This document shows, one piece after another, positions 1-64,000 of a stretch of DNA of 64,000 bases. Numbering within the stretch: the first letter of the stretch is position 1; each line of letters begins with the position of its first letter. Made by a program: the position numbers and the translations under genes. The stretch is from Maricaulis sp. (GTDB lineage Bacteria > Pseudomonadota > Alphaproteobacteria > Caulobacterales > Maricaulaceae), in assembly GCF_017643475.1 (NCBI RefSeq), contig NZ_JAEPNI010000001.1:744001-808000 (forward strand), written 5' to 3'. Below the pieces are notes generated by a model. The model was given only the letters and a program-made list of their open reading frames with translations. It made no database searches and was not told where the DNA came from.

Positions 1-341
1 GGCCAGCGGGCAGTGGGAGCACAAGACCTGTCGGGCCGCTCGCACGCCGGTTTTTCCGAGCTCGATTCTGACATCGACCCCGCGCGAGATGACGCGGTCG
101 CGGTCGCGGCCGGTGCGGGAGCTGATGCGAGAGGCCCTGTCTGTCGCCAACAGCGCTGTGCTTTAGCCCGGCATCCGGTGCGCAGAGTTTTCCGTCGATT
201 GTCCAAGCCTGTCCATATCGCGTTCAGCTAGCTGGACGGTCCCTGAATGACGGGCTCAGCATACGCTCATCGAGCCTTCCGTATTTCTGTACATGCCTTC
301 GATGCATCGGGCGTCAGGCACACCAGTTACGGAGTAAGTTC
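1..341. other. Left edge, no confidently assigned gene
   Basis: One plus-strand frame is open from the window edge (base 2) to a TAG at 164-166, with GC-rich third positions. It could be the tail of a gene that starts outside the window. The opposite strand is also open over part of this stretch, so I cannot choose between them and recognise no family. From about 170 to 341 I see only the presumed upstream region of the curlin gene. Confidence 0.3.
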
Positions 342-854
342 ATGAATATGCGTTTTGTCCTCGCCAGTGCCCTCGCTGCAGTCTCTGTTTTCGGCGCGGC
401 CGATGCAGCCGAGGCCCAGTCCCGCAACCGGGTCACGGTCCAGCAGGACGGCTATCAAAACGAGATCGCTGGTCGCCAGGGTGGTTATGGCCAACGCATG
501 GTGATCCGCCAGCGCGGTGGCCGCCAGCACGTCACCATCATCCAGGACGGCGCGCGCAATGGCACGACGGTGGGACAGAGTGGCTATTACAATCAGTCGC
601 ATGTCGACCAGTATGGCCGGGACAATGATACCGTCATCGGACAGGATGGTGTCGACAATTACAGCTACAGCCGCCAGACCGGTCGCCGCAATATCGTCGG
701 TGTGTCCCAGATGGGTCGCAACAACACTGCCGTGACGGACCAGTTCGGCAACAACAACGGTGCCGGCATCATCCAGGTCGGCGATGGCCACAACGCCACT
801 ATTCGTCAGTCCGGCAATGGCAATGTAACGCTGGTTATCCAGGGTGATCACTAG
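342..854 (+). CDS. Curlin-repeat secreted protein (CsgA/CsgB-like amyloid subunit)
   Basis: The 170-residue protein begins with a Sec signal peptide (about residues 1-26, ending DAAEAQ). The rest is a chain of short Gln/Asn/Gly-rich units of the curlin type, such as VQQDGYQN, IIQDGARN, VGQSGYYN, IGQDGVDN, ITQ-like SRQTGRRN, VSQMGRNN and IRQSGNGN. Each unit is expected to form one strand-loop-strand rung of a beta-solenoid that polymerises on the cell surface. Curli subunits are normally exported through CsgG with CsgE/F; none of these genes is visible here, and this is the only curlin gene in the window. Major subunit versus nucleator cannot be decided from the sequence. The gene stands alone, facing away from the minus-strand block that follows. 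Confidence 0.85.
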   Translation: MNMRFVLASALAAVSVFGAADAAEAQSRNRVTVQQDGYQNEIAGRQGGYGQRMVIRQRGGRQHVTIIQDGARNGTTVGQSGYYNQSHVDQYGRDNDTVIGQDGVDNYSYSRQTGRRNIVGVSQMGRNNTAVTDQFGNNNGAGIIQVGDGHNATIRQSGNGNVTLVIQGDH

Positions 855-947
855 GCCCGGTTCGCAGTCAGGCCGATGCCATGGCGTCGGCCTCCGCGAT
901 CAACACATCATGAGTCGGTGTTCGTACACCGGCTTTTGGTTGCCTGC

Positions 948-1526
948 TCAGCGGCGGTATTTCAAAAGACCCGCATCCCGGAGATGGTCGTCGATCATCT
1001 CGCGCTGGTCCACGCTGAGTGGTGTCAGGCGAGGATAGACCGGCTGGGCCCGGTCATTGCTCCAGGCCTGGTCCCAGTGATCCGTGCCAGCGATAAAGGC
1101 GCGCAGCATGGCCTCGCCGCCGGTCTCGAATGCCCCGATCAGACAGGTGTCGACATAGGATTGCGGAACGGGATGATCAGCATCGGCGGTTTCGTGTTCC
1201 GTGTTAACGACGATCCAGAACTTGCCAGCGGGCAGGTCAGCCGCGTCCAGGCTTGAGCGCTCGACCGGCGTCCACACATATCCGCGCTCGCGATGACGCA
1301 TGTCCGGATTGATCTCCACAGGTACCAGCACTGCGTCCAGCGTCGAGGTCACATCCTCAACCAGCCCCAGATAGGTCGCGGCCTCGTCCCGGTAACGCAC
1401 CGACCAGGCCCGCCGCCAGCCCGGAAGTGCAACCTTCAGTGCGGGTCCGGTCATGTCGGAGTAGGTCTCGCGGCTATGCCGGCTGAGAATACTGCCATAG
1501 CCAATCATGTAGTCCCTGGCGGTCAT
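948..1526 (-). CDS. Gamma-glutamylcyclotransferase-like protein
   Basis: The 192-residue protein opens with MTARDYMIGYGSILS. The YGS[NI]L motif near the N-terminus is the signature of the gamma-glutamylcyclotransferase (GGCT/AIG2-like) fold, where it binds the gamma-glutamyl moiety. A conserved-looking ERGYVWTPVE segment and an acidic middle part fit that fold. The substrate cannot be read from the sequence. Homologues cleave gamma-glutamyl amino acids, gamma-glutamylamines or glutathione. It is probably transcribed alone, because a GC-rich hairpin separates it from the flotillin operon. Confidence 0.6.
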   Translation of the reverse strand: MTARDYMIGYGSILSRHSRETYSDMTGPALKVALPGWRRAWSVRYRDEAATYLGLVEDVTSTLDAVLVPVEINPDMRHRERGYVWTPVERSSLDAADLPAGKFWIVVNTEHETADADHPVPQSYVDTCLIGAFETGGEAMLRAFIAGTDHWDQAWSNDRAQPVYPRLTPLSVDQREMIDDHLRDAGLLKYRR

Positions 1527-1544
1527 ACAGGCTCCAAACGCAAC

Positions 1545-1568
1545 GGGGCGCGGATTGCTCCGCGCCCC
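1545..1568 (-). terminator. GC-rich hairpin after the flotillin operon
   Basis: Ten-base-pair stem (GGGGCGCGGA / TCCGCGCCCC) with a TTGC loop, 27 bases beyond the flotillin stop codon on the minus strand. The T-tract is poor (GTTGCGTTT), so termination may be weak. Confidence 0.5.
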
Positions 1569-1595
1569 GAGAGTGGGTTGTCAGGCTGGTGAAGT

Positions 1596-3359
1596 CTAGC
1601 CTTCCGCGTCGGTGACCTCGGCGACTTCGCCATTGACCGCACCGTTCAGCGCGTTCTCCAGCGAGGCCGGGTCGCCGGCCTTCAGGCCGATCTCCGACAG
1701 CATGGCGTCCAGCAGCGGGGCCTGGGCGCGATAGCGCAGGGCCGAGCTGACGACCTGGTCGGCCAGGCCACCTTCGCCACCAGCAGCACCATTGACCGGG
1801 CCGCCATTGGCGCCACCGCCCAGACCATCGACGTGCAGGATCTTGATGCCATCGATATTCTCGATCGGCTTCACGCTCTGGGCGATGATCTCCGGCAGGC
1901 TTTCCATCAGCTGCAGCTTGACCTGCATGGCGATTTGCTCCGGCGACAGGATGTTGGCCGCTTCATTGACCGCGCGCTTACCTTCAGCTTCGACCGCATA
2001 GACCCGCTCTTGGGCGTCTGCACGCATCTTCTCGGCCTCGGCCTCGCCTTCCGCAGCGATGCGGATCTTCTCGGCGTCGGCATTGGCCGCGACGCGGACC
2101 GCTTCAGCGCGGTCGGTTGCAGCCTGCTTTTCGGCCTCAGCGGCAACAGTGACGGCGATGGCTTCCATCTCGGCAGCCTTGGCGGCGTCGATCAGTTCGA
2201 TGCGCTTGTCACGCTCGGCGACCTCAGCCTGGCGGGCTGTGATGACTTCCTCAGCGGCCTTTGCAGCCAGGGCGCGAGCCTTGTCGGCCTCGGCTTCAGC
2301 CTCGGACTTGTCGCGGGATTTCTCGGCCACGACAATATCGCGTTCCTGTTCAGCCAACTGTACCTGCTTGGCCTTTTCGACCGCTGCGGACTCCAGCGTT
2401 TGCTCTTTCAGGATTTCCTGCTCGCGAACTTCCTTGTCCATGGCGATCTGACGCTCGGCGACGATCTTGTTGGACTCGATGTCCGCCTCGCGGGTGCGCT
2501 GGCTGGCGGTAATCTTGGCGATCTCCGCTTCACGTTCACGCATCGCCTGTTCCGCTGCAATCTGAGCGGCTTGTTCGGCAGAACGGGTCTGGACCTCGCG
2601 CTGTTGCTCAAGGCGGGCATATTCCTGGTCACGCGAGATCTGCAGGCTTTCCTGTTCGGCTTCCAGGTTCTTGCGGCGGATCAGGACTTCGGTTTCCTGT
2701 TCGATATCGTTGCGCTTCTTGCGGCGCTCCTCGATTTCCTGGGTCAGCTTGGTCAGACCTTCGGCGTCAAAGGCGTTGTCCGGGTTGAAATAGTCCTTAT
2801 TGGTCTGGTCGAGACCCGTCAGCGAGACGGATTCCAGCTCGAGACCGTTTTTCAGGATGTCCTCGGACACGGCCGCCTGCACTTTCTGGACGAAGTTCAC
2901 ACGTTGCTCGTGCAATTCCTCCATGGCCATTTCCGCAGCCACGGCACGCAGGGCATCTACGAACTTACCTTCGACCAGGGCTTTCAGCGCTTCCGGGTCC
3001 ATGGTCCGCTTGCCCAAGGTTTGGGCGGCATTCGCGATGGACTCGGTCGTCGGCTGAACGCGGACAAAGAATTCGGCCTGAACGTCGACACGCATGCGGT
3101 CCTTGGTAATCAGGGCCTGTTCATTGGCGCGCAGGACTTCCAGGCGCAGCGTGTTCATATTGACCGGAATGGTTTCGTGCAGCACCGGCATGATCAGTGC
3201 GCCGCCATTCATTATTACCTTCTGACCGCCAAAACCGGTCCGGACGAAGGAAATCTCTTTTGAGGCTCGCTTATACAATCCGGCTACGAAGCCGAAGATT
3301 GCGAAGAAGGCTACAAAGCCTACGGCCGTGTACAAGACGAGTGTCATCATATCTGGCAT
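1596..3359 (-). CDS. Flotillin / YqiK-type SPFH-domain membrane protein
   Basis: The 587-residue protein has one N-terminal membrane segment (about 5-27). An SPFH domain follows (about 40-210, with IPVNMNTLRLEV and a DALRAVAAEMAMEELHEQRVNFVQ region). A very long Glu/Ala-rich coiled coil runs from about 215 to 470 (AEAEADKARALAAKAAEE pattern), and a Gly-rich low-complexity stretch lies near the C-terminus. This is the standard architecture of bacterial flotillins, which assemble into inner-membrane scaffolds. It is the last gene of a four-gene operon, 40 bases after the YqiJ-like gene. The YqiJ/YqiK and FloT/YuaF pairings in other bacteria support joint action in membrane-domain organisation or envelope stress. 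The name yqiK is plausible but paralogues cannot be excluded. Confidence 0.9.
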   Translation of the reverse strand: MPDMMTLVLYTAVGFVAFFAIFGFVAGLYKRASKEISFVRTGFGGQKVIMNGGALIMPVLHETIPVNMNTLRLEVLRANEQALITKDRMRVDVQAEFFVRVQPTTESIANAAQTLGKRTMDPEALKALVEGKFVDALRAVAAEMAMEELHEQRVNFVQKVQAAVSEDILKNGLELESVSLTGLDQTNKDYFNPDNAFDAEGLTKLTQEIEERRKKRNDIEQETEVLIRRKNLEAEQESLQISRDQEYARLEQQREVQTRSAEQAAQIAAEQAMREREAEIAKITASQRTREADIESNKIVAERQIAMDKEVREQEILKEQTLESAAVEKAKQVQLAEQERDIVVAEKSRDKSEAEAEADKARALAAKAAEEVITARQAEVAERDKRIELIDAAKAAEMEAIAVTVAAEAEKQAATDRAEAVRVAANADAEKIRIAAEGEAEAEKMRADAQERVYAVEAEGKRAVNEAANILSPEQIAMQVKLQLMESLPEIIAQSVKPIENIDGIKILHVDGLGGGANGGPVNGAAGGEGGLADQVVSSALRYRAQAPLLDAMLSEIGLKAGDPASLENALNGAVNGEVAEVTDAEG

Positions 3360-3399
3360 GTACGTCCCTCCATACTACCAACAGGGTTATCGTTAGGCG

Positions 3400-4098
3400 T
3401 CACGACTTGCGTGACAGGATTTCGTGGGTATTGCGGATCACGCGATAGACGCTGCCGTTTTGTGCCACGACGATGACTTCCTCGCCGGCGCTGAAACTCT
3501 CGCCATCCTCATCAGGCTCCACGAGCACCCAATGGGTCAGGCCATGCAGGTCTTTCAGCTTGGCTTCAGCGGGCATGCCGCGTTCTGCCTTGCCGCGGAT
3601 GACGGTGGCGACCTTGCCGATAAAGCGTTCGGTTGAAACCGCTTCCGTCTCTTCCTTGGGCATCACTGCGCCGAAGGCCTTGCCGCCATATCGCATGGAC
3701 GGAATGGCGATCAGGGTCGCAGGTATGCTGGCCATCCAGCCCGGCGGGATAAGACCGGTTGCGCCATAGACAGCGCTCTGGATCGTCACACCGGCCAGAC
3801 CAAACACCGCCAGGAAGACAATGATCAGGATCAGGGCAGGCGCCTTGCCGAAGCTCAGCCAGCTCATCAGATAGGTGAGCGGGCCAACGCTCTCGAGACC
3901 GCTGATGTCCAGGTCGACATCAGCATCGATATCCGCATCCAGATCCGGCAGGTCGAAATCGGGGAGAATCCCGTCCAACAGGCCGGAAAGGGCAGCGCCG
4001 AACACCATGCTCAGGCCTTCAAGCGCTGCGATGATGGTCAGGATGACCAGGGCGATGATAAAGGGGCTCGCCTGGGCGCTCCCCAGAATGTCCATCAT
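3400..4098 (-). CDS. YqiJ-like / NfeD-like OB-fold membrane protein
   Basis: The 232-residue protein has an N-terminal membrane segment and an Asp-rich soluble linker (LPDLDADIDADVDLDIS, about 50-66). Two further membrane helices lie around 85-140. A C-terminal OB-fold-like domain (about 150-225) includes IGKVATVIRGKAERGMPAEAK and GEEVIVVAQNGSVYRVI. That layout matches YqiJ, the usual partner of YqiK flotillins, and functionally resembles NfeD proteins. Its ATG overlaps the PspA stop codon (ATGA at 4095-4098), so translation is probably coupled. The expected role is helping flotillin assemble in the membrane; the sequence alone does not prove this. Confidence 0.75.
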   Translation of the reverse strand: MMDILGSAQASPFIIALVILTIIAALEGLSMVFGAALSGLLDGILPDFDLPDLDADIDADVDLDISGLESVGPLTYLMSWLSFGKAPALILIIVFLAVFGLAGVTIQSAVYGATGLIPPGWMASIPATLIAIPSMRYGGKAFGAVMPKEETEAVSTERFIGKVATVIRGKAERGMPAEAKLKDLHGLTHWVLVEPDEDGESFSAGEEVIVVAQNGSVYRVIRNTHEILSRKS

Positions 4099-4784
4099 TT
4101 TACGTTCTCATCCGTTTGACCGGCTTTCAAAGCTGCCAGTCGTTCCTTGATCCGGTTCTCGCGGCTCATCTTTTCCAGTTCTGCCAGCTTGGCGGCGTCA
4201 CCACGTGAACTGCCACCGGAGCCCGGCAGACCGGAGCTTTCGCGCATCACCCGGTCAAAGGCGCGTTCGGCCTTGGAGACCTTGCGCTCTGCGCCGGAGG
4301 AGGCGACCGGTTCGCCCGCCTCGTTGAGGCTGGACTGTTCGGCACGGCTTTCCTTGAAAGCGGCGAGTTCCTCGTCCATTTCGCGGCGACGGGCCTGCAG
4401 GGCCTCGACATAGCTTTCCAGCTCTGCCTCTTCGGCGTCTGCATCGCTGACGGCCGCTTCCAGCACCGGGATCTGGCTTTCCAGGTCCATCTGGCGGGAA
4501 ATGGCTGCCTCGGCGAGATCGTCACGACCTTCCTTGACCGCCATCTCGATCTGGTCACCCAGGCTCTCGTGTTTGGCGTTGGCGTCCATCAGCCGACGTG
4601 AGGCGAGGTGTTTGTTTGCCAGCACCTTGCCGAGCTCGTCACGGACCTCGTCAATGGCGCCCTCGACTTCGCGAATGGCCTCTTTCATAACCAGTTCCGG
4701 GCTGGCGTTCTCGACCGCATCGACGATCGAATTCACCCCGCCGGACACCAGGCGTTTCACCCGGGATACAAGCTGTTCTGCCAT
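4095..4784 (-). CDS. PspA/IM30 family protein
   Basis: The 229-residue protein is almost wholly alpha-helical and charged, typical of PspA/Vipp1. An amphipathic N-terminus (MAEQLVSRVKRLVSGGVNSIVDAVE) precedes a long coiled-coil core containing PELVMKEAIREVEGAIDEVR and EALQARRREMDEEL. PspA proteins bind stressed inner membranes and polymerise into an ESCRT-III-like coat. Here the partner is not PspBC/PspF but a flotillin, a YqiJ-like protein and a predicted DNA-binding protein. The start follows the upstream stop directly and has a GGGAGAG ribosome-binding site inside the preceding gene, so the two are translationally coupled. Confidence 0.85.
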   Translation of the reverse strand: MAEQLVSRVKRLVSGGVNSIVDAVENASPELVMKEAIREVEGAIDEVRDELGKVLANKHLASRRLMDANAKHESLGDQIEMAVKEGRDDLAEAAISRQMDLESQIPVLEAAVSDADAEEAELESYVEALQARRREMDEELAAFKESRAEQSSLNEAGEPVASSGAERKVSKAERAFDRVMRESSGLPGSGGSSRGDAAKLAELEKMSRENRIKERLAALKAGQTDENVK

Positions 4785-5297
4785 CTAAGTCTCTCCCTCT
4801 TGCGACTTCGAGAGCCGGATCAGTTCCGACAACTCGAGGATGGGTTGCAGGCGGTCCTGGACGAGTTGTCCGTCATAGGTTCGCCCCTGTTTTGTCAGGC
4901 CCAGATCGAGGATCTCCTCGATCAGGGCGAAGGTCTGTTCGGCAACATCGGCCTCGAGCGCTTCAAGGTCGTTTGCCGGGTCATCTGTCTGCGCCGGTCC
5001 CTGCTGCAGGTTTGCAACCAGTTCGGGCAGTCGCTCATAGAGCTTGCCAAGGAAGTCTGATCGCATGCGGCAGTCACGTTGCCGGTTGATCACCTCTCTG
5101 TGGGCCGGTTGAAACCGTCTGGAGACTTGTTCAACCCGGCTGGCATAGTCAGTCGCCCCTTCCGCGTCGCGTCGCGCATTTGCGAGCAGGGCGCGTAGTT
5201 TCTCGCTCGGCGTCGTCGCGCCCTCCGCCTTGTATTGCGCAAGAAAGGCGGCATCAGCGTCGGTTATCCGTACACTCAGTGGAATGCGTCTCGGCAT
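4785..5297 (-). CDS. Predicted ribbon-helix-helix protein, first gene of the PspA-flotillin operon
   Basis: I place the start at 5297 because GAGGA sits 7 bases upstream of that ATG. The open frame extends to 5339, but the added residues would lie across the repeats described nearby. The 170-residue product begins MPRRIPLSVRI, a short basic beta-strand. Two helices follow (about 12-24 and 28-46, with TTPSEKLRALL), which is the layout of an Arc/MetJ/CopG ribbon-helix-helix DNA-binding domain. The rest (about 50-170) is helical and acidic, with no family I recognise; it could be a sensor or a contact surface for PspA. The stop codon abuts the pspA start. I infer that it is the operon's autoregulator. 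The fold is read by eye and could be wrong. Confidence 0.55.
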   Translation of the reverse strand: MPRRIPLSVRITDADAAFLAQYKAEGATTPSEKLRALLANARRDAEGATDYASRVEQVSRRFQPAHREVINRQRDCRMRSDFLGKLYERLPELVANLQQGPAQTDDPANDLEALEADVAEQTFALIEEILDLGLTKQGRTYDGQLVQDRLQPILELSELIRLSKSQEGET

Positions 5298-5322
5298 GAC
5301 CAAATCCTCTATTCGCACGTAG

Positions 5323-5363
5323 TATGCAAATGTATGCATATGTGTTCATAGTGGGATTGTAAA
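5323..5363 (-). promoter_or_regulatory. Putative operon promoter with tandem 10-bp repeats
   Basis: On the plus strand two adjacent 10-mers, TATGCAAATG (5323-5332) and TATGCATATG (5333-5342), differ at one base; a weaker third copy may follow to 5352. Read on the minus strand, TTTACA (5363-5358) and TATGCA (5340-5335) are 17 bases apart and form a plausible -35/-10 pair. The repeats therefore overlap the -10 element and end 26 bases before the ATG of the RHH gene. Ribbon-helix-helix repressors commonly bind such tandem repeats. Confidence 0.45.
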
Positions 5364-5442
5364 TGCCCCCGTCCCACGCCCTGGTCGTGGGTTAACGGGT
5401 AGGCTGATGCGTCTGAACCTTCAATCAGAAATTGTTCCCGAC

Positions 5443-5477
5443 ATAAAAATAGGCGGCAGCTCCGGGGAGCTGCCGCC
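5443..5477 (-). terminator. Rho-independent terminator of abgT
   Basis: Perfect 12-bp stem (GGCGGCAGCTCC / GGAGCTGCCGCC) with a 2-base loop, followed on the minus strand by TATTTTTAT. It lies 25 bases beyond the abgT stop codon. Confidence 0.9.
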
Positions 5478-5501
5478 TGATCTAGGGATTGTTCGGCTGG
5501 T

Positions 5502-7088
5502 TTACTGGGCCGGATAATAGGTCGGGGAACCCGGGCCGACCGGCATGTCGAAACCAAACGCCCAGACAAAGAAGAAGACACTCCACGTCAGGATGAAGAA
5601 GATGGAGTAGGGCAGCATCATCGCGATCATGGTGCCCACGCCCAGATCCTTCTTGTAGCGTGTCGCCCAGGCCAGGATCAGGCCGAAATAGCTCATCATC
5701 GGCGTGATGATATTCGTGGTGGAATCACCGATCCGGTAGGCGGCCTGGATGACTTCCGGCGAATAGCCGATCAGCATCAGCATGGGCACGAAGATCGGGG
5801 CGGTGACCGCCCACTGCGCCGAAGCCGAGCCCAGTGACAGGTTGATGATCGCGCACATCAGGATGAACAGGAAGAAGAGCAGCGGGCCGGTCATGCCGGT
5901 GCTCTGCAGGAAGTTGGCGCCCGAGACGGCACTGATCGCTCCGATATTCGTCCAGCCGAAGAAGGAGACGAATTGCGCGGCGAAGAAGACCAGCACGATG
6001 TAGAGGCCCAGCGAGGACAGGCCGGTGGCCATGCCGTCGATGATATCGCGGTCGTTTTTCATCGTGCCCGCGCCGCGACCATAGGCGAAACCGGTGGCAA
6101 CGAAGAAGATCAGGATCCAGACGACAAAACCGCGGAAGAAGGGCGAGTTGAAGCGGTCACCCGTATCAGGATTGCGCAGGATGCCCCATTCCGGGATCAG
6201 CGTCAGCGCCATCAGACCAAGCACGCCCAGCAGTGCGAGAAAGGCGTAGAACAGACCCTTCTTCTCCTCGCCGGAGAGCGTTTCCATCATGCGCTTGTCC
6301 AGCACGGAGTCGTCGGCCTGTTCGGGGTTGTAGGGCCCCAGCTTGGGTTCGACGATGAAGATGGAAACCAGCGAGCCTACGGTCGTGATCAGGAAGGTCG
6401 AGGCCACCATGAAATACCAGTTCGCCGTCGGCAGAACGATATAGTCCGGGTCGATCAGGCGCGCCGCTTCCTGGGTGATCCCGGCGAGAAGCGGGTCGAT
6501 CGTGCCGATCAGGATATTGGCGCTATAGCCGCCGGAGACACCCGCAAAAGCGGCTGCCATGCCCGCCAGCGGGTGACGTCCCAGGGCGTAGAAAATGGCG
6601 CCTGCGAGCGGGATCAGAACGACATAACCAACTTCTGACGCGGTGTTGGAGACGATGCCGGCAAAGACAATGGCGACGGTCACGACGTGACGCGGGGCGC
6701 CCAGCACCATGCCGCGTACGGCGGCAGAGAGCATGCCGGACTTCTCGGCAACACCGACGCCCAGCATGGCGACCAGTACGACGCCCAGCGGTGCGAAGCC
6801 GGTGAAATTGGTGGTCAGACTGGTCCAGATCCGTCGGAAACCATCCGCATTGAACAGGCTGACCGCGCGGATCATGCCGTCATCGGCGACCCCGCGGGCC
6901 CCTGCTGGACGTGGATCTTCCACCGCCAGGCCGAGCCAGCCGAACAGGCCGGAGAGAAGGATGATGCCGATTGCCAGGATGGCAAAGAGCGTCACCGGGT
7001 GGGGCAAGAGATTGCCCAGGAATTCAACACCATCAAGAAAACGCGTGAACGCGTTCTTCTTGGGGGCAGGGCTCTGGCTGTCAGCCAT
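5502..7088 (-). CDS. AbgT-family transporter
   Basis: The 528-residue protein has many hydrophobic spans and the family hallmarks: an N-terminal VEFLGNLLPHPVTLFAILAI helix, GVGVAEKSG, SNTASEVGYVVLIPL and, near the C-terminus, SASAQWAVTAPIFVPM followed by DSTTNIITPMMSYF. These are two inverted-repeat hairpins of the AbgT fold. Members were named for uptake of p-aminobenzoyl-glutamate; some act as proton-driven sulfonamide exporters. Which applies here cannot be read. AGGAG lies 7 bases before the ATG. It is flanked by terminators on both sides, so it is probably monocistronic. The 200 bases upstream hold no gene I can support. Confidence 0.9.
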   Translation of the reverse strand: MADSQSPAPKKNAFTRFLDGVEFLGNLLPHPVTLFAILAIGIILLSGLFGWLGLAVEDPRPAGARGVADDGMIRAVSLFNADGFRRIWTSLTTNFTGFAPLGVVLVAMLGVGVAEKSGMLSAAVRGMVLGAPRHVVTVAIVFAGIVSNTASEVGYVVLIPLAGAIFYALGRHPLAGMAAAFAGVSGGYSANILIGTIDPLLAGITQEAARLIDPDYIVLPTANWYFMVASTFLITTVGSLVSIFIVEPKLGPYNPEQADDSVLDKRMMETLSGEEKKGLFYAFLALLGVLGLMALTLIPEWGILRNPDTGDRFNSPFFRGFVVWILIFFVATGFAYGRGAGTMKNDRDIIDGMATGLSSLGLYIVLVFFAAQFVSFFGWTNIGAISAVSGANFLQSTGMTGPLLFFLFILMCAIINLSLGSASAQWAVTAPIFVPMLMLIGYSPEVIQAAYRIGDSTTNIITPMMSYFGLILAWATRYKKDLGVGTMIAMMLPYSIFFILTWSVFFFVWAFGFDMPVGPGSPTYYPAQ

Positions 7089-7287
7089 GTTCAGGCTCCT
7101 GTTTGCACAACACTGAAGGCAAGCCGGGCGCGCGCCGCCATGCCGGGGCGGGCCGCTGGTGCGGTCTCGCCCGGTCAGGTGCAGACGTCCTGGATCTTCC
7201 CCTCATTTTCCTCGCCGCGGATTTGAGCGGTTTTGCGCTGCCGGGGCAAGTCTTGTGCTGCCGAGCACGGGTAACACTTCCGCAATG

Positions 7288-7318
7288 AAAAAGGGCCCGG
7301 CAGCAAACTGCCAGGCCC
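7288..7318 (-). terminator. Rho-independent terminator of the first M13 gene
   Basis: Stem GGGCC-GGCAG / CTGCC-GGCCC with one mismatch and a CAAA loop, followed on the minus strand by TTTTTC. It lies about 22 bases beyond the stop codon. Confidence 0.85.
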
Positions 7319-7340
7319 CAATTCTGAGATACGGGTCTCG

Positions 7341-9446
7341 TTACCAGATCGAGACGCGCTCTTCCGGTGCCAGGTAGAGGTCGTGCTCCTCGGTGATGCC
7401 GAAGGCCTCGTACCAGCCGTCCTGGTTACGCAGGGCACCGTTGATGCGGTACTGGGCAGGAGAGTGCGGACCGCGACGCAGCTGCTGAACCAGCGCCTGC
7501 TCGGTGTAGAGGTTCCGCCAGACCTGGGCCCAGGCCATGTAGAAGCGCTGATTGCCGGTGTATCCATCGAGGACCGGAGCTTCACCGCCATGATCTTCCA
7601 GGTAGAGCTGGTAAGCGCGGAAGGCCATGGAGAGGCCGCCAACGTCACCGATATTCTCACCCAGGGACAGGCGACCGTTCACAAACTCGCCCTCGATCGG
7701 GGAGAATTCGCTGTACTGAGCGGCCAGGCGATCGGTCATGCCGTCGAAATTGTCGCGGCTTTCCGCCGTCCACCAGTCACGCAGCACGCCATCACCATCA
7801 GAACGGGAACCCTGGTCGTCAAAACCGTGGCCCATCTCGTGGCCGATTACGGCACCGATGCCGCCGAAATTCACAGCCGGGTCAGCATACGGGTCGAAGA
7901 ACGGACCCTGCAGAATGGCTGCCGGGAAGACGATCTCGTTGGCCGTGGACGAGTAGTACGCGTTCACGGTCTGCGGAGACATGCCCCATTCCCAGTCGCG
8001 GATCGGGCCACGCAGGCGTTCGCGGCTGTCTGCGCGGAACCAGGCCGAGATGCGTTCGGCATTGCCGAACAGGTCGTCAGAGCGGATCTCGATGCTCGAG
8101 TAATCCGGCCACTGGTCCGGATAACCGATTTTCGGTGTGAAGTTCTCGAACTTGTAGATCGCGCCTTCGCGGGTCTCTTCGTCCATCCAGTCCAGCGTTT
8201 CCAGACGCTCACGCAGGGCACGGCCCAGATAGTCCACGAGGACTTCCATCTGTTCCTTGTACTCCGGCGGGAAGAAGCGCTCGACATAGATCTGGCCAAG
8301 CGCCATGCCTGCAGAACCATTCACATACTGAATGGCACGGGCTTCCAGGTCACGCGGTTGTTCGACACCGGACAGCGTACGGCTGAAGAAGTCGAATGAG
8401 CGCTCGTAGAATTCCGGCGTCAGGCGGCCGCTGTTGGAATTGACATAGCGATAGGTCAGCCAGTCCTGCCAGGTCTCGACAGGAACTTCGCCAAACAGGG
8501 TGGCAAGGGACTGGATTGCCGTGTCCTGGCGGATGACAACTTCGGTCTGGTCCGCAAAGTCGAGCGCATCCATGAAGGTTGCCCAGTTGAAGCCCGGCGC
8601 GCTGGCAGCCAGCTCGTCGGTCGTCATCAGGTTATAGGTGCGCGTGCGGTCACGGCTGTCCTGGCGGGTCCAGTGAACCTGGGCGAACTGGGTTTCCAGA
8701 TCCAGGATGCGCTGGGCGCGCTCGGCACCATTGTCCATGCCGATAAAGCCGAACACATCAGTGATGTAGGCGACGTAAGCGTCACGGAAACCCTGATAGC
8801 GCTCGGTGTCTTCCAGATAGTAGTCACGGGTCGGCAGGCCCAGACCGGACTGGCCGACGGAGACGATGTAACGGTTCGGGTTGCCCTGGTCGCGGCCAAC
8901 GCCGGCGCCAAAGATAGAGGCCGTTCCCGGCTGCCCCATCAGGTTGGCAATGTCGTCATGCGTGCTGGCAGCTGCAATCGTGTCGATCATCGGGCGGACC
9001 GGATCGAAACCGCGGGCGGTCAGCGTGTCCTGGTCCATGAAAGAGGTGTACAGATCACCGATCTGCTGCTGCGGCGTGCCCGCTTCAGCGTTGGCTGCGC
9101 GCGCTTCGGAGATGATGCCGTCAATACGCTCTTCCGAGAGCAGGAAGAGTTCGGTGAAAGACCCGAAACGCGAGAAGCCCTGGGGCAATTCGCTCTGGTC
9201 CAGCCAGCCGCCGTTTACATAGCGGTTGAAGTCATCACCCGGGTGCACGCTGTCATCAACGTGCTCGTATTCAATACCCCAGGTGCCCAGGCGCGGATCG
9301 CCGGCAGACGGATCACCAACGCTGGTGGTCTGTGCGACTTCGCTGCCGGAAGCAGCGGAATTGTCGGCGGTGTCGGTGGTTTCAGTTGCCGGTGTGCATG
9401 CGGCGAGCAATGTCAGGCTTGCACTTGCCATAAGTAGTTGTCGCAA
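7341..9446 (-). CDS. M13-family (PepO/neprilysin-like) metallopeptidase lipoprotein, copy 1
   Basis: I choose the TTG at 9446 (GGGGGAGG 5 bases upstream). This gives a lipoprotein signal that aligns with copy 2 (MRQLLMASAS... with lipobox LLAAC). The roughly 701-residue protein carries the M13 N-terminal domain and a C-terminal zinc protease domain. Visible motifs are NAYYSSTANEIVFPAAI, HEMGH at about 536-540 (two zinc ligands and the catalytic Glu), ENIGD with the third zinc ligand at about 597, and the terminal Trp typical of the family. It should cleave oligopeptides in the periplasm or on the outer membrane. It is one of three tandem paralogues, each with its own terminator. Confidence 0.93.
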   Translation of the reverse strand: MRQLLMASASLTLLAACTPATETTDTADNSAASGSEVAQTTSVGDPSAGDPRLGTWGIEYEHVDDSVHPGDDFNRYVNGGWLDQSELPQGFSRFGSFTELFLLSEERIDGIISEARAANAEAGTPQQQIGDLYTSFMDQDTLTARGFDPVRPMIDTIAAASTHDDIANLMGQPGTASIFGAGVGRDQGNPNRYIVSVGQSGLGLPTRDYYLEDTERYQGFRDAYVAYITDVFGFIGMDNGAERAQRILDLETQFAQVHWTRQDSRDRTRTYNLMTTDELAASAPGFNWATFMDALDFADQTEVVIRQDTAIQSLATLFGEVPVETWQDWLTYRYVNSNSGRLTPEFYERSFDFFSRTLSGVEQPRDLEARAIQYVNGSAGMALGQIYVERFFPPEYKEQMEVLVDYLGRALRERLETLDWMDEETREGAIYKFENFTPKIGYPDQWPDYSSIEIRSDDLFGNAERISAWFRADSRERLRGPIRDWEWGMSPQTVNAYYSSTANEIVFPAAILQGPFFDPYADPAVNFGGIGAVIGHEMGHGFDDQGSRSDGDGVLRDWWTAESRDNFDGMTDRLAAQYSEFSPIEGEFVNGRLSLGENIGDVGGLSMAFRAYQLYLEDHGGEAPVLDGYTGNQRFYMAWAQVWRNLYTEQALVQQLRRGPHSPAQYRINGALRNQDGWYEAFGITEEHDLYLAPEERVSIW

Positions 9447-9512
9447 ATTGGCCTCCCCCAATTGGAACTATGAATATGTCAGTGTGCGGTAACTTAGTGC
9501 TTTGCGACCGGC

Positions 9513-9535
9513 GTGCAACTTACGCATTCGTGAGG
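9513..9535 (-). promoter_or_regulatory. Conserved upstream element, M13 copy 1
   Basis: A 23-bp block identical at 22 positions to 11766-11788. The core on the minus strand is ATGCGTAAGTTGCAC. It lies 67 bases upstream of the chosen start. TTGCAC could be a -35, with TAAGTT 16 bases downstream as -10. An ACG-N4-CGT half-dyad lies inside it. Confidence 0.5.
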
Positions 9536-9547
9536 ATTGCAGAGACG

Positions 9548-9577
9548 AAAAAGCCCGGCGGTGAAAACCGCCGGGCT
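9548..9577 (-). terminator. Rho-independent terminator of the second M13 gene
   Basis: Perfect 10-bp stem (AGCCCGGCGG / CCGCCGGGCT) with a 6-base loop, followed on the minus strand by a T run. Confidence 0.9.
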
Positions 9578-9599
9578 CCTGTTTCAAGTGTTGTCGTCT

Positions 9600-11696
9600 C
9601 TACCAGACCGTGACGCGTTCTTCCGGCGGCAGGTACAGCTCGTGATCTTCGGTGATACCGAATGCCTCATACCAAGCGTCCTGGTTGCGGACCGTACCGT
9701 TCACGCGATACTGGGCCGGAGAGTGCGGCCCGACACGCAGTTGCTGGACGAGCGCTTGTTCAGTGTAAAGATTGCGCCAAACCTGCGCCCAAGCCATGAA
9801 GAAACGCTGGTCTCCGGTGAAACCATCGAGAACCGGTGCTTCTTCCCCCTGGTCCTGCAAATAGAGCTGATAAGCCCGATATGCGAGGTCGACGCCTCCG
9901 ACATCGGCGAGGTTTTCTCCGAGTGACAGGCGCCCGTTCACGAATTCACCTTCAACTGGGGAAAATTCGCCATATTGCTCGACAAGACCTTCAGTGCGTG
10001 CGTCAAAAGCCGCGCGGCTCTGTTCCGTCCACCAGTCGCGCAACATTCCCGTGCCGTCCGAGCGGCTGCCCTGATCGTCAAAGCCATGCCCCATCTCGTG
10101 TCCGATCACTGCGCCGATTCCACCGAAGTTTACCGCGGGGTCTGCAAACGGGTCGAAGAACGGCCCTTGCAAGATCGCTGCAGGGAAGACGATTTCATTG
10201 GACGTTGGTGCATAATAGGCGTTCACCGTCTGCGGTGACATGAACCATTCCCAATCACGGACAGGACCGCGCAAGCGGGCGCGGGTGTCTGCACGTGCCC
10301 AGGCTGAGATGCGCTGGGCATTGCCGAACAGATCGTCGGACGCGATTTCGATCGAGGAATAATCCGGCCATACGTCCGGATACCCGATCTTTGTGATGAA
10401 GCTCTCGTATTTGACGATGGCTTCCGCCCGGGTCTCATCATCCATCCATTCCAGCGTTTCCAGGCTCTCGCCAATGGCACGACTGACATACTCGACGAGC
10501 GTATCCATTTGCTGCTTGTATTCAGGCGGGAAATATCGCTCGACGTAAATTTGGCCAAGGGTCATGCCCATGGATCCGTTCACGTACTGGACCCCACGCG
10601 ATTCAAGCGGTCGCGGCTGATCCGTTCCTGAAAGCGTGCGGCTGTAGAAGTCAAACGAGCGCTCGTAGAATGATGGCGAGAGCACATTGCGATTGCTGGC
10701 CACATACCGAAAGCTAAGCCAGTCCTGCCATGTGGATACCGGGATCTCCGAAAAGAGAACCGCCAGCGATTCGATTGCTGTATTCTGACGAAGGACGATC
10801 TCGGTCTGGTCAGCATACTCCAGCGCTTCGAGATAGCGTGTCCAATTGAAACCGGGCGCTGTTGTTGCAAGATCAGCGGTCGCGGTCAGATTATATGTGC
10901 GCGTGCGATCACGGCTTTCTTCATTGGTCCAGTGCACCTGGGCGATGGCCGTTTCCAAGTCCAGCACGGCTTGTGCCCGCTCTTGGCCCTGGTCCATGCC
11001 GATCAGGCCGAATACATCTCCGATGTATTCCAGATATCCATCCCGGATACCTTGATAACGTTCACTGTCTTCAAGATAATAATCGCGTGACGGAAGTCCC
11101 AGCCCACCCTGGCTGATGTAGACGATGTAGCGTTGCGGATTGCCTTGGTCCTGGAAGGAACTGGTCCCGAAAATCGTCGATGTGCCGGGTTGACCCATGA
11201 GAGTTGCGATATCGTCATGCGAGCTCGCTGAGGCGATCTGGCTGAGCATCGGGCGAACCGGATCGAAACCCAGCTCTTCGCGACGTTCCTGATCCATGAA
11301 GGACGAGTAGAGATCACCGATTTGCTGTTGCGGTGTTCCATGGGCGCCATTCTGTTCCGACGCTTCCTGGATGATGCCATTGATCCGCTCTTCAGACAGC
11401 AGGAAGAGTTCGGTGAATGAGCCGAAACGCGAGAAACCCGGCGGCATTTCTGTGCTGTCCAGCCAACCGCCGTTGACGTAGCGATTAAAGTCATCGCCCG
11501 GGTGAACGCTGTCATCGATGTATTGCGTTTCGATGCCCCAATCACCAAGACGAGGTTCATTGGCGCTGGTTTCGCTGGAGGCTGCCTGGTGTGCGGCGTC
11601 CTGGCTTGCTGTTGTGTCGTTGGCAGGCGTTTCAGCTGCTGGTGTGCATGCTGCGAGCAAAAGAAGGCTCGCGCCTGAAAGTAGAAGTGTACGCAC
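9600..11696 (-). CDS. M13-family metallopeptidase lipoprotein, copy 2
   Basis: The 698-residue protein starts at GTG (GGGGGAG upstream) with a lipoprotein signal ending LLLLAAC. HEMGH is at about 533-537, ENLAD at about 594 and the C-terminal residue is Trp. It is clearly the closest relative of copy 1: long identical stretches such as VHPGDDFNRYVNGGWL, GSFTELFLLSEERI and YTEQALVQQLR are visible in both. Its codon choice is less biased than copy 1, with more third-position A/T in places. It shares an upstream 23-bp element with copy 1 but not with copy 3. The duplication is therefore likely to have included the promoter. Confidence 0.93.
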   Translation of the reverse strand: MRTLLLSGASLLLLAACTPAAETPANDTTASQDAAHQAASSETSANEPRLGDWGIETQYIDDSVHPGDDFNRYVNGGWLDSTEMPPGFSRFGSFTELFLLSEERINGIIQEASEQNGAHGTPQQQIGDLYSSFMDQERREELGFDPVRPMLSQIASASSHDDIATLMGQPGTSTIFGTSSFQDQGNPQRYIVYISQGGLGLPSRDYYLEDSERYQGIRDGYLEYIGDVFGLIGMDQGQERAQAVLDLETAIAQVHWTNEESRDRTRTYNLTATADLATTAPGFNWTRYLEALEYADQTEIVLRQNTAIESLAVLFSEIPVSTWQDWLSFRYVASNRNVLSPSFYERSFDFYSRTLSGTDQPRPLESRGVQYVNGSMGMTLGQIYVERYFPPEYKQQMDTLVEYVSRAIGESLETLEWMDDETRAEAIVKYESFITKIGYPDVWPDYSSIEIASDDLFGNAQRISAWARADTRARLRGPVRDWEWFMSPQTVNAYYAPTSNEIVFPAAILQGPFFDPFADPAVNFGGIGAVIGHEMGHGFDDQGSRSDGTGMLRDWWTEQSRAAFDARTEGLVEQYGEFSPVEGEFVNGRLSLGENLADVGGVDLAYRAYQLYLQDQGEEAPVLDGFTGDQRFFMAWAQVWRNLYTEQALVQQLRVGPHSPAQYRVNGTVRNQDAWYEAFGITEDHELYLPPEERVTVW

Positions 11697-11765
11697 GGTC
11701 GCGTCTCCCCCAAAAATAAGAAAGTTGCGTCCCCTTCACAGCCAAACTAGCCGTTTCGTTGGTGT

Positions 11766-11788
11766 GTGCAACTTACGCATCCGTGAGG
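11766..11788 (-). promoter_or_regulatory. Conserved upstream element, M13 copy 2
   Basis: Partner of the block at 9513-9535 (one difference in 23 bases). It ends 70 bases before the GTG start. TTGCAC is followed 16 bases later by TAGTTT, the same arrangement as in copy 1. Confidence 0.5.
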
Positions 11789-11799
11789 TTTGAAAAACG

Positions 11800-11831
11800 A
11801 AAAACCCGGCAGCGAGCGCTGCCGGGTTTTT
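11800..11831 (-). terminator. Bidirectional-looking terminator of the third M13 gene
   Basis: Perfect stem of at least 13 bp (AAAACCCGGCAGC / GCTGCCGGGTTTT) with a GAGC loop. A/T runs on both sides mean it could act on either strand; only the minus strand has a gene ending here. Confidence 0.9.
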
Positions 11832-11848
11832 GTACTCTTGCGAGCTGC

Positions 11849-13924
11849 TTACCAGATTTTGACGCGCTCTTCCGGTGGCAGGTAGAGGGCGTGATCTTCA
11901 GTGATGTTGAAGGCCTCGTACCAGGCGTCCAGATTCCGGACGACACCATTGGTGCGGTATTGCGACGGGCTGTGCGGGTCGGTCGACAGACGCGAAATCA
12001 GATTGTCTTCGCGATACAGGCGACGCCAGACCTGAGCCCAAGCGAGGAAGAAACGCTGATCGCCGGTGAAACCGTCGATCACCGGTGCTTCGCCACCATG
12101 ATGTTCATCGACATAGTTGCGGTAGGCCGTGTAAGCCATTTGCAGACCACCCAGGTCGCCGATGTTTTCACCCATGGTGAAAGTGCCATTCACGAACATG
12201 CCCTCAACCGGGGAATAGCCGTCATACTGGGCGCCGAGGCGACCGGCACGCTCCTCGAAGCGGGCATTGGTGCCTTCCGTCCACCAGTCATTGACCGAGC
12301 CGTCATAGTCGAAACGACGGCCCTGATCGTCGAAACCGTGGCCGATTTCGTGGCCGATCACGGCACCGATGGCGCCGTAATTGATCGCGGCATCAGCGTT
12401 CGGATCAAAGAACGGAGCCTGGAGGATGCCTGCCGGGAAAGTGATCTGGTTCATCAGCGGGTTGTAAGACGCGTTGACCGTCTGCGGCGGGTAAGGCCAC
12501 TGGGTGCGATCAACCGGACCCATCAGGTCCTCAACCTGGTCATTCCAGTTGAACTCAGCCAGGCGGATCATATTACCGAACAGGTCGTCCGCACGTACTT
12601 CCAGCGCGCTGTAGTCACGCCAGTTGTCCGGATAACCGATGCGCGGTTCGAAAGTGGACAGTTTCTGCAGGGCGTTGGCACGCGTCTCGTCATCCATCCA
12701 TTCCAGATTGTTCAGGCGGCCTTCAAACGCTGTTGTCAGGTTGGCGACCAGCTCTTCCATGTCCGTCTTGGAGGACGGCGGGAAGTAGCGCTCGACATAA
12801 ACCTGCCCGACAACTTCACCCAGCTGGCCACCAACCAGACCGACACCGCGCAGATCGCGCGGACGCTGATCCGGTGTACCGTTCAGGGTGCGGCCAAAGA
12901 AGTCGAAGCTGGCCTGGTCAAATGCGACCGGCAGGCGGGCCGTGTTGTTATTGATCGTGTGGAAGATCATGTAGTCGTGCCACAGCTCGACCGGGGTCTC
13001 GGTGAGAATGGTCGCAGCACCCTCGATCGCGCTCGGCTGAGCGACGAGGAAGGTCGGGACTTCGGCCAGGCCCATGCTCGCCATGCCGTCAGCCATGTTG
13101 AGGGCCGGAGCCAGCTCGTCCATCTGCTGCAGCGTCATCGGGTTGTAGATTCGCTGGATGTCGCGGCTTTCGGCCTGCGTCCAGTGAACGCCGGCGAGAC
13201 GGGATTCCAGCTCCATGATGGCAGCTGCCTTTCCGGCGCCGCCCTCAATGCCCGCAAGATCGAAAATGGTTTCGATGTAGGCGACATAGGCCTCGCGATA
13301 ACGGGCGAAGGCGTCGTTTTCCTCATCCAGGTAATAGTCGCGATCCGGTAGGCCCAGCCCGCCCTGTCCAACAAAGACCGTGTAGCGTGTCGGGTCGGCG
13401 AGATCAGGGATAATGCCGAAGCCGTAGGGCGCCGGGTGGTGCAGGCTGGCAAACAGCGCAGAGATCTCGTCATGCGTGCTGGCGCCACGAATTTCCGCGA
13501 GGAACGGCTCCAGCGGCTCGATACCGCGTGCGTTCAGTGTGTCCGTGTCTATCCAGCTGGCGTAGAGGTCGCCGACCTGCTGCTGCGGAGAGCCCGCTTC
13601 GGCATTGGCGCTGGCCAGTTCCAGGATGATTTCCTGGACCTGTTGCTCGGCCTCGATGGCGAGTGCCGTGAACATGCCGTAGTTGGAGCGGTCTTCCGGG
13701 ATGGTCGTATTGTCCAGCCATGTGCCATTGGCATAACGGAAGAAATCGTCACCCGGATGATAGCTGGCATCCATGCCGTCTACATCGAAACCCCACGTGC
13801 CGATATCGGCCATGGCGGTTGTTTCGGTAGTGGTGGAGGCGCCACTGTCGGTGGAAGTCACCGTCGCCGGGTCGCAAGCTGCCAGCAATACGAGTGCCGA
13901 ACAGCCCAGCAAAATCTTTTTCAT
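11849..13924 (-). CDS. M13-family metallopeptidase lipoprotein, copy 3
   Basis: The 691-residue protein starts MKKILLGCSALVLLAAC, a lipoprotein signal. It has HEIGH at about 525-529, ENIGD about 60 residues later and a C-terminal Trp. It is more diverged from copies 1 and 2 than they are from each other: for example RLYREDNLISRL replaces NLYTEQALVQQL. Only 57 bases separate it from the end of the RND operon, and those are mostly the RND terminator. Its promoter must be very short or lie within that gap. Three lipoprotein M13 proteases in a row suggest nutrient-peptide breakdown or envelope protein turnover; no substrate can be named. Confidence 0.93.
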   Translation of the reverse strand: MKKILLGCSALVLLAACDPATVTSTDSGASTTTETTAMADIGTWGFDVDGMDASYHPGDDFFRYANGTWLDNTTIPEDRSNYGMFTALAIEAEQQVQEIILELASANAEAGSPQQQVGDLYASWIDTDTLNARGIEPLEPFLAEIRGASTHDEISALFASLHHPAPYGFGIIPDLADPTRYTVFVGQGGLGLPDRDYYLDEENDAFARYREAYVAYIETIFDLAGIEGGAGKAAAIMELESRLAGVHWTQAESRDIQRIYNPMTLQQMDELAPALNMADGMASMGLAEVPTFLVAQPSAIEGAATILTETPVELWHDYMIFHTINNNTARLPVAFDQASFDFFGRTLNGTPDQRPRDLRGVGLVGGQLGEVVGQVYVERYFPPSSKTDMEELVANLTTAFEGRLNNLEWMDDETRANALQKLSTFEPRIGYPDNWRDYSALEVRADDLFGNMIRLAEFNWNDQVEDLMGPVDRTQWPYPPQTVNASYNPLMNQITFPAGILQAPFFDPNADAAINYGAIGAVIGHEIGHGFDDQGRRFDYDGSVNDWWTEGTNARFEERAGRLGAQYDGYSPVEGMFVNGTFTMGENIGDLGGLQMAYTAYRNYVDEHHGGEAPVIDGFTGDQRFFLAWAQVWRRLYREDNLISRLSTDPHSPSQYRTNGVVRNLDAWYEAFNITEDHALYLPPEERVKIW

Positions 13925-13935
13925 GATGTTCCCCT

Positions 13936-13972
13936 CGAAAAGAAAATCCCCTGCGCCGACCCGGCGCAGGGG
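13936..13972 (-). terminator. Rho-independent terminator of the RND operon
   Basis: Ten-base-pair stem (CCCCTGCGCC / GGCGCAGGGG), followed on the minus strand by ATTTTCTTTTC. It begins 10 bases after the permease stop codon. Confidence 0.85.
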
Positions 13973-13981
13973 GAAAGTATG

Positions 13982-16900
13982 TTACTCGGCCGGCGAATGG
14001 TCGAGGTGACCGGGCAGTTCGCCATGAGCAAAGTCAGTGTCCTCGTAATCGCTGCCCAGAGACGGCTGTTTCTTGCCTGTCCACATGCCGCGGAAGAAGC
14101 GGGCGATATCGACGCCGATGCCGTACAGGGCAGGGACGAAGAAAAGCGTCAGGAAGAGTGCGAAGACAACCGCGAAGCCAAGGGCCACGACCATGGGCTT
14201 CAGGAACTGAGCCTGGGTCGATTGTTCCGCCATCATCGGGAAGATGCCGAGGAAGGTGGTGACCGAGGTCAGCAGGATAGGACGGAAACGCTGTACGCCA
14301 GCGTCTACCAGCGCCTGGAAAGCGCCTACTCCATTGGCCCGCAGCCGGTTTACGAAGTCGATCAATACGAGGTTGTCATTGATCACAACGCCTGCTGCTG
14401 CACCCACACCGAAATAGGAGAAGAGCGCGATCGGGATGTCGTACAGGTAATGCCCGAAGATGGCGCCCGTCAATGCGAACGGGATGGCGATCATGATCAG
14501 GATCGGCTGGAAATAGGACCGGAAAGCAATCGCCAGCAGCAGATACATGGATGCCAGCGCAAGCAGCAGGAGGTTCATGACTTCCTGCATGAATTCACGC
14601 TCACCCTCGGCCTGGCCGATCTCGTCGCGAGAGACATGCGGGAAACGCGTGTCAAAGTTCGGCCAGAACTCGTTGGTCAGGCTTTCCTCGACAGCGCCGC
14701 GTGCGATCGGGTCAGACAGCTCGGCCGTGACGGTGACCGTCCGCATGCCATTGCGGCGACGGATACGGTTGAGGCCCGGTGCGAACTCCACATCGGCGAC
14801 AGCTGACAGCGGAACCTCACGCCCATCGGCGGTGCGGATGCGCAGGTCACGGAGCGTGTCCAGCGAGCGGCGGCTTTCCTGGTCGAGGCGGATCATCACC
14901 CGCACGTCCTGACCATCGCGTGGCAGGCGTTGCGCCTCCTCGCCGTAGAAAGCCTGGCGGACCTGGCGTGTCACGTCCGACAGGGTCAGACCCAGCGCCT
15001 GGGCGTCCGGTCGCATCGTGAACTGCAGTTCCTGGGTCGAGGTCTGCATGGAGTCGACGATGTCATACAGGGTGTCATAGCTGCGCAGCTGATCCTTGAG
15101 GGCATCGGCTGCCTCGCGCAATTCGTCGAGGTCCTGTCCGGACAGGGCGAAACTCACCGAGTTCCCACCTTCGTTGATGGTGGAGTCGAAGCGGACTTCT
15201 TCAGCGTCCGGAACCGGTCCCATCATTTCACGAATGGTCTGTGCAACTTCAACTGTCGGCAGCGAACCTGGACGGTCCTCCGGCTCCGCGAGCGTGATCC
15301 AGGCGCGGATACTGCCGTCGGTGGCCACTGTCGAACGGCTCTCGATCATGTCGACATTGTCCGGGTATTGCGTGCGGTAATACTGCAGCGCTTCATCCTG
15401 GGCAGCGTCGAGTTGACTCCGGACCTGTTCGGTGCGGCTCCACGGCGTGCCTTCGGCCAGCTGGATCGAGACCTGGATCGTCTCGTTCTCGATCTGTGGC
15501 ATGAAGACCGACCCGACCCGGTTGGTGCTCATCAGCGTGATGGAAACGAAGAAGATACCGGTGAACGCGATGACCGTTGCATAACGATTGCGGATCGAGA
15601 GCTTGGCGAGCGGACGATAGATGCCGCGCGCGAAGGCGACCAAGGTGTGGGCAATGCCGCGCTGGAGCGCGATCAACGGCCCGAAAATACCCTTGTTGGA
15701 CTGCGGCTTCAGATGGCTCAGGTGAGCCGGCAGGATCAGCAGCGATTCAATCAGGGAGAAGGTCAGGGCCGCGATAACCACCAGGGAGATCTGCTTGGTA
15801 AACTGAACGGTCGGTCCCGTGATCAGCATCCAGGGCGAGAACATCATGATGGTCGTGATGACGGCGAAGATCACCGGCTTGGCGACCATCTGCGTGCCGA
15901 CCACGGCGGCGGTCAGGCCTTTTTCCCCGCGTTCTACCCTGTCGTGGATGTTTTCCCCGACCACAATCGCGTCGTCGACCACGATACCGATGACGAGCAG
16001 GAAGGCGAACAGCGACAGCATGTTCAGCGAGACGTCCATCATGGGCAGCAGCAGGAAGGCACCACCAAACGCGGTGAAAATTCCCACTGTGACCCAGAAG
16101 GCGACATCAGGGCGCAGGAACAGGAAGAGGACGATCAGAACCAGACCGCCACCGATGAGGGCGGAGTTCATGATGGTGTCCATGCGTGCCTTGTACATCT
16201 CGGAATTGTCCCACCACAGAGACAGGGAGACGCCGTCAGGCAGTTCCGCGCGCTTGCTTTCCAGATACTCCTGAACGCCGTTGGAGATATCGACGACGTC
16301 AACATTCGGGGTGGTCTGCACATAGACCACGACCATGTTCTCGCCGTTATAGGTCGAGGCGAGGTTGGCATCGACAAAACCGTCATTGACGCGCGCGACG
16401 TCGCGGACGCGCAAGGTGCCACCATCACGCGTTTGGCGAATGATGATGTCCTCGAATTCAGCTTGTGAATCCGCCAGCTGGCGGGATGTGAGGCTGAGAT
16501 CGCCGAGTTCTGTGCGGACGCTGCCGGCTGAGGCATTGAGGGAGCTGGAGCGAACTGCGCGGGACACTTCGTCAAAGCTCAGGCCGTAGCGCTGCAGGCT
16601 CTGCTCGGACAATTCGATGGAGACCTCTTCATTGAGGCGTCCCATGATGCCGACGATGGAAACACCGGGCACCTGGTTGGCAACCTCGTCGCGGATCTCA
16701 TCTGAAATCTGCTGCAGGTCACGGCGATCAATATCACCATGCACGGCAAAGCCGATCAGCCAGTCCGAGGCGCGCCACTGGTTGACGAACGGGCGGAAGG
16801 AGGATTGCGGCAGGTTGTTCACCGAGTCGACGTTTAGCTTGATCTCGTCGATGAAGGACGGGATGTCGACGGACGGCTTGCCGGCGATGTTGATGAAGCC

Positions 16901-17200
16901 GCTGCCTTCAACGGCCGTCGAGGTGATCGTGTCAACGCCGTCGATATCGATCAGCGCTTCCTCGATCCGGACGATAATCTGTTCCTCGACTTCCTGCGGC
17001 GAGGCGCCTGGCCAGGCCACGGAGACAGTGGCTCCGTTGATGGCGACGCTCGGGAAGACCTCGCGGTTGAGCTGGAAATATCCGAACAGGCCGCCCAGCA
17101 GGGCCACGATCATCAGCAGGTTGGCAGCGACGGAATTCGCAGCAAACCATCCGATGATGCCCTTGGGAGCTTCCTGATGTGTTTCGTTAGGGTCGGTCAT
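13982..17200 (-). CDS. RND-family efflux permease (AcrB/HAE1-like)
   Basis: The 1072-residue inner-membrane pump has the typical order: N-terminal helix (NSVAANLLMIVALLGGLFGYFQL), periplasmic porter loop, six-helix bundle, second loop, second bundle. The proton-relay Asp pair is visible in FLLVIGIVVDDAIVVGENI. The PGASPQEVEEQI segment near residue 70 is also family-typical. It is the last gene of a three-gene operon with adaptor and outer-membrane factor, transcribed outer-membrane factor to adaptor to pump. Substrates cannot be inferred. No local TetR/MarR regulator is present, so regulation is likely from elsewhere. Confidence 0.94.
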   Translation of the reverse strand: MTDPNETHQEAPKGIIGWFAANSVAANLLMIVALLGGLFGYFQLNREVFPSVAINGATVSVAWPGASPQEVEEQIIVRIEEALIDIDGVDTITSTAVEGSGFINIAGKPSVDIPSFIDEIKLNVDSVNNLPQSSFRPFVNQWRASDWLIGFAVHGDIDRRDLQQISDEIRDEVANQVPGVSIVGIMGRLNEEVSIELSEQSLQRYGLSFDEVSRAVRSSSLNASAGSVRTELGDLSLTSRQLADSQAEFEDIIIRQTRDGGTLRVRDVARVNDGFVDANLASTYNGENMVVVYVQTTPNVDVVDISNGVQEYLESKRAELPDGVSLSLWWDNSEMYKARMDTIMNSALIGGGLVLIVLFLFLRPDVAFWVTVGIFTAFGGAFLLLPMMDVSLNMLSLFAFLLVIGIVVDDAIVVGENIHDRVERGEKGLTAAVVGTQMVAKPVIFAVITTIMMFSPWMLITGPTVQFTKQISLVVIAALTFSLIESLLILPAHLSHLKPQSNKGIFGPLIALQRGIAHTLVAFARGIYRPLAKLSIRNRYATVIAFTGIFFVSITLMSTNRVGSVFMPQIENETIQVSIQLAEGTPWSRTEQVRSQLDAAQDEALQYYRTQYPDNVDMIESRSTVATDGSIRAWITLAEPEDRPGSLPTVEVAQTIREMMGPVPDAEEVRFDSTINEGGNSVSFALSGQDLDELREAADALKDQLRSYDTLYDIVDSMQTSTQELQFTMRPDAQALGLTLSDVTRQVRQAFYGEEAQRLPRDGQDVRVMIRLDQESRRSLDTLRDLRIRTADGREVPLSAVADVEFAPGLNRIRRRNGMRTVTVTAELSDPIARGAVEESLTNEFWPNFDTRFPHVSRDEIGQAEGEREFMQEVMNLLLLALASMYLLLAIAFRSYFQPILIMIAIPFALTGAIFGHYLYDIPIALFSYFGVGAAAGVVINDNLVLIDFVNRLRANGVGAFQALVDAGVQRFRPILLTSVTTFLGIFPMMAEQSTQAQFLKPMVVALGFAVVFALFLTLFFVPALYGIGVDIARFFRGMWTGKKQPSLGSDYEDTDFAHGELPGHLDHSPAE

Positions 17201-17229
17201 GGCCTTGTCCTTCAGATATGTTTGCTGGA

Positions 17230-18504
17230 TTAACCTGCGCTGGAAACGGGCTCGCCGCTATTGCCAGCATCGGATTCGGCCAGGCCTTCTTCCGCGTTGT
17301 CGGATTCGGTTTCGATCGTCGCGGAGAATGCCGCGATGACTTCGCCATCGTTGTCGAGCGACTGGATGCGCATGCCGTCATTGGCACCGCGAACCGGAGA
17401 GATCACGACCATTTCGCCACCGCGAACACCGGAGGAAACGATCAGGCTCTCGGCGTTGGAGGTGACAACATCGACCGTCCGGACGGACAGGCGACCACCC
17501 GGCTCGGCGACATAGATCGTGTTTTCGCCGCGCAGGGCTGCGCGTGGCAGGACGTAGACATTCTCGACTTCACGTCCCTCGATTTCGGCGGTCAGGAACA
17601 GGCCAACGGCCAGCGGCGAACCGCTCTCGGCGGCCGTGCCGTACGGGTCTTCGACTTCGGCGATGGCGTAGAGAACGCGCGTCTGTGAATCGATGGCACT
17701 GTCCGTACGCGTGATTTCCGCGTTCCAGGAGCGCTGCTGACCGGCAACGACCGCAGACAGGGTGACCGGAATACCGGCGCCTTCCTCGGCAGCGTTGAAG
17801 GCGACCGGGATGCCCAGCAGCCCCAGATCATAATCGGTCAGGGGCAGGCGAACCTGCACGCGGTCGGTCGAGAAGACTTCGCCCAGGGGCGTGCCGGCGC
17901 TGACGAACTGACCGAGATCTGCGTTCTTGGAACGGACGCGGCCAGCGAACGGTGCGGATACCCGCGTACGCTGGAGGTCCAGACGCGCATCCTGAAGTGT
18001 GGCGCGGGCCGCTGCGAGCTGGGCGCGCGCTTCAGCCAGCTGCGGTTCGCGCAGCGTCAGGGAAGAAGCTTCACCTTCACCCAGTTGCTCCCATTCCGAG
18101 CGTGCGAGGTCTGATTCAGCCTGTTCGCGAGCCAGACCCTGCTCGGCCTGCGCGACCTGGGCCTCGGCACGGGTTACCGCCAGGCGGTAATCAGCGTCCT
18201 CGATGCGAACCAGGGTCTCGCCGGCTTCGAAGAAACCGCCCTCGATGAAGTCCGGATTTACATAGGTGATGCGTCCAGACACCTGCGGAACCAGGTTGAT
18301 CTGGGTGCGTGGCCGCGCTTCGCCCTGGGTGACAACGGTCAGCGAAACCGTGTCCAGCTGGGCTTCAGATACAAAGACCGCTACGGGACGCGGCGCCGCA
18401 TTGGCGCGCTCCGGTTGCGGGGCGGTGGCGTTGAGCATGACGACGACGCCGATGATGGCGGCAACAACAACACCGATGATGATGAAACGTCCGATGAAAG
18501 CCAT
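17230..18504 (-). CDS. RND periplasmic adaptor (membrane fusion protein)
   Basis: The 424-residue protein is anchored by one N-terminal membrane helix (FIGRFIIIGVVVAAIIGVVVML). It then shows a split lipoyl domain, a helical hairpin of about 80 residues rich in Ala/Gln/Glu (AEAQVAQAEQGLAREQAESDLARSEW) and a beta-barrel plus membrane-proximal domain (SAPFAGRV, VYVLPRAALRGENTIYVAE). It bridges the pump to the outer-membrane channel. It lies 29 bases before the permease and 2 bases after the outer-membrane factor gene. Confidence 0.93.
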   Translation of the reverse strand: MAFIGRFIIIGVVVAAIIGVVVMLNATAPQPERANAAPRPVAVFVSEAQLDTVSLTVVTQGEARPRTQINLVPQVSGRITYVNPDFIEGGFFEAGETLVRIEDADYRLAVTRAEAQVAQAEQGLAREQAESDLARSEWEQLGEGEASSLTLREPQLAEARAQLAAARATLQDARLDLQRTRVSAPFAGRVRSKNADLGQFVSAGTPLGEVFSTDRVQVRLPLTDYDLGLLGIPVAFNAAEEGAGIPVTLSAVVAGQQRSWNAEITRTDSAIDSQTRVLYAIAEVEDPYGTAAESGSPLAVGLFLTAEIEGREVENVYVLPRAALRGENTIYVAEPGGRLSVRTVDVVTSNAESLIVSSGVRGGEMVVISPVRGANDGMRIQSLDNDGEVIAAFSATIETESDNAEEGLAESDAGNSGEPVSSAG

Positions 18505-18506
18505 GA

Positions 18507-19907
18507 TTATTCTCCAGTATGCGCAGCCGGGTCTGCGGACGCGGCCGCGGAGAAATCGCCGGCGATGGCGAGATAAAGGTCCACACGATTTGCCGCGCGG
18601 GCGCGGCGTGCTGAGATGTACTGACTCTCCGCGCTGATGCGGCGGGAGTATGCGTTGAGCAGGTCGAAGATCGTCGCGACACCACGAGCATATTGCTGGG
18701 TGACAAGTTCCTCGGCCTCGGCGGCCTCCTCGAAGGCCCTACCTAGGCTGTCAACGCGGGACGCCAAGATGGTGTCGGCGTAAATCGCATTTTCTGCTTC
18801 CTGCCAGGCGCCCAGAACCGTCTGGACATAACTGGCGATCTGCAGTTCGGCATTGGCGATAGCCTGGTCGCGCTGGGCGCGTAGCTGGCCGCCGCGGAAG
18901 ATGGGTGCCGTCAGGGATGTGGTCAGCGAGGACAGCAGGCCGTCTATATCCGTGAGATCTTCAATATTTGCGCCGCCTGTGCCGGAGGAGGCGGACAGCG
19001 AGAGGCTCGGGAAGAGCGCTGCGCGGGCGGCGTCGACACGCAAACCGGCTGCGACCAGACGGCGTTCAGCCGCGATCACGTCCGGACGACGGGTCAGCAG
19101 GTCCTGCGGCGAACCCAGACCTGCGAGTTCACCGAGCGCTGGGAAGTCCTCATCGCGTTCGATGCGGGCCGAGGGATAACGGCCCAGCAGGGTTTCAAGG
19201 CTGCGGGCAGATGAGGCTTCCGCACGGCGGCGGGAGGCGAGCGCGGCTTCGGATGAAGCCAGGGCGCTGCGCGCCGTGCGCACGTCCGAACTGCGAACGA
19301 GGCCGCGGGCAAAGCGGCGCTCGGTCAGGGCAAGGGCATTTTCCTTGGCGGTGAAATCGCGCTCAGCGAGTTCGGTTTGCAGACGGGCTTCGGTCAGGTC
19401 GAGCCATGCCTTGGAAACCAGACCGGCGATCGATAATTGCGATCCGCGCAGGTCCTGGGCGGCCGCTTCGGCGTCGAGATCAGCCGCGTTGGCGTTATTG
19501 CGAACGCGCCCCCACAGATCGACTTCCCAGCTTGAGGATAGTCCCAGTGAGAACTGGTCCGAGGACGGACCGCTGTTCGGCTCGTTCCGTGTGTGCCCGA
19601 AGGATACGCCGAGCGTCGGCAGACGGCTGGCGCCGGCGATCCGGGCGCTGGCCCGTGCCGAGTCATAGCGAGCCAGCGACTGGGCCAGGCTCGGATTGCC
19701 TTCAAAGGCTTCATCCACAAGAGAAACCAGACGTGGCGCATTGAATGACGCCACCCAGTCGCTCACGTGTGGACCATCACCTGCATCGGGTGCGCTGGAC
19801 CAGTTGTGAGGCGCCTGGGGGAGGACGTCCTGAGATTCAAAGGCCGGCACACTGGCGCAAGACGCTGCCGTCAACGCTGTCGCCAGTGTGAGTAGATTTT
19901 TACGCAT
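18507..19907 (-). CDS. Outer-membrane efflux lipoprotein (NodT/OprM-like)
   Basis: I take the ATG at 19907 because it gives a lipoprotein signal (MRKNLLTLATALTAASC); the frame is open further upstream without a sensible N-terminus. The roughly 466-residue product carries two TolC-type repeats with typical ARASARIAGASRLPTLG, WEVDLWGRVRNNANAADLDAEAA and LTRRPDVIAAERRLVAAGLRVDAARAALFPSLSL segments. The last of these is the NodT-family signature. It forms the trimeric exit duct of the RND pump encoded downstream. Confidence 0.92.
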   Translation of the reverse strand: MRKNLLTLATALTAASCASVPAFESQDVLPQAPHNWSSAPDAGDGPHVSDWVASFNAPRLVSLVDEAFEGNPSLAQSLARYDSARASARIAGASRLPTLGVSFGHTRNEPNSGPSSDQFSLGLSSSWEVDLWGRVRNNANAADLDAEAAAQDLRGSQLSIAGLVSKAWLDLTEARLQTELAERDFTAKENALALTERRFARGLVRSSDVRTARSALASSEAALASRRRAEASSARSLETLLGRYPSARIERDEDFPALGELAGLGSPQDLLTRRPDVIAAERRLVAAGLRVDAARAALFPSLSLSASSGTGGANIEDLTDIDGLLSSLTTSLTAPIFRGGQLRAQRDQAIANAELQIASYVQTVLGAWQEAENAIYADTILASRVDSLGRAFEEAAEAEELVTQQYARGVATIFDLLNAYSRRISAESQYISARRARAANRVDLYLAIAGDFSAAASADPAAHTGE

Positions 19908-20181
19908 GCGTGTGCCCCGCACATTCTTACTTCGACTCTGCCGGCATCCTATGATCGGCATAGCGAAAGTCAACATAAATTTATCGAAAAACATTAAATG
20001 CCTATCGAATGACATGAAAAGCCTCTCGTTTTTCGAGATGTGAAATTTCTGTAAGCATCTCTTGGCTCATGGATTCGATGCATTTGCGCCGTTGATTGGA
20101 TGCGTTTTGCGGCAGAAATATTTCCAAAACGCGACAAATCTCAGTATTCCGATAATCTATTCACTGAATGAGGAGCGCCTG

Positions 20182-21597
20182 GTGAGTTCTCGTCTGCACC
20201 GAAACCAACCATCCACTCGTATTCGCCGCCGCGATACTGCTGCTGTCGCTGCTCTTGGGGGCGGTGTAGTATTGCTGTTGTGGCTGTTTGGCGAGCTCGC
20301 CTTTGTGCAGGCTTTTGTGGCGATCGCGACCATCACTGCCCTCTCGGTCATCTACTTCCTGACCGTAAGTACGTCTCTGCCCCCGCAGGTGGATCTGTCC
20401 TATGAGGAAGGTGGTGAAGATGCTGGTGACGGCGCCGGAGAAAGTTCGCCCGGTCTGACGGCACAAGACCTTCTCTACAGCCTGCCTATTCCCGTGATCG
20501 TCATTGCCGGTTCCGGCAAGGTTGAGGATGCAAATCCCGAGGCCCGGAAGTTTCTCGGGCTGGGCGACGGCGTTGTTCACCTGTCCGGTGTGCTGCGCCA
20601 GCCTGAAATCCTTGAAGCGGTTAGCGCCGCCCTGCGCGGGGAGAGCGTCCAGCCGGTAGAATACTCAACCATGGCGCCGGTCGAGAGCCATGTCCGCGCC
20701 TTTATAGCGCCACTCGGTCAAGCCGATGCACCGGATGTCGAGCGCCGCGCGATGCTCGTGCTGACAGATGAAACCTCGATCAAGCGTGCTGACCGCATGC
20801 GGGCGGACTTCCTCGCCAATGCCAGCCATGAGCTGCGCACCCCGCTCGCATCACTGGCCGGTTTCATCGAGACCTTGATGGGGCACGCCAAGGATGATCC
20901 CGACGCACGTGATCGATTCCTGTCGATCATGTTTGACCAGACCGAGCGCATGCAGCGCCTGATCAATGATCTCCTCTCGCTGTCACGCGTGGAAATGGAT
21001 GAGCATGTCGCTCCTGTTGGAACAGTTGATCCGGGTGCCGTCGTGGAGGATGTGGTCAGTTTCCTGCGTCCGCAGATCGAGAAGCAGAACATCACTGTTG
21101 ATCAGTCACTGAATGAGGCGGCGAGAGCGATCGCAGATCGTGACCAGCTGACGGAAGTGGTCCAGAACCTGATCGAGAACGCCATCAAGTATGGCGGTCA
21201 GGATGCACGAATTGGCGTCACCGTAACCGCCGCCGTCTCTCGCGATGCTGCCGAGCGCCCGCCGCTGAGCCTGGGCCAGGGTTCAAGCCGCTTGACACTT
21301 GCGGCCCCGAAGGTCGAGGCGGACAGTCGATATGTAGCCATCCGTGTCCAGGATACCGGCAAGGGAATCCAGCGCCGCGATCTGCCCCGGCTGTCGGAGC
21401 GTTTCTATCGTGTCGATGGTCAGAAAAGCGGCCCCAAGGAAGGGACCGGTCTTGGCCTTGCGATTGTGAAACACATCGTCAATCGCCATCGTGGCGGTTT
21501 CACTGTTGAAAGCGCGCCCGGGGTGGGATCGGTATTCTCAATCTTCCTGCCCGTGGATCCGACAAGTGTTGTTGAGCCCGAAAACCTTGCGAATTAG
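20182..21597 (+). CDS. phoR: Phosphate-regulon sensor kinase PhoR
   Basis: I choose the GTG at 20182, which has AGGAG 6 bases upstream; the frame is open back to 20062 but without a good start. The 471-residue protein has two close membrane helices (about 18-62), a PAS-like domain (about 90-190) and a dimerisation domain with NASHELRTPLASL (phospho-acceptor His at about 216). An ATPase domain follows with NLIENAIKYGG, DTGKGI and GTGLGLAIV. Its position directly before phoU and phoB identifies it as PhoR rather than another kinase. Unlike Caulobacter, where pstCAB lies between phoR and phoU, nothing intervenes here except a Pho box. Confidence 0.88.
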   Translation: MSSRLHRNQPSTRIRRRDTAAVAALGGGVVLLLWLFGELAFVQAFVAIATITALSVIYFLTVSTSLPPQVDLSYEEGGEDAGDGAGESSPGLTAQDLLYSLPIPVIVIAGSGKVEDANPEARKFLGLGDGVVHLSGVLRQPEILEAVSAALRGESVQPVEYSTMAPVESHVRAFIAPLGQADAPDVERRAMLVLTDETSIKRADRMRADFLANASHELRTPLASLAGFIETLMGHAKDDPDARDRFLSIMFDQTERMQRLINDLLSLSRVEMDEHVAPVGTVDPGAVVEDVVSFLRPQIEKQNITVDQSLNEAARAIADRDQLTEVVQNLIENAIKYGGQDARIGVTVTAAVSRDAAERPPLSLGQGSSRLTLAAPKVEADSRYVAIRVQDTGKGIQRRDLPRLSERFYRVDGQKSGPKEGTGLGLAIVKHIVNRHRGGFTVESAPGVGSVFSIFLPVDPTSVVEPENLAN

Positions 21598-21622
21598 GCA
21601 AATTTCGACAAAAACCGCACAG

Positions 21623-21651
21623 TGTCACAAAACAGTTATAAGACTGTCATA
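21623..21651 (+). promoter_or_regulatory. Pho box upstream of phoU-phoB
   Basis: Three 7-mers TGTCACA (21623), AGTTATA (21634) and TGTCATA (21645) are spaced exactly 11 bases apart. This is the direct-repeat geometry of PhoB binding sites (CTGTCAT with 4-base AT-rich spacers). It lies 117-145 bases before the phoU start and implies PhoB autoregulation of phoU-phoB. Confidence 0.7.
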
Positions 21652-21767
21652 AATCGGCGCATCAAACGCACTAGTACACGCTTCTCGTTTAGTCAGGCCT
21701 GTTGGCTGCGGATCAGTGTGTCGAAACAAACCTCCTCGTGGTTCAGCCGCGAGGGCACGGAGATCAA

Positions 21768-22457
21768 ATGAACCAGACACAGCATTCGCACATTGTGTCC
21801 GCCTATGGGGCAGAACTCGACCAGCTGGCCGATGATCTGCTGCGCATGGGCGGTCTGGTGGAAACCCAGCTGACTGAATCACTGCAGGCCTTTATTCGCC
21901 GAGATTTGTCCGTCGTGCCTGCTGTGCGCGAGCGGGAAAAGAAAGTGAATGAACTGGCAGCCGGTGTCGAACGGCGGGTTGTGCGCCTCTTTGCTCTTCG
22001 CCAGCCGATGGCGGCCGATCTGCGCGTGACGATCTCGGCGATGAAGATCGCCAGCGATCTCGAGCGTATGGGTGATCTCGCCAAGAACATCGCCTTCCGC
22101 GCCGAGGACATGAACGAGTTCCCGCCCATGCCGGTACTCGGACAGATCGAGCGTCTCGGTGCCGTGGTCGCAAAGCAGCTTCGTGATGGTCTGGACACGC
22201 TGTCCAACCAGGACGTCGCTTCAGTGATCCGGGTCTGGCAGGCCGATGACGAGGTGGATGAACACCACAACGCCGTCACCCGCGAGGTTCTGATGTCGAT
22301 GACCCAGAACCCGCAATTCGTGGAACCGGGTGTCCCGGTTCTTTTTGTCTCAAAGAATTTGGAGCGGCTTGGCGACCACGTCACGAACATCGTCGAAGCC
22401 GTACATTTCATGGCCACGGGTGAGCAGTTGGAAGACAGCGACACGCTCGAGGCCTGA
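21768..22457 (+). CDS. phoU: Phosphate signalling protein PhoU
   Basis: The start at 21768 has GGAG 5 bases upstream and gives MNQTQHSHIVSAYGAELDQL, the usual PhoU N-terminus. The 229-residue protein comprises two three-helix repeats with the metal-binding type motifs RQPMAADLRVTISAMKIASDLERMGDLAKNI (first repeat) and KNLERLGDHVTNIVEAV (second repeat). PhoU damps PhoR signalling when phosphate is plentiful, normally together with the PstSCAB transporter. It is followed after 15 bases by phoB. Confidence 0.95.
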   Translation: MNQTQHSHIVSAYGAELDQLADDLLRMGGLVETQLTESLQAFIRRDLSVVPAVREREKKVNELAAGVERRVVRLFALRQPMAADLRVTISAMKIASDLERMGDLAKNIAFRAEDMNEFPPMPVLGQIERLGAVVAKQLRDGLDTLSNQDVASVIRVWQADDEVDEHHNAVTREVLMSMTQNPQFVEPGVPVLFVSKNLERLGDHVTNIVEAVHFMATGEQLEDSDTLEA

Positions 22458-22472
22458 CGCAGGAGTGCAGGC

Positions 22473-23165
22473 ATGAAACCCCAAGTGATTGTTGTTGAAG
22501 ACGAAGACGCTCTCGCAACGCTGCTTCAGTACAATCTGGAGAAAGAGGGGTATCAGGTCCGCGTGGCGGGCGATGGCGAGGAGGGCCTGATCCTCGCCGA
22601 GGAAGAAACACCGGACCTCGTATTGGTCGACTGGATGTTGCCGAAAGTATCGGGCATTGAAGTGTGTCGACGCCTGCGTGGGCGCCAGGAAACCGCCAAT
22701 GTGCCGATCATAATGCTGACAGCCCGTGGCGAGGAAACCGATCGGGTGCGCGGCCTTGATACAGGCGCGGACGATTATATCGTCAAGCCGTTCTCGATGA
22801 CGGAATTGTTCGCCCGGATTCGCGCCGTGCTGCGCCGGATCCGCCCGGGGCTCGCCGAGGATGTTGTCCGCCAGGGCGATATTGCCATGGACCGCGTCGC
22901 GCACCGTGTGAAGCGATCCGAACGCGAGATCCATCTCGGGCCGACCGAATTTCGTCTGCTCGACTATCTCATGCAGCATCCGGGGCGGGTTTTCTCCCGC
23001 GAGCAATTGCTGGACGCTGTCTGGGGCTCCGACGTCTATGTCGAGGCGCGCACGGTGGATGTTCATGTCGGTCGCTTGCGCAAGGCTCTGAACACCAAGG
23101 AAGAGCGCGATCCGATCCGCACCGTACGGTCAGCGGGCTATTCCTTCGACACGTCGGGGCTCTAA
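22473..23165 (+). CDS. phoB: Phosphate-regulon response regulator PhoB
   Basis: The 230-residue OmpR/PhoB-type regulator has a receiver domain (about 4-120) with acidic pocket EDED near residue 10, phospho-acceptor Asp53 (LVLVDWMLPK), Thr in LTARGE and Lys in DDYIVKPFS. A winged-helix domain (about 130-228) follows, with REQLLDAVWGSDVYVEARTVDVHVGRLRKAL. A good ribosome-binding site (AGGAG) precedes the ATG. It is the partner of the PhoR kinase two genes upstream. Confidence 0.95.
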   Translation: MKPQVIVVEDEDALATLLQYNLEKEGYQVRVAGDGEEGLILAEEETPDLVLVDWMLPKVSGIEVCRRLRGRQETANVPIIMLTARGEETDRVRGLDTGADDYIVKPFSMTELFARIRAVLRRIRPGLAEDVVRQGDIAMDRVAHRVKRSEREIHLGPTEFRLLDYLMQHPGRVFSREQLLDAVWGSDVYVEARTVDVHVGRLRKALNTKEERDPIRTVRSAGYSFDTSGL

Positions 23166-23260
23166 TTCCCCGCCAATCGGAACAGATACTGTTCTCGTTT
23201 GGCCATTAATGTCGGGTTCAGTCGCGATTATGTCTCTTGTGAACACTCAAGGAGGCAATA

Positions 23261-23356
23261 ATGCGCTGGGCTGGTTTGATCATTTCCGCAGGTATTCTCG
23301 CCGCGATCGCCGTTTCGATCGTCGCTGCGCCGAGCGGTTCGTCACTGTATATCTAG
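23261..23356 (+). CDS. 31-residue hydrophobic small protein
   Basis: A very strong ribosome-binding site (AGGAGG, 5 bases before ATG) starts a 31-codon frame ending TAG at 23354. The product is a single hydrophobic helix (WAGLIISAGILAAIAVSIVAA) with a short polar tail ending SLYI. It resembles a small inner-membrane protein, or a leader peptide. It follows phoB by 95 bases, an interval that holds a short GAACAG/CTGTTC dyad (23180-23194). I recognise no family; the strength of the ribosome-binding site is the main reason to call it. Confidence 0.5.
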   Translation: MRWAGLIISAGILAAIAVSIVAAPSGSSLYI

Positions 23357-23451
23357 AACTCGTAACTCTTCCGGGACGTTAGCCCGGTGGTCGCTTGCTC
23401 CCCGGTGGCCGCTTTCTAGGATGACAGCTTTACCGTTCAGGGAGCTGTTCT

Positions 23452-24009
23452 TTGCAACACCTCATCACAAGTCTGGCCGTATTGGGCCTCGTCCTCTCTG
23501 CCTCCGTGTCAGTTCAGGCCCAGGATGCATCTCGCTCCGAAATCCAAGCCGCATCTGTCACGCTGGAAGATTTCCAGCCGACCCTTGGGCGCTGGCAAGT
23601 CACCAACTGGCTGATGACCGGGCCCGGGCAGATGGAAGAACACCATTTCTCCATTCACGTCGCGGCCGATCTCGGCGGCAAGGGCCTGCGTACCGACTGG
23701 TTCATGCAGGACGGAAGGTATTTCGGCACGGTGTTGCAGACCCTGCATGTCGGTGGCTAGGGGCTGGACCAGCTCTATTACTCCGCCGCCGAGGATAGCT
23801 GGGCGATTTCCGAACAATACCCGGTGCTCCGCGAAAACGGTTTCGGCACGCAGTTCGAGGGATAGGACCAGTTCGGCCCGTTCGAGGCCCGGAGCCAGAC
23901 AAGTTTCCTGTCGGATGGTGGTGGTTTCGACTGGACCCTCGAACGACGCTATCCGGGCACGGACTGGTTTGTCATCGACCGCGGCGAGGCACGTCCACTC
24001 CCTGACTAG
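23452..24009 (+). pseudogene. Secreted protein gene interrupted by two in-frame amber codons
   Basis: A TTG start (AGGGAG 7 bases upstream) opens a Sec signal peptide (MQHLITSLAVLGLVLSAS, cleavage after VQA). The frame then continues with protein-like composition through 185 codons to TAG at 24007. It is interrupted only by TAG at 23758-23760 (after HVGG) and TAG at 23863-23865 (after QFEG). There is no frameshift: the text before, between and after the stops stays in one frame and is rich in Trp/Tyr/Asp (NWLMTGPGQMEEHHF, QLYYSAAEDSWAI, DWTLERRYPGTDWF). Each stop is one base from TGG (Trp), so two nonsense mutations in a recently lost gene is the simplest reading. The function of the intact protein is unknown; it resembles small periplasmic lipocalin-like or DUF1579-like proteins only in general character. 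Confidence 0.65.
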
Positions 24010-24031
24010 GTGGTGAGGCATCCCTCCATAG

Positions 24032-24064
24032 AAAAAGCGGCCACCCCGGGGGAGAGGTGGCCGC
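24032..24064 (-). terminator. Rho-independent terminator of gcrA
   Basis: Nine-base-pair stem (GCGGCCACC / GGTGGCCGC) around a 10-base loop, followed on the minus strand by TTTTTC. It lies 37 bases beyond the gcrA stop codon. Confidence 0.85.
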
Positions 24065-24100
24065 TATTCTGCCGGACGGGGGGTGAGAGGGGGTGTCCGG

Positions 24101-24634
24101 CTAGAAATTATAACGGCGTGTGGCCGCGATTGCGTCGAGGGCAGCAGCGGCGTCGGAATTGCGACGGCGGCGCTTCTGGCTCGGCTGGTACGCCATGTCG
24201 GCGTGCGCGTCACAATAAGTCTGATCACCCGTCGTCTTGCGGCCGCAGAAGCGGAAGCTGGACGAGGCCGGGTCGCCGATTGGCCATTTGCACATGCTGT
24301 CACGCAGGGTCAGGACAGTGGCAAACTCGCCGGAAGGCAGTACGGCAGGCTCCACCGGCGCTGGCGGCGTTGCAGGGGGCGCTGAGGGGGTGGGGCGCAC
24401 CGGAGTGCGCGCTACTGGCGGGGTGGACGCCGTTGTTGTACGCGGCCGGGAAGGCTTCACGGTGCGACGAGCCGGACGAGATGGTGTTGCGCGACCAGAC
24501 AGGCCCAGACGATGGACCTTGCCAATCACGGCGTTACGGGTCACACCGCCAAGCTGTTTGGCAATCTGACTGGCACTCAGGCCTTCTGACCAGAGTTTTT
24601 TCAATTCTTCTACGCGTTCGTCCGTCCAAGCCAT
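24101..24634 (-). CDS. gcrA: Cell-cycle regulator GcrA
   Basis: The 177-residue protein has the characteristic GcrA N-terminal helix-turn-helix (MAWTDERVEELKKLWSEGLSASQIAKQLG, then VTRNAVIGKVHRLGL). A Pro/Thr/Arg-rich linker (about 50-115) and a conserved C-terminal part follow (CKWPIGDP, FRFCGRKT, YCDAHADMAY). In Caulobacter GcrA binds the housekeeping sigma factor and activates promoters carrying CcrM-methylated GANTC sites. GGGAG precedes the ATG by 10 bases. A 7-bp dyad (24665-24682) lies in its upstream region. podJ, a GcrA-dependent gene in Caulobacter, is in the same window. Confidence 0.93.
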   Translation of the reverse strand: MAWTDERVEELKKLWSEGLSASQIAKQLGGVTRNAVIGKVHRLGLSGRATPSRPARRTVKPSRPRTTTASTPPVARTPVRPTPSAPPATPPAPVEPAVLPSGEFATVLTLRDSMCKWPIGDPASSSFRFCGRKTTGDQTYCDAHADMAYQPSQKRRRRNSDAAAALDAIAATRRYNF

Positions 24635-24664
24635 CGCACTAGATCTCCCGGTGGGGTGCGTTCC

Positions 24665-24682
24665 TTACCTTGATGAAGGTAA
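24665..24682 (-). promoter_or_regulatory. Inverted repeat upstream of gcrA
   Basis: Perfect 7-bp arms TTACCTT / AAGGTAA around GATG, 31-48 bases upstream of the gcrA ATG. It could be an operator or a leader hairpin. I found no consensus CtrA or DnaA site beside it. Confidence 0.3.
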
Positions 24683-24837
24683 ATCCCGCATCTCTCAATT
24701 CATGTTTAATTACACTAGATATTGTATCCTACAGCCTGTCAGCCACAAGATGGGCCTCTGTCCAAGCCTGTGGAAAGATCTCTTGTCAGGCCAATCGTTA
24801 ACGGTGATGGTTACCGAGACCTTAAGGGTAATTCGAT

Positions 24838-25650
24838 ATGAGTAACTCAAGCTTAAGACCTGTTACCGCGCCGCGGGAATTTGGAGCCGTAAACTGGCTA
24901 GGCCTTTGGACTCTTTACAAAAAAGAGGTCCGGCGCTTCATGAAAGTCGTGTTCCAGACAGTGATGGCGCCAGTTGCGACAACCCTGCTCTTCATGACGG
25001 TTTTCGTGGTGGCAATCGGGTCAAGCCGACCTGCAATAAATGGTGTGGATTTCCCGGTCTTTCTGGCTCCGGGCCTCATACTTATGGGGGTTCTCAACAA
25101 CGCCTTTGCCAATTCCTCCTCCTCGCTGCTCGTCTCCAAGGTGCAGGGGAATACCGTGGACTTCCTGATGCCGCCCCTTTCGGCGCTGGAACTCTTCCTG
25201 GCCTTTGTCGGTGGTGCGATTACGCGCGGTCTTGTTGTTGGCGTGGCCACGGCACTGACCATGCTGCCCTTCGTCGATCTGGTGCCCTCACATTTCTGGG
25301 CGGTCCTGTATTTCGGAATGGGTGCCGCAGCCATGCTGGCCATGGTGGGTGTGATCGGCGGGATCTGGGCGGAGAAGTTTGATCACCTCGCGGTCGTGAA
25401 CAACTTCTTCATCATGCCGGCGACCTTTCTTTCGGGCACGTTCTACTCGGTGACGATGTTGCCGGATGCGGTCAGGTCCATCAGCTATTTCAATCCCTTT
25501 TTCTACATGATTGACGGCTTTCGCTACGGCTTTACCGGACACGCGGATGGCTCACTCCTGATCGGCGTTATTGTTGTTGCAGTGATCAACATTGCGCTCG
25601 CGGTGAGCTGCTATGCGGTGCTGCGTGCAGGCTGGCGCTTGAAGAGCTGA
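24838..25650 (+). CDS. ABC-2 type transporter permease
   Basis: The 270-residue membrane protein has about six helices and the ABC-2 permease pattern: an N-terminal cytoplasmic KKEVRRFMKVVFQTVMAPVATTLLFM segment, then FPVFLAPGLILMGVLNNAFANSSSSLL and, near the end, LPDAVRSISYFNPFFYMIDGFRYGFTG. This C-terminal signature is typical of the YadH/NodJ branch. The partner ATPase is not adjacent, which is unusual: it should lie elsewhere in the genome. The substrate is unknown. AAGGG precedes the ATG by about 9 bases. Confidence 0.85.
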   Translation: MSNSSLRPVTAPREFGAVNWLGLWTLYKKEVRRFMKVVFQTVMAPVATTLLFMTVFVVAIGSSRPAINGVDFPVFLAPGLILMGVLNNAFANSSSSLLVSKVQGNTVDFLMPPLSALELFLAFVGGAITRGLVVGVATALTMLPFVDLVPSHFWAVLYFGMGAAAMLAMVGVIGGIWAEKFDHLAVVNNFFIMPATFLSGTFYSVTMLPDAVRSISYFNPFFYMIDGFRYGFTGHADGSLLIGVIVVAVINIALAVSCYAVLRAGWRLKS

Positions 25651-25725
25651 TCTTCCCGGCCTAGACCGGAAGAAACGGTGCTCATTCCCGGGTGCCGATA
25701 ATCAGCTTATGAGGGGAGTATACTC

Positions 25726-26910
25726 ATGCCAGCGCCGATGATGGACACTTACGCACCGCCGGATCTGAATTTTGAACGCGGCGAAGGTGTTCGCCTGATT
25801 ACCGACAAGGGTGACAAATACCTGGACTTCATTTCCGGTATTGCCGTGAATTGCCTGGGTCATGCGCACCCCAAGGCGGTTGCAGCGCTCACCGAACAGG
25901 CTGGCAAGCTGTGGCACCTCTCCAACATGTTCCGCGTCCCGGCCGGTGTTGAGCTGGCAAAGAAGCTGACCGATGCGACCTTCGCTGACCGTGTCTTCTT
26001 CACCAATTCCGGCGCGGAAGCCATGGAATGTGCGCTCAAGACGGCGCGCCGCTATCATTTCGTGAACGGCAATCCGCAGCGCTACCGCATCATCACCTTC
26101 ACCGGCGCTTTCCACGGCCGCACCTATGGCGCCATCAATGCCGGCGGCAACCCGAAATATCTCGAGGGTTTCGGCCCGGCGATGGAAGGTTTTGACCAGG
26201 TCGAGTTCGGTGACCATGAAGCGCTCAAGGCTGCCATCACCGAGGAAACCGCCGCGATCTGCATCGAGCCGGTCCAGGGTGAAGGTGGTGTCCGTGCTGT
26301 TCCAGAAGCGTGCCTGCGCGGCATTCGTGAACTGGCCGACGAGCACGGCATCCTGGTCATCTATGATGAAGTCCAGTCCGGTGCCGGCCGTACCGGCAAG
26401 CTGTTCGCCCACCAGTGGGTTGAAGGTGCTGAACCAGACATCATGGCGTCTGCCAAGGGCATTGGCGGCGGTTTTCCGATGGGCGCCTGCCTGGCCACCG
26501 AAGCGGCCGCTGAAGGCATGGTCGTTGGCACGCACGGTTCCACCTATGGCGGTGGCCCGCTGGCCATGGCTGTCGGCAATGTCGTCTTTGACGAGCTGAC
26601 CGCTGACGGTTTCATGGAACAGGTCAATGATGTCTCCAACTTCCTGCGCCAGCAGCTGCACGGTCTTCTCGACCGTCACGCTGACAAGGTCGAGGAAGTT
26701 CGCGGCAAGGGGCTGTTGATCGGTATCAAGCTGAAAGCCGGATATGATCCCAAGAAGCTTGCAGGTCTGTGCCGCGATCGCCATCTGCTGGTTGGTGCGG
26801 CCGGGGACAATGTCTCCCGCATGGCGCCGCCGCTTGTGATCACCCAGGACGATGCCAGTGAAGCCGTTGCCATCATTGACGAGGCACTCGGCCAGCTGGA
26901 AGCCAGCTAG
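25726..26910 (+). CDS. argD: Acetylornithine aminotransferase
   Basis: The 394-residue class-III aminotransferase uses pyridoxal phosphate. Lys244 in [14 protein letters not shown] is the Schiff-base lysine, Asp214 in IYDEVQSG contacts the pyridine ring, and [13 protein letters not shown] (about 93-105) binds the phosphate. It converts N-acetylglutamate semialdehyde to N-acetylornithine in arginine synthesis and may also serve lysine synthesis. GAGGGGAG precedes the ATG. In related alphaproteobacteria argF often lies between argD and hslO; here argD and hslO are only 15 bases apart. Confidence 0.9.
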
Positions 26911-26925
26911 ACAGAAGACGCATTC

Positions 26926-27849
26926 ATGACAGACGCCCCCAATGACCCGCTTGGCGAACACGATGACATCGTAGCCGGTTTTCAGGTTGAAAACCGTGCG
27001 GTGAGGGGGCGTGTGTCGCGTCTCGGCGAGACGCTCAACCTCATTCTCTCGGCGCATGACTATCCCGAACCGGTCGCACGCATGCTCGGTGAGGCGGTGT
27101 TGTTGGCCGGCCTGGTCGGCAATGCGCTGAAGTTTGACGGACGCCTGATCGTCCAGGCGCAGGGCAATGGTCCGCTCGCCTTCATTGTCGCGGAATATGT
27201 CGCGTCACAAGGTGTACGGGGCTATGCCAAGCTTGATCGCGAGGCCTATGACGAGGCCGTCGCGGCCAAGCCCGAGGATATGAGCTGGGTCAAATGCCTG
27301 CTCGGCGAGGGCCGGCTGGCGCTGACCATTGATCATGGCCCGAACATGGAGCCGTATCAGGGTGTGGTCCCACTGGAAGGCGACAGCCTGGTGGACGCCG
27401 CGGAAACCTATTTCCGTCAGTCCGAGCAATTGCCGACCCGGATCCGTGTGGCGGTGGGCGAGCATTGGGACGAGGCCGGAACGAAGACCTGGCGTGGCGG
27501 CGGCATGATGCTGCAGGCCTTTGCCAGCGACGAGACCCGTGGCGAAGTCGCCGATGACTGGGATCATTGCCGCGCCCTGTTCGAGACCATCGAGGACGCG
27601 GAATTGCTCGACCCGGATCTCTCGGCCGGCACGCTGCTCTATCGCCTGTTCAACGAGGACGGCGTCCGCCTGTTCGAACCCATGGCCCTGCCTCGCCGCT
27701 GCGGCTGTGACCGCCAGCACCTGATGACCATCCTGCAGCGCTTCTCCCAGGACGACCGTGACCACATGCTGGTCGACGGCAAGATCGTCATGACCTGCGA
27801 GTATTGCAACAAGGACTGGGCCTTCACGCCGGAAGAGCTTGGCGGTTGA
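26926..27849 (+). CDS. hslO: Redox-regulated chaperone Hsp33
   Basis: The 307-residue protein has the Hsp33 N-terminal domain, with an acidic leader and SAHDYPEPVARMLGEAVLLAGLVGNALKFDGRLIVQAQG. Its C-terminal zinc switch shows the paired cysteines CGC (in RRCGCDRQHL) and CEYC. Oxidation of these four cysteines releases zinc and activates the holdase. It is very probably co-transcribed with argD. Its stop codon directly abuts that of the convergent trkH gene. Confidence 0.93.
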   Translation: MTDAPNDPLGEHDDIVAGFQVENRAVRGRVSRLGETLNLILSAHDYPEPVARMLGEAVLLAGLVGNALKFDGRLIVQAQGNGPLAFIVAEYVASQGVRGYAKLDREAYDEAVAAKPEDMSWVKCLLGEGRLALTIDHGPNMEPYQGVVPLEGDSLVDAAETYFRQSEQLPTRIRVAVGEHWDEAGTKTWRGGGMMLQAFASDETRGEVADDWDHCRALFETIEDAELLDPDLSAGTLLYRLFNEDGVRLFEPMALPRRCGCDRQHLMTILQRFSQDDRDHMLVDGKIVMTCEYCNKDWAFTPEELGG

Positions 27850-29304
27850 TCAGTACCGCCAGAAGCGCGGGCTCAGAAAGACCAGGACGGCCAGGACTTC
27901 CAGCCGGCCGATGAGCATGTTGCCGGTGAGGACCCATTTGGCGGTGTCCGGCAGGTCGGCGAACGTGCCTGACGGACCGATCATCTCGCCCAGGCCCGGG
28001 CCGACATTGGCGAGGCTGGTGGCGGCGCCGGAGAGCGCTGTGGTGGTGTCCAGCCCGATCAGTGAGAGCAAGGCTGCACTGACGGCATAGACCGCGAAGA
28101 ACACGAAGAAAAAGCCGAAGACGGAGTGGAGCGCACTGTCGGCAACGCTGCGGCCATTGTAGCGGATCGGGATGATGGCGTTCGGGCGCAGCAGGTTTTC
28201 CATGTAGCGCCGCATGGCCGACCCCGCGATCTGATAGCGGAAAATCTTGACGCTGCAGGTCGTCGAACCGGCACAGCCCCCGATGAACATGAAGACAAAG
28301 AAGGCGGCCTGGGCCGGCGGCCCCCAGCCGTCATAGTCCGCGGTCGCGAACCCTGTTCCCGTGATGATGGACACCACATTGAAGCTCGCCACGCGCAGGG
28401 CCGAGCCATCGCCATGGGCGTCGGTGGAGGCCAGGAAAAACGTGAAGCCCAGCGTCGCGACCAGCACGATCACGAAGAAACCGCGCACCTGGGCGTCCTT
28501 CCACAACGCGCCCGGCTTGCCGCGCAGGGCCAGCAGGAAAATGCCAAATGGCAGCGCTGCGAGCAGCATGAAAGTCAGCGCAACGAGATCGGAGCCGCCC
28601 TGGGTGAAGGCGCCCAGACTGTCGTCCGAGGTCGAATAGCCCCCCGTTGCCACCGTGGTCATGGCATGGGCGATGGATTCCAGCCAGCTCATGCCGGTGA
28701 GCCCGTAGGCAATCGCACACGTCACAGTCAGCGCCAGATAGATCAGTGAAATCGCGGAGGCGATTTCCTGGGCGCGTGGCAGGACCTTGTCCGAGGCGTC
28801 GGAACTTTCCATACGAAAGAGCTGCATGCCGCCAATGCCCAGCATCGGCCAGAAGGCCATGGCGGTCACGATAATGCCGATGCCGCCGATCCATTGCAGG
28901 ATGGCGCGCCAGATCAGAATGCCATCCGGCCGCTCGTCCAGCCCGGTCAGGATTGTTGATCCGGTTGTGGTGAGGCCGGAGACCGCCTCGAAAATGGCGT
29001 CCGTCCAGTTCAGCCCCTCATCGGACAGGTGCAGGGGCAGGGCGGCTGCAAGACACAGGGCGACCCAGGCGCCGACTGTCAGCACGAAGGCCGCGCGCGG
29101 CGTCAGTCCCTTCACCTCCGAGCGCATGGCCAGCATGACGGCGCCGCCCATGAAGGTGGTCAGCACGCCGGACAGCAAAAACGCGTCTGCGGTCGCATTA
29201 TTCCCGTCTGCCAGATCGAGAATGCCCGGAATGAACATCATCAGTCCGAGCACGCCGACCATGGCGCCGATGGCGTAGAAGACGGGGCGGAGGGAGCCTG
29301 TCAC
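27850..29304 (-). CDS. TrkH-family potassium uptake protein
   Basis: The 484-residue protein has 8-10 membrane spans and four pore-loop repeats, with selectivity-filter-like segments VSGLTTTGSTI, MTTVATGGYS, GTGFATADYDGW and TSLANVGPGLG. Its channel function normally needs a TrkA-type NAD-binding regulator, not seen nearby. It could be TrkH, TrkG or a KtrB relative; the length favours TrkH. It lies 12 bases after apaG on the same strand. Confidence 0.9.
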   Translation of the reverse strand: MTGSLRPVFYAIGAMVGVLGLMMFIPGILDLADGNNATADAFLLSGVLTTFMGGAVMLAMRSEVKGLTPRAAFVLTVGAWVALCLAAALPLHLSDEGLNWTDAIFEAVSGLTTTGSTILTGLDERPDGILIWRAILQWIGGIGIIVTAMAFWPMLGIGGMQLFRMESSDASDKVLPRAQEIASAISLIYLALTVTCAIAYGLTGMSWLESIAHAMTTVATGGYSTSDDSLGAFTQGGSDLVALTFMLLAALPFGIFLLALRGKPGALWKDAQVRGFFVIVLVATLGFTFFLASTDAHGDGSALRVASFNVVSIITGTGFATADYDGWGPPAQAAFFVFMFIGGCAGSTTCSVKIFRYQIAGSAMRRYMENLLRPNAIIPIRYNGRSVADSALHSVFGFFFVFFAVYAVSAALLSLIGLDTTTALSGAATSLANVGPGLGEMIGPSGTFADLPDTAKWVLTGNMLIGRLEVLAVLVFLSPRFWRY

Positions 29305-29316
29305 GAGGGCGCTGGC

Positions 29317-29745
29317 CTAGTGGATCCGGGCGACGTCGTCGGGACGGTCCAGCGAGAAGCTGGGAATGATGGCGGCAAAGCTCTCGCCATCGGTTTCCAC
29401 CATCTCGTAACTGCCCTGCATGAAGCCGGACGATGTCGTCAGCGGCGTGCCGCTGGTATAGCGAAAGCGCTGGCCCGGCTCGATGACCGGCTGTTCGCCA
29501 ACCACGCCGGGGCCCTGGACATGTTCCTGGCGACCGAAGGCATCGGTGATCACCCATTTGCGCGAGATCAGCTGAACCGGCCGCTGGCCATGGTTCTCGA
29601 TCTCGACCGTATAGGACCAGACGAAGCGCCCCGCCTCTGGCTCGGACTCATCCTCCATGTAATCCGGCTCGACGCGGATCAGGATGTCGCGCGTCGTGGA
29701 TTCATATCCCTGGTATTCTTCTTCGGTCATTCCTGCAGCGTTCAT
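29317..29745 (-). CDS. apaG: ApaG domain protein
   Basis: I favour the ATG at 29745 (GGGGAC about 10 bases upstream), giving 142 residues; a second ATG at 29730 is also possible. The frame stays open to 29805 but the extra residues do not look like ApaG. The fibronectin-like ApaG core is clear: TRDILIRVEPDYM, RFVWSYTVEIENHG, VQLISRKWVITDAFGR and VIEPGQRFRYTSGTPLTTSSGFMQGSYEMV. The role is ill-defined (a metal- and phosphate-binding fold linked to protein-protein contacts). It is probably in an operon with trkH. Confidence 0.9.
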   Translation of the reverse strand: MNAAGMTEEEYQGYESTTRDILIRVEPDYMEDESEPEAGRFVWSYTVEIENHGQRPVQLISRKWVITDAFGRQEHVQGPGVVGEQPVIEPGQRFRYTSGTPLTTSSGFMQGSYEMVETDGESFAAIIPSFSLDRPDDVARIH

Positions 29746-29841
29746 TGCGGCGAACGTCCCCACCAAAACTGCGCGCATCATCCTCCTGTCGGCGGCGCGG
29801 CTCAAGTCCTACGGTCAGCATAGCTGGACAGCAGCCTCGGG

Positions 29842-30894
29842 ATGGTCAACATGAAGCGCCAACTGACTCGAAGCTTGATGATGTCTTCTCACGGAATTTT
29901 ATCGGATCGCCAGCTCGCCGCGCTTGTCGCCGAGGGTGGTGTTGTCACGCAGGATGCGCTCGCGGACGGACAGATCCAGCCCGCCAGCCTGGACTTGCGT
30001 CTTGGACGCATCGCCTACCGCCTGCGCGCCAGCTTCCTGCCCGGATCGGGACGCTCGATCCAGTCGCGGCTGACGCCGGACCTGGTCATGCACACGATTG
30101 ACCTGGAACAGGGCGCGGTGCTGGAGACCGGCTGTGTCTACCTCGTACCCTTGCTGGAAGGGCTGAAACTGCCCGCGGGCATGACGGCGGCGATGAACCC
30201 GAAAAGTTCTACCGGCCGCATCGATGTCTTTACACGGGTCATTGCGGATGGCGCGGAAGCATTTGACCAGGCACCTGAGGGCTATGAAGGTCCGCTCTTT
30301 GCGGAAGTCTCGCCGCGCACCTTCTCCATTCTTGCGCGCACAGGTGACCGGCTCGGCCAGGTGCGTTTCCGCCAGGGCGGACATCATCCGACCCGGGAAC
30401 AGACCGTCAGCGTGGACCTGGAAGGTTTCGACAACGGCATCGTCGGATACCGCGCACGTCGTCATTCCGGCCTGGTCGATCTGGCCGGAATTGGCGCGCA
30501 TCCGCGTGAGCGTTTCTGGGAGCCGGTGACGGCGCTGGACGGCCAGCTGGTTCTGGATCCCGACGAGTTTTACATTCTGGCGTCCCGCGAGGCCGTGGCG
30601 ATACCGCTCAGCGATGCTGCGGAAATGGCGCCAATCGCTCCGGAGATTGGCGAGTTTCGGGCCCATTACGCCGGTTTCTTTGATCCGGGTTTTGGCGTCA
30701 GCGAAGCTGGCGGCAGCGGGTCCCGTGCCGTACTGGAAGTGCGCGGCCGGGATGTGCCCTTCATTCTTGAACACGGTCAGCCCATTGCCCGTCTGGTGCA
30801 TGAGCCGATGCTGGAAACGCCTGCTGAGGCATACGGTCAGGTGGCATCAAACTACCAGGCTCAGGGGCTGAAACTGTCGAAATTCTTCCTTTAG
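29842..30894 (+). CDS. 2'-Deoxycytidine 5'-triphosphate deaminase (long form)
   Basis: The protein is up to 350 residues. The likely true N-terminus is the Met pair at 29878-29883, because GILSDRQLAALV is where relatives begin; no strong ribosome-binding site settles it. Motifs of the dUTPase/Dcd fold are present: IQPASLDLRLG, AAMNPKSSTGRIDVFTRVI (the substrate-binding SSxGR segment) and a second half-repeat containing FDNGIVGYRAR. The long form carries two fused half-repeats and is common in alphaproteobacteria. It supplies dUMP precursors for thymidylate. It is divergent from apaG with a gap of under 100 bases. Confidence 0.8.
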   Translation: MVNMKRQLTRSLMMSSHGILSDRQLAALVAEGGVVTQDALADGQIQPASLDLRLGRIAYRLRASFLPGSGRSIQSRLTPDLVMHTIDLEQGAVLETGCVYLVPLLEGLKLPAGMTAAMNPKSSTGRIDVFTRVIADGAEAFDQAPEGYEGPLFAEVSPRTFSILARTGDRLGQVRFRQGGHHPTREQTVSVDLEGFDNGIVGYRARRHSGLVDLAGIGAHPRERFWEPVTALDGQLVLDPDEFYILASREAVAIPLSDAAEMAPIAPEIGEFRAHYAGFFDPGFGVSEAGGSGSRAVLEVRGRDVPFILEHGQPIARLVHEPMLETPAEAYGQVASNYQAQGLKLSKFFL

Positions 30895-31003
30895 GAGAAT
30901 TCCGGCATATTTCGGATCATAATGTATGAATTTGGGGTGACGTTCAGGGTTTCCCCAAAAATCTATGCTTCGATTTCGCCTGGAATTTCCAGAAGGCGTG
31001 TGT

Positions 31004-31399
31004 ATGTCGATCGAAGTAAACGCTCTTGAGATGCGTGGTGTCGCGCTTGTCAAAGTAGTCGGCGAGATTGCTCGGACTGACCTGGGCGCAGCTTTGATTG
31101 TCATGGAAAAACGTGTCGATAGTGGCGATCTCCGGGGGCTTGTCGTGGATGCCCGCGAGGTCGAGCTGCATGAACGCAAGGCTTTGGGACTGGAGATGTG
31201 GGAAGATGCACTGTCCGCACTGCCACCGGGTTTTCCGGTCGCCTATATCGCTCCGCCAGGATTTGAAGAAAAGCGTGCTGAAGGTGTGGCTGAAACGGCG
31301 CGCGAATGGGCGAGCAATCTGAAACTCTTTGAAACAGTCGAGCCCGGTGAAAACTGGGTAAGCGCTCAACTCGCCAGACGGTCGATGCTGGCCGGTTAG
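31004..31399 (+). CDS. STAS-like hypothetical protein
   Basis: I use the ATG at 31004 (AGAAGG 7 bases upstream) rather than 30965. The 131-residue soluble protein alternates strands and helices: ALVKVVGEIARTDLG, LRGLVVDAREVELH, FPVAYIAPPG and a final amphipathic helix. This pattern resembles the STAS/SpoIIAA-like fold. I cannot place it in a named family and there is no anti-sigma partner nearby. The 109-base gap before it contains a 7-bp inverted repeat (TTTGGGG / CCCCAAA) without a T-tract. Confidence 0.5.
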   Translation: MSIEVNALEMRGVALVKVVGEIARTDLGAALIVMEKRVDSGDLRGLVVDAREVELHERKALGLEMWEDALSALPPGFPVAYIAPPGFEEKRAEGVAETAREWASNLKLFETVEPGENWVSAQLARRSMLAG

Positions 31400-31415
31400 A
31401 TCGGCGACTGCGCAG

Positions 31416-31634
31416 TCAGCGGCGCATCTGGCTGAGATCAATTCCCATATGAGCGGCCACATTGGCCAGCATGAACAGGACCAGCACGCCGCTGCCAAGC
31501 GCCACGATGGTCCACGGGATCATGCGCGGCCCTTTCTCGGGCTGTGCGGGAAGGTTGCCGCGCCATCGTGCGAGTAGGAAGAGGCCCACGCCCAGAACGA
31601 GCATGATGATCGTCGGTGTCATCGGCAGATACAT
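31416..31634 (-). CDS. 72-residue membrane protein coupled to a glycosyltransferase
   Basis: The ATG at 31634 overlaps the glycosyltransferase stop codon (ATGA), so translation is coupled. The 72-residue product has two membrane helices (TPTIIMLVLGVGLFLLARW and WTIVALGSGVLVLFMLANVAAHM) separated by a short basic loop. I recognise no family. Location and topology suggest an accessory membrane subunit of the upstream enzyme. Confidence 0.7.
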   Translation of the reverse strand: MYLPMTPTIIMLVLGVGLFLLARWRGNLPAQPEKGPRMIPWTIVALGSGVLVLFMLANVAAHMGIDLSQMRR

Positions 31635-33049
31635 CAGTTTTCGTCCGTTAATCCGTGCTCCGTCTTGTCCCAGAAATAGGGGTTGAAGGCGAGCTGCCAC
31701 AAGGCCCGAACTGCAGAGGGGGTGAGAAGTGGCCAGTAGAGGGGCATGGTCAGCAAGTCGAACAGACGGGCAGTCCACCCCATGCGGCGCATGCCGAGCC
31801 AGGCCGTTGCTGCTGCCACCGCGTAACCGGTCACAGCAAACAGATAATAGGGCCACAAGTCGCGCAGCGCGCCGGGTTCCTGGGTCAAGGCCAGCGTTGA
31901 GAGGGCGGCAAAGGGCAGGTGCAGCAGCGCTGCGGCAATCGCGGCACCCAGGGTCAGGGAGAGCGCGATCCAGTGCGGAGGTCGTGTCGCGCCAATCGTT
32001 TTGCGTGAATGAACGGCGAAGGTCTGGATATAGCCCTTGATCCAGCGTGTGCGCTGTAAAAACCAGGGCCGGACCCGAAACGGTGCTTCCTCCAGCGTGG
32101 GTGGGGCGATCAGGTCGCAGCGATAACCCGCGCGGTGCAGTCGGAAGCCCAAATCGGCATCCTCGGTGACATTGTGGGCGTCCCAGCCGCCAACGCGTCT
32201 CAAGGCCTCGGCGCGGAAGTAGTTGCTGGTTCCGCCCAGCGGTAGTGGCCAACCCAGTCGAACAAAAAGCGGCAGCATGACCCGGAAGTGGGCTGCGTAT
32301 TCCAGTGCGAACTGGCGCGTGAGCCAGTTCTTGTCACGGTTGTACCAGTTGAGCGGGGCTTGCAGACAAGCCAGGTCGGGACCAGCCTGCTGAAAGGTCA
32401 GCGCTGCGGTCATGACCTGGTCCGGTGACGGTCGATCCTCGGCGTCATAGACGGCGATGATCTCGCCACGGCTGTGGCGAAGGGCAAAGTTCAGGGCGCG
32501 CGGCTTGGTCCGGGGTTCACCAGGTGGTGTCGCCAGGATGGTGACCTGGCGTGTGACCTCGCAGGCCCTCGCGGCATTGATCGTCGCTGTGTCGTGCTCT
32601 TCCAGGGCCAGGATCAGCTGCAGGCGATCGTCTGGATAGTCCAGGTCCATAAGCCGCTTGAGCAATTCCGCCATAACCCGCGCCTCGTCATAGGCCGCAA
32701 CGATTATGGTGACCCGCGGCAGGGTGGCGAGGCGTTCTCCGGTAACAGCTTTGCCGTGCGCCGCTGGCATGATGAGCGCGAGCACTCTCAGCAGGATGGT
32801 CGTCGTGAAGAACAGGCCGGCGAGCAGGAGCAGGGCCGGTTTCAGGCCGGGTATTAGCCCGCTCAACCCGGCGATTAGCAAGAGGAGGGCCACGGCCAGT
32901 CCGACCACCTGCCGGCCACTCAAGCCGGAGCGTGCGCTCATGTCCGGGTGGAGTCGGCTGAATTGCTGACTCGCTTCGCTGGCCCAGATCCGCGGGCGCA
33001 GGGCGCGTGCCTCGTCCGGGGCGGGTTTGTCCGGGTCTTCTTTCGCCAA
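31634..33049 (-). CDS. Family 2 membrane glycosyltransferase
   Basis: The 471-residue protein probably starts at TTG 33049 (GAGGTG upstream). Two membrane helices precede a GT-A catalytic domain: TIIVAAYDEARVMAELLKRL, VYDAEDRPSPDQ (the metal-binding Asp region), TEDADLGFRLHRAGY (the catalytic base region) and QRTRWIKGYIQTF (the QxxRW acceptor motif). Several membrane helices follow. This is the processive layout of cellulose/hyaluronan synthase relatives. The polysaccharide made is unknown; no PilZ domain or bcs genes are adjacent. Confidence 0.85.
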   Translation of the reverse strand: MAKEDPDKPAPDEARALRPRIWASEASQQFSRLHPDMSARSGLSGRQVVGLAVALLLLIAGLSGLIPGLKPALLLLAGLFFTTTILLRVLALIMPAAHGKAVTGERLATLPRVTIIVAAYDEARVMAELLKRLMDLDYPDDRLQLILALEEHDTATINAARACEVTRQVTILATPPGEPRTKPRALNFALRHSRGEIIAVYDAEDRPSPDQVMTAALTFQQAGPDLACLQAPLNWYNRDKNWLTRQFALEYAAHFRVMLPLFVRLGWPLPLGGTSNYFRAEALRRVGGWDAHNVTEDADLGFRLHRAGYRCDLIAPPTLEEAPFRVRPWFLQRTRWIKGYIQTFAVHSRKTIGATRPPHWIALSLTLGAAIAAALLHLPFAALSTLALTQEPGALRDLWPYYLFAVTGYAVAAATAWLGMRRMGWTARLFDLLTMPLYWPLLTPSAVRALWQLAFNPYFWDKTEHGLTDEN

Positions 33050-33223
33050 TGAGCTTCACCTCTGAAGCACGATGCTAGCGCAACAGCAACCTTAAGGCGA
33101 GTCTCTCAATCCTTCAGGCGCCAGGGCCCACGGCGGGAATGACGATCAAATGGCGCACCTGTGTCCCCCAATGACTGGCTCCAGCTCGGGAAGCTCGCGC
33201 AGTACGCGAATGAACGAAGATGT

Positions 33224-33712
33224 CTAAGCTTGCGGGTTGAAGACGTGCAGGAGTTCAGGCGCTTCGAACGGTTCTCCGGTGAAGCCGTAAGCCGCCGCCG
33301 CGGCAGTCGGGTATCCGGCCGGCAGATCGCGCGTCTTGCCTGCTGCCATGGCCAGCTTGTGCGCAAAACCGCCAATGCCGGGATTGTGTCCGACAACCAG
33401 AATCCGGTCCTCGCGAGCGAAACCGTCGAGCACTGCGCGCTCAAGCATTTCGGTGCTGGCATGATAGAGCGCCATGGGATCATCGATCGCCGGCTTGCCC
33501 AGGGCGGGCAGAAGCTTGTCGAAGGTCTGGCGCGTTCTCCATGCGGGAGACACCAGTGCCAGGTCCACCTCCAGCCCGGCAGCAGCCAGTTCTTCGCCAG
33601 CACGCACACTGTCCTCGCGACCGCGCTGGGTCAGCCCGCGCTGGAAATCGTCTTCAGCTTCCAGGCGGTCAACAGCCTTGGCGTGACGCATAAGGATGAG
33701 AAGCTTGGGCAT
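33224..33712 (-). CDS. SixA-like phosphohistidine phosphatase
   Basis: The ATG at 33712 with GAGGA 8 bases upstream gives 162 residues; a GTG lies 5 codons earlier. The histidine phosphatase motifs are present: LMRHAKA near residue 8-13 (catalytic His10), TQRGREDS, and GHNPGI (second catalytic His). SixA proteins dephosphorylate phosphohistidine in phosphotransfer proteins. The 174 bases between it and the glycosyltransferase start hold no gene I can support. Confidence 0.85.
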   Translation of the reverse strand: MPKLLILMRHAKAVDRLEAEDDFQRGLTQRGREDSVRAGEELAAAGLEVDLALVSPAWRTRQTFDKLLPALGKPAIDDPMALYHASTEMLERAVLDGFAREDRILVVGHNPGIGGFAHKLAMAAGKTRDLPAGYPTAAAAAYGFTGEPFEAPELLHVFNPQA

Positions 33713-33826
33713 GCGGGCAGTCCTCACATTCTGCTTACCGAACCGATTGCCCCTTGTAATCGAGGGGCAAGAGGCGCACCTAGGTCTACGCTGATTTTTA
33801 CCCCTCGCAAACGCAAGGAGAGCATG

Positions 33827-34480
33827 ATGGGTCTCTTGTTAGGCGATACCGCCCCGAATTTCGACATCGCTACCAATGAAGGCGATATCAATTTCCACGA
33901 ATGGATTGGTGACAACTGGGTGATTTTCTTCTCTCACCCGGCTGACTACACCCCGGTCTGCACGACCGAGCTGGGCTATACGGCCAAGCTGAAAGACGAA
34001 TTTGCCAAGCGCAATGCCAAGGCGATCGCCCTGTCCGTCGACAGTGTTGAAGACCACAATGGCTGGATCAAGGACATCGAGGAAACGCAAAATGTTTCCA
34101 TGAACTTCCCTATCATTGCCGATATCGACCGCACGGTGGCCGGCCTCTACCAGATGATCCACCCGAATGCGGACCCCAAAGTCACCGTTCGGTCGGTCTA
34201 TGTCATCGATCCGAACAAGAAGATCCGCGCGACCTTCACCTATCCGCCGAGCGCGGGTCGCAATTTCGATGAGGTTCTGCGCCTCCTCGACAGTCTGCAG
34301 CTGACAGACGAGTTCAAGGTCGCGACGCCGGTGAACTGGACGGATGGTGATGATGTTATCGTTGTGCCGTCGATCTCCGACGAAGAAGCCGACAAGCTTT
34401 TCCCGGCGGGTTACAATCGGATCAAGCCGTATCTGCGCGTGACGAAGCAGCCAAACAAGGTTTCCGAACCGGCTGAATAG
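33827..34480 (+). CDS. 1-Cys peroxiredoxin (Prx6-type)
   Basis: Two ATGs are adjacent (33824, 33827); AAGGAG is 6 bases before the second, which I prefer. The 217-residue protein has the Prx6 active site HPADYTPVCTTELG with the peroxidatic Cys45, and this is its only cysteine, so it is a 1-Cys enzyme needing an external thiol. The long C-terminal domain (VATPVNWTDGDDVIVVPSISDEEADKLFP) is typical of the class. It detoxifies hydrogen and organic peroxides. It is monocistronic, with a terminator just downstream. Confidence 0.93.
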   Translation: MGLLLGDTAPNFDIATNEGDINFHEWIGDNWVIFFSHPADYTPVCTTELGYTAKLKDEFAKRNAKAIALSVDSVEDHNGWIKDIEETQNVSMNFPIIADIDRTVAGLYQMIHPNADPKVTVRSVYVIDPNKKIRATFTYPPSAGRNFDEVLRLLDSLQLTDEFKVATPVNWTDGDDVIVVPSISDEEADKLFPAGYNRIKPYLRVTKQPNKVSEPAE

Positions 34481-34506
34481 TCCGTCAGGATAGCGAGATG
34501 CACACA

Positions 34507-34533
34507 GGGGTCGCTGCGGCGGCCCCTTTTGTT
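34507..34533 (+). terminator. Rho-independent terminator of the peroxiredoxin gene
   Basis: Eight-base-pair stem (GGGGTCGC / GCGGCCCC, one G-T pair) followed by TTTTGTTT. It begins 26 bases after the stop codon. Confidence 0.8.
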
Positions 34534-34582
34534 TGTCTGTCGAGCTTTCGGTGCGGGATTTCGAAGTTTGATCCGGAGAGGT

Positions 34583-34617
34583 CGCGGGGAGGCAGTATAG
34601 ATAGCTGCCTCCCCGCG
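34583..34617. repeat. 13-bp perfect inverted repeat
   Basis: Arms CGCGGGGAGGCAG / CTGCCTCCCCGCG around a 9-base AT-rich loop. No T-tract follows on either strand. It lies between the peroxiredoxin terminator and the end of the RtcB-companion gene and could protect that mRNA's 3' end. The rest of 34534-34752 shows nothing I can name. Confidence 0.7.
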
Positions 34618-34752
34618 GAGTTCCGGCCAGGTGGGTTCGGGGGGATCGAGGCCGGTTCGGGGTACATGCGTTGCCGGGCCAGTGCTTCGTTCGGTCCGAC
34701 ATGTGTTCAACGCGAGGGTGACGGAAATCCGTCGCCGGAATTGCATCCCGTT

Positions 34753-35226
34753 TCAGAACTGTTCCGGCGAATAGAACTCGCTGGCCTGCACATCGCGCTT
34801 GAGGCGTTTCAACAGCCCGTCCCGAGGATGGATGTAGAGCTGGCCCTTGCGCGGGCCGGAGCGCCAGATGAAGTGGCGTGGCCACAGCCAGTTGCCGTCC
34901 TTGCCGATCGCCGGGCGTGCCACGAAATCATAGACATGCTCGAGAATGTGCATCTGGACTGTGTTCTTCGGCGAGATGTTCTCGCGCAGCTCGGAATAGA
35001 CCTTGTCCCAGGGGCGCCCGACCTGTTTGCCGAGATAGCGCTTGAGCGGCGCCAGGTTCTCGTTGAGACCTTTTGTGCGGGTGCCATTCGTATCGCGCTG
35101 ACGGCGAATGCCGATGCGAGACGGCTGGTTCTCTCCATCCTGCTTGATCTTCATGCGGTTCAGCTTGCGGGTTCGCCATCCACAGCGGGGACGTTCCACG
35201 ATGACCTTGTTCATGTCCTTGCGCAT
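34753..35226 (-). CDS. RtcB-linked hypothetical protein
   Basis: The ATG at 35226 with AGGAGG upstream starts a 157-residue basic protein; the frame remains open further upstream but overlaps rtcB. Its N-terminus is Arg/Lys-rich (ERPRCGWRTRKLNRMKIK). The rest (LKRYLGKQVGRPWDKVYSELRENI, VQMHILEHVYDFV, LWPRHFIWRSGPRKGQLYIHP) is well structured and Trp/Tyr-rich. The high positive charge suggests RNA or ribosome binding. It follows rtcB by 35 bases and is presumably co-transcribed. I cannot assign a family; a role beside RNA repair is inference from position. Confidence 0.7.
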   Translation of the reverse strand: MRKDMNKVIVERPRCGWRTRKLNRMKIKQDGENQPSRIGIRRQRDTNGTRTKGLNENLAPLKRYLGKQVGRPWDKVYSELRENISPKNTVQMHILEHVYDFVARPAIGKDGNWLWPRHFIWRSGPRKGQLYIHPRDGLLKRLKRDVQASEFYSPEQF

Positions 35227-35261
35227 AATCGCCTCCTGCGGTGGCGGGCAGGGCCGCAGCC

Positions 35262-36473
35262 CTACCCTTTCACACAAACCACCTGTTTGAGTGTGTGGAC
35301 GATGTCCACCAGCTCGGACTGGGCCGCCATCACCGCGTCGATGTCCTTGTAGGCCATCGGCGTTTCGTCGATGACGCCGGCATCTTTCCGGCACTCCACA
35401 CCCTCTGTCGCCTTGCGGTGATCAGAGAGGGTGAAAGCCTGTTTGGCCGCTGAGCGGGACATCACCCGGCCTGCACCGTGCGAGCAGGAGCAGAAGCTGT
35501 CGGCCACGCCCTTTCCGCGCACGATGTAGGAGCGGGCACCCATCGAACCCGGGATGATGCCGAGCTCGCCCTCGCGCGCCGATACTGCCCCCTTCCGGGT
35601 CAGCCAGACATCTGCGCCAAAGTGATGTTCCTGCTCCACATAATTGTGGTGACAGTTCACCGCCGTCTTGTCCGTCTTGAACCGGCCGAGCGTCTTGCGA
35701 AGCGCCATGAGCGTCCGCTCCATCATCGCTTCGCGGTTCTCGCGGGCATAGTCCTGGGCCCAGCCCACCGCTTCGACATAGTCGTCGAACAGCTCTTCGC
35801 CCTCTACGAAGAAGGCGAGGTCCTTGTCGGGCACGTGGAAGTCGAGAACACGCCGGGCCAGCTCTTCCCGCGCACGGGAGATGAAGTATTGCCCGATCAT
35901 GTTACCGGTTCCGCGAGAGCCGGAGTGCAGCATTACCCAGACGCGGTCCTCTTCATCCAGGCACAGCTCGATGAAGTGGTTTCCGCCACCCAGGGTTCCC
36001 AGCTGGCCATCCACCTTGTGGGTTCCGATCTTGCGATGTTTCGCCTTGATCAGATCAAGACGCTCCATCAGGCCGGACGCCTTGAGGCGGGTGCCGGTCG
36101 AGCTGGGCGCAATGCGGTGGTCGCCGCCCTTGCCGTTTCCGACAGGGATGGCGGCCTCGATAGCGTCGCGGGTTTTCCTGAGATTGTCCGGAAGGTTCCG
36201 GGCCTCAAGGCTGGTGCGAATGGCCATCATGCCACAGCCGATATCCACCCCGACGGCAGCCGGAATGATCGCGCCCTTGGTCGGGATCACCGATCCGACC
36301 GTCGCACCACGACCGAAATGAACGTCCGGCATGGCTGCGACATGGCGGTGGATGAAGGGCAGGCCGGCGACATTGCGCAATTGTTCAATCGCGCTGTCAT
36401 CCACCGGCACGCCCTTGATCCAGGCCTTGATATGTCCACACGATGTTTCAATCGCTTCGTATTGCGTCGACAT
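35262..36473 (-). CDS. rtcB: RNA-splicing ligase RtcB
   Basis: The ATG at 36473 gives 403 residues, the normal length. RtcB joins RNA 2',3'-cyclic phosphate or 3'-phosphate ends to 5'-OH ends using GTP and Mn. Metal and active-site motifs are visible: GVDIGCGM (Asp77, Cys80), LGGGNHFIELC, HSGSRGTGN, NCHHNYVEQE, IPGSMGARSYIVRGKG and SCSHGAGR, which carries the His that is guanylylated. No rtcA or rtcR is adjacent. Its Shine-Dalgarno lies inside a short hairpin (36482-36496). Confidence 0.95.
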   Translation of the reverse strand: MSTQYEAIETSCGHIKAWIKGVPVDDSAIEQLRNVAGLPFIHRHVAAMPDVHFGRGATVGSVIPTKGAIIPAAVGVDIGCGMMAIRTSLEARNLPDNLRKTRDAIEAAIPVGNGKGGDHRIAPSSTGTRLKASGLMERLDLIKAKHRKIGTHKVDGQLGTLGGGNHFIELCLDEEDRVWVMLHSGSRGTGNMIGQYFISRAREELARRVLDFHVPDKDLAFFVEGEELFDDYVEAVGWAQDYARENREAMMERTLMALRKTLGRFKTDKTAVNCHHNYVEQEHHFGADVWLTRKGAVSAREGELGIIPGSMGARSYIVRGKGVADSFCSCSHGAGRVMSRSAAKQAFTLSDHRKATEGVECRKDAGVIDETPMAYKDIDAVMAAQSELVDIVHTLKQVVCVKG

Positions 36474-36481
36474 GACACTTT

Positions 36482-36496
36482 CCCCTCGACGAGGGG
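36482..36496 (-). promoter_or_regulatory. Hairpin that can sequester the rtcB Shine-Dalgarno
   Basis: In the minus-strand transcript CCCCTC-GTC-GAGGGG forms a 6-bp stem whose 3' arm GAGGGG is the ribosome-binding site, 8 bases before the ATG. It could damp translation until melted. Confidence 0.45.
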
Positions 36497-36531
36497 CCTT
36501 TCTGGTTGGTGCGGTAAAGCGAGGCGAATAT

Positions 36532-36564
36532 GGGAGGGGTCGTGTTGGGGGCACGACCCCTCCC
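36532..36564 (-). repeat. 13-bp perfect inverted repeat in the rtcB leader region
   Basis: Arms GGGAGGGGTCGTG / CACGACCCCTCCC with a 7-base G-rich loop. It lies 59-91 bases before the rtcB start, between rtcB and the terminator of the candidate small RNA. It has no T-tract on the minus strand, so it is not a classical terminator. Confidence 0.65.
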
Positions 36565-36611
36565 TTCCTTGTTCCGTCGCCCTGGGTGTGGGGGGAGTGG
36601 CGATCGGAACG

Positions 36612-36643
36612 AAAAAACCCTCCTCAAGCTGCGCTTGGGAGGG
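36612..36643 (-). terminator. Rho-independent terminator of the candidate sRNA
   Basis: Stem of 6 + 5 bp with one bulged base, 3-base loop, then TTTTTT on the minus strand. It is the strongest evidence for a transcript in this interval. The stretch 36736-37068 between it and the next gene holds no gene I can support. Confidence 0.8.
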
Positions 36644-36735
36644 CGGGTCACAGGGGACTGTGGGGGAACAGTCTACCGTGTGAGCGCGGTACCCTCCGCG
36701 TGCGCGAACTCATTCAGCCAGGTCGGCTGAATAAA
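36612..36735 (-). ncRNA. Candidate structured small RNA
   Basis: On the minus strand three perfect hairpins precede a good terminator. Hairpin 1 is ATTCAGCC/GGCTGAAT (36712-36732), hairpin 2 is CGCGG/CCGCG (36685-36700) and hairpin 3 is GACTGT/ACAGTC with a C-rich TCCCCC loop (36656-36673). The terminator at 36612-36643 has a CCCTCC-CAAGC stem and TTTTTT. No minus-strand reading frame ends here: the nearest upstream gene stops 330 bases away. C-rich loops that can pair with Shine-Dalgarno sequences are common in alphaproteobacterial sRNAs. No transcript evidence is available. Confidence 0.45.
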
Positions 36736-37068
36736 GAGGCGATATGTCGTCTGCACTACGCGCATATTGGTCTCGAGTTCAGCGCCCACGCGGGGCGTTC
36801 GGTTAACAGGAAGCCCGCTTATGAATGAGCATATTCAAGGCGGCAAGCACAAAATGCGACCTGTGGTATCGAAAGTCGCGCCTGTGGCGAATTTAACACA
36901 TGGTCGCGCTATCGCAGGCGAGTTGGGGGTTGAAAGTGTGTTGCAGGTGCAACGTTGGGGTGGCGGAGCGGTGTTCTAGTAAACGACAGATACAAGTTCG
37001 GCAGTTTTTAGTGTGCCCAACTCTGCAGAAAGCGTGACTCCGTTTTCTTCCCGTTTCGCTGTCAGTCC

Positions 37069-37845
37069 CTAGAGCAGCCGGTCCGGGCGATAAACCCGAG
37101 CGTCATCGAGACGGTCCAGAAGCGCGCGTGAAACATACCGTAGACCAGGGCTGGAAACATCCTGAAAGAGATGCGCATCACCGAGCTTGTTCTGGTCGAA
37201 GAAAACGGGCTTGCCGATATCGGCGCAGCGATATCTTACCTCACCATCAACATCGTGTCGCATCCATCGAAGTGATGATCGCTCAATGTCCAAAGCATCA
37301 ACTATTCGGGTGTGAAAAGCCCAATAGACACACGGTTCTGTCGTTCCGTTGGCCAACTGGGCAGGTGCCTCGGAAATCCAGAAGTCTGATGGAGCATACT
37401 CACGAAAGATGGTGACCGCTTCCGCGTTCATCAAATAGATTCCGCTCATAGCAAAATCGCAGTATTTTGCGGAGCTTGGGCGAGGGGCTCGACGGGCACC
37501 TAACCGCAGCCTTTCCAGAACAGCTTCAACCTTTGTCGAGGAAAATGGGGCAGCCAAGGCTGCGATGAGCTTTCGCTTGAGCTCATCTGACAATGGCTCG
37601 ATTTCTAAATCCGCCAACAATGTGGGGCCGAAATAGTCAACAAAGGGCACATAGACGGGATCTCCCCCCAAGCCCTCGACATCGACTTGAGCGGCTGCTT
37701 GCTTCTTTCTTAGCAGAGACGGCTTTCGCGAAAACTCAACATATTCGCTAGCCGTCAAAACCGGCTGCAGATCTTTAACCTGCGATGCTACAGCGGCCGG
37801 CAATTCTCTGAGCAAATATTCCTTGCGTTCGATATCAAAGGTCAT
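37069..37845 (-). CDS. Imm11-like (DUF1629-type) orphan protein
   Basis: I take the ATG at 37845; a TTG three codons upstream is possible. The 258-residue soluble protein ends with YWAFHTRIVDALDIERS, KPVFFDQNKLGDAHLFQDVSSPGLRYVSRALLDRLDDA. This is the order typical of Imm11/DUF1629 immunity proteins (a ...VVDALD... strand, a ...IFR... strand, then ...VSdelk.al...). The gene and its surroundings are visibly richer in A/T than the neighbours, which suggests transfer. There is no polymorphic toxin next to it, so it may be an orphan immunity gene. The family assignment is by pattern only. Confidence 0.5.
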   Translation of the reverse strand: MTFDIERKEYLLRELPAAVASQVKDLQPVLTASEYVEFSRKPSLLRKKQAAAQVDVEGLGGDPVYVPFVDYFGPTLLADLEIEPLSDELKRKLIAALAAPFSSTKVEAVLERLRLGARRAPRPSSAKYCDFAMSGIYLMNAEAVTIFREYAPSDFWISEAPAQLANGTTEPCVYWAFHTRIVDALDIERSSLRWMRHDVDGEVRYRCADIGKPVFFDQNKLGDAHLFQDVSSPGLRYVSRALLDRLDDARVYRPDRLL

Positions 37846-38314
37846 CTTCGACAATTCTCGGTTTTCACGCGCTAGAGGCTGACATTCATTCCGATCGATA
37901 TCGCATCCGTCACGAACGATTTGGAAAAGGGTCAGGAGGAATCAAAACCCTTGATGGATGTAGATCAAGTGGTCTGCTCTATAACACCTTCCATCAGTAT
38001 CGGAATTGCTTGCAAACCCGCCGCAAAATCGACGCGAGTGTTGCCATTTGCGGCAAACGGTCCAGCGAACTGATGCTCCACCGAATACGCCGATGTTCCT
38101 TCGCTCTTGTTATCTCGGTTCTTGTGCCATGGTTTGGCGGACCAACAAGGTAGCTCTCAGCCGAGGCCCGGCAATGAATGCTGGAGAAGTGTCGCAGTGA
38201 GAAGTTTGGCGCCTGAACACCACCCCACTCCCACAACCCCCACGCTTGACGCTTCGCCCCATCCCCTCTACCTCGCGATGTTTTCCGCAATGCAACAATA
38301 GAAAGACCGATCCC
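37846..38314. other. Intergenic stretch without a recognisable gene
   Basis: About 470 bases of mixed composition between the Imm11-like gene and lysK. I looked for tRNA arms, strong hairpins and small frames with ribosome-binding sites and found none I can support. It must hold the lysK promoter. Confidence 0.5.
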
Positions 38315-39904
38315 ATGTCCACCGATCTTGCCCAAAACGCTAAAGCCTGGCCGTTTGAACAAGCGCGCCTGCTGAAAAAGCGGCTGGACAAGCTGGGTCG
38401 AAAATCCGGGCCGGTCGTGTTCGAGACCGGCTATGGGCCGTCGGGCCTTCCGCACATGGGGACGTTTGGCGAGGTGGTGCGCACCTCCATGGTTCGCCGG
38501 GCGTTTGAAGAGCTGACGGGCGGGGCCTATGAGACGCATCTGATCTGTGTCTCGGACGATATGGACGGCATGCGCAAGGTGCCGGATAATCTGCCCCAGC
38601 AGGAGATGCTGTCGGAATACCTTCAGATGCCGCTGACCGTGGTGCCAGACCCGTACGGTACGCATGAGAGTTTCGGCCATCACATGAATGCGCGCCTGCG
38701 CGCCTTCCTCGACAGTTTCGGCTTCTCCTATGAGTTCAAGTCGGCAACCGAGCTCTACAAATCCGGTGCCTTTGACGCGATGCTTCTGAAGGCGGCGGAG
38801 AAGTATGAGGACATCATGAAAGTGATGCTCCCGACACTGGGTGAGGAGCGCCAGGCGACCTATTCGCCCTTCCTGCCGATCCATCCGGAAACCGGTCACG
38901 TCCTCTATGTGCCGATGAAGTCTGTCGACGCCAAGGCGGGCACGATCACCTTTGACGATGAGACAGGCCAGGAATTCACCGTTCCGGTCACCGGCGGGAA
39001 TGTGAAGCTGCAGTGGAAGCCGGATTTCGGCATGCGCTGGGCGGCGCTGGGCGTTGATTTCGAGATGTTCGGCAAGGACCACCAGGCCAATGCGCCGATC
39101 TATTCGCGCATCTCCCGCATCCTGGGTGCCGAGCCGCCGACGCAGTTTGTCTACGAGCTGTTCCTGGATGAGAAGGGCGAGAAGATCTCCAAGTCCAAGG
39201 GCAATGGCCTGTCGGTCGAGGAGTGGCTGAAATACGCCCCGCAGGAGAGCCTGAGCTACTATAATTTCGTCAAGCCGCGCCAGGCCAAGAAACTCTATTT
39301 CGACGTCATCCCGCGCGCCGTGGACGAATACATGCAGCATCTGGCCGCTTATGCCGGCCAGGATGAAGCCAAACAGCTGGAAAACCCGTCCTGGCACATT
39401 CATGGCGGCAATCCGCCAGCAGAAGCCTCGCCGATCAATTTCGCCCTGATGCTGAACCTGGCCTCTGCCGCCAGTGCCCACAACACCGATGTGATGTGGG
39501 GCTTTATCGGTCGGTATGTTGACGGCGCCACGCCGCAGACCCACCCGCTGCTCGATCAGCTGGCCGGTTTTGCCGTGCAGTATTTCCAGGACTTCGTCGA
39601 GCCGGAGAAGAAATTCCGGGCGCCGACGGACATGGAACGGGCGGCGATGGAAGACCTGCTGGCGCGCTTCAAGGCGCTCGACGCCAATGAACGCGATGCT
39701 GAAGTGATCCAGACGGAAGTCTTCTCGGCCGGTAAATCACAGGAATTTGAAAACCTGCGGGACTGGTTCAAGGCCTTGTATGAAGTGCTTCTGGGGCAAT
39801 CCCAGGGTCCGCGTTTCGGATCTTTCGCAGCTATTTACGGGATTTCGGAAACTATTTCGCTTATTGAAGGGGCCCTCGCTGGGGAATTGCTCGCCAAGAG
39901 CTGA
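38315..39904 (+). CDS. lysK: Class I lysyl-tRNA synthetase
   Basis: The ATG at 38315 yields 529 residues. The HIGH-like motif [14 protein letters not shown] (about 45) and the KISKSKGNG motif (about 295) identify a class I Rossmann-fold synthetase, and the overall sequence matches archaeal-type LysRS rather than class II LysS. It charges tRNA-Lys. Class I LysRS is common among alphaproteobacteria and spirochaetes, so it is expected here and not a recent import. The gene has the GC-rich codon use of its neighbours. A class II paralogue may or may not exist elsewhere. Confidence 0.92.
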
Positions 39905-39984
39905 TCCACGGCACAACGTGTAACGTAGTATCCGGGACATCAGGGGACTTGGCCTCGCAGGTGTTCCGGAGTGTGGGGCTGCTC

Positions 39985-42153
39985 GTGCGTAAGTCTGGTT
40001 ATCGATCTCTTCTGACGGCCCTGTTGGGCAGTGCAGCCTTGAGTTTTGGCGCGCTGGCGCAGGACACCGGAGCGACATCGGAGCCGGGGGTGGAGATCTA
40101 TCTCCCGGCCGCCTTCGCTGAATTCCTTCCGCAAAACGCCAACGACATGGTCCGCCGCCTGCCGGGTTTCCAGGTGGATGAGGGCGACCAGGTGCGCGGC
40201 CTGTCCGGCGCCCAGGGCAATGTCCTCATCAACGGCCGCCGGCTCCCGCCACGCTCCGGTTCGCTCAATACACGTCTCAGCACGATGCGGGTCGAGGATG
40301 TCGAGCGCTTTGAGCTGATCGAGGCGGGCGCCCGCGATATCGACATGCAGGGTTATCCCCTGTTGCTAAATATCGTGCTGCGCGACCAGACGGCACGCCG
40401 TTTCAACGGTCGCATGGAAATCGAGCCGCGCGAGGATGGCGGGGACGAGGTCCAGCTGGCCTTTGGCGGTTCCACCACCGGCGGATCGGTCGAGCTTGAG
40501 GGCAATTTCGAACTCTATGACGAGGCCCTGCTGGCCTATAGCGATGTGCGCCAGTCCAACGCCGACACGCCGACAGCACGGTTCTCGACGGATCGCCACA
40601 CCACCACGTCCCGCCGCGATGCCCAGGGGTCTGCAACTATCCCGATGGGCGAGGGGCGCAGCCTCGTCCTCTCGGCGGCCTATGCGGGACGCGCGAATTC
40701 GCAGCGTCCGACCGAGGAGGAAATCGCGTCCGGTGCCGCATTGCAGGAGCGCAGCGAATCCGACTCGACGGAGACCAGTTTTGGCTTGGAATACACCTCG
40801 CCCCTGGGCGAGGCGCTGGACCTTCATGCCGTCGTGACCCGCCAGGACGGTGAGCAGGAAAGCTCGGCCAGCCTGATTGATGCCGGGTCGATCGGTCGGT
40901 TCAGTTCCGGTGAGGAGACGAGCGAAACCGCGACACGCGCAACCGTGCGCTGGCGGATCAGTGATGTCTGGGCGCTGGAAGCGGGCGGAACTTGGGCGCT
41001 CAACACGCTGGACGGTGCCTTCTCGGCGACGATTGATGGTGTGCTCCAGGATATCGACGGCTCCAACGCCTCGGTCGAGGAAACAAGAACAGCGGGCCTG
41101 GCCGTGCTCAGCTGGACACCGCGCCCGGATGTGTCAGCTAATTTCGGCGGCCGTGTCGAGCAATTCACTCTCAACTCCTCCAACGCGCCGGGCGAGCTGT
41201 CGCTGACGGATGTCGTGCCGCGGGCCGATGTCAGCTGGACGATGGAGAATGACTGGGTCCTGCGTGTCTCTGCCGAGCGCGAGGTCGGACAGCTGGGTCT
41301 GGGGCAGTTCCTGGCCGAGACCAATCTGGACAATTCTCTCAACACGTCCGGCGCCGCCACACTGGAACCGGAACGGTCCTGGACCTACCGGGCCGAGCTG
41401 GAGCGTCGTTTCGGCGAGCGTGGTCTGGTGCGCCTGCAGGCGCAGCGCCGGGAAATCGAGAACCCCATTTCGCGCATTCTGACGACTGAAGGCGATGTCA
41501 TCCCGGCCAATATCGGACCGGAGACGATTGATACGCTGGAAGGTGTATTCGAGTTTGATCTCGGCCGCTTTGGTATGCCTGGTCTGTTTATCGACGGTTT
41601 GGCTGTTCTTCGCCAGTCGGAGCGTATCGACCCGCTCCAGGGCTTTGTTCGCGAGACCTCGGGGCACCAGGATCATACGTTCGAGATCGGCCTGCGCCAG
41701 GAATTTGCCGATGGCAAATATGTGCTCGGCTTCGAGATCGAGGACGATGCTCCGGCGACGCATTACTGGCTGACCCAGATCCGTCGCCAGGTGCGTGGAC
41801 TGGAAGCGCGCGTGAATGGTGAGTGGCGTCATTCCGACAGCTGGCGGACAGGTTTCTGGCTTCGCTTGCCGGAGACCCAGCGCGACGAGATCTATATCTT
41901 CGACGGTGTTCGTACGGGTAATATGAGCCCGGTCCTGCGCAACACGATTGAACGGGACACTGGTGCGTTCTTGTCCCTGTGGACCGAGTTTGAAGTGCGT
42001 GACGGAGTGCATCTACGCCTGAATGTACGCACCGGCCGTTCGCGGGAAGCGTCAACACAGGTCCTCGATATCAATGGCACCGAGCTCGACTATGCCAGCA
42101 TCGACCAGGACAACGTGCCAAGCTTCAACCTGCGCCTGCGCTGGAATCGCTAG
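39985..42153 (+). CDS. TonB-dependent-receptor-like outer-membrane protein
   Basis: The GTG at 39985 (GGGG 6 bases upstream) gives a clean signal peptide (MRKSGYRSLLTALLGSAALSFGALAQ). The first part is a plug domain (MVRRLPGFQVDEGDQVRGLSGAQGNVLINGRRLP, then MRVEDVERFELIEAGARDIDMQG). About 550 residues of alternating beta-strands follow (ALEAGGTWAL, VSANFGGRVEQF), consistent with a 22-strand barrel ending LRLRWNR. The gene could import siderophores, sugars or other ligands; nothing nearby indicates which. I could not point to a TonB box, and the C-terminal residue is Arg rather than the usual Phe. Confidence 0.8.
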   Translation: MRKSGYRSLLTALLGSAALSFGALAQDTGATSEPGVEIYLPAAFAEFLPQNANDMVRRLPGFQVDEGDQVRGLSGAQGNVLINGRRLPPRSGSLNTRLSTMRVEDVERFELIEAGARDIDMQGYPLLLNIVLRDQTARRFNGRMEIEPREDGGDEVQLAFGGSTTGGSVELEGNFELYDEALLAYSDVRQSNADTPTARFSTDRHTTTSRRDAQGSATIPMGEGRSLVLSAAYAGRANSQRPTEEEIASGAALQERSESDSTETSFGLEYTSPLGEALDLHAVVTRQDGEQESSASLIDAGSIGRFSSGEETSETATRATVRWRISDVWALEAGGTWALNTLDGAFSATIDGVLQDIDGSNASVEETRTAGLAVLSWTPRPDVSANFGGRVEQFTLNSSNAPGELSLTDVVPRADVSWTMENDWVLRVSAEREVGQLGLGQFLAETNLDNSLNTSGAATLEPERSWTYRAELERRFGERGLVRLQAQRREIENPISRILTTEGDVIPANIGPETIDTLEGVFEFDLGRFGMPGLFIDGLAVLRQSERIDPLQGFVRETSGHQDHTFEIGLRQEFADGKYVLGFEIEDDAPATHYWLTQIRRQVRGLEARVNGEWRHSDSWRTGFWLRLPETQRDEIYIFDGVRTGNMSPVLRNTIERDTGAFLSLWTEFEVRDGVHLRLNVRTGRSREASTQVLDINGTELDYASIDQDNVPSFNLRLRWNR

Positions 42154-42176
42154 TCAAAAACTCAGGTAAAAAATAA

Positions 42177-42216
42177 TTGACATGGGGTTCGGGATTTCTT
42201 ACATCAGTGCATGTAA
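42177..42216 (+). promoter_or_regulatory. Promoter with overlapping 18-bp dyad operator
   Basis: TTGACA (42177-42182) is a consensus -35. Seventeen bases on, TACATC (42200-42205) or TTACAT is a plausible -10. TTACATCAGTGCATGTAA (42199-42216) is a perfect 6-6-6 inverted repeat lying over that -10. The position is ideal for repression by the XRE protein encoded two genes downstream. Confidence 0.6.
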
Positions 42217-42249
42217 AGAATTTCAGACACTGTGTGGAAGGTTTTTAAC

Positions 42250-42708
42250 ATGAGTTTTTACGAGCGCATCAACACTGCCGGCCTGGTCACCAGCCTCCTG
42301 GTTCTAGCCTGGTATGCCATGCAGGTCGTGCCGCAAATGGGCGAGATGCCTGTCGCGGAAATCGCCTATACGCGCCCGATGATCTATGCGGTTGTTGTCG
42401 GCGTTATACTGTCGATCATCACCGCGATCCTGGTCTCTGTCGGTTCTGCCATCTGGCTGACGGTGAAAGAGGGCAAGGACGCCGTCGATGCCGAGTTCGG
42501 CAATGAGGACGAGCGGGACAAACATATCGGTCGTCTGGGTGACGCCATGGGCGGGCACTTGCTGTCGGTCGCGGTTATCGGTGCGTTGGTGCTGATCTGG
42601 ATGGAGTATGACACGTTCTGGGTCGCCAATTGCCTGTTCATCGGGGCCTGGTCGAGCGCTGCTCTTGGCACAGTCATCAAGCTGTTCGCCTATCGCGGGG
42701 CGGTGTGA
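42250..42708 (+). CDS. Four-helix membrane protein paired with an XRE regulator
   Basis: The ATG at 42250 (GGAAGG 9 bases upstream) gives 152 residues with four membrane helices: about 10-30, 42-68, 95-113 and 122-143. The loop between helices 2 and 3 is charged (KEGKDAVDAEFGNEDERDKHIGRLGD). It overlaps the next start (TGATG). Similar small membrane protein plus XRE pairs occur in many bacteria, usually with unknown function. The protein might signal to, or be controlled by, the regulator. Confidence 0.75.
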   Translation: MSFYERINTAGLVTSLLVLAWYAMQVVPQMGEMPVAEIAYTRPMIYAVVVGVILSIITAILVSVGSAIWLTVKEGKDAVDAEFGNEDERDKHIGRLGDAMGGHLLSVAVIGALVLIWMEYDTFWVANCLFIGAWSSAALGTVIKLFAYRGAV

Positions 42709-42932
42709 TGAGCAAGCCGACCAAGATCACGAATGACATCCGGCGCCTGCGCTTTGATGCAGACGAGATGACACAGGCCGAGCTGGCCAAGCGCATCGGC
42801 GTTACCCGTCAGACGGTGTTGGCGATTGAACAGGGTCGTTATTCGCCGTCGCTGGAAGTGGCCTTCAAGATCGCCAGCGTGTTCAAGGTGCCGCTCGAAC
42901 AGGTGTTCCAGTATCCGCTGAACGACGAGTGA
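42708..42932 (+). CDS. XRE-family transcriptional regulator
   Basis: The ATG overlaps the upstream stop codon (GTGATGAGC), which decides the start. The 74-residue protein is almost entirely one helix-turn-helix domain (MTQAELAKRIGVTRQTVLAIEQGRYSPSLEVAFKIASVFKVPLEQVF), the compact YozG-like type. It probably binds the 18-bp dyad upstream of its own operon. Its last 50 bases overlap, on the other strand, the 3' end of the decayed cytochrome P450 gene. Confidence 0.9.
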   Translation: MSKPTKITNDIRRLRFDADEMTQAELAKRIGVTRQTVLAIEQGRYSPSLEVAFKIASVFKVPLEQVFQYPLNDE

Positions 42933-43910
42933 CCTTCATCGCCACATCGACATCCGGCTGCAGGGTGATGCGCATCACCGGCAGAGGGTGTCGATGGCCT
43001 GCGAACTGGAACTTCAGATCGCGCAACAGAACGGCTAGCACAATGGCCATTTTCATCATCGCGAAGCGCGCGCCGATATAGACGCGTGGTCCGATACCGA
43101 AAGGCAGATAGGCAAAGCGGCTGATGCTCTCTCCGGCTTCGCCCAGGAAGCGTTCCGGTCGAAACTCGTCCGGTTCTGGCCAGAGCTCGCGATGGCGGTG
43201 GAGCAGCCATGTCGAGACCGGCACATCCGTATTGGCCGGAATGGGCACGCCGCCCACATCATCCGCTTCGATGAAGCAGCGGGCAAGGATCGTGGCGGAC
43301 GGATATAGACGCAGACTTTCCTTGATGACAGCGACCGTCCAGGGCAGGTCATCCGTCCAGTTTTCCGGCGTCTGCGGATCCAGATCCGCCCTGTCGAGTT
43401 CCTGTTCCAGGCGCGCCAGAGCGACCGGTGATTGCGACAGCAGATAGAGCGTCCAGGTCAGCGTGCGAGCCGTGGTTTCATAGCCTGCCGCCAGGAAGGT
43501 CAGCAGATTGTCGACGACGGCGGTATCATCGAGGCCAGCACTCAGAAGCAGGTCCAGAAAGTCGGCCGGGCGGTCTGCTTGTTCAGGCGAGGGGCGACCG
43601 CGCCGACCTTGCGCGGTGTAAAGACCGGAGACACGGCCTTGCGGGCCGTCTTCCAGATCTCTCCCTCCGCCGTCAGTAACCCGTCGCGCAGGAAGGGACG
43701 CAGGACCGCCTGGCGCATCGGGTTCATCCGGTAACTGCCGACATTGGCGATAAAACAGTGATGGATGGCACCCGGATCATTGATGATCAGCGAAGAGCGT
43801 CCGAGAAAACGGAACGGCGCAATGTTGAGGTGGAAGTGCTGTTCACCCCAGACTTCCAGCGGATTTCGGCTCATCGCCCGGAAATTGGTCCAGCAATCGC
43901 CCGGCATCAA
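42883..43910 (-). pseudogene. Cytochrome P450 pseudogene (deletion, frameshift, heme Cys lost)
   Basis: Two P450 pieces lie in different frames. The N-terminal piece (43910 to about 43590) ends in AVSPVFTPRKVGAVAPRL, the C-helix region. The second frame resumes at about 43585 with ADFLDLLLSAGLDDTAVVDNLLTFLAAGYETTARTL (the I-helix with its AGxET motif). It continues through KESLRLYP (ExxR) and the heme loop to 42883. The roughly 100-130 residues that normally separate these parts (helices D-H) are missing. The heme loop reads FGIGPRVYIGARFA: the invariant cysteine ligand is Tyr. An internal deletion with frameshift plus loss of the heme ligand make a working enzyme very unlikely. It was presumably a fatty-acid or xenobiotic P450. 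Confidence 0.85.
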
Positions 43911-44081
43911 ACGTCCCCCTCCGCTCTAGCGGGCAAGGGGAGGCATGGGCGGTTTGAAGACCGTGTTCATGAGCAGGGAACCTTTCAGTGATGTTTTATC
44001 GCGACATCGTGCAAGCGGCGATGACGCGAAAAGTCGCGCCCCGCCCTTAACGTGCAACCCGGTTTGGACTAGCGTTTGCCC

Positions 44082-44843
44082 ATGCATCGTTTGATCGTTC
44101 TGATACTCACCTGCCTGATCTCCCTGCCGGCCCATGCCGATATGGACCAGGCTCGCCAGGCCTATGTCGAGGGACGCTGGCAGGATGCCGCCGCCCATGC
44201 CCAGCTTGCCGGCGGCGCTGATGGTTACGCATTTGCAGCCGGGGCGATCCTGGCTCAGCTGATGGTCGAACCCCTGCATCCGGAACGCCCGGAACTGGCC
44301 CGTCGCGCCGTGCAGCTGGCGGAGCATGCACACCGGTTGGACGACGAACACGCCGAGGCGCGTCTGCGGCTGGCCGGAGCGCTGGGATATCGCGGGCGTT
44401 TCATGAATGGCATGCGTGCCTATGTCGGTCGCATCCCGCAGCGGGGCAAACGCCTGCTCGAGACGCTGGTCGAGGAAAATCCGAACGATCCGTGGGCGGT
44501 TGGCATGCTGGGGGCGTGGCATCTGGAAGTCGCCCGCCGTGGCGGCAATCGCGGCATGCGGGCGCTGGGAGCGTCAGTGGATGCGGGGATCGGTTTCTAC
44601 ACCAACGCCATAGCGCTTGATCCGCATAATCCGGCGCCACGCTATTTCTTCGCCCTGGCCCTGCTGGCGCTGGATGATGCCGCCTATTACCAGCAGGCCC
44701 GACAGCAACTGGCCGTCTGTGTGCAGATGCAACCCCGCGACGCGTTCGAGGCTGCTGTCCAGTCAGACGCCCGCCAGCTCGCAGAACTGATTGATGACCG
44801 GCGTGCGGCCGCTGCGTGGGCAGACGCTCGCATGCGTCACTGA
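44082..44843 (+). CDS. Secreted TPR-like protein
   Basis: The ATG at 44082 gives 253 residues with a short Sec signal (MHRLIVLILTCLISLPAHA). Helical-pair repeats follow (ARQAYVEGRWQDAAAHAQLA, ARRAVQLAEHAHRLDDEHAEARLRLAGALGYRG, DPHNPAPRYFFALALLALDDAAYYQQARQQL), consistent with a tetratricopeptide array in the periplasm. The partner is unknown. Its stop overlaps the end of the convergent S24-like gene by 7 bases. The 171 bases upstream, next to the P450 remnant, hold nothing I can name. Confidence 0.65.
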   Translation: MHRLIVLILTCLISLPAHADMDQARQAYVEGRWQDAAAHAQLAGGADGYAFAAGAILAQLMVEPLHPERPELARRAVQLAEHAHRLDDEHAEARLRLAGALGYRGRFMNGMRAYVGRIPQRGKRLLETLVEENPNDPWAVGMLGAWHLEVARRGGNRGMRALGASVDAGIGFYTNAIALDPHNPAPRYFFALALLALDDAAYYQQARQQLAVCVQMQPRDAFEAAVQSDARQLAELIDDRRAAAAWADARMRH

Positions 44844-45463
44844 CTGACCCACAGGATCCGCGACATCCAGCGAATATCGGCCAGCGAGACACGGCGAGTT
44901 TCATTGCGCGTGTTTATGGGGGACAGTTCGATTTCCTGGGCCGAGCGATTGCGAAACACCCAGGCACTGATCGTGCCGTCGGAACGTTCGACCACAACGC
45001 GGTTGCCATCGCCGATATCGGCCGAGGGGCTGACGACCAGTGTGTCACCCACCCGGTAGGCCGGCTCCAGTGCCGTGTCGGTTATGGTCAGCGAATAAGC
45101 GTCGCTCAGGACCACGCCGGGAAAGGGTTTCAGCGTCCATCCAGGGCCTCGCGGCACGCCCCCGGGGGAGAAGGCCTGGCCACCTGCCGTGTCTGCCATT
45201 TCCAGTCTTGGAAGGGCGGAACGACTGTCACGGTCCAGCACAAGTGCCGCAAAACTCTCGAAATCCAGATTGGCCGCACTCAGGGCCTTGGTCAGGCTCT
45301 CGGTCGAAGGCCAGCGCGCTTTGGATCCATCGGCTGAAACCCGCTTGGACGGGTTGAAAGTCGTCGCATCCAGGCCCGCCCGGCGGGCGAGTCCTGAGGG
45401 GCTGGTTTGTGCGTGAGCGGCGAGCAGATCGATCCCCCGCCAGATCTGGGCGTGAGTGAACAT
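44837..45463 (-). CDS. S24-fold transcriptional regulator, apparently non-cleaving
   Basis: The 208-residue protein has a helix-turn-helix N-terminus (SPSGLARRAGLDATTFNPSKR). Its C-terminal LexA/CI-like beta domain includes ITDTALEPAYRVGDTLVVSPSADIGDGNRVVVE. In active S24 proteins the first motif is xSM[ED]P with a catalytic Ser, followed about 40 residues later by a Lys. Here the Ser position appears to be Thr or Ala and no Lys follows in the VVVERSDGTISAWVF strand. It is therefore probably a DNA-binding repressor without self-cleavage. The signal it senses is unknown. Confidence 0.75.
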   Translation of the reverse strand: MFTHAQIWRGIDLLAAHAQTSPSGLARRAGLDATTFNPSKRVSADGSKARWPSTESLTKALSAANLDFESFAALVLDRDSRSALPRLEMADTAGGQAFSPGGVPRGPGWTLKPFPGVVLSDAYSLTITDTALEPAYRVGDTLVVSPSADIGDGNRVVVERSDGTISAWVFRNRSAQEIELSPINTRNETRRVSLADIRWMSRILWVSQ

Positions 45464-45556
45464 TTGGCAGTCCTTGGTTGCGCCAAGCTATCGGAAAACA
45501 CTTGCAGGGGCGAGTCGGGCTTGCGCCGCGCTGAGTGCGCGGCTAGGCCTGCCGCC

Positions 45557-45916
45557 ATGACAGACAAGATTGCATACCGACTCGCAACACCCGAGCGCTG
45601 GGCCGAGGTCATGGCTGCCGGTGTTTTTGAAGGCGACCCGCATGATATTGCGGACGGATTCATCCATCTCTCGGCGGCCTCCCAGGTCGAGGGCACGTTG
45701 CTGAAGCACTACAACCAGCATGACCGCCTCGTCCTGGCCGAGATTGGTCTGGAAGGCCTTGGTGACACTGTGAAGTGGGAAGTCTCCCGTGGCGGCGAGC
45801 TCTTTCCGCACATCTACGGCACCATCCCTGCAAGCGCGGTGAGGGGTGTGCGCCTGATCGGCCGCAATGAAGAGGGCGGCTGGATCATGCCGAACGATCT
45901 GGAGGGCAGCCGTTGA
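45557..45916 (+). CDS. DUF952 family protein
   Basis: The ATG at 45557 gives 119 residues starting MTDKIAYRLATPERWAEVMAAGVFEGDPHDIADGFIHLSAASQVEGTL. The family-defining DGFIHLS segment is present, as are VKWEVSRGGELFPHIYG and an ending IMPNDLEG. DUF952 proteins have no firm function; the fold resembles small ADP-ribosyl- or glutathione-related domains. The TGA overlaps the TTG start of pyrD, and DUF952-pyrD pairs recur in alphaproteobacteria. Confidence 0.88.
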   Translation: MTDKIAYRLATPERWAEVMAAGVFEGDPHDIADGFIHLSAASQVEGTLLKHYNQHDRLVLAEIGLEGLGDTVKWEVSRGGELFPHIYGTIPASAVRGVRLIGRNEEGGWIMPNDLEGSR

Positions 45917-46944
45917 TCCACGATATCGCAACTCGCCTGCTGCACGCTTTCGATCCGGAAGAAGCACACCGCCTGTCCATCATGGGCCTGAAATACGGTT
46001 TCGGGCCGCGTCAGTTGCGCCAGGATGATCAGGTGCTGGCGACCGAGCTCGCCGGATTGAAGCTGTCCAACCCGCTGGGGTTGGCGGCCGGATATGACAA
46101 GAACGGCGATGTACCGGACGCCTTGCTGGCCATGGGCTTCGGTTTTGTCGAGCTCGGCGCAGTCACGCCACGTGGCCAAAACGGCAAGCCCAAGCCACGC
46201 ATCTTCCGCCTGTCGGAGGACGAGGCGGTGATCAATCGCATGGGCTTCCCCAATCTGGGACTGGAGAATTTCGCCCGGAACCTGCGCAGCCGGTCGCATC
46301 GCGGCGGCATTGTCGGTGTCAATCTGGGGGCCAATCTGGATAGCGAGGACCGGGTCGCGGACTATGTGGCCTGTCTGGAAGAGCTGAAGGATGATGCGCA
46401 GTTCTTCACCGTGAATATCTCCTCGCCGAATACGCCGGGCCTGCGCGACATGCAGTCCAAACAGACCCTGGTCGAGCTGATTTCGCGTGTGGTCGAGGTG
46501 CGGGGCAAGGCGCCGCTTTTCCTCAAGATCGCTCCGGATATCGCGGACGAGGAAGTGGCAGACATCATCGATGTTGTGACCACTTTCAAGATGGACGGGC
46601 TGATCGTTTCCAACACGACGCTTGCCCGCCCGGACAGCCTGCGCAGTGAGCTTGCGGAAGAAATGGGCGGCCTGTCGGGACCGCCGGTGTTTGAACGCTC
46701 GACTGAGCTGGTGCGGGCTTTCCGCAATGCGGCCGGACCGGAACTGAACATCATCGGTGTAGGTGGCGTGCGCGATGCGGACACGGCCTACGCCAAGATC
46801 CGTGCGGGCGCCAATGCCATCCAGCTCTACACGGCACTTGTCTATGAAGGCCCCAGCCTGATCGGCCGTATCAAGACCGGTCTGGCTGAACGTCTTTATT
46901 CGGACGGGTTTGCATCTGTCTCCGAGGCCGTTGGCGCTGAGTAA
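45913..46944 (+). CDS. pyrD: Dihydroorotate dehydrogenase (quinone-dependent)
   Basis: The 343-residue class 2 enzyme starts at TTG, overlapping the DUF952 stop. An amphipathic N-terminal helix for membrane contact (ATRLLHAFDPEEAHRLSIMGLKYG) precedes the barrel. FMN and substrate motifs are NPLGLAAGYDKNG, FGFVELGAVTPRGQNGKPKPRIFRL, NRMGFPN, NISSPNTPGLRD (catalytic Ser region), LFLKIAPD, SNTT and the phosphate-binding IIGVGGVRDADTAYAKIRAGANAIQLYTAL. It oxidises dihydroorotate to orotate in pyrimidine synthesis. Its last 49 bases overlap the convergent MATE gene. Confidence 0.95.
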   Translation: MIHDIATRLLHAFDPEEAHRLSIMGLKYGFGPRQLRQDDQVLATELAGLKLSNPLGLAAGYDKNGDVPDALLAMGFGFVELGAVTPRGQNGKPKPRIFRLSEDEAVINRMGFPNLGLENFARNLRSRSHRGGIVGVNLGANLDSEDRVADYVACLEELKDDAQFFTVNISSPNTPGLRDMQSKQTLVELISRVVEVRGKAPLFLKIAPDIADEEVADIIDVVTTFKMDGLIVSNTTLARPDSLRSELAEEMGGLSGPPVFERSTELVRAFRNAAGPELNIIGVGGVRDADTAYAKIRAGANAIQLYTALVYEGPSLIGRIKTGLAERLYSDGFASVSEAVGAE

Positions 46945-48260
46945 AGCCGGCGTTCGAGCGCCGGATAGGCGGCCGCCAGCGTTGCGCCTCGCGCGACATA
47001 GAAGACCAGGAAGGCGGCCCAGACACCGTGATTGCCGTAGGCAGGCGCGAGCACGAAGTCGGCAGCCAGATAGACCAGCACCGCGGCAACTCCGGCATTG
47101 CGCAGGATCTTGCCGCTGGTGGTTCCAATGAAGACCCCGTCCAGCAACCAGGCACCGGCACCCAAGAGCGGGATGACAGCACACCAGGGCAGATAGGTGA
47201 TGGCGGCCTGGCGCGCGGCCTCATCCTCGATCACCAGGGTCAGGGCGAGCTCGCCGAAGAAGAAAGTCAGCACCGCAAATACCGCACCGGCCATGAACAT
47301 CGGCTCACCGGTCATGCGGATCGCGCGGCGCAGCGCCTCCTTCGACTTGCGTCCGAAGGCCCGGCCCGCCTCGGTCTCCGCGACGAAGGCGAAGGCGTCC
47401 AGGACGAAGGCCCAGAGCGTGATGATTTGCAGCAGAACATGATTGCCCGCGAGCGCTGACGTGCCCTGCCGCGCGCCTGCATTGGCAAACCAGGTGAAGC
47501 CGATAACCAGAGACCAGGTGCGGATCATCAGGTTCAGGTTGACGTCGAACATCTCGGCCAGGGCACGCGTGTCGAGAAGCTTGGCCCGGTCAAGCACATG
47601 GTCCGCCCAGCCCTTCTGTGCCCGGATGGCATGCAGGGCAAATCCGATTGCCACGAGCGCCGCGGTCCATTCCGCGATCGCCGTCGCGGCGCCGACACCA
47701 CCCGGGCCCATGCCCAGTCCCAGCACAAACCAGAAATCGAGCAGGATGTTCACGCCGGAAAACACGGCATAGATCGCCAGCGTCGCGCTGTTGCGTCCCA
47801 GTCCGATAAGCCAGCCGGATATCGCGAACCCGGCCAGCGCCGCCGGGGCGCCCCAGGCGCGGGCGAGCAGATAGTCCGCGCCCTTGTATTCAACGGTTTC
47901 GGTGCCTTGCAGGATGGCGAAGCCGATGTCGGAGATCGGGTGGCGGAAGATCCAGACCAGCAAACCCAGATTGATGGCAACCACACTCGCCCGCAACAGG
48001 ATGCGTTGGACTTCCGCCAGGCGCCCGGCGCCATCGGCCTGGGCGGTCATGCCGGTGGTGCCCATGCGCAGGAAGTAGAAACTCCAGTAGAAGACCGAGA
48101 AGAGGGCTCCACCCAGCGCCACGCCGCCAAGATCCGAACTGTCGCCCGACAGGCCGAGCACAAAGGTATCGATCACCCCGGCAAGCGGGACAGTGGCGTT
48201 GGCGAAGATGAGGGGCCAGGCGCGTGCGAGCACGGCCTTGCGGGTCAGCGGCTGTTCCAT
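46896..48260 (-). CDS. MATE-family efflux protein
   Basis: The 454-residue membrane protein has about twelve spans arranged as two six-helix halves. It carries typical segments such as VPLAGVIDTFVLGLSG, RMGTTGMTAQADGAG and LDAFAFVAETEAGRAFG. This belongs to the DinF-like branch of MATE exporters (Na+ or H+ antiport). DinF in some species is LexA-linked; here there is no such context, and I prefer no symbol. The 3' end overlaps pyrD on the opposite strand. Confidence 0.88.
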   Translation of the reverse strand: MEQPLTRKAVLARAWPLIFANATVPLAGVIDTFVLGLSGDSSDLGGVALGGALFSVFYWSFYFLRMGTTGMTAQADGAGRLAEVQRILLRASVVAINLGLLVWIFRHPISDIGFAILQGTETVEYKGADYLLARAWGAPAALAGFAISGWLIGLGRNSATLAIYAVFSGVNILLDFWFVLGLGMGPGGVGAATAIAEWTAALVAIGFALHAIRAQKGWADHVLDRAKLLDTRALAEMFDVNLNLMIRTWSLVIGFTWFANAGARQGTSALAGNHVLLQIITLWAFVLDAFAFVAETEAGRAFGRKSKEALRRAIRMTGEPMFMAGAVFAVLTFFFGELALTLVIEDEAARQAAITYLPWCAVIPLLGAGAWLLDGVFIGTTSGKILRNAGVAAVLVYLAADFVLAPAYGNHGVWAAFLVFYVARGATLAAAYPALERRLYSAPTASETDANPSE

Positions 48261-48300
48261 GTCTCGCAGCTAGCCGCGAGAGCATCCTGATTTCAAGCGT

Positions 48301-48669
48301 TTAATCTGTGGGGCAAACGCCGTCGCGACAGGTCTGGCGCGGCCGGTAGGGTGCGAGGAAGCGGTAGATGGCGTCGAGCGGTTTGCGGATGATCCACGGG
48401 CGCAGCAGCGTCGCGAGAATGTGCCAGCGCGGCAGGCGTTCCCAGATGGCGATGAAGGCATCGACGCCGGTGACAACACGATTGTCGGGCAGGCGAACAT
48501 GCAAGGCCGCAAGGGCCGCTTCGCGATCGACGTCTTCGGCGAGGTCCTCGGCATTGCAGTCGGAGAGAATAATCTTCTCTGGACCGAACTTGCTATAATG
48601 GCGCATCTCCCGCCGGCAAAGCGGGCAGAGGGCGTCGTAATAGGCGATGACTGGGCCGTCGTTGATCAT
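48301..48669 (-). CDS. DCC1-like thiol-disulfide oxidoreductase (DUF393)
   Basis: The 122-residue protein opens AYYDALCPLCRREMRHYSK. The DxLCPxC pattern (Cys15 and Cys18) is the family hallmark, on a thioredoxin-like fold. LRPWIIRKPLDAIYRFLAPYR at the C-terminus is also typical. Members are thought to catalyse thiol-disulfide exchange; substrates are unknown. The gene is probably independent of the MATE gene 40 bases downstream. Confidence 0.88.
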   Translation of the reverse strand: MINDGPVIAYYDALCPLCRREMRHYSKFGPEKIILSDCNAEDLAEDVDREAALAALHVRLPDNRVVTGVDAFIAIWERLPRWHILATLLRPWIIRKPLDAIYRFLAPYRPRQTCRDGVCPTD

Positions 48670-48731
48670 GTTCCCAATTTAGGGCGCGCTTGGGTGGTCG
48701 GAAAGTGACACGCCGCCGCACCCTGGAAGGC

Positions 48732-49148
48732 TCAGTCGTCCGAGCGTTTGGGCGTGATCAGGAAATGTCCGTGCAGGGTTGCTACCGGCGCGCCGCGACG
48801 GCCTTGCCAGGCCTCTACCCGCACATTGGCGACCCGGCGTCCGCTGCGGGCAACCTGGGCGCGGGCGAAGACATCAGCGGCCCGGGCCGGGCGCAGATAG
48901 TCGATGGCAATGTCGATAGGTTTGGGCAACCGATCGAGCGGCTGGCTGACGATCAGTGAACCTGTCGCGACAATCTCCAGAAACGCACCGACCGCGCCCC
49001 CGTGCAGGGCCGGGATCAGCGGATTGCCGACCAGGTCATCCCGGAAGGGCAGGCAGCCGGTCAGCTCGTCACCGCGATGATCGAACTCCACGCCGAGGCC
49101 CGCGATATACGGCGTCTCAAGGAGAGTACTGATCAGAGGTTCGCTCAT
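48732..49148 (-). CDS. PaaI-type hotdog thioesterase, copy A
   Basis: The 138-residue hot-dog protein has the acyl-CoA thioesterase motif LHGGAVGAFLE and flanking strands GCLPFRDDLVGNPLIPA and IDIAIDYLRPARAADVFARAQVARSGRRVANVRVEAW. Its ATG overlaps the stop of copy B (ATGA), so the two are translationally coupled and may form a heteromer. The substrate acyl-CoA is unknown. Confidence 0.85.
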   Translation of the reverse strand: MSEPLISTLLETPYIAGLGVEFDHRGDELTGCLPFRDDLVGNPLIPALHGGAVGAFLEIVATGSLIVSQPLDRLPKPIDIAIDYLRPARAADVFARAQVARSGRRVANVRVEAWQGRRGAPVATLHGHFLITPKRSDD

Positions 49149-49633
49149 GATGCATCTCCCTCGCGGATGGCTTTCCGCGCGCGGTCCTGCGCGGCCTTGG
49201 AGGCGTTGGTGATCATGAAGGCAGCCTGGGCAATGGCGACAGGCTCGTCGGTATTGCCGTCATGCGCTGTGGCCCGCACGAAAGACACCAGGCCCCGTGA
49301 GCGCAGGCTGACAGCTTCGGCGATGATATCCTGTCCCGGTTCTGCCGGGCGCATGTAGTCGATGCGCAGGTCAAGGGTGGCGGGCGTGTCCTCACCACCA
49401 AATCCGGTAAAGGCAGCCAGGCCGCAGACATGATCGAGAAGGGCCGTGACAGCCCCGCCATGGATCACACCGGTTTCGGGGTCGCCAACGAGGTCCTCGC
49501 GATAGGGCAGGCGCATGTGTGCATCGCCTTCGCCAACGTCATCAACCTTGAAGCCGAGGGCGACCGCGTGCGGGGATCCGTCCACCAGCAGGGTGGCGAG
49601 ATCATTGAGAAATTTCTGGCGTTCCGGGGTCAT
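49145..49633 (-). CDS. PaaI-type hotdog thioesterase, copy B
   Basis: The 162-residue paralogue of the preceding protein has IHGGAVTALLDHVCGLAAF at the active-site helix and LDLRIDYMRPAEPGQDIIAEAVSLRSRGLVSFVRATAHD in the sheet. It keeps the same DLVGDPETGVIHGGAV arrangement as copy A, so the pair arose by tandem duplication. It is first in the two-gene unit. A terminator of the gene further upstream lies just before its start. Confidence 0.88.
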   Translation of the reverse strand: MTPERQKFLNDLATLLVDGSPHAVALGFKVDDVGEGDAHMRLPYREDLVGDPETGVIHGGAVTALLDHVCGLAAFTGFGGEDTPATLDLRIDYMRPAEPGQDIIAEAVSLRSRGLVSFVRATAHDGNTDEPVAIAQAAFMITNASKAAQDRARKAIREGDAS

Positions 49634-49639
49634 GATATG

Positions 49640-49663
49640 AAAAGGGGCTCCGAGTGGAGCCCC
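49640..49663 (-). terminator. Rho-independent terminator of the 108-residue membrane protein gene
   Basis: Seven-base-pair stem (GGGGCTC / GAGCCCC) with a CGAGTG loop, then TTTT on the minus strand. Confidence 0.7.
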
Positions 49664-49696
49664 AAATTCAGGTAATCCGGCTTGCGGATCAAGTTG

Positions 49697-50023
49697 CTAG
49701 TCGCGGCGCATGGCGCCGAGCACCCGCATCAGCAGCCAGATCGGAACGACCAGGACCGCACCCAGCAGCAGATATTCGATCGCGTGTCCTGCACTGTTCA
49801 CGATAGCGCTGACAATGCTGGTCCAGCTTTCGACAAGTGTGCCGAAGAAATCCACCCACAGCCGACGCGGGTCGACATTGAAGGCGGCCAGCAGCAGGCC
49901 GACCAGAACACACAGGAAAAGAAGGCGCAGCAGGTCGTTCGGCGACAGCTTGAACAGGCGCTGCAGGAAGCCGCTGTCATCCGCTTGCGAGGATGTCGGG
50001 CTGGTATCGCGATCAGTACTCAT
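49697..50023 (-). CDS. Small inner-membrane protein (DUF6460-like)
   Basis: The 108-residue protein has a polar Ser/Thr/Asp-rich start. It then has two membrane segments around LLRLLFLCVLVGLLLAAF and AIEYLLLGAVLVVPIWLLMRVLG, separated by a short loop with NVDPRRLWVDFF. The motif LLRLLFL...NVDPRRL resembles DUF6460 proteins of alphaproteobacteria. Function is unknown. It follows mscS by 41 bases, so it may be co-transcribed. Confidence 0.65.
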   Translation of the reverse strand: MSTDRDTSPTSSQADDSGFLQRLFKLSPNDLLRLLFLCVLVGLLLAAFNVDPRRLWVDFFGTLVESWTSIVSAIVNSAGHAIEYLLLGAVLVVPIWLLMRVLGAMRRD

Positions 50024-50064
50024 GTCTTCACTCTATCAGCAAATTGGGCACAAAGAGGGCGATC

Positions 50065-50895
50065 TCAGCCTTCGCGGGTCATGTTGACCTGGTGCGGGTA
50101 CGGGATCGAGATGCCGCCCTTGTCGAAGGCTTCCTTGACGTTTTTCATGGCGTCGAAGTGCACACCCCAGTAATCGCCGGAGTTACACCAGACACGTGTC
50201 ACGATATCCACTGACGAGCCGCCATGGGCCATTACAGCTGTGAATACCGCCGGGTCCTTGAACACTCTTTCGTCAGCGCCCAGCGTGTCCTGGATGATCT
50301 GCATGGCCTTGTCGATATCGTCGGAATAATCGATCGAGAAGGTGAAATCGACGCGGCGGGTATCGTTGGCGGAATAGTTCGTGATCACATCGCCCCAAGC
50401 GGAGCCGTTGGGGACGATGACCTTCTTGTTGTCACCGGTTGCCAGCTCTGTGGTGAAGAGGGTTATGTCCTTCACGGAACCGGCCTGGCCGGCCACCTCG
50501 ACGAAGTCACCCAGCTTGTAGGGGCGAAAGAGGATGATCATCACGCCGGCTGCCAGGTTGGACAGCGTGCCCTGCAGGGCCAGGCCAATAGCCAGTGTCG
50601 CTGCACCCAGGGCCGCGACGAGGCTGGTCGTTTCAACGCCAAAGCGATTGAGAACGGCGATGACGACAATCGCCATGATGCCGTAATAGGCCAGTGAGGC
50701 GAAAAATCCGCCCAGCGTGTCGTCGATGCGGTCGCTTTTGACAGCGGCATTGCGTACGGCCTTGCGGACGCCACCAGCGACCATCATGCCGACAATGAGG
50801 ATGAGCGCAGCCAGAGCCAGGCTTGTGCCTGCATCAATGCCGCGTTCTATGAGAGAGGAGAGATTATCACCGGACATCAGTTCCTGGGGGTCCAT
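50065..50895 (-). CDS. Small-conductance mechanosensitive channel (MscS type)
   Basis: The 276-residue protein has three N-terminal membrane helices, the last being the pore-lining Gly/Ala-rich helix (LVAALGAATLAIGLALQGTLSNLAAGVMIILFRP). A cytoplasmic beta domain follows (YKLGDFVEVAGQAGSVKDITLFTTEL, KKVIVPNGSAWGDVITNYS), and then an alpha/beta domain. Length and motif match the minimal E. coli MscS. It releases solutes on hypo-osmotic shock. Confidence 0.93.
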   Translation of the reverse strand: MDPQELMSGDNLSSLIERGIDAGTSLALAALILIVGMMVAGGVRKAVRNAAVKSDRIDDTLGGFFASLAYYGIMAIVVIAVLNRFGVETTSLVAALGAATLAIGLALQGTLSNLAAGVMIILFRPYKLGDFVEVAGQAGSVKDITLFTTELATGDNKKVIVPNGSAWGDVITNYSANDTRRVDFTFSIDYSDDIDKAMQIIQDTLGADERVFKDPAVFTAVMAHGGSSVDIVTRVWCNSGDYWGVHFDAMKNVKEAFDKGGISIPYPHQVNMTREG

Positions 50896-50967
50896 CGGGG
50901 GCTCCTTTTAACGGGGAGAGCGCAACTAGCACTCTGCAATCTCGAGGGGAAACTAAATTATATAACT

Positions 50968-50987
50968 CGCCTGAAAGCGATCAGGCG
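50968..50987 (-). terminator. Possible terminator at the end of the 235-residue gene
   Basis: Perfect 7-bp stem (CGCCTGA / TCAGGCG) that includes the stop codon, followed on the minus strand by AGTTATATAATTT. The AT-rich tail is not a clean T run. Confidence 0.4.
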
Positions 50988-51688
50988 GATTCGCGTACAA
51001 TGATGATTTTCTGCCAGATCTTGGCGGACATGTTCGAAGTCAGGGATTCAATGTCATTGACGGCGGCGATAACGACCGGGTCGCGTGAATTCTGGGCGTA
51101 GAGCGCGGCGATCTTGCCCGCCAGGCTGAGCAGTTCGGCGCAATAATCCAGATATCGCGACAACTCGAAATCCGACATTTCCCGCGTCGGCGAGGATTCC
51201 GTGCGCGGTCCCAGCTTGAGGACCGCCGTCGGGTCCTTGGTCAGCTGGTGCATGTCGATGATGTGGGCGATCGAGCGCAGTTCGTGCAGATCGTCCAGGG
51301 CGAGGCTTCGCTTGAGGCGCTCCTCGATGCGCGAGAGCGTGAAGATGGCGACCGCTGCCAGGATGACGATGTTCAGCCCTGCTTCGACGCCCTCGAAAAC
51401 GGTGAAGATGTCGGCGCCGGTGCCGTTCACGCCGATCGCCGAGTAAAGCCAATATCCCATATAGGTAAGGGCCACGACCGCGCCGAGAATGGCGGCAGCG
51501 GTGCCCATGCGCAGGACGATGTACGGTCTGGCCAGGCGCTCGGAGCGGCGTCGGTCGCGCTTGCCCAGCTCTATAACCTCGGCAACGACATTATTCAGGC
51601 TGGCATCAGGGAAACGCTCGCGCACGCGGTCAGCGAGGCGATCGAGAGTTTCGATAATATGAGCCGAATTCAGTGACTTGAATGGCAA
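50981..51688 (-). CDS. Hypothetical two-helix membrane protein
   Basis: The 235-residue protein has two central membrane helices (about 60-84 and 97-115). They lie between an N-terminal charged helix region (HIIETLDRLADRVRERFPDASLNNVVAEVIELGKRDRRR) and a long soluble C-terminal helical part (YLDYCAELLSLAGKIAALYAQ, IESLTSNMSAKIWQKIIIVRES). I recognise no family. Both ends probably face the cytoplasm. It stands between mscS and another unknown gene on the same strand. Confidence 0.7.
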   Translation of the reverse strand: MPFKSLNSAHIIETLDRLADRVRERFPDASLNNVVAEVIELGKRDRRRSERLARPYIVLRMGTAAAILGAVVALTYMGYWLYSAIGVNGTGADIFTVFEGVEAGLNIVILAAVAIFTLSRIEERLKRSLALDDLHELRSIAHIIDMHQLTKDPTAVLKLGPRTESSPTREMSDFELSRYLDYCAELLSLAGKIAALYAQNSRDPVVIAAVNDIESLTSNMSAKIWQKIIIVRESA

Positions 51689-51740
51689 TTTTTCCCCCTG
51701 TCGGGGAGAGAATGCCTCGCGCGTTGCGCGATGTCACCCG

Positions 51741-52697
51741 TTAAGTCGCGGTGGTGGCGACAGCAGCGCTGGAGCTGGCGGCGGTGATCGCCGCGACCAT
51801 GGCCGCCTGGGCCGCGAGGATCGCGGCCAGGTCAGCTGCCGCACCGACAGGGCTGGCATCTCCCATTTGCATCTGGGCCAGACGCATGGCGATTTTCGGC
51901 GCGGCAGTGCTGGAGACACGCGGGCGCATCTCCTTGATGGTCTCGAAACTGCGCACCAGCGCGTCGGCCATACTGGCTCCGTCGCCCTGGGCCGCGAGCA
52001 CGGCGAGGCCGGTCTTGCCGACACCATGACGCAGGGAAGAGCGACCGCGAACGGCCAGGTTCAGACTGGTCCAGGATGCAGCGATATCGCCGTAATCCGT
52101 GTCCAGCAGCGCAACTTCATAAGCCGCCGCATCGGCGTGGGATTTGGGAATACCGGCCGAACGCAGGGCCTCGCGTGTGCGATCCAGGCGGACGGCGCAA
52201 TCTTCCGGCGTCTCGCCCAATGCGGTGAAGGCAGCCGCGAGAACTTCCTCCCGCATCGGTTCGCGGCGCCACCAGGGCGCGGCAATGGCGTCGAGATTAT
52301 CGTAGAAATGATCCGCCTGGTGCGCATGGCCGCCCGCAGCAAGCAGGGCAAGTGCGGCGCAGGATCCACCTTGCGACAGATGCCGACTGCCGCGGGCCTT
52401 GCGACGTTCCTTGAGCCCTTCGCGGACATCAAAGAAATGCTTTGCACTACGGCCGGCGGTAACAAGGGCAGCAGCAAAGACAAGGCGCATGGCCTTTGCC
52501 GGAGCTTTCCAGGCACCCAGCCCGTCATTGAGCTGGTCGCGGGCCTCGAAGACGCGTTCGATCAGGCATTCGACATCCTGTTTGGCGTTAAGCGAGGAGA
52601 GGGCGGCGAAACGGGCATACATGCGCTCACTCTTGGGCGCCCGGGCCAGATAGGCCTCGTCCAGCGATTTGAATCGCTCGATTACCGCATGTTCCAT
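51741..52697 (-). CDS. Hypothetical cytoplasmic protein, Ala-rich
   Basis: The 318-residue, mostly helical protein has an Ala/Thr/Ser-rich low-complexity tail (AAILAAQAAMVAAITAASSSAAVATTAT). The middle contains repeated helical hairpins and conserved-looking segments such as AALVTAGRSAKHFFDVREGLKERRKARGS and LSQGGSCAALALLAAGGHAHQADHFYDNLDAI. Its character resembles DUF4003-type proteins, but I cannot confirm the family. No partner is evident. It is divergent from the Lhr helicase, and the 157-base gap has no further gene. Confidence 0.65.
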   Translation of the reverse strand: MEHAVIERFKSLDEAYLARAPKSERMYARFAALSSLNAKQDVECLIERVFEARDQLNDGLGAWKAPAKAMRLVFAAALVTAGRSAKHFFDVREGLKERRKARGSRHLSQGGSCAALALLAAGGHAHQADHFYDNLDAIAAPWWRREPMREEVLAAAFTALGETPEDCAVRLDRTREALRSAGIPKSHADAAAYEVALLDTDYGDIAASWTSLNLAVRGRSSLRHGVGKTGLAVLAAQGDGASMADALVRSFETIKEMRPRVSSTAAPKIAMRLAQMQMGDASPVGAAADLAAILAAQAAMVAAITAASSSAAVATTAT

Positions 52698-52854
52698 AAT
52701 TCACCCTCGCACTGTCCCGAAGCTGGCATCATGCTGCATGGCGATATTCTGCGGCAGAGGGACAGTCTGGCGCAGTGTCCCCTGTTGGTGTGTCGGCTGT
52801 GGACAGCGCCTGTTTCACCATTGCCCGGGCGCGTTTTCGCGATCAGGATGAAGC

Positions 52855-55320
52855 ATGGCCTCGGCTCAGCTTCCTTCCCCCATAGCGCACTGGTTTTCCC
52901 GGCGCGGCTGGGCGCCTCGCTCGCACCAGCTGGACATGCTGGAAAAGGCACGAGCGGATGAGCACGCGTTGCTGATCGCACCGACAGGCGGCGGCAAGAC
53001 CCTGGGTGGTTTCCTGCCCAGCCTGGTCGAGCTGCACGAAACCCTGGGCCAGGGCGCGACCAATCCGCGCCGTAAACATGCGCTGCACACACTCTATATT
53101 TCGCCCCTCAAGGCGCTGTCGGTTGATGTCGCCCGTAATCTGATCCAGCCAGTCGAGGAAATGGGGCTGGGCCTTCGCATCGAGACACGAACAGGCGATA
53201 CCTCCGCCTCGAAACGCCAGCGTCAGCGGGCTCATCCGCCAGACATTCTGCTGACCACGCCGGAACAGCTGGCACTATTCTGTGCGACGGCGAATGCACA
53301 GAGCTTTCTGGGTGACCTCAAGCGGATCATTATTGACGAGATCCATGCGCTGGCGCCGCAAAAGCGGGGTGATCTACTGAGCCTTGGCATGGCGGCTTTG
53401 TCGCGATGGGCGCCGAATGCCCAGCGGGTAGGGCTATCCGCGACGGTGGCGGACGAGCAGGGGCTGGCACGCTGGCTGGTGCCCCAGGACGAGGCCGAGA
53501 CCTCCAGCTTCGCCAGTATCGTGCGCGGTGATGCCGGCGCGCGGCCGGATGTTGAAATCCTCGATCCGGACGAGCGCATTCCCTGGGCGGGGCATTCAGG
53601 ACGCCATGCGCTGGGCGATGTCTATCAGCGTATCCGGCAGGCGCGCATGACCCTGGTCTTTGTGAATACACGCTCCCAGGCCGAGGCGACTTTCCAGGAC
53701 CTCTGGCACATGAATGCCGACAATCTGCCCATTGCCCTGCACCACGGATCGCTGGCTCCGGAACAACGCCGCAAGGTCGAAGCGGCTATGGCGCGCGGCG
53801 CGTTGAAGGCGGTGGTGTGTACGTCCACGCTCGATCTGGGCATCGACTGGGGTGATGTGGATCTGGTGATCCAGATGGGAGCGCCGAAAGGGTCTTCCCG
53901 TTTGATGCAGCGTCTGGGGCGCGCCAATCACCGGCTGGACGATCCGTCCCGCGCCCTGCTGGCCCCGACCAATCGTTTCGAGCATCTGGAGTGCGAGGCA
54001 GCACGCGACGCTGTGGCGGCCAATGCGCTGGATGGCGAACCGCTGGCTGCGGGGGCGCTGGATGTTCTGGCCCAGCATGTCATGGGGCGGGCCTGCGGTG
54101 AGCCGGTCGACCAGGATGCGCTCTTTGAGGAGATCTGCCGGGCGGCGCCCTATGCCGAGATGGATCGGGAAACGTTCGACAGGATCTTCGAGTTTTCGGC
54201 AACCGGCGGCTATGCGCTTCAGACCTATGATCGTTTTCGTCGCATGGTTAGGGGCAAGGACGGGTTGTGGCGCGCGCGTACACCGCAGATCGCCCAGCGA
54301 CATCGCATGAATGTCGGTACGATCGTAGAGGCGCCCATGCTGGACGTGGTGGTCTCGTCGCGCGGGCGCGGCGGGCGCAGGCTGGGGCAGATCGAGGAAT
54401 GGTTCGTCGAACAGCTCGTGCCGGGAGACACGTTTCTGTTCGCGGGTCAGGTCCTGAAGTTCCAGGGTATCGAGGAGATGGCAGCGCGGGTCACGCGAAG
54501 CTCTGATCCCGAGCCGAAGATCCCGTCCTATCAGGGCGGAAAATTCCCGCTCTCCACCTATCTCGCGGAGCGTGTGCGTGACATGGTCCAGGATCCGGTG
54601 CGCTGGGGACACTTGCCGGAACAGGTGCAGGAATGGCTGAGGATCCAGCAGGAGAAATCCGAACTGCCGCGGGCAGACGGACTGTTGGTGGAAACCTTTC
54701 CGCGCAATGCCAAATTCTACCTCGTCTGTTACCCCTTCGAAGGGCGTCTCGCGCACCAGACCCTGGGCATGTTGCTGACACGTCGCCTGGAGCGGATGCG
54801 CATGCGGCCGATGGGGTTTGTTGCAAACGAGTATGCGCTTTCCGTCTGGGGGCTGCGGGACATGTCCGGGCTGGATCTCAACGCTTTGTTCGCCGAGGAC
54901 ATGATGGGCGATGACCTGGACGCGTGGCTGGCCGAAAGCGACCTGATGAAACGAACCTTCCGCAATTGCGCGGTTATCGCCGGGCTGATCGAGCGCCGTT
55001 TCCCGGGGCAGGAGAAAACCGGCCGCCAGGTCACCTTCTCAACGGACTTGATCTACAATGTGCTGCGCGAGCACGAGCCCGATCATGTGCTGATGAAAGC
55101 GGCGTGGAACGACGCCGCTTCGGGACTTCTGGACATCCGCCGCCTGGGCAAGGCGCTCGAACGGGTCCAGGGACGGATCCGGCATGTGGGACTGGACCGA
55201 ATCTCGCCGCTCGCGGTACCGGTGATGCTGGAGATCGGCAAGGAGCCGGTCTATGGCGAGGCGCAGGAGAGCATTCTCGAGGACGCTTCGCAGGATTTGA
55301 TAGCCGAGGCGTTGGCGTGA
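52855..55320 (+). CDS. Ligase-associated DEXH helicase (Lhr-type)
   Basis: The 821-residue superfamily 2 helicase has Walker A IAPTGGGKT (Thr44-Thr49 region), DEIH box (IIIDEIHAL, about 160), SATV (motif III), TSTLDLGIDW (motif V) and QRLGRANHR (motif VI). The winged-helix and C-terminal domains of Lhr proteins follow. In many bacteria this helicase clusters with an ATP-dependent ligase, an MBL-fold exonuclease and the phosphoesterase PdeM; it unwinds damaged DNA or RNA-DNA hybrids. Only PdeM is present here, overlapping by ATGA. Confidence 0.92.
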   Translation: MASAQLPSPIAHWFSRRGWAPRSHQLDMLEKARADEHALLIAPTGGGKTLGGFLPSLVELHETLGQGATNPRRKHALHTLYISPLKALSVDVARNLIQPVEEMGLGLRIETRTGDTSASKRQRQRAHPPDILLTTPEQLALFCATANAQSFLGDLKRIIIDEIHALAPQKRGDLLSLGMAALSRWAPNAQRVGLSATVADEQGLARWLVPQDEAETSSFASIVRGDAGARPDVEILDPDERIPWAGHSGRHALGDVYQRIRQARMTLVFVNTRSQAEATFQDLWHMNADNLPIALHHGSLAPEQRRKVEAAMARGALKAVVCTSTLDLGIDWGDVDLVIQMGAPKGSSRLMQRLGRANHRLDDPSRALLAPTNRFEHLECEAARDAVAANALDGEPLAAGALDVLAQHVMGRACGEPVDQDALFEEICRAAPYAEMDRETFDRIFEFSATGGYALQTYDRFRRMVRGKDGLWRARTPQIAQRHRMNVGTIVEAPMLDVVVSSRGRGGRRLGQIEEWFVEQLVPGDTFLFAGQVLKFQGIEEMAARVTRSSDPEPKIPSYQGGKFPLSTYLAERVRDMVQDPVRWGHLPEQVQEWLRIQQEKSELPRADGLLVETFPRNAKFYLVCYPFEGRLAHQTLGMLLTRRLERMRMRPMGFVANEYALSVWGLRDMSGLDLNALFAEDMMGDDLDAWLAESDLMKRTFRNCAVIAGLIERRFPGQEKTGRQVTFSTDLIYNVLREHEPDHVLMKAAWNDAASGLLDIRRLGKALERVQGRIRHVGLDRISPLAVPVMLEIGKEPVYGEAQESILEDASQDLIAEALA

Positions 55321-56048
55321 TGATCAGACAGCTTGAAAAGTCGGCCGATCAGCTCTCGTTCGAGCTCGCTGGGCATCGTCTGTTCGCGCACCGCTCCGGC
55401 GCGCTCTTTGTGCCGGAATTTGATGCGCTGATCGTCTCGGACTTGCACTTTGAAAAAGGCTCGGCCTACGCGCGCTCAGGTCAGATGTTGCCGCCTTACG
55501 ACACCCGGGAAACCCTGCGCCGCCTGGGGGAGGTGGTTGAGCAGATTGATCCGGCCTGTGTCATCGCGCTCGGCGACAGTTTTCACGACCTTGATGCTGC
55601 AGGGCGGATGTCTGTGGAGGATCGGGGGGGCTTGAAGGCTCTCGTGAACGCGCGGGAGCGATGGATCTGGATCGAGGGCAATCACGACCCGGAGCCGCCG
55701 GAGGATCTGGGCGGCGAGATCCATCACGAGCTGAGGCTGGGAAATCTGGTTCTGCGGCATGAGCCGGAGGCAGGGGCGGCGCGCGGGGAAATCTGCGGGC
55801 ACCTGCATCCCTGTGCGAAAGTGCGGGGCAAGGGGCGAGCCGTCCGGCGTTTCGCCTTTGCGACAAATGGCGACCGCCTGATCATGCCCGCATTTGGCGC
55901 TTATACCGGTGGGCTGAATGTCTGTGACGACGCGATCGTGGCGGTCTTCGGTGAGGTGCCCAGCGTGATGGTCCTAGGGCGGGAGCAGGTTCATGCGATT
56001 TCGCCGCGTCAGCTTGTACCGGATCGTTACCGGACGAGGACCAGGTAG
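55320..56048 (+). CDS. pdeM: Ligase-associated phosphoesterase PdeM
   Basis: The ATG at 55320 overlaps the helicase stop. The 242-residue calcineurin-like phosphoesterase carries the metal-binding motifs SDLHFEKG, ALGDSFHD, EGNHDPEP and GHLHP, with a terminal region (FATNGDRLIMPAFGAYTGGLNV) characteristic of the PdeM branch. It should act on DNA ends or phosphodiesters in repair together with the helicase. The final 22 bases overlap the convergent DUF3429 gene. Confidence 0.92.
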   Translation: MIRQLEKSADQLSFELAGHRLFAHRSGALFVPEFDALIVSDLHFEKGSAYARSGQMLPPYDTRETLRRLGEVVEQIDPACVIALGDSFHDLDAAGRMSVEDRGGLKALVNARERWIWIEGNHDPEPPEDLGGEIHHELRLGNLVLRHEPEAGAARGEICGHLHPCAKVRGKGRAVRRFAFATNGDRLIMPAFGAYTGGLNVCDDAIVAVFGEVPSVMVLGREQVHAISPRQLVPDRYRTRTR

Positions 56049-56503
56049 GCCACGCTGATGGCCAGGTGGGCGAGCACCACGCCAGTGGTCAGAACTGTCC
56101 GCAATCGCCCGTACCAGACCGGTAGATCACGGCGCAGCACTGCCTGCCTGTCCCATACCCACAAGGCTGCGAAGCACACACTCATCATGGTCCAGGCGGC
56201 AATCGGCTGACCGGCCCAGTGGGTTAGCACCGAGGCGAGGGCGAACAGGCTGGGCGCGATCGAAATTCCGAGTGACAGGCTATCCGGGCTTGCCCGAGCG
56301 GTGATGAGTTCACCCCAACGCACACCACCAAGGAAAGTCGCGATCAGGCCGGAGTAGATCGTGAACACCCACATCTCTGTTGCGGGGCTTCGGCCCTGGT
56401 TTGCTGTGGCAACCAGCAGCAATACCGCAGTCCAGAACGGGATCAGGCCGGCGAGGCCGAGAAACAGCGCCGGTTTGGGGATGGGTGTGAAGTCACGAGC
56501 CAT
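56027..56503 (-). CDS. DUF3429 membrane protein
   Basis: The 158-residue protein has about four to five membrane helices with the DUF3429 pattern: ALFLGLAGLIPFWTAVLLL, YSGLIATFLGGVRWGELI, LGISIAPSLFALASVLTHW and VLWDRQ-like WVWDRQAVLRRDLPVWYGRLRTVLT. Function is unknown. It is convergent with pdeM, overlapping its stop. Confidence 0.85.
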   Translation of the reverse strand: MARDFTPIPKPALFLGLAGLIPFWTAVLLLVATANQGRSPATEMWVFTIYSGLIATFLGGVRWGELITARASPDSLSLGISIAPSLFALASVLTHWAGQPIAAWTMMSVCFAALWVWDRQAVLRRDLPVWYGRLRTVLTTGVVLAHLAISVAYLVLVR

Positions 56504-56537
56504 GCCCCAGAACTAGTCCTGCCAGTGCGCAAGGCAA

Positions 56538-57326
56538 TCAGCGACGGCCGAACATTGCAGCAGCTGCGTATCCAGCCAGCATGGCGAGGGCGACGCAAAG
56601 CAGGCCGTAAATCATCGGTGCGCCGTGTGCGAACTCGTAGATGACACGCTCAATCCCGGCTTTCTCAACACGCATGCTGGTTGAACGGCTGGCGATCGGC
56701 CGGCCTTCCCGGAAGAGATAGACCTCGGCCGTATAGTTTCCGACCGGCGTGCGTGGCGGCAGGGCAAGGGTCGCGCGGAACAGGCCGCCATCAAGCACGT
56801 CCACACCACGCGGAGCGGCGGAATAGAGGTCTTCGCGCGCACCGGCGCGTTGCACGGCGGCAAAGTATTCCGACAGGTCCGCGCCGGTCGGCTCGCTGTC
56901 CTCGGCCGGGGCCTCGATGGCTTCGAGGTCGTTCAGTCTATCCGCATAGGCCTGGACCAGTAATTGCGGCAGGCCGATATCATTACGGATCAATGCTTCA
57001 GACGTGGCAATTTCTTCCAGCGGGCGGGTGCTGGCGATGGAGTAGTAAGCGGGCACGCCGTCAAACTCCTGGGCCTGGGCGTTGACCCAGATGCCAAAAG
57101 AACGGCGCTTCTGCATGACCCGGAGATCCTGGTCCGGGCCGCGCAGGACCACCACGATCTCGTCCTGGATGGTCAGGCCGCGTGTGGCGCCGTAGAGGAT
57201 GAGCTCTGTGCCGGCAAAATCCTCGCGGATCTCGACCGTCTCATGCGTCAGGGCTGCCATGATCTGCGGCGCTTCCTGGGGCACGGCCTGTTGCAGGCTG
57301 GCAGCGAGGGCGAGTTCGAGCAACAC
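56538..57326 (-). CDS. TIGR02186 family protein
   Basis: The 262-residue exported protein has a weak signal-like N-terminus and a long periplasmic beta-rich part (THETVEIREDFAGTELILYGAT, DLRVMQKRRSFGIWVN, LPPRTPVGNYTAEVYLFREGRPIA). One C-terminal membrane helix (MIYGLLCVALAMLAGYAAAAMF) follows. This is the TIGR02186 pattern. It overlaps the end of the TSUP transporter gene, and this pairing recurs in alphaproteobacteria, which suggests an accessory subunit for anion or sulfur-compound export. Function unproven. Confidence 0.85.
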   Translation of the reverse strand: MLLELALAASLQQAVPQEAPQIMAALTHETVEIREDFAGTELILYGATRGLTIQDEIVVVLRGPDQDLRVMQKRRSFGIWVNAQAQEFDGVPAYYSIASTRPLEEIATSEALIRNDIGLPQLLVQAYADRLNDLEAIEAPAEDSEPTGADLSEYFAAVQRAGAREDLYSAAPRGVDVLDGGLFRATLALPPRTPVGNYTAEVYLFREGRPIASRSTSMRVEKAGIERVIYEFAHGAPMIYGLLCVALAMLAGYAAAAMFGRR

Positions 57327-58267
57327 TAGTGACCCACCTCTCCGCCGCGCGGCAGCACGACAAACATGTCAGAGGGTGTCACGACGAGGTCCCAGCCCAG
57401 CTTGAGGCAGACGGCAAGCACCATGAAGGCGAGCAGGGCGCGCAATTCCTCACCCTTCACATGCCGTCCGGCACGGGCACCGAACTGGGCGCCGACAACA
57501 CCGCCAACTGTCAGCAGCATGGCGAGAACAACATCGACGGTCTGGTTCTGTGAGGCTTGCAGGAAGGTCGTCAGACCGGTGACGAAAAGGATCTGGAACA
57601 GCGAGGTGCCGACCACGACATTGGTCGGCATGCGCAGGATGTAGATCATCGCCGGCACCATGACGAAACCACCGCCCACACCCATGATCGCGGCCAGCGT
57701 GCCGACAAAGAAGCCGATGGCTATGGGCGGGATGACCGAGATGTAGAGCCCGGAACGCGGAAACCGCATCTTGAAAGGCAGGGCGTCAATCCAGGTGCGT
57801 TTGCGGTGCCCGCCACGTCCGCCCTCTCGGCGTTCTTCGGGCTGGCGTCGACGCATGATCGCGCGCACGCTTTCGATCAGCATGAGCCCGCCGATAATAC
57901 CCAGGAAGCTGACATAACTGAGCGAGATAATAAGGTCGATCTGGCCCAGCCCCCGCAAAAACGAGAAAAGCTGGACACCAAAAATGGACCCAGCGGAACC
58001 GCCAATCAGCAGCAGCCCCCCCATTTTCGGATCGAGTGTTCGTCGTCGCCAGTGGGCCAGGGCGCCGGAGGCCGACGAGGCGACGATCTGGTTGGCCTCG
58101 GTCGAGACGGCGACAGCGGGCGGGATGCCGATGAACATCAGCATGGGCGTCATCAGAAATCCGCCACCCACTCCGAACATGCCGGACAGGAAGCCAACGC
58201 CGGCTCCCAGTCCAAGCAGAAGGAAGATGTTTACGGAAATCTCAGCGATTGGCAGATAGATCTGCAC
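57326..58267 (-). CDS. TauE/SafE (TSUP) family transporter
   Basis: The 313-residue protein has eight or so membrane helices in two halves, each with the family Gly-rich motif: GLGAGVGFLSGMFGVGGGFLMTPML and FVGTLAAIMGVGGGFVMVPAMIYIL. A charged cytoplasmic loop (RRRQPEERREGGRGGHRKR) lies between the halves. The family moves sulfite, sulfoacetate and related anions. It is first in an operon with the TIGR02186 gene and starts 8 bases after podJ ends, so it may be read from the podJ transcript. Confidence 0.9.
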   Translation of the reverse strand: MQIYLPIAEISVNIFLLLGLGAGVGFLSGMFGVGGGFLMTPMLMFIGIPPAVAVSTEANQIVASSASGALAHWRRRTLDPKMGGLLLIGGSAGSIFGVQLFSFLRGLGQIDLIISLSYVSFLGIIGGLMLIESVRAIMRRRQPEERREGGRGGHRKRTWIDALPFKMRFPRSGLYISVIPPIAIGFFVGTLAAIMGVGGGFVMVPAMIYILRMPTNVVVGTSLFQILFVTGLTTFLQASQNQTVDVVLAMLLTVGGVVGAQFGARAGRHVKGEELRALLAFMVLAVCLKLGWDLVVTPSDMFVVLPRGGEVGH

Positions 58268-58275
58268 CGCGGCCT

Positions 58276-61200
58276 CTAGTTCGCTACAGCGCGGGACAGG
58301 CGTTCCAGCAGAACGTCGTCCACATGGCCGGTCCGCGGCAGACCCTGGTCCGCCTCAAAGGCCATGATGGCCTGGCGAGTACGATCTCCTATTGCGCCGT
58401 CAATCGGACCCGGGCGGTAACCCAGCACCGAGAGGAAACCCTGGGCGCGTTCAATGTCGGCCGCGCTGGCAGAGGGTGTGCGATCCCATGCCTGTCCCTG
58501 ATAGAGGCCGTTTGCCTGGGCGTCGATCGGGCGCGGCTGGAAGCTTTGGGCGACCTGGCGCGCCTGAGACAGGGCTTCCGGCTCGAGTAGTTCCTCCAGC
58601 GCGATTGCGCGTTCGCCTGCCGTCGGATCGCTGTCATTGGCGGAGATCATGTACCAAGCATAGGCGTCTGCAAGGCTCAAGGGAACTCCCTGGCCGCTCT
58701 CGAACAGAAGCGCGAGGTTGAACTGTGAATCGCCCAGGCCCAGCAGGGCAGCTTCCTGGAACCAGCGGGCCGCCGTTTCGAAATCACGCGGTGCGCCGGA
58801 GCCGTAGTAATACATCACGGCGAGATTGTGCATGGCACGGCGATGGCCGGAATTGGCCGCACGTTCGGTCCAGCGGCGAGCGGCTTCCAGATCCATGTCG
58901 ACGCCTTCGCCGGTTTCCAGCATTTTGGCGTAGCGATACTGTGCGGCCGGCACACCCTGTTCCGCAGCGCGGCGCAACAGGATTGACGCCGAAGCTAGGT
59001 CGCCGGCTTCCAGTTGGCGCATGCCCAACTGATAACGGGCGATCGGATTGCCGTCGGCAGCAGCGCTTTCCAGCGTGGTGCCACTTGTCGAGTTTGCCGC
59101 TTCGGTCGGGGCGATTTCGCGGGTCGAACGTTCGACGGACGATGATGCAGGTTCGTTTGTCACCGGCTCCGGGGTCGGCGTGATCGTCGCTGAGGCGTCA
59201 GCAACCTGGTCACGGGGCGGTGAAGCCTCAGCCTCTGCCGGCGTTGTTTCCGGTTCGGCGTCAAGGTTGGCAGCCGGGCTGGTCGTTGAGGAGGGCTGGG
59301 CCGGGGCCGCGAGGCCAGCCTCAACTTGGGCGATGAAGGCATCGTCGGAACGGGCATCTGCGATTGTGGAGCCATCCTCGCCCTGCAGCGCACCCCAGAT
59401 CAGGATCGCGCCAGCGCCGCCAAGAGAGATGAGGGCCATGAGCGGGATGGCGACCAGCGTTGCGCGGCTGAACTTGATCGGCCGGTTCTCGCGTTCATAG
59501 GGTGTGTAGGCAGTCGTGCGTGTGGTTTCGCGAGCTGCAGCGAGGAAATCCGCATCGGCTGTTGCGCCAACCCGGGCTGCCGGGCGCGGCTGGGCAGGAG
59601 CCTTGGGCGCTGCCTTTGCTTGGGGCGCAGGAGTACTCGTCTCGGCCTGTTGGCGCGCTCGTTCTTCGGCGATACGGCGCCGTTTCTGGCGGCGGGTCTC
59701 GCCGCGCGGAATCTCTGCCTGTGCCTGTGCCTGTGCCTGTGCCTGCTCCGCCGGAGCCTGCGGTGCCGGTAGTGTCGCTTCCGGTTCACGCAGAACCGGC
59801 GCGTTTGGCACAAAGGGTTCGTCCGCCAGGAAGGGATCGGTCTTGCCGCTTTCAAAAGCGCTGACCGGAACCTCAGCCTGGGGCGGCGGTCCCAGCGGGG
59901 CGTCGAAATCGAACGGATCATAATCGTCGGAACTGGTGATGACCGGTTCGGCGCGCTGGGCCGTTTCGTTTGCGGGTTTTTCGTCAACCGTTTCGGTATC
60001 GGGTGCCTTGTCGCGGCTCTCGATCGCCTCGAGCCGGTCGGCGAGCGCAGTCATCGCGCGCTGGACGGGGGTCAGAGTCTCTTCGGTTTCGTTGCGCACT
60101 GCAGCCAGCTTGTCCTGGACACCCTGCAACGCATCCTCGATGCGTGTCGCTGTGCGTTCCTCGGACTGGCGCAGGCGGTCTTCCAGCTCCGCCTCGCGGT
60201 CAGGACGATTGTTCTCGATCCGCTCGATCGCGTCGGCCATGCGGTCAGTGACCTGTTCGACGGCCTTGGTCGAGCGTTCCTCGGAGCGCTGGATGCGATC
60301 GGCCAGGGAGCGGCCCAGGCGCGTGACCTCATCGGCCATGCGGCGCATGGATTCCTTGTTTTCCTGGCGAACCTCGTCGATGCGGTGGTTGAGCGTTTCT
60401 TCCGAGCGGCGGTCCTGGCGGGCCTCCTCGGCACGTCGCTCGCTCTCGGTCAGGCGCTGGTCAATGGCCTGGGCCAGGCGGCTGATCTCGTCGCCCAGGC
60501 GCGCCATGCTGTCAGCCTGGCGACGATCTGCGTCCTCGACGCGAATGCCGGTCGATCCGACCTGGTCGCGGAGATCCGTGACAATGCGGGATACATCATC
60601 CTGCAGACGCTCGAAGCGACGCTCCAGCTCGACATTGTCATTGGTGTTGCGCGTTTCCAGTGCGCGCAGGCGTTCGTCCAGACGTGCGAAGGACGTCTCC
60701 AGCGTGCGCGCGGTATCATTGGTACGACGCTCGGAGTCCTCGACGCGTTCCGTGAACTCCTTGAGATTGTCCGCGCGCGATTCCAGCTTGTCGACACGCT
60801 TGTTGGTCTCGTCGATCAGCTCACGGGCAGCGATGCCACCGGTCTGTTCCTGTTCATGCAGGCGGGCGGAGACGTCATTTTCGTGTTCATAGAGGCGGCG
60901 GGCGAGCTTCATCACCGTGGCGTGGATAGCCTTGGTGTCCTCGCCACTGGTCGCGGAAACGCTGGTTTCCAGCTTGCGCAGCCGGTCGGCGATCTCGCCC
61001 TGGCTGCGATTGACGCTGTCTATGCTCTTGTCGGTCTCGTCCAGCTTGGCGCCCTGGCGTTGGGCAACCTTGGCGACATTGGTGGCAAGCTGGGTAATGG
61101 CCCTGTCGAGTTCGGACAGGGTGGAGCTGGAGGCCTGTTCGGCTTTTTCGATGCGATCGGACAGGCGGTTAATCATCGCCCTGAGCAGGCGGTCATCATC

Positions 61201-61398
61201 GTTGGCGACATCGCCGTCAAAGCCGGGAAAGGCTTCCAGGGCGTCGTCCCACTGGGTCGTTGCGGGATCATTGTCGTCGAGAATGACGCGGTTCAGCCAT
61301 TCACCCAGAGTCATGCCCTGCTTGCGTGCAGCAGTCTTCGCCCGCGCCCTTGCACGCGGGTCGATTCCTTTCACGCTCCAGGGACCCCCAGATGACAT
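58276..61398 (-). CDS. podJ: Polar organising protein PodJ
   Basis: The 1040-residue protein matches PodJ in architecture. Its N-terminus is of PodJ type (SVKGIDPRARARAKTAARKQGMTLGEWLNRVIL). A long coiled-coil region (about 70-470, rich in RxxE heptads) and a Pro/Gln/Ala-rich linker with an Ala-Gln tract follow. A single membrane helix lies at about 642-668 (ATLVAIPLMALISLGGAGAILIW). The periplasmic part has Sel1 repeats (about 785-920) and ends in a PG-binding domain (RAQGFLSVLGYRPGPIDGAIGDRTRQAI). PodJ recruits polarity and adhesion proteins to the new pole. Four GANTC sites and a 14-bp palindrome lie in the 190 bases upstream. Confidence 0.9.
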   Translation of the reverse strand: MSSGGPWSVKGIDPRARARAKTAARKQGMTLGEWLNRVILDDNDPATTQWDDALEAFPGFDGDVANDDDRLLRAMINRLSDRIEKAEQASSSTLSELDRAITQLATNVAKVAQRQGAKLDETDKSIDSVNRSQGEIADRLRKLETSVSATSGEDTKAIHATVMKLARRLYEHENDVSARLHEQEQTGGIAARELIDETNKRVDKLESRADNLKEFTERVEDSERRTNDTARTLETSFARLDERLRALETRNTNDNVELERRFERLQDDVSRIVTDLRDQVGSTGIRVEDADRRQADSMARLGDEISRLAQAIDQRLTESERRAEEARQDRRSEETLNHRIDEVRQENKESMRRMADEVTRLGRSLADRIQRSEERSTKAVEQVTDRMADAIERIENNRPDREAELEDRLRQSEERTATRIEDALQGVQDKLAAVRNETEETLTPVQRAMTALADRLEAIESRDKAPDTETVDEKPANETAQRAEPVITSSDDYDPFDFDAPLGPPPQAEVPVSAFESGKTDPFLADEPFVPNAPVLREPEATLPAPQAPAEQAQAQAQAQAEIPRGETRRQKRRRIAEERARQQAETSTPAPQAKAAPKAPAQPRPAARVGATADADFLAAARETTRTTAYTPYERENRPIKFSRATLVAIPLMALISLGGAGAILIWGALQGEDGSTIADARSDDAFIAQVEAGLAAPAQPSSTTSPAANLDAEPETTPAEAEASPPRDQVADASATITPTPEPVTNEPASSSVERSTREIAPTEAANSTSGTTLESAAADGNPIARYQLGMRQLEAGDLASASILLRRAAEQGVPAAQYRYAKMLETGEGVDMDLEAARRWTERAANSGHRRAMHNLAVMYYYGSGAPRDFETAARWFQEAALLGLGDSQFNLALLFESGQGVPLSLADAYAWYMISANDSDPTAGERAIALEELLEPEALSQARQVAQSFQPRPIDAQANGLYQGQAWDRTPSASAADIERAQGFLSVLGYRPGPIDGAIGDRTRQAIMAFEADQGLPRTGHVDDVLLERLSRAVAN
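59717..59745. repeat. Hexanucleotide repeat in podJ (Ala-Gln tract)
   Basis: About 4.8 tandem copies of GCCTGT (plus strand), encoding alternating Ala and Gln on the minus strand in the PodJ linker. Unit changes keep the frame, so the tract length can vary without breaking the gene. Confidence 0.85.
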
Positions 61399-61586
61399 CC
61401 GAATCGCTTTCTTCTCGCCCAGGCCAACGCTATCTGCCGGTTAATATTGTGTAAACCGAGCGCGGTGGCACTAGATCTAGTGTTTCCACACGAAAATCAG
61501 GGAATCGCGAGCGGGCCCTGAAATCCTGAGTCTAGACAAGGAGATGACTCGGTTAATGCGCCGTAAAATATGTGGATAAGTCCGTG
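61399..61586 (-). promoter_or_regulatory. podJ upstream region: four GANTC sites and a palindrome
   Basis: GANTC sites are at 61401, 61502, 61528 and 61546. A perfect 14-bp palindrome CACTAGATCTAGTG is at 61469-61482, about 71-84 bases before the podJ start. GANTC is the CcrM methylation site through which GcrA acts in Caulobacter. Four sites in 188 bases is several-fold above chance at this composition. The stretch also separates podJ from the next minus-strand gene. Confidence 0.5.
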
Positions 61587-63101
61587 CTATTGAGCAGCGG
61601 CGAAGAAGCGCGGCGAGATATTGCGCAGACGCTCCTCCAGGGCCGCCGCTTCGCGTTGCGGCGTATCGGATGTGATGGAGGGCAGGGCGCGGGCGATATC
61701 GAACAGGAGCCAGGCCGTCTCGATATCATTCTGACTGACCGCATAACGACCGGCATGCCAGTAGAGGAGGGGCGCCGCCGGGTCGATCTGGGCCGAGGTC
61801 GCGAAATAGTCCAGCGGCAAGGTGTCGGTGCCCGGAACACGCGCCGCCGCCTGTGCGGACATCAGGTTCGCCGCGGCACCGGCGTAGTCGGTGCGATCCG
61901 TAAGGCCGGAAAGTGCCTCGATCAGGGCGGCCGGATCCGTGGCGCGGTTTGCCACGGCGCTGGCCACGGTCTGGAAGTCCTGGTTGCCCAGTCCTGCAAT
62001 GATGATGCGGGTCATGGCGGAGCACAGCTCGCTGGACGTGTTGGGTTGGCACTCACCCTCATGCTGGCTTCCCTGCATCAAGGTCAGGTAGGCGCCGGGC
62101 AGGTCTCCGGCCTGCATCAGGGATTGAGAGGCGAACAAGAAGTTCTCGGTTGTGGGCATGGTCTCCGGGCGGCGTGTTGCAGCCAGGCCCTTGTGGATGA
62201 TCGTGCTCAAGGCGTCATTTGCCGGCAAATAGCCCGTCGCATCGGATTCGACCCGGCCGGCCGGCCAGGGGAAGGCGCGCTCCTCGACGTTGCTGCGCAG
62301 CAGCGTCCAGGTCTCGCGGCGGCCGTCCGGGCTGGAGGGGCTGAAGACGAGAAATGAGAAGCTGTCTGGCAATTGTCCGAGCGATCCAGCAGAGCCAATG
62401 GCGTCCGGGTGGATTGGCAGGGTATGTCGCATCCATCGGGTGAGCTGGTCGTAAAGTGCGTTGTCGCCGCGTTCGCCCGGGACGACGCTGTAAACGGCAC
62501 TGCCATCCGGTGTGCGCCGGATCTCGATCAGGCCGGCCTCGGTCTCGCTGCGGACCAGGTCAACCGGATTGGCGCGAATGCCGGTTGCGGCCTCGATCCA
62601 GAAACGTTCAAAGCTCACCCCGCCCGGCCCGGCGATCTCCTCAAGCTCGCCGCCGCGCGTAAACCGGGTGAAGACGTCCATCTGGCGATGGGCGCTTGCG
62701 GCCATCGCAGTATTGGTCACGTGTTCATCGGTGACAGTCAGGACGCGTCCGGTCGTGAAGTCGTAGATCGTGCTGCCGTCCTGCACATAGCCATCGCCAA
62801 ACGTCAGGTTCCGCATCTGGGTGTCGGTGGGTTCGCCGGCCAGGGTCTGGCGTTCAACCCGCCAGCGGGTTTGGGTGACTGTTTCGCCGGTTTCTCCGCG
62901 CAGGGCGAGATAGGCGCTGCGACCCAGGTGAGCGCCCGCCACAGCCGGCGTTTGTGTCGGCGTATCCTCGCTTGTTTCCAGTTGCAGCGGCTGCGGCGCA
63001 AGGATGGAGAAGGGGTCGGCCGGATCCTGTTGCGCGATAGCTGTGGAGCTGCTGCCGATCAGGAGGCCGGAGAGGGCAAGAAGACGCGTGAAACTGAACA
63101 T
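61587..63101 (-). CDS. Secreted protein of unknown function
   Basis: I use the ATG at 63101, which gives a clean signal peptide (FSFTRLLALSGLLIGSSSTAIAQ); the frame is open to 63299 but without protein-like N-terminal sequence. The 504-residue mature protein is largely beta-rich in the first two-thirds (SAYLALRGETGETVTQTRWRVERQTL, GYVQDGSTIYDFTTGRVLTVTD). The last third is helical, possibly TPR-like (FLFASQSLMQAGDLPGAYLTLMQG, YWHAGRYAVSQNDIETAWLLFDIARALP). I recognise no family. It lies upstream of podJ on the same strand, divergent from merR. Confidence 0.7.
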   Translation of the reverse strand: MFSFTRLLALSGLLIGSSSTAIAQQDPADPFSILAPQPLQLETSEDTPTQTPAVAGAHLGRSAYLALRGETGETVTQTRWRVERQTLAGEPTDTQMRNLTFGDGYVQDGSTIYDFTTGRVLTVTDEHVTNTAMAASAHRQMDVFTRFTRGGELEEIAGPGGVSFERFWIEAATGIRANPVDLVRSETEAGLIEIRRTPDGSAVYSVVPGERGDNALYDQLTRWMRHTLPIHPDAIGSAGSLGQLPDSFSFLVFSPSSPDGRRETWTLLRSNVEERAFPWPAGRVESDATGYLPANDALSTIIHKGLAATRRPETMPTTENFLFASQSLMQAGDLPGAYLTLMQGSQHEGECQPNTSSELCSAMTRIIIAGLGNQDFQTVASAVANRATDPAALIEALSGLTDRTDYAGAAANLMSAQAAARVPGTDTLPLDYFATSAQIDPAAPLLYWHAGRYAVSQNDIETAWLLFDIARALPSITSDTPQREAAALEERLRNISPRFFAAAQ

Positions 63102-63180
63102 GGCCGGATACTGCCGCGTCAAGCGCGGCGAGAAAAGGGCGAAGCATGTGGAAAGGTAAATTCGAACATGCGTCATAAAT

Positions 63181-63202
63181 TTGACGTTGACGTTCGCGTA
63201 AT
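63181..63202 (+). promoter_or_regulatory. Possible MerR binding site
   Basis: Two direct TTGACG hexamers are followed by TTCGCGTAA, ending about 20 bases before the merR start. TTGACG and CGTAA can be read as an imperfect dyad. Weak evidence; listed because MerR proteins often autoregulate. Confidence 0.25.
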
Positions 63203-63222
63203 CATGTGAACATTGTTCATTC

Positions 63223-63711
63223 ATGGTCAAACCTGTTCCGCCCGATACTGAATTCACCATCCGCGAACTTTCCAAGGAGTTCGACGTTACCCCGCGCACG
63301 CTACGCTTTTATGAGCAGAAGGGCATGATCACGCCCATGCGCCGGGGCGCTTCCCGTGTTTATTCCGCCATGGATCGTGCGCGCATCGAACTGATCCTGC
63401 GCGGCAAGCGCGTCGGCTTTGCGCTCGACGAGATCAAGGAAATGCTGGACCTGCGCTTCATCGACAGCCGCGACCCGCAGGTGCTTGACGCGACGATCGA
63501 GCGTTTCGAGAGCCGCATTGGTGTGCTTGAACAGCAGCGCGAGGATGTCGAGCGCGCGCTGGAAGAGATGAATGCCGGCCTGGACTGGCTGAATGCCCGC
63601 CTCAACGAGAACGAGCCGTCCGAAGAAATCAAACGTCGCGCCCGGGCCTTCGAAGCCCTGGCGTCCGCCCGCCTGGAAGACTGGACGGGCATGCCCCCGA
63701 GTTCCTCTTAG
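63223..63711 (+). CDS. MerR-family transcriptional regulator
   Basis: The 162-residue protein has the MerR winged helix (FTIRELSKEFDVTPRTLRFYEQKGMITPMRRGASRVYSAMDRARIELILRGKRVGFALDEI). A long dimerisation coiled coil (RFESRIGVLEQQREDVERALEEMNAGLDWL) and a short C-terminal part follow. It lacks the metal-binding cysteines of MerR proper. Its position 57 bases before an acyl-CoA dehydrogenase gene points to the LiuR-type regulators of branched-chain amino-acid or fatty-acid breakdown. No good ribosome-binding site precedes the ATG, so the transcript may be leaderless. Confidence 0.88.
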   Translation: MVKPVPPDTEFTIRELSKEFDVTPRTLRFYEQKGMITPMRRGASRVYSAMDRARIELILRGKRVGFALDEIKEMLDLRFIDSRDPQVLDATIERFESRIGVLEQQREDVERALEEMNAGLDWLNARLNENEPSEEIKRRARAFEALASARLEDWTGMPPSSS

Positions 63712-63768
63712 AGTTTCATCCCTTTACGGGGCTCAGACCCCGCACTGACTGATTGTTGGAGATAAATC

Positions 63769-64000
63769 ATGGCAGCCTATCGCGCTCCTGTTCGTGACCA
63801 GATGTTTGTCCTGAATGACGTCCTGGATGTTGGCCAATATGGCCATCTGCCCGGTTTTGCCGATGCGGACGTGGATACCATGGCCGCGATCCTGGAAGAG
63901 GGCGGCAAGTTCTGCGAGGGCGTGCTGGCCCCGATCTCCAAGGTCGGCGATGTGGAAGGCTGTACGCGTGACGATGACGGCAATGTCACTACGCCGACCG
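63769..64000 (+). CDS. Acyl-CoA dehydrogenase, N-terminal part (continues past the window)
   Basis: The ATG at 63769 has GGAG 7 bases upstream. The visible 77 codons begin MAAYRAPVRDQMFVLNDVLDVGQYGHLPGF. This is the start of the acyl-CoA dehydrogenase class with an extra N-terminal domain (AcdN type), followed by ILEEGGKFCEGVLAPISKVGDVEGC. The frame runs off the window end. It would be the first oxidation step of beta-oxidation or amino-acid breakdown, and is probably controlled by the adjacent MerR protein. Confidence 0.85.
   Translation, partial: MAAYRAPVRDQMFVLNDVLDVGQYGHLPGFADADVDTMAAILEEGGKFCEGVLAPISKVGDVEGCTRDDDGNVTTPT

What the first reader, a model, noticed from the sequence alone, without database searches (positions are those of the whole stretch)
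4785..5363. RHH-type gene and operator-like repeats control a PspA-flotillin operon
The first gene of the PspA/YqiJ/flotillin operon encodes a predicted ribbon-helix-helix protein of about 170 residues with an unknown helical extension. Two near-identical adjacent 10-mers (TATGCAAATG, TATGCATATG) overlap the -10 of a plausible promoter 26 bases before its start. Known PspA systems are controlled by PspF/PspBC, LiaRS or sigma factors. A dedicated RHH repressor that might sense membrane stress through its extension, perhaps by contacting PspA, would be a new control circuit.
Basis: partly seen in the sequence, partly recalled or inferred. Interest (0 to 1): 0.75.

Follow-up and report, generated by a model that had tools for sequence, protein, structure and literature searches.

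The report
RHH repressor-like gene heads PspA-flotillin operon
A gene for a small DNA-binding protein is the first gene of a membrane-stress (PspA-YqiJ-flotillin) operon in scattered proteobacteria, mostly with short DNA boxes one helical turn apart just before it, so the operon most likely carries its own switch, a control arrangement that we did not find described for this kind of operon in the papers we could search.

Summary
The 170-aa first gene (4785-5297, minus) has an N-terminal ribbon-helix-helix (RHH) domain: no Pfam RHH model reports it, but profile-profile comparison with RHH_1 domains gives 92% probability (HTH_3: 0.3%; 0 of 300 column shuffles reach its score). About 120 residues of unknown, predicted helical sequence follow. 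Homologues: 17 genomes, 12 families. pspA is the next gene in 17 of 17; YqiJ and flotillin follow in 16 (one contig ends). Boxes near the palindrome TGTATACA lie exactly 10 bp apart in 15 of 30 close pairs (7 more at 20 bp); 6 of 6 RHH-less pspA upstream regions have none. In the window's genome the paired site occurs only at this operon; in some others it also occurs elsewhere. Best explanation: a self-encoded RHH autoregulator, probably repressor, of a patchily distributed Psp-flotillin module. Binding, repression, signal and any contact with PspA are inferred. RHH genes are reported in another PspA operon class, so this is a new variant.

The parts
4785..5297 (-). RHH regulator gene, 170 aa: RHH domain at residues 1-45, helical extension of unknown family at about 50-167
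   Evidence: ORF; alignment; RHH profile test; conservation
5321..5328 (-). operator box TGCATACT (1 mismatch to TGNATACA)
   Evidence: its first 7 bases end the 17-mer
5331..5338 (-). operator box TGCATACA (exact)
5341..5348 (-). weaker third box TGAACACA (1 mismatch), in register at 10 bp
5335..5363 (-). weak promoter-like TTTACA (5363-5358), N17, TATGCA (5340-5335) overlapping the boxes; same hexamer position and spacing in G002 and G010
   Evidence: not found by the stricter scan
4095..4784 (-). pspA homologue (PspA_IM30), start codon abuts the RHH stop
3400..4098 (-). YqiJ-type membrane protein (YqiJ_N + YqiJ_OB)
1596..3359 (-). flotillin (Band_7 + Flot)
5451..5478 (-). intrinsic-terminator-like site behind the preceding abgT, likely separating the operon from upstream transcription

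Best explanation
The gene encodes a ribbon-helix-helix transcription factor that serves its own operon. It binds, as an array of dimers, the 8-bp near-palindromic boxes (consensus about TGTATACA, mostly 10 bp apart, hence on one face of the helix) at its own promoter, and so keeps the four-gene RHH-pspA-yqiJ-flotillin operon low, with negative autoregulation. The helical C-terminal extension would help oligomerisation and/or receive the inducing signal, releasing the operon under envelope stress. Shown by sequence: RHH domain, operon linkage, conserved phased boxes, the paired site found only here in the window's genome. Inferred: binding, repression (from box position and from autoregulation being usual for RHH proteins, recalled), and signal input through the extension.
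For: RHH domain: hhalign of 17 N-termini vs 28 RHH_1 domains, probability 92.0, score 30.1 over 46 columns; 28 HTH_3 domains 0.34%; best of 300 column shuffles 18.4. S8 and R10, predicted to face outward on the strand between hydrophobic 5/7/9/11, and A27, S31, K33, R35 are identical in 16 of 16 members, the near-identical G002 left out. Linkage: pspA next in 17 of 17 homologue loci, YqiJ and flotillin in 16 of 17. In the 385-genome class sample the 11 genomes with a pspA at 47% identity or more are the 11 with the RHH gene. Operator: window 17-mer against 15 other upstream regions 199 vs 151.9 +/- 3.4 in shuffles, max 161; 16 exact boxes in 3,400 upstream bases vs 11 in 233,087 other bases of 15 loci; of 30 box pairs within 45 bp, 15 are exactly 10 and 7 exactly 20 bp apart; 0 boxes in 6 of 6 RHH-less pspA upstream regions. 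In the window genome the only two matches of the paired site (up to 1 mismatch) overlap each other at this promoter. In G242, G496 and G099 a TTGACA/TTGACG hexamer lies at or beside the boxes. RHH and PspA distances correlate, r = 0.83 over 14 loci, 0 of 2000 permutations.
Against: No RHH model of Pfam or NCBIfam reports the family, and single-sequence RHH HMM scores overlap those of shuffled decoys. The AF2 model is low confidence (pLDDT 46, 3-sequence alignment) and shows no strand. G392 has the gene and a good TTGACA promoter-like pair but no recognisable box. The best 17-mer match of G061, G398, G268 and G392 is reached by 5, 17, 34 and 90 of 200 shuffles. Five of 17 genomes (G398, G268, G099, G358, G392) show no paired-site match at up to 1 mismatch; of the 34 matches in the 17 genomes 13 lie at the operon and 21 elsewhere (7 of these in G269, 5 in G496), the reversed control pattern giving 10, so the site is not operon-only in every genome. 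The window promoter is weak. Box positions vary (-19 to -164; 34 of 40 between -19 and -72), so activation is not excluded for every member.
Confidence: 0.76

Rival explanations
1. The RHH protein activates the operon, or switches between repression and activation (some RHH proteins do both; recalled), the boxes recruiting polymerase at weak promoters.
For: Weak consensus promoter in the window; in G754 the boxes (-124 to -104) lie just upstream of promoter-like hexamers (TTGACT at -100).
Against: In the window, G010, G242 and G496 the boxes sit in the spacer or over the second hexamer of the best promoter-like pair, and in G182 and G285 just downstream of it, repressor positions; but these promoters are consensus guesses.
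Confidence: 0.13
2. The boxes are the target of a different, unlinked regulator, or the RHH protein is a wider regulator acting at other sites too.
For: DNA binding not measured; G392 has the gene without boxes; in G269 and G496 all 7 and 5 paired-site matches lie away from the operon.
Against: Boxes absent from 6 of 6 RHH-less pspA upstream regions, restricted to this operon in the window genome, and of a design expected for RHH dimers (8-bp two-fold symmetric, phased at 10 bp; expectation recalled).
Confidence: 0.09
3. RHH antitoxin-like autoregulator of a toxin-antitoxin pair that happens to precede pspA.
For: N-terminal RHH plus C-terminal extension is a common antitoxin layout (recalled).
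Against: No toxin gene between it and pspA: pspA follows directly or nearly so in 16 of 17 loci; in G544 a 331-bp gap holds only one frame of 39 codons. 170 aa is long for an antitoxin (recalled).
Confidence: 0.02

Closest known systems
CesT/Tir (YjfI/DUF2170)-PspA operons with flotillin and YqiJ/YuaF (Ravi et al. 2024, PMC11237479, passages read)
   Same: PspA, flotillin and YqiJ-type protein in one operon; a gene for a small protein next to pspA.
   Different: The gene next to pspA here is an RHH protein, with no DUF2170 hit; the unit has four genes without the AAA+ ATPase of that operon; a conserved operator array.
Spermine-synthase type PspA operon whose final gene is in some cases an RHH factor (same paper)
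   Same: An RHH transcription factor linked to pspA.
   Different: There it is the last gene of a six-to-seven-gene CesT/Tir operon (no flotillin named in the passage read); here it is the first gene of an RHH-pspA-yqiJ-flotillin unit. Homology of the two RHH genes was not tested.
P. aeruginosa bac operon, BacA (DUF2170) (PMC10948618, abstract and passages read)
   Same: First gene of a PspA operon suggested to control the operon negatively.
   Different: BacA has a T3SS-chaperone-like fold and a predicted sigma-54 site upstream; ours is RHH with a box array.
MetJ/Arc/CopG RHH repressors (recalled)
   Same: Beta-alpha-alpha N-terminus, short two-fold symmetric boxes in tandem, autoregulation.
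   Different: I know of no member with this box (TGTATACA) at 10-bp steps; the ~120-aa extension matched no solved structure by sequence.
PspF/PspBC, LiaRS, ClgR control of psp
   Same: Dedicated control of a PspA operon.
   Different: Enhancer-binding protein with Fis-type HTH, two-component system, and Cro-like HTH respectively; none is RHH.

Membership tests
Ribbon-helix-helix (MetJ/Arc/CopG) superfamily | N-terminal strand with alternating pattern followed by two helices | tested here: met
   Alternation at residues 5-11 with invariant S8 and R10; helices 13-24 and 30-44 in a low-confidence model, which shows no strand.
Ribbon-helix-helix (MetJ/Arc/CopG) superfamily | Profile similarity to RHH domains beyond chance | tested here: met
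   hhalign probability 92%, 0 of 300 shuffles.
Ribbon-helix-helix (MetJ/Arc/CopG) superfamily | Match to a curated RHH model (Pfam, NCBIfam) | tested here: not met
   None named as RHH among the matches of 13 members; not a strict requirement for a fold superfamily.
Ribbon-helix-helix (MetJ/Arc/CopG) superfamily | Dimer with intertwined two-stranded ribbon | tested here: inconclusive
   Monomer AF2 model, pLDDT 46.
Ribbon-helix-helix (MetJ/Arc/CopG) superfamily | Binding of tandem or inverted short operator boxes | not testable with these tools
   Boxes present and phased at 10 bp; binding not measured.
PspA / phage shock system | PspA_IM30 protein | tested here: met
   61.6 bits, cut-off 33.9.
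PspA / phage shock system | PspF, PspB or PspC present | not tested
   Not among the 8 neighbouring proteins scanned; genome not searched for them.
CesT/Tir-PspA-flotillin operon class | flotillin and YqiJ/YuaF-type protein in the operon | tested here: met
   16 of 17 loci.
CesT/Tir-PspA-flotillin operon class | CesT/Tir (DUF2170) gene beside pspA | tested here: not met
   No DUF2170 hit for the first gene in 13 members.
RHH antitoxin of a TA pair | adjacent toxin gene | tested here: not met
   Window neighbours are AbgT, PspA, YqiJ, flotillin; pspA follows in all 17 loci. The upstream neighbours of the other loci were not annotated.

The most novel reading that the evidence does not exclude
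The ~120-residue helical extension is a direct sensor: it binds free PspA (or a membrane-free PspA/flotillin complex), so that recruitment of PspA to a damaged membrane changes RHH occupancy of the 10-bp box array and induces the operon. This would be a one-component analogue of the PspA-PspF loop, built from an unrelated DNA-binding fold and spread as a four-gene cassette.
Probability: 0.25. Interest if true: 0.78.

Novelty: new variant of a known kind. Interest (0 to 1): 0.62.

Why it matters
Psp control is known through PspF/PspBC, LiaRS and ClgR. Here a compact, patchily distributed PspA-flotillin module carries its own RHH regulator and a precisely phased box array, giving a four-gene system in which the old question of how the state of PspA is read out into transcription can be asked with one regulator and one promoter. 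It also puts a testable function on a protein family for which no Pfam or NCBIfam model gave a consistent match.

Tried and rejected
Pfam on the window protein and Pfam/NCBIfam on 13 members: no usable family. DUF5798 (E 0.0023, 18.5 bits, cut-off 27; 2 of 13 members) and scattered one-member matches such as DUF4484 (best E 0.00089, 1 of 13) rejected as inconsistent. PDB sequences with the family profile: only chance hits, best E 0.17. Plasmid records and viral contigs: no homologue at the stated sensitivities. The scan of genome contigs uses two short peptide patterns and found only the two Maricaulis relatives, so it says little on breadth. Homologue hit in G291 (E 1.5e-4, residues 65-141, inside a 1,091-aa frame) dropped as spurious, so 12 of 385 becomes 11 of 385. 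The genome searches score only the best few first-look candidates per genome, so absences are not exhaustive. Literature searches for PspA+flotillin+RHH, PspA+YqiJ+YqiK, flotillin+NfeD+PspA+operon+regulator, RHH+phage shock protein+repressor, PspA/YjfI/flotillin/YuaF, an RHH-operator query, flotillin+RHH+operon and RHH+TGTATACA listed no paper that I could recognise as describing this arrangement; I read passages of three papers only, and of the other listed papers (one of them, PMC8656257, holds flotillin and RHH) the listing alone. The statement covers only that open-access library and those terms. TnpB-likeness of the fused PspA N-terminus: recalled impression, not supported by PDB profile or PHROGs.

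The box pattern was written after looking at the same upstream regions, so it is partly circular; the test uses only the window's own 17-mer, and its sum leaves out the window and its near-identical relative G002. Searches use 17 upstream regions of 200 bp; the spacing and base counts use 16 (without G002), its density comparison 17.

Full report
WHAT IS THERE. The window belongs to a Maricaulis-type genome: the nearest named records found are two Maricaulis MAGs, and the window is G000:C7:744001-808000. On the minus strand, a terminator-like site behind abgT (5478-5451) is followed by a box array, then four tightly packed genes: the 170-aa gene (5297-4785), pspA (4784-4095), yqiJ (4098-3400) and flotillin (3359-1596). 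The last three are above Pfam cut-offs; the first has no match above a cut-off.

THE PROTEIN. Thirteen homologues align from the same start, with a canonical RHH-looking N-terminus (about K-S-V-P-L-S-V-R-L-S / helix / G-A-x-T-P-S-E-K-x-R / helix). With 17 members, an N-terminal profile compared with 28 RHH_1 domains gathered by the Pfam model from other genomes gave probability 92.0%, score 30.1 over 46 columns. The same profile against 28 HTH_3 domains gave 0.34%; of 300 column shuffles none exceeded 18.4; seven C-terminal windows of the family gave 2.3% or less against RHH. Single-sequence HMM scores are weak and overlap shuffled decoys, so the case rests on the profile comparison and the residue pattern. 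S8 and R10, the two strand residues that should face DNA in an RHH fold (recalled), are identical in 16 of 16 members (G002 left out), as are A27, S31, K33, R35, S80 and E115. The extension (about 50-167) is predicted all-helical in a low-confidence model (pLDDT 46) and matched nothing convincing.

DISTRIBUTION. Homologues: 3 of 61 relatives, being 3 of the 19 genomes of the genus, its own included; 12 of 385 in the class sample, one of them dropped as spurious; 5 of 398 in the phylum sample, the window's own included and 3 outside the class; 1 of 78 in the class of G496, namely itself. Together 17 genomes of 12 family labels. In all 17 the next gene is pspA; YqiJ and flotillin follow in 16, the seventeenth contig (G441) ending behind pspA, and in G285 the contig ends within flotillin. 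In G544 (E 1.5e-12, matched over residues 1-102) the extension is strongly diverged and 331 bp, with no frame longer than 39 codons, separate it from pspA. Conversely, in the 385-genome class sample 11 genomes have a pspA at 47% identity or more and these are the 11 with the RHH gene; five more with 32-39% identity lack it and have PspA fused to another N-terminal domain. Pairwise distances of RHH and PspA correlate (r = 0.83; 14 loci; 0 of 2000 permutations), which fits joint inheritance, though relatedness of the hosts was not controlled. The module is patchy: in congener G004 abgT and the gene that follows flotillin in the window are adjacent (about 86 bp between the matches), so it has probably been gained or lost as a block; in the other operon-less congeners abgT was not matched within the 1.5 kb or less fetched beside that gene.

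THE OPERATOR. Testing the window's own 17-mer on the 200 bp upstream of 15 other homologues gave a summed best score of 199 against 151.9 +/- 3.4 for dinucleotide shuffles, largest 161. Singly, 11 of 15 are reached by at most 2 of 200 shuffles; G061 (5), G398 (17), G268 (34) and G392 (90) are not so clear. Boxes TGNATACA/TGTATNCA: 16 exact in 17 upstream regions, in 11 of the 17 (shuffles mean 0.54, max 5); with up to one mismatch 40, in 16 of 17 (shuffles 9.4, max 18); against 11 exact in 233,087 other bases of 15 loci. Spacing, which was not part of that pattern, is exactly 10 bp for 15 of 30 pairs within 45 bp and exactly 20 bp for 7. The box is close to a palindrome with A/T-rich flanks (about ATWTGTATACAWAT, 37 boxes), as expected for a two-fold symmetric dimer, and 10 bp puts successive dimers on the same face. 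Upstream of 6 RHH-less pspA genes (5 sister operons and one lone pspA) there is no box even with one mismatch. Genome-wide, the paired site (up to 1 mismatch) occurs in the window genome only at this operon (2 overlapping matches). Over the 17 genomes there are 34 matches, 13 at the operon and 21 elsewhere, against 10 for the reversed pattern; of 8 exact matches 7 are at the operon and 1 elsewhere (G269). Five genomes have none, and in G061, G754, G269, G496 and G544 all matches lie away from the operon, whose boxes there are weaker or differently arranged. So 'operon-only' is shown for the window's genome, not for the whole family.

MECHANISM. Box positions (-19 to -164 from the start codon, 34 of 40 between -19 and -72) meet promoter-like hexamers in several members (TTGACA in G242 and G099, TTGACG in G496; TTTACA-N17-TATGCA/TATGTA in the window, G002 and G010), although the window promoter fails a stricter scan. 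Together with the usual autoregulation of RHH proteins (recalled), repression is most likely. That the extension senses the state of PspA or of the membrane is a hypothesis by analogy with PspA-PspF and with BacA, for which negative control of its PspA operon is suggested from proteomics of a mutant (PMC10948618, abstract and passages). No data here bear on it.

PRIOR KNOWLEDGE. Ravi et al. 2024 (PMC11237479, passages) describe CesT/Tir-PspA operons with flotillin and YqiJ/YuaF, and in another class an RHH factor as the final gene in some cases. An RHH first gene with a box array on an RHH-PspA-YqiJ-flotillin unit was not in the passages read of that paper, nor in those of Popp et al. 2022 (PMC9239133; author name recalled), nor found through the searches listed under Tried and rejected. 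Their supplements and web application were not read, so the neighbourhood may be listed there. Verdict: new variant of a known kind.

Noticed in passing
L171-L175 (G244, G393, G097, G321, G417): Sister PspA-YqiJ-flotillin operons in 5 of 385 class genomes lack the RHH gene; their PspA is fused to an N-terminal domain of about 165 aa with no convincing match in Pfam, PHROGs or PDB sequences. It reminded me of the N-terminal part of TnpB (recalled, unsupported).
   Followed up: partly
G000:C6:37796-38209: A second PspA-family gene in the window's genome, away from this operon; 8 of 19 genomes of the genus have a PspA-family gene, 3 of them this operon.
   Followed up: no
window 342-854: Protein with five curlin-repeat stretches on the plus strand beyond the operon.
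   Followed up: no
L184 (G004): Site without the operon: abgT and the homologue of window 948-1526 are adjacent (about 86 bp) in a congener, which fits block gain or loss.
   Followed up: yes
L049 6345-7015 (G268): The pspA match is split between two frames at codon 52/53, suggesting a frame break or an assembly error.
   Followed up: no
L176 (G019): PspA 35-36% identical to the window's, with no RHH, YqiJ or flotillin match in the 14-kb stretch fetched, in another genus of the family.
   Followed up: partly
G269:C1:128846, C1:392702, C1:418917, C9:140468, C19:14339: Paired-site matches away from the operon (7 matches at 5 places), possibly a wider regulon or a related regulator in this genome.
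   Followed up: no
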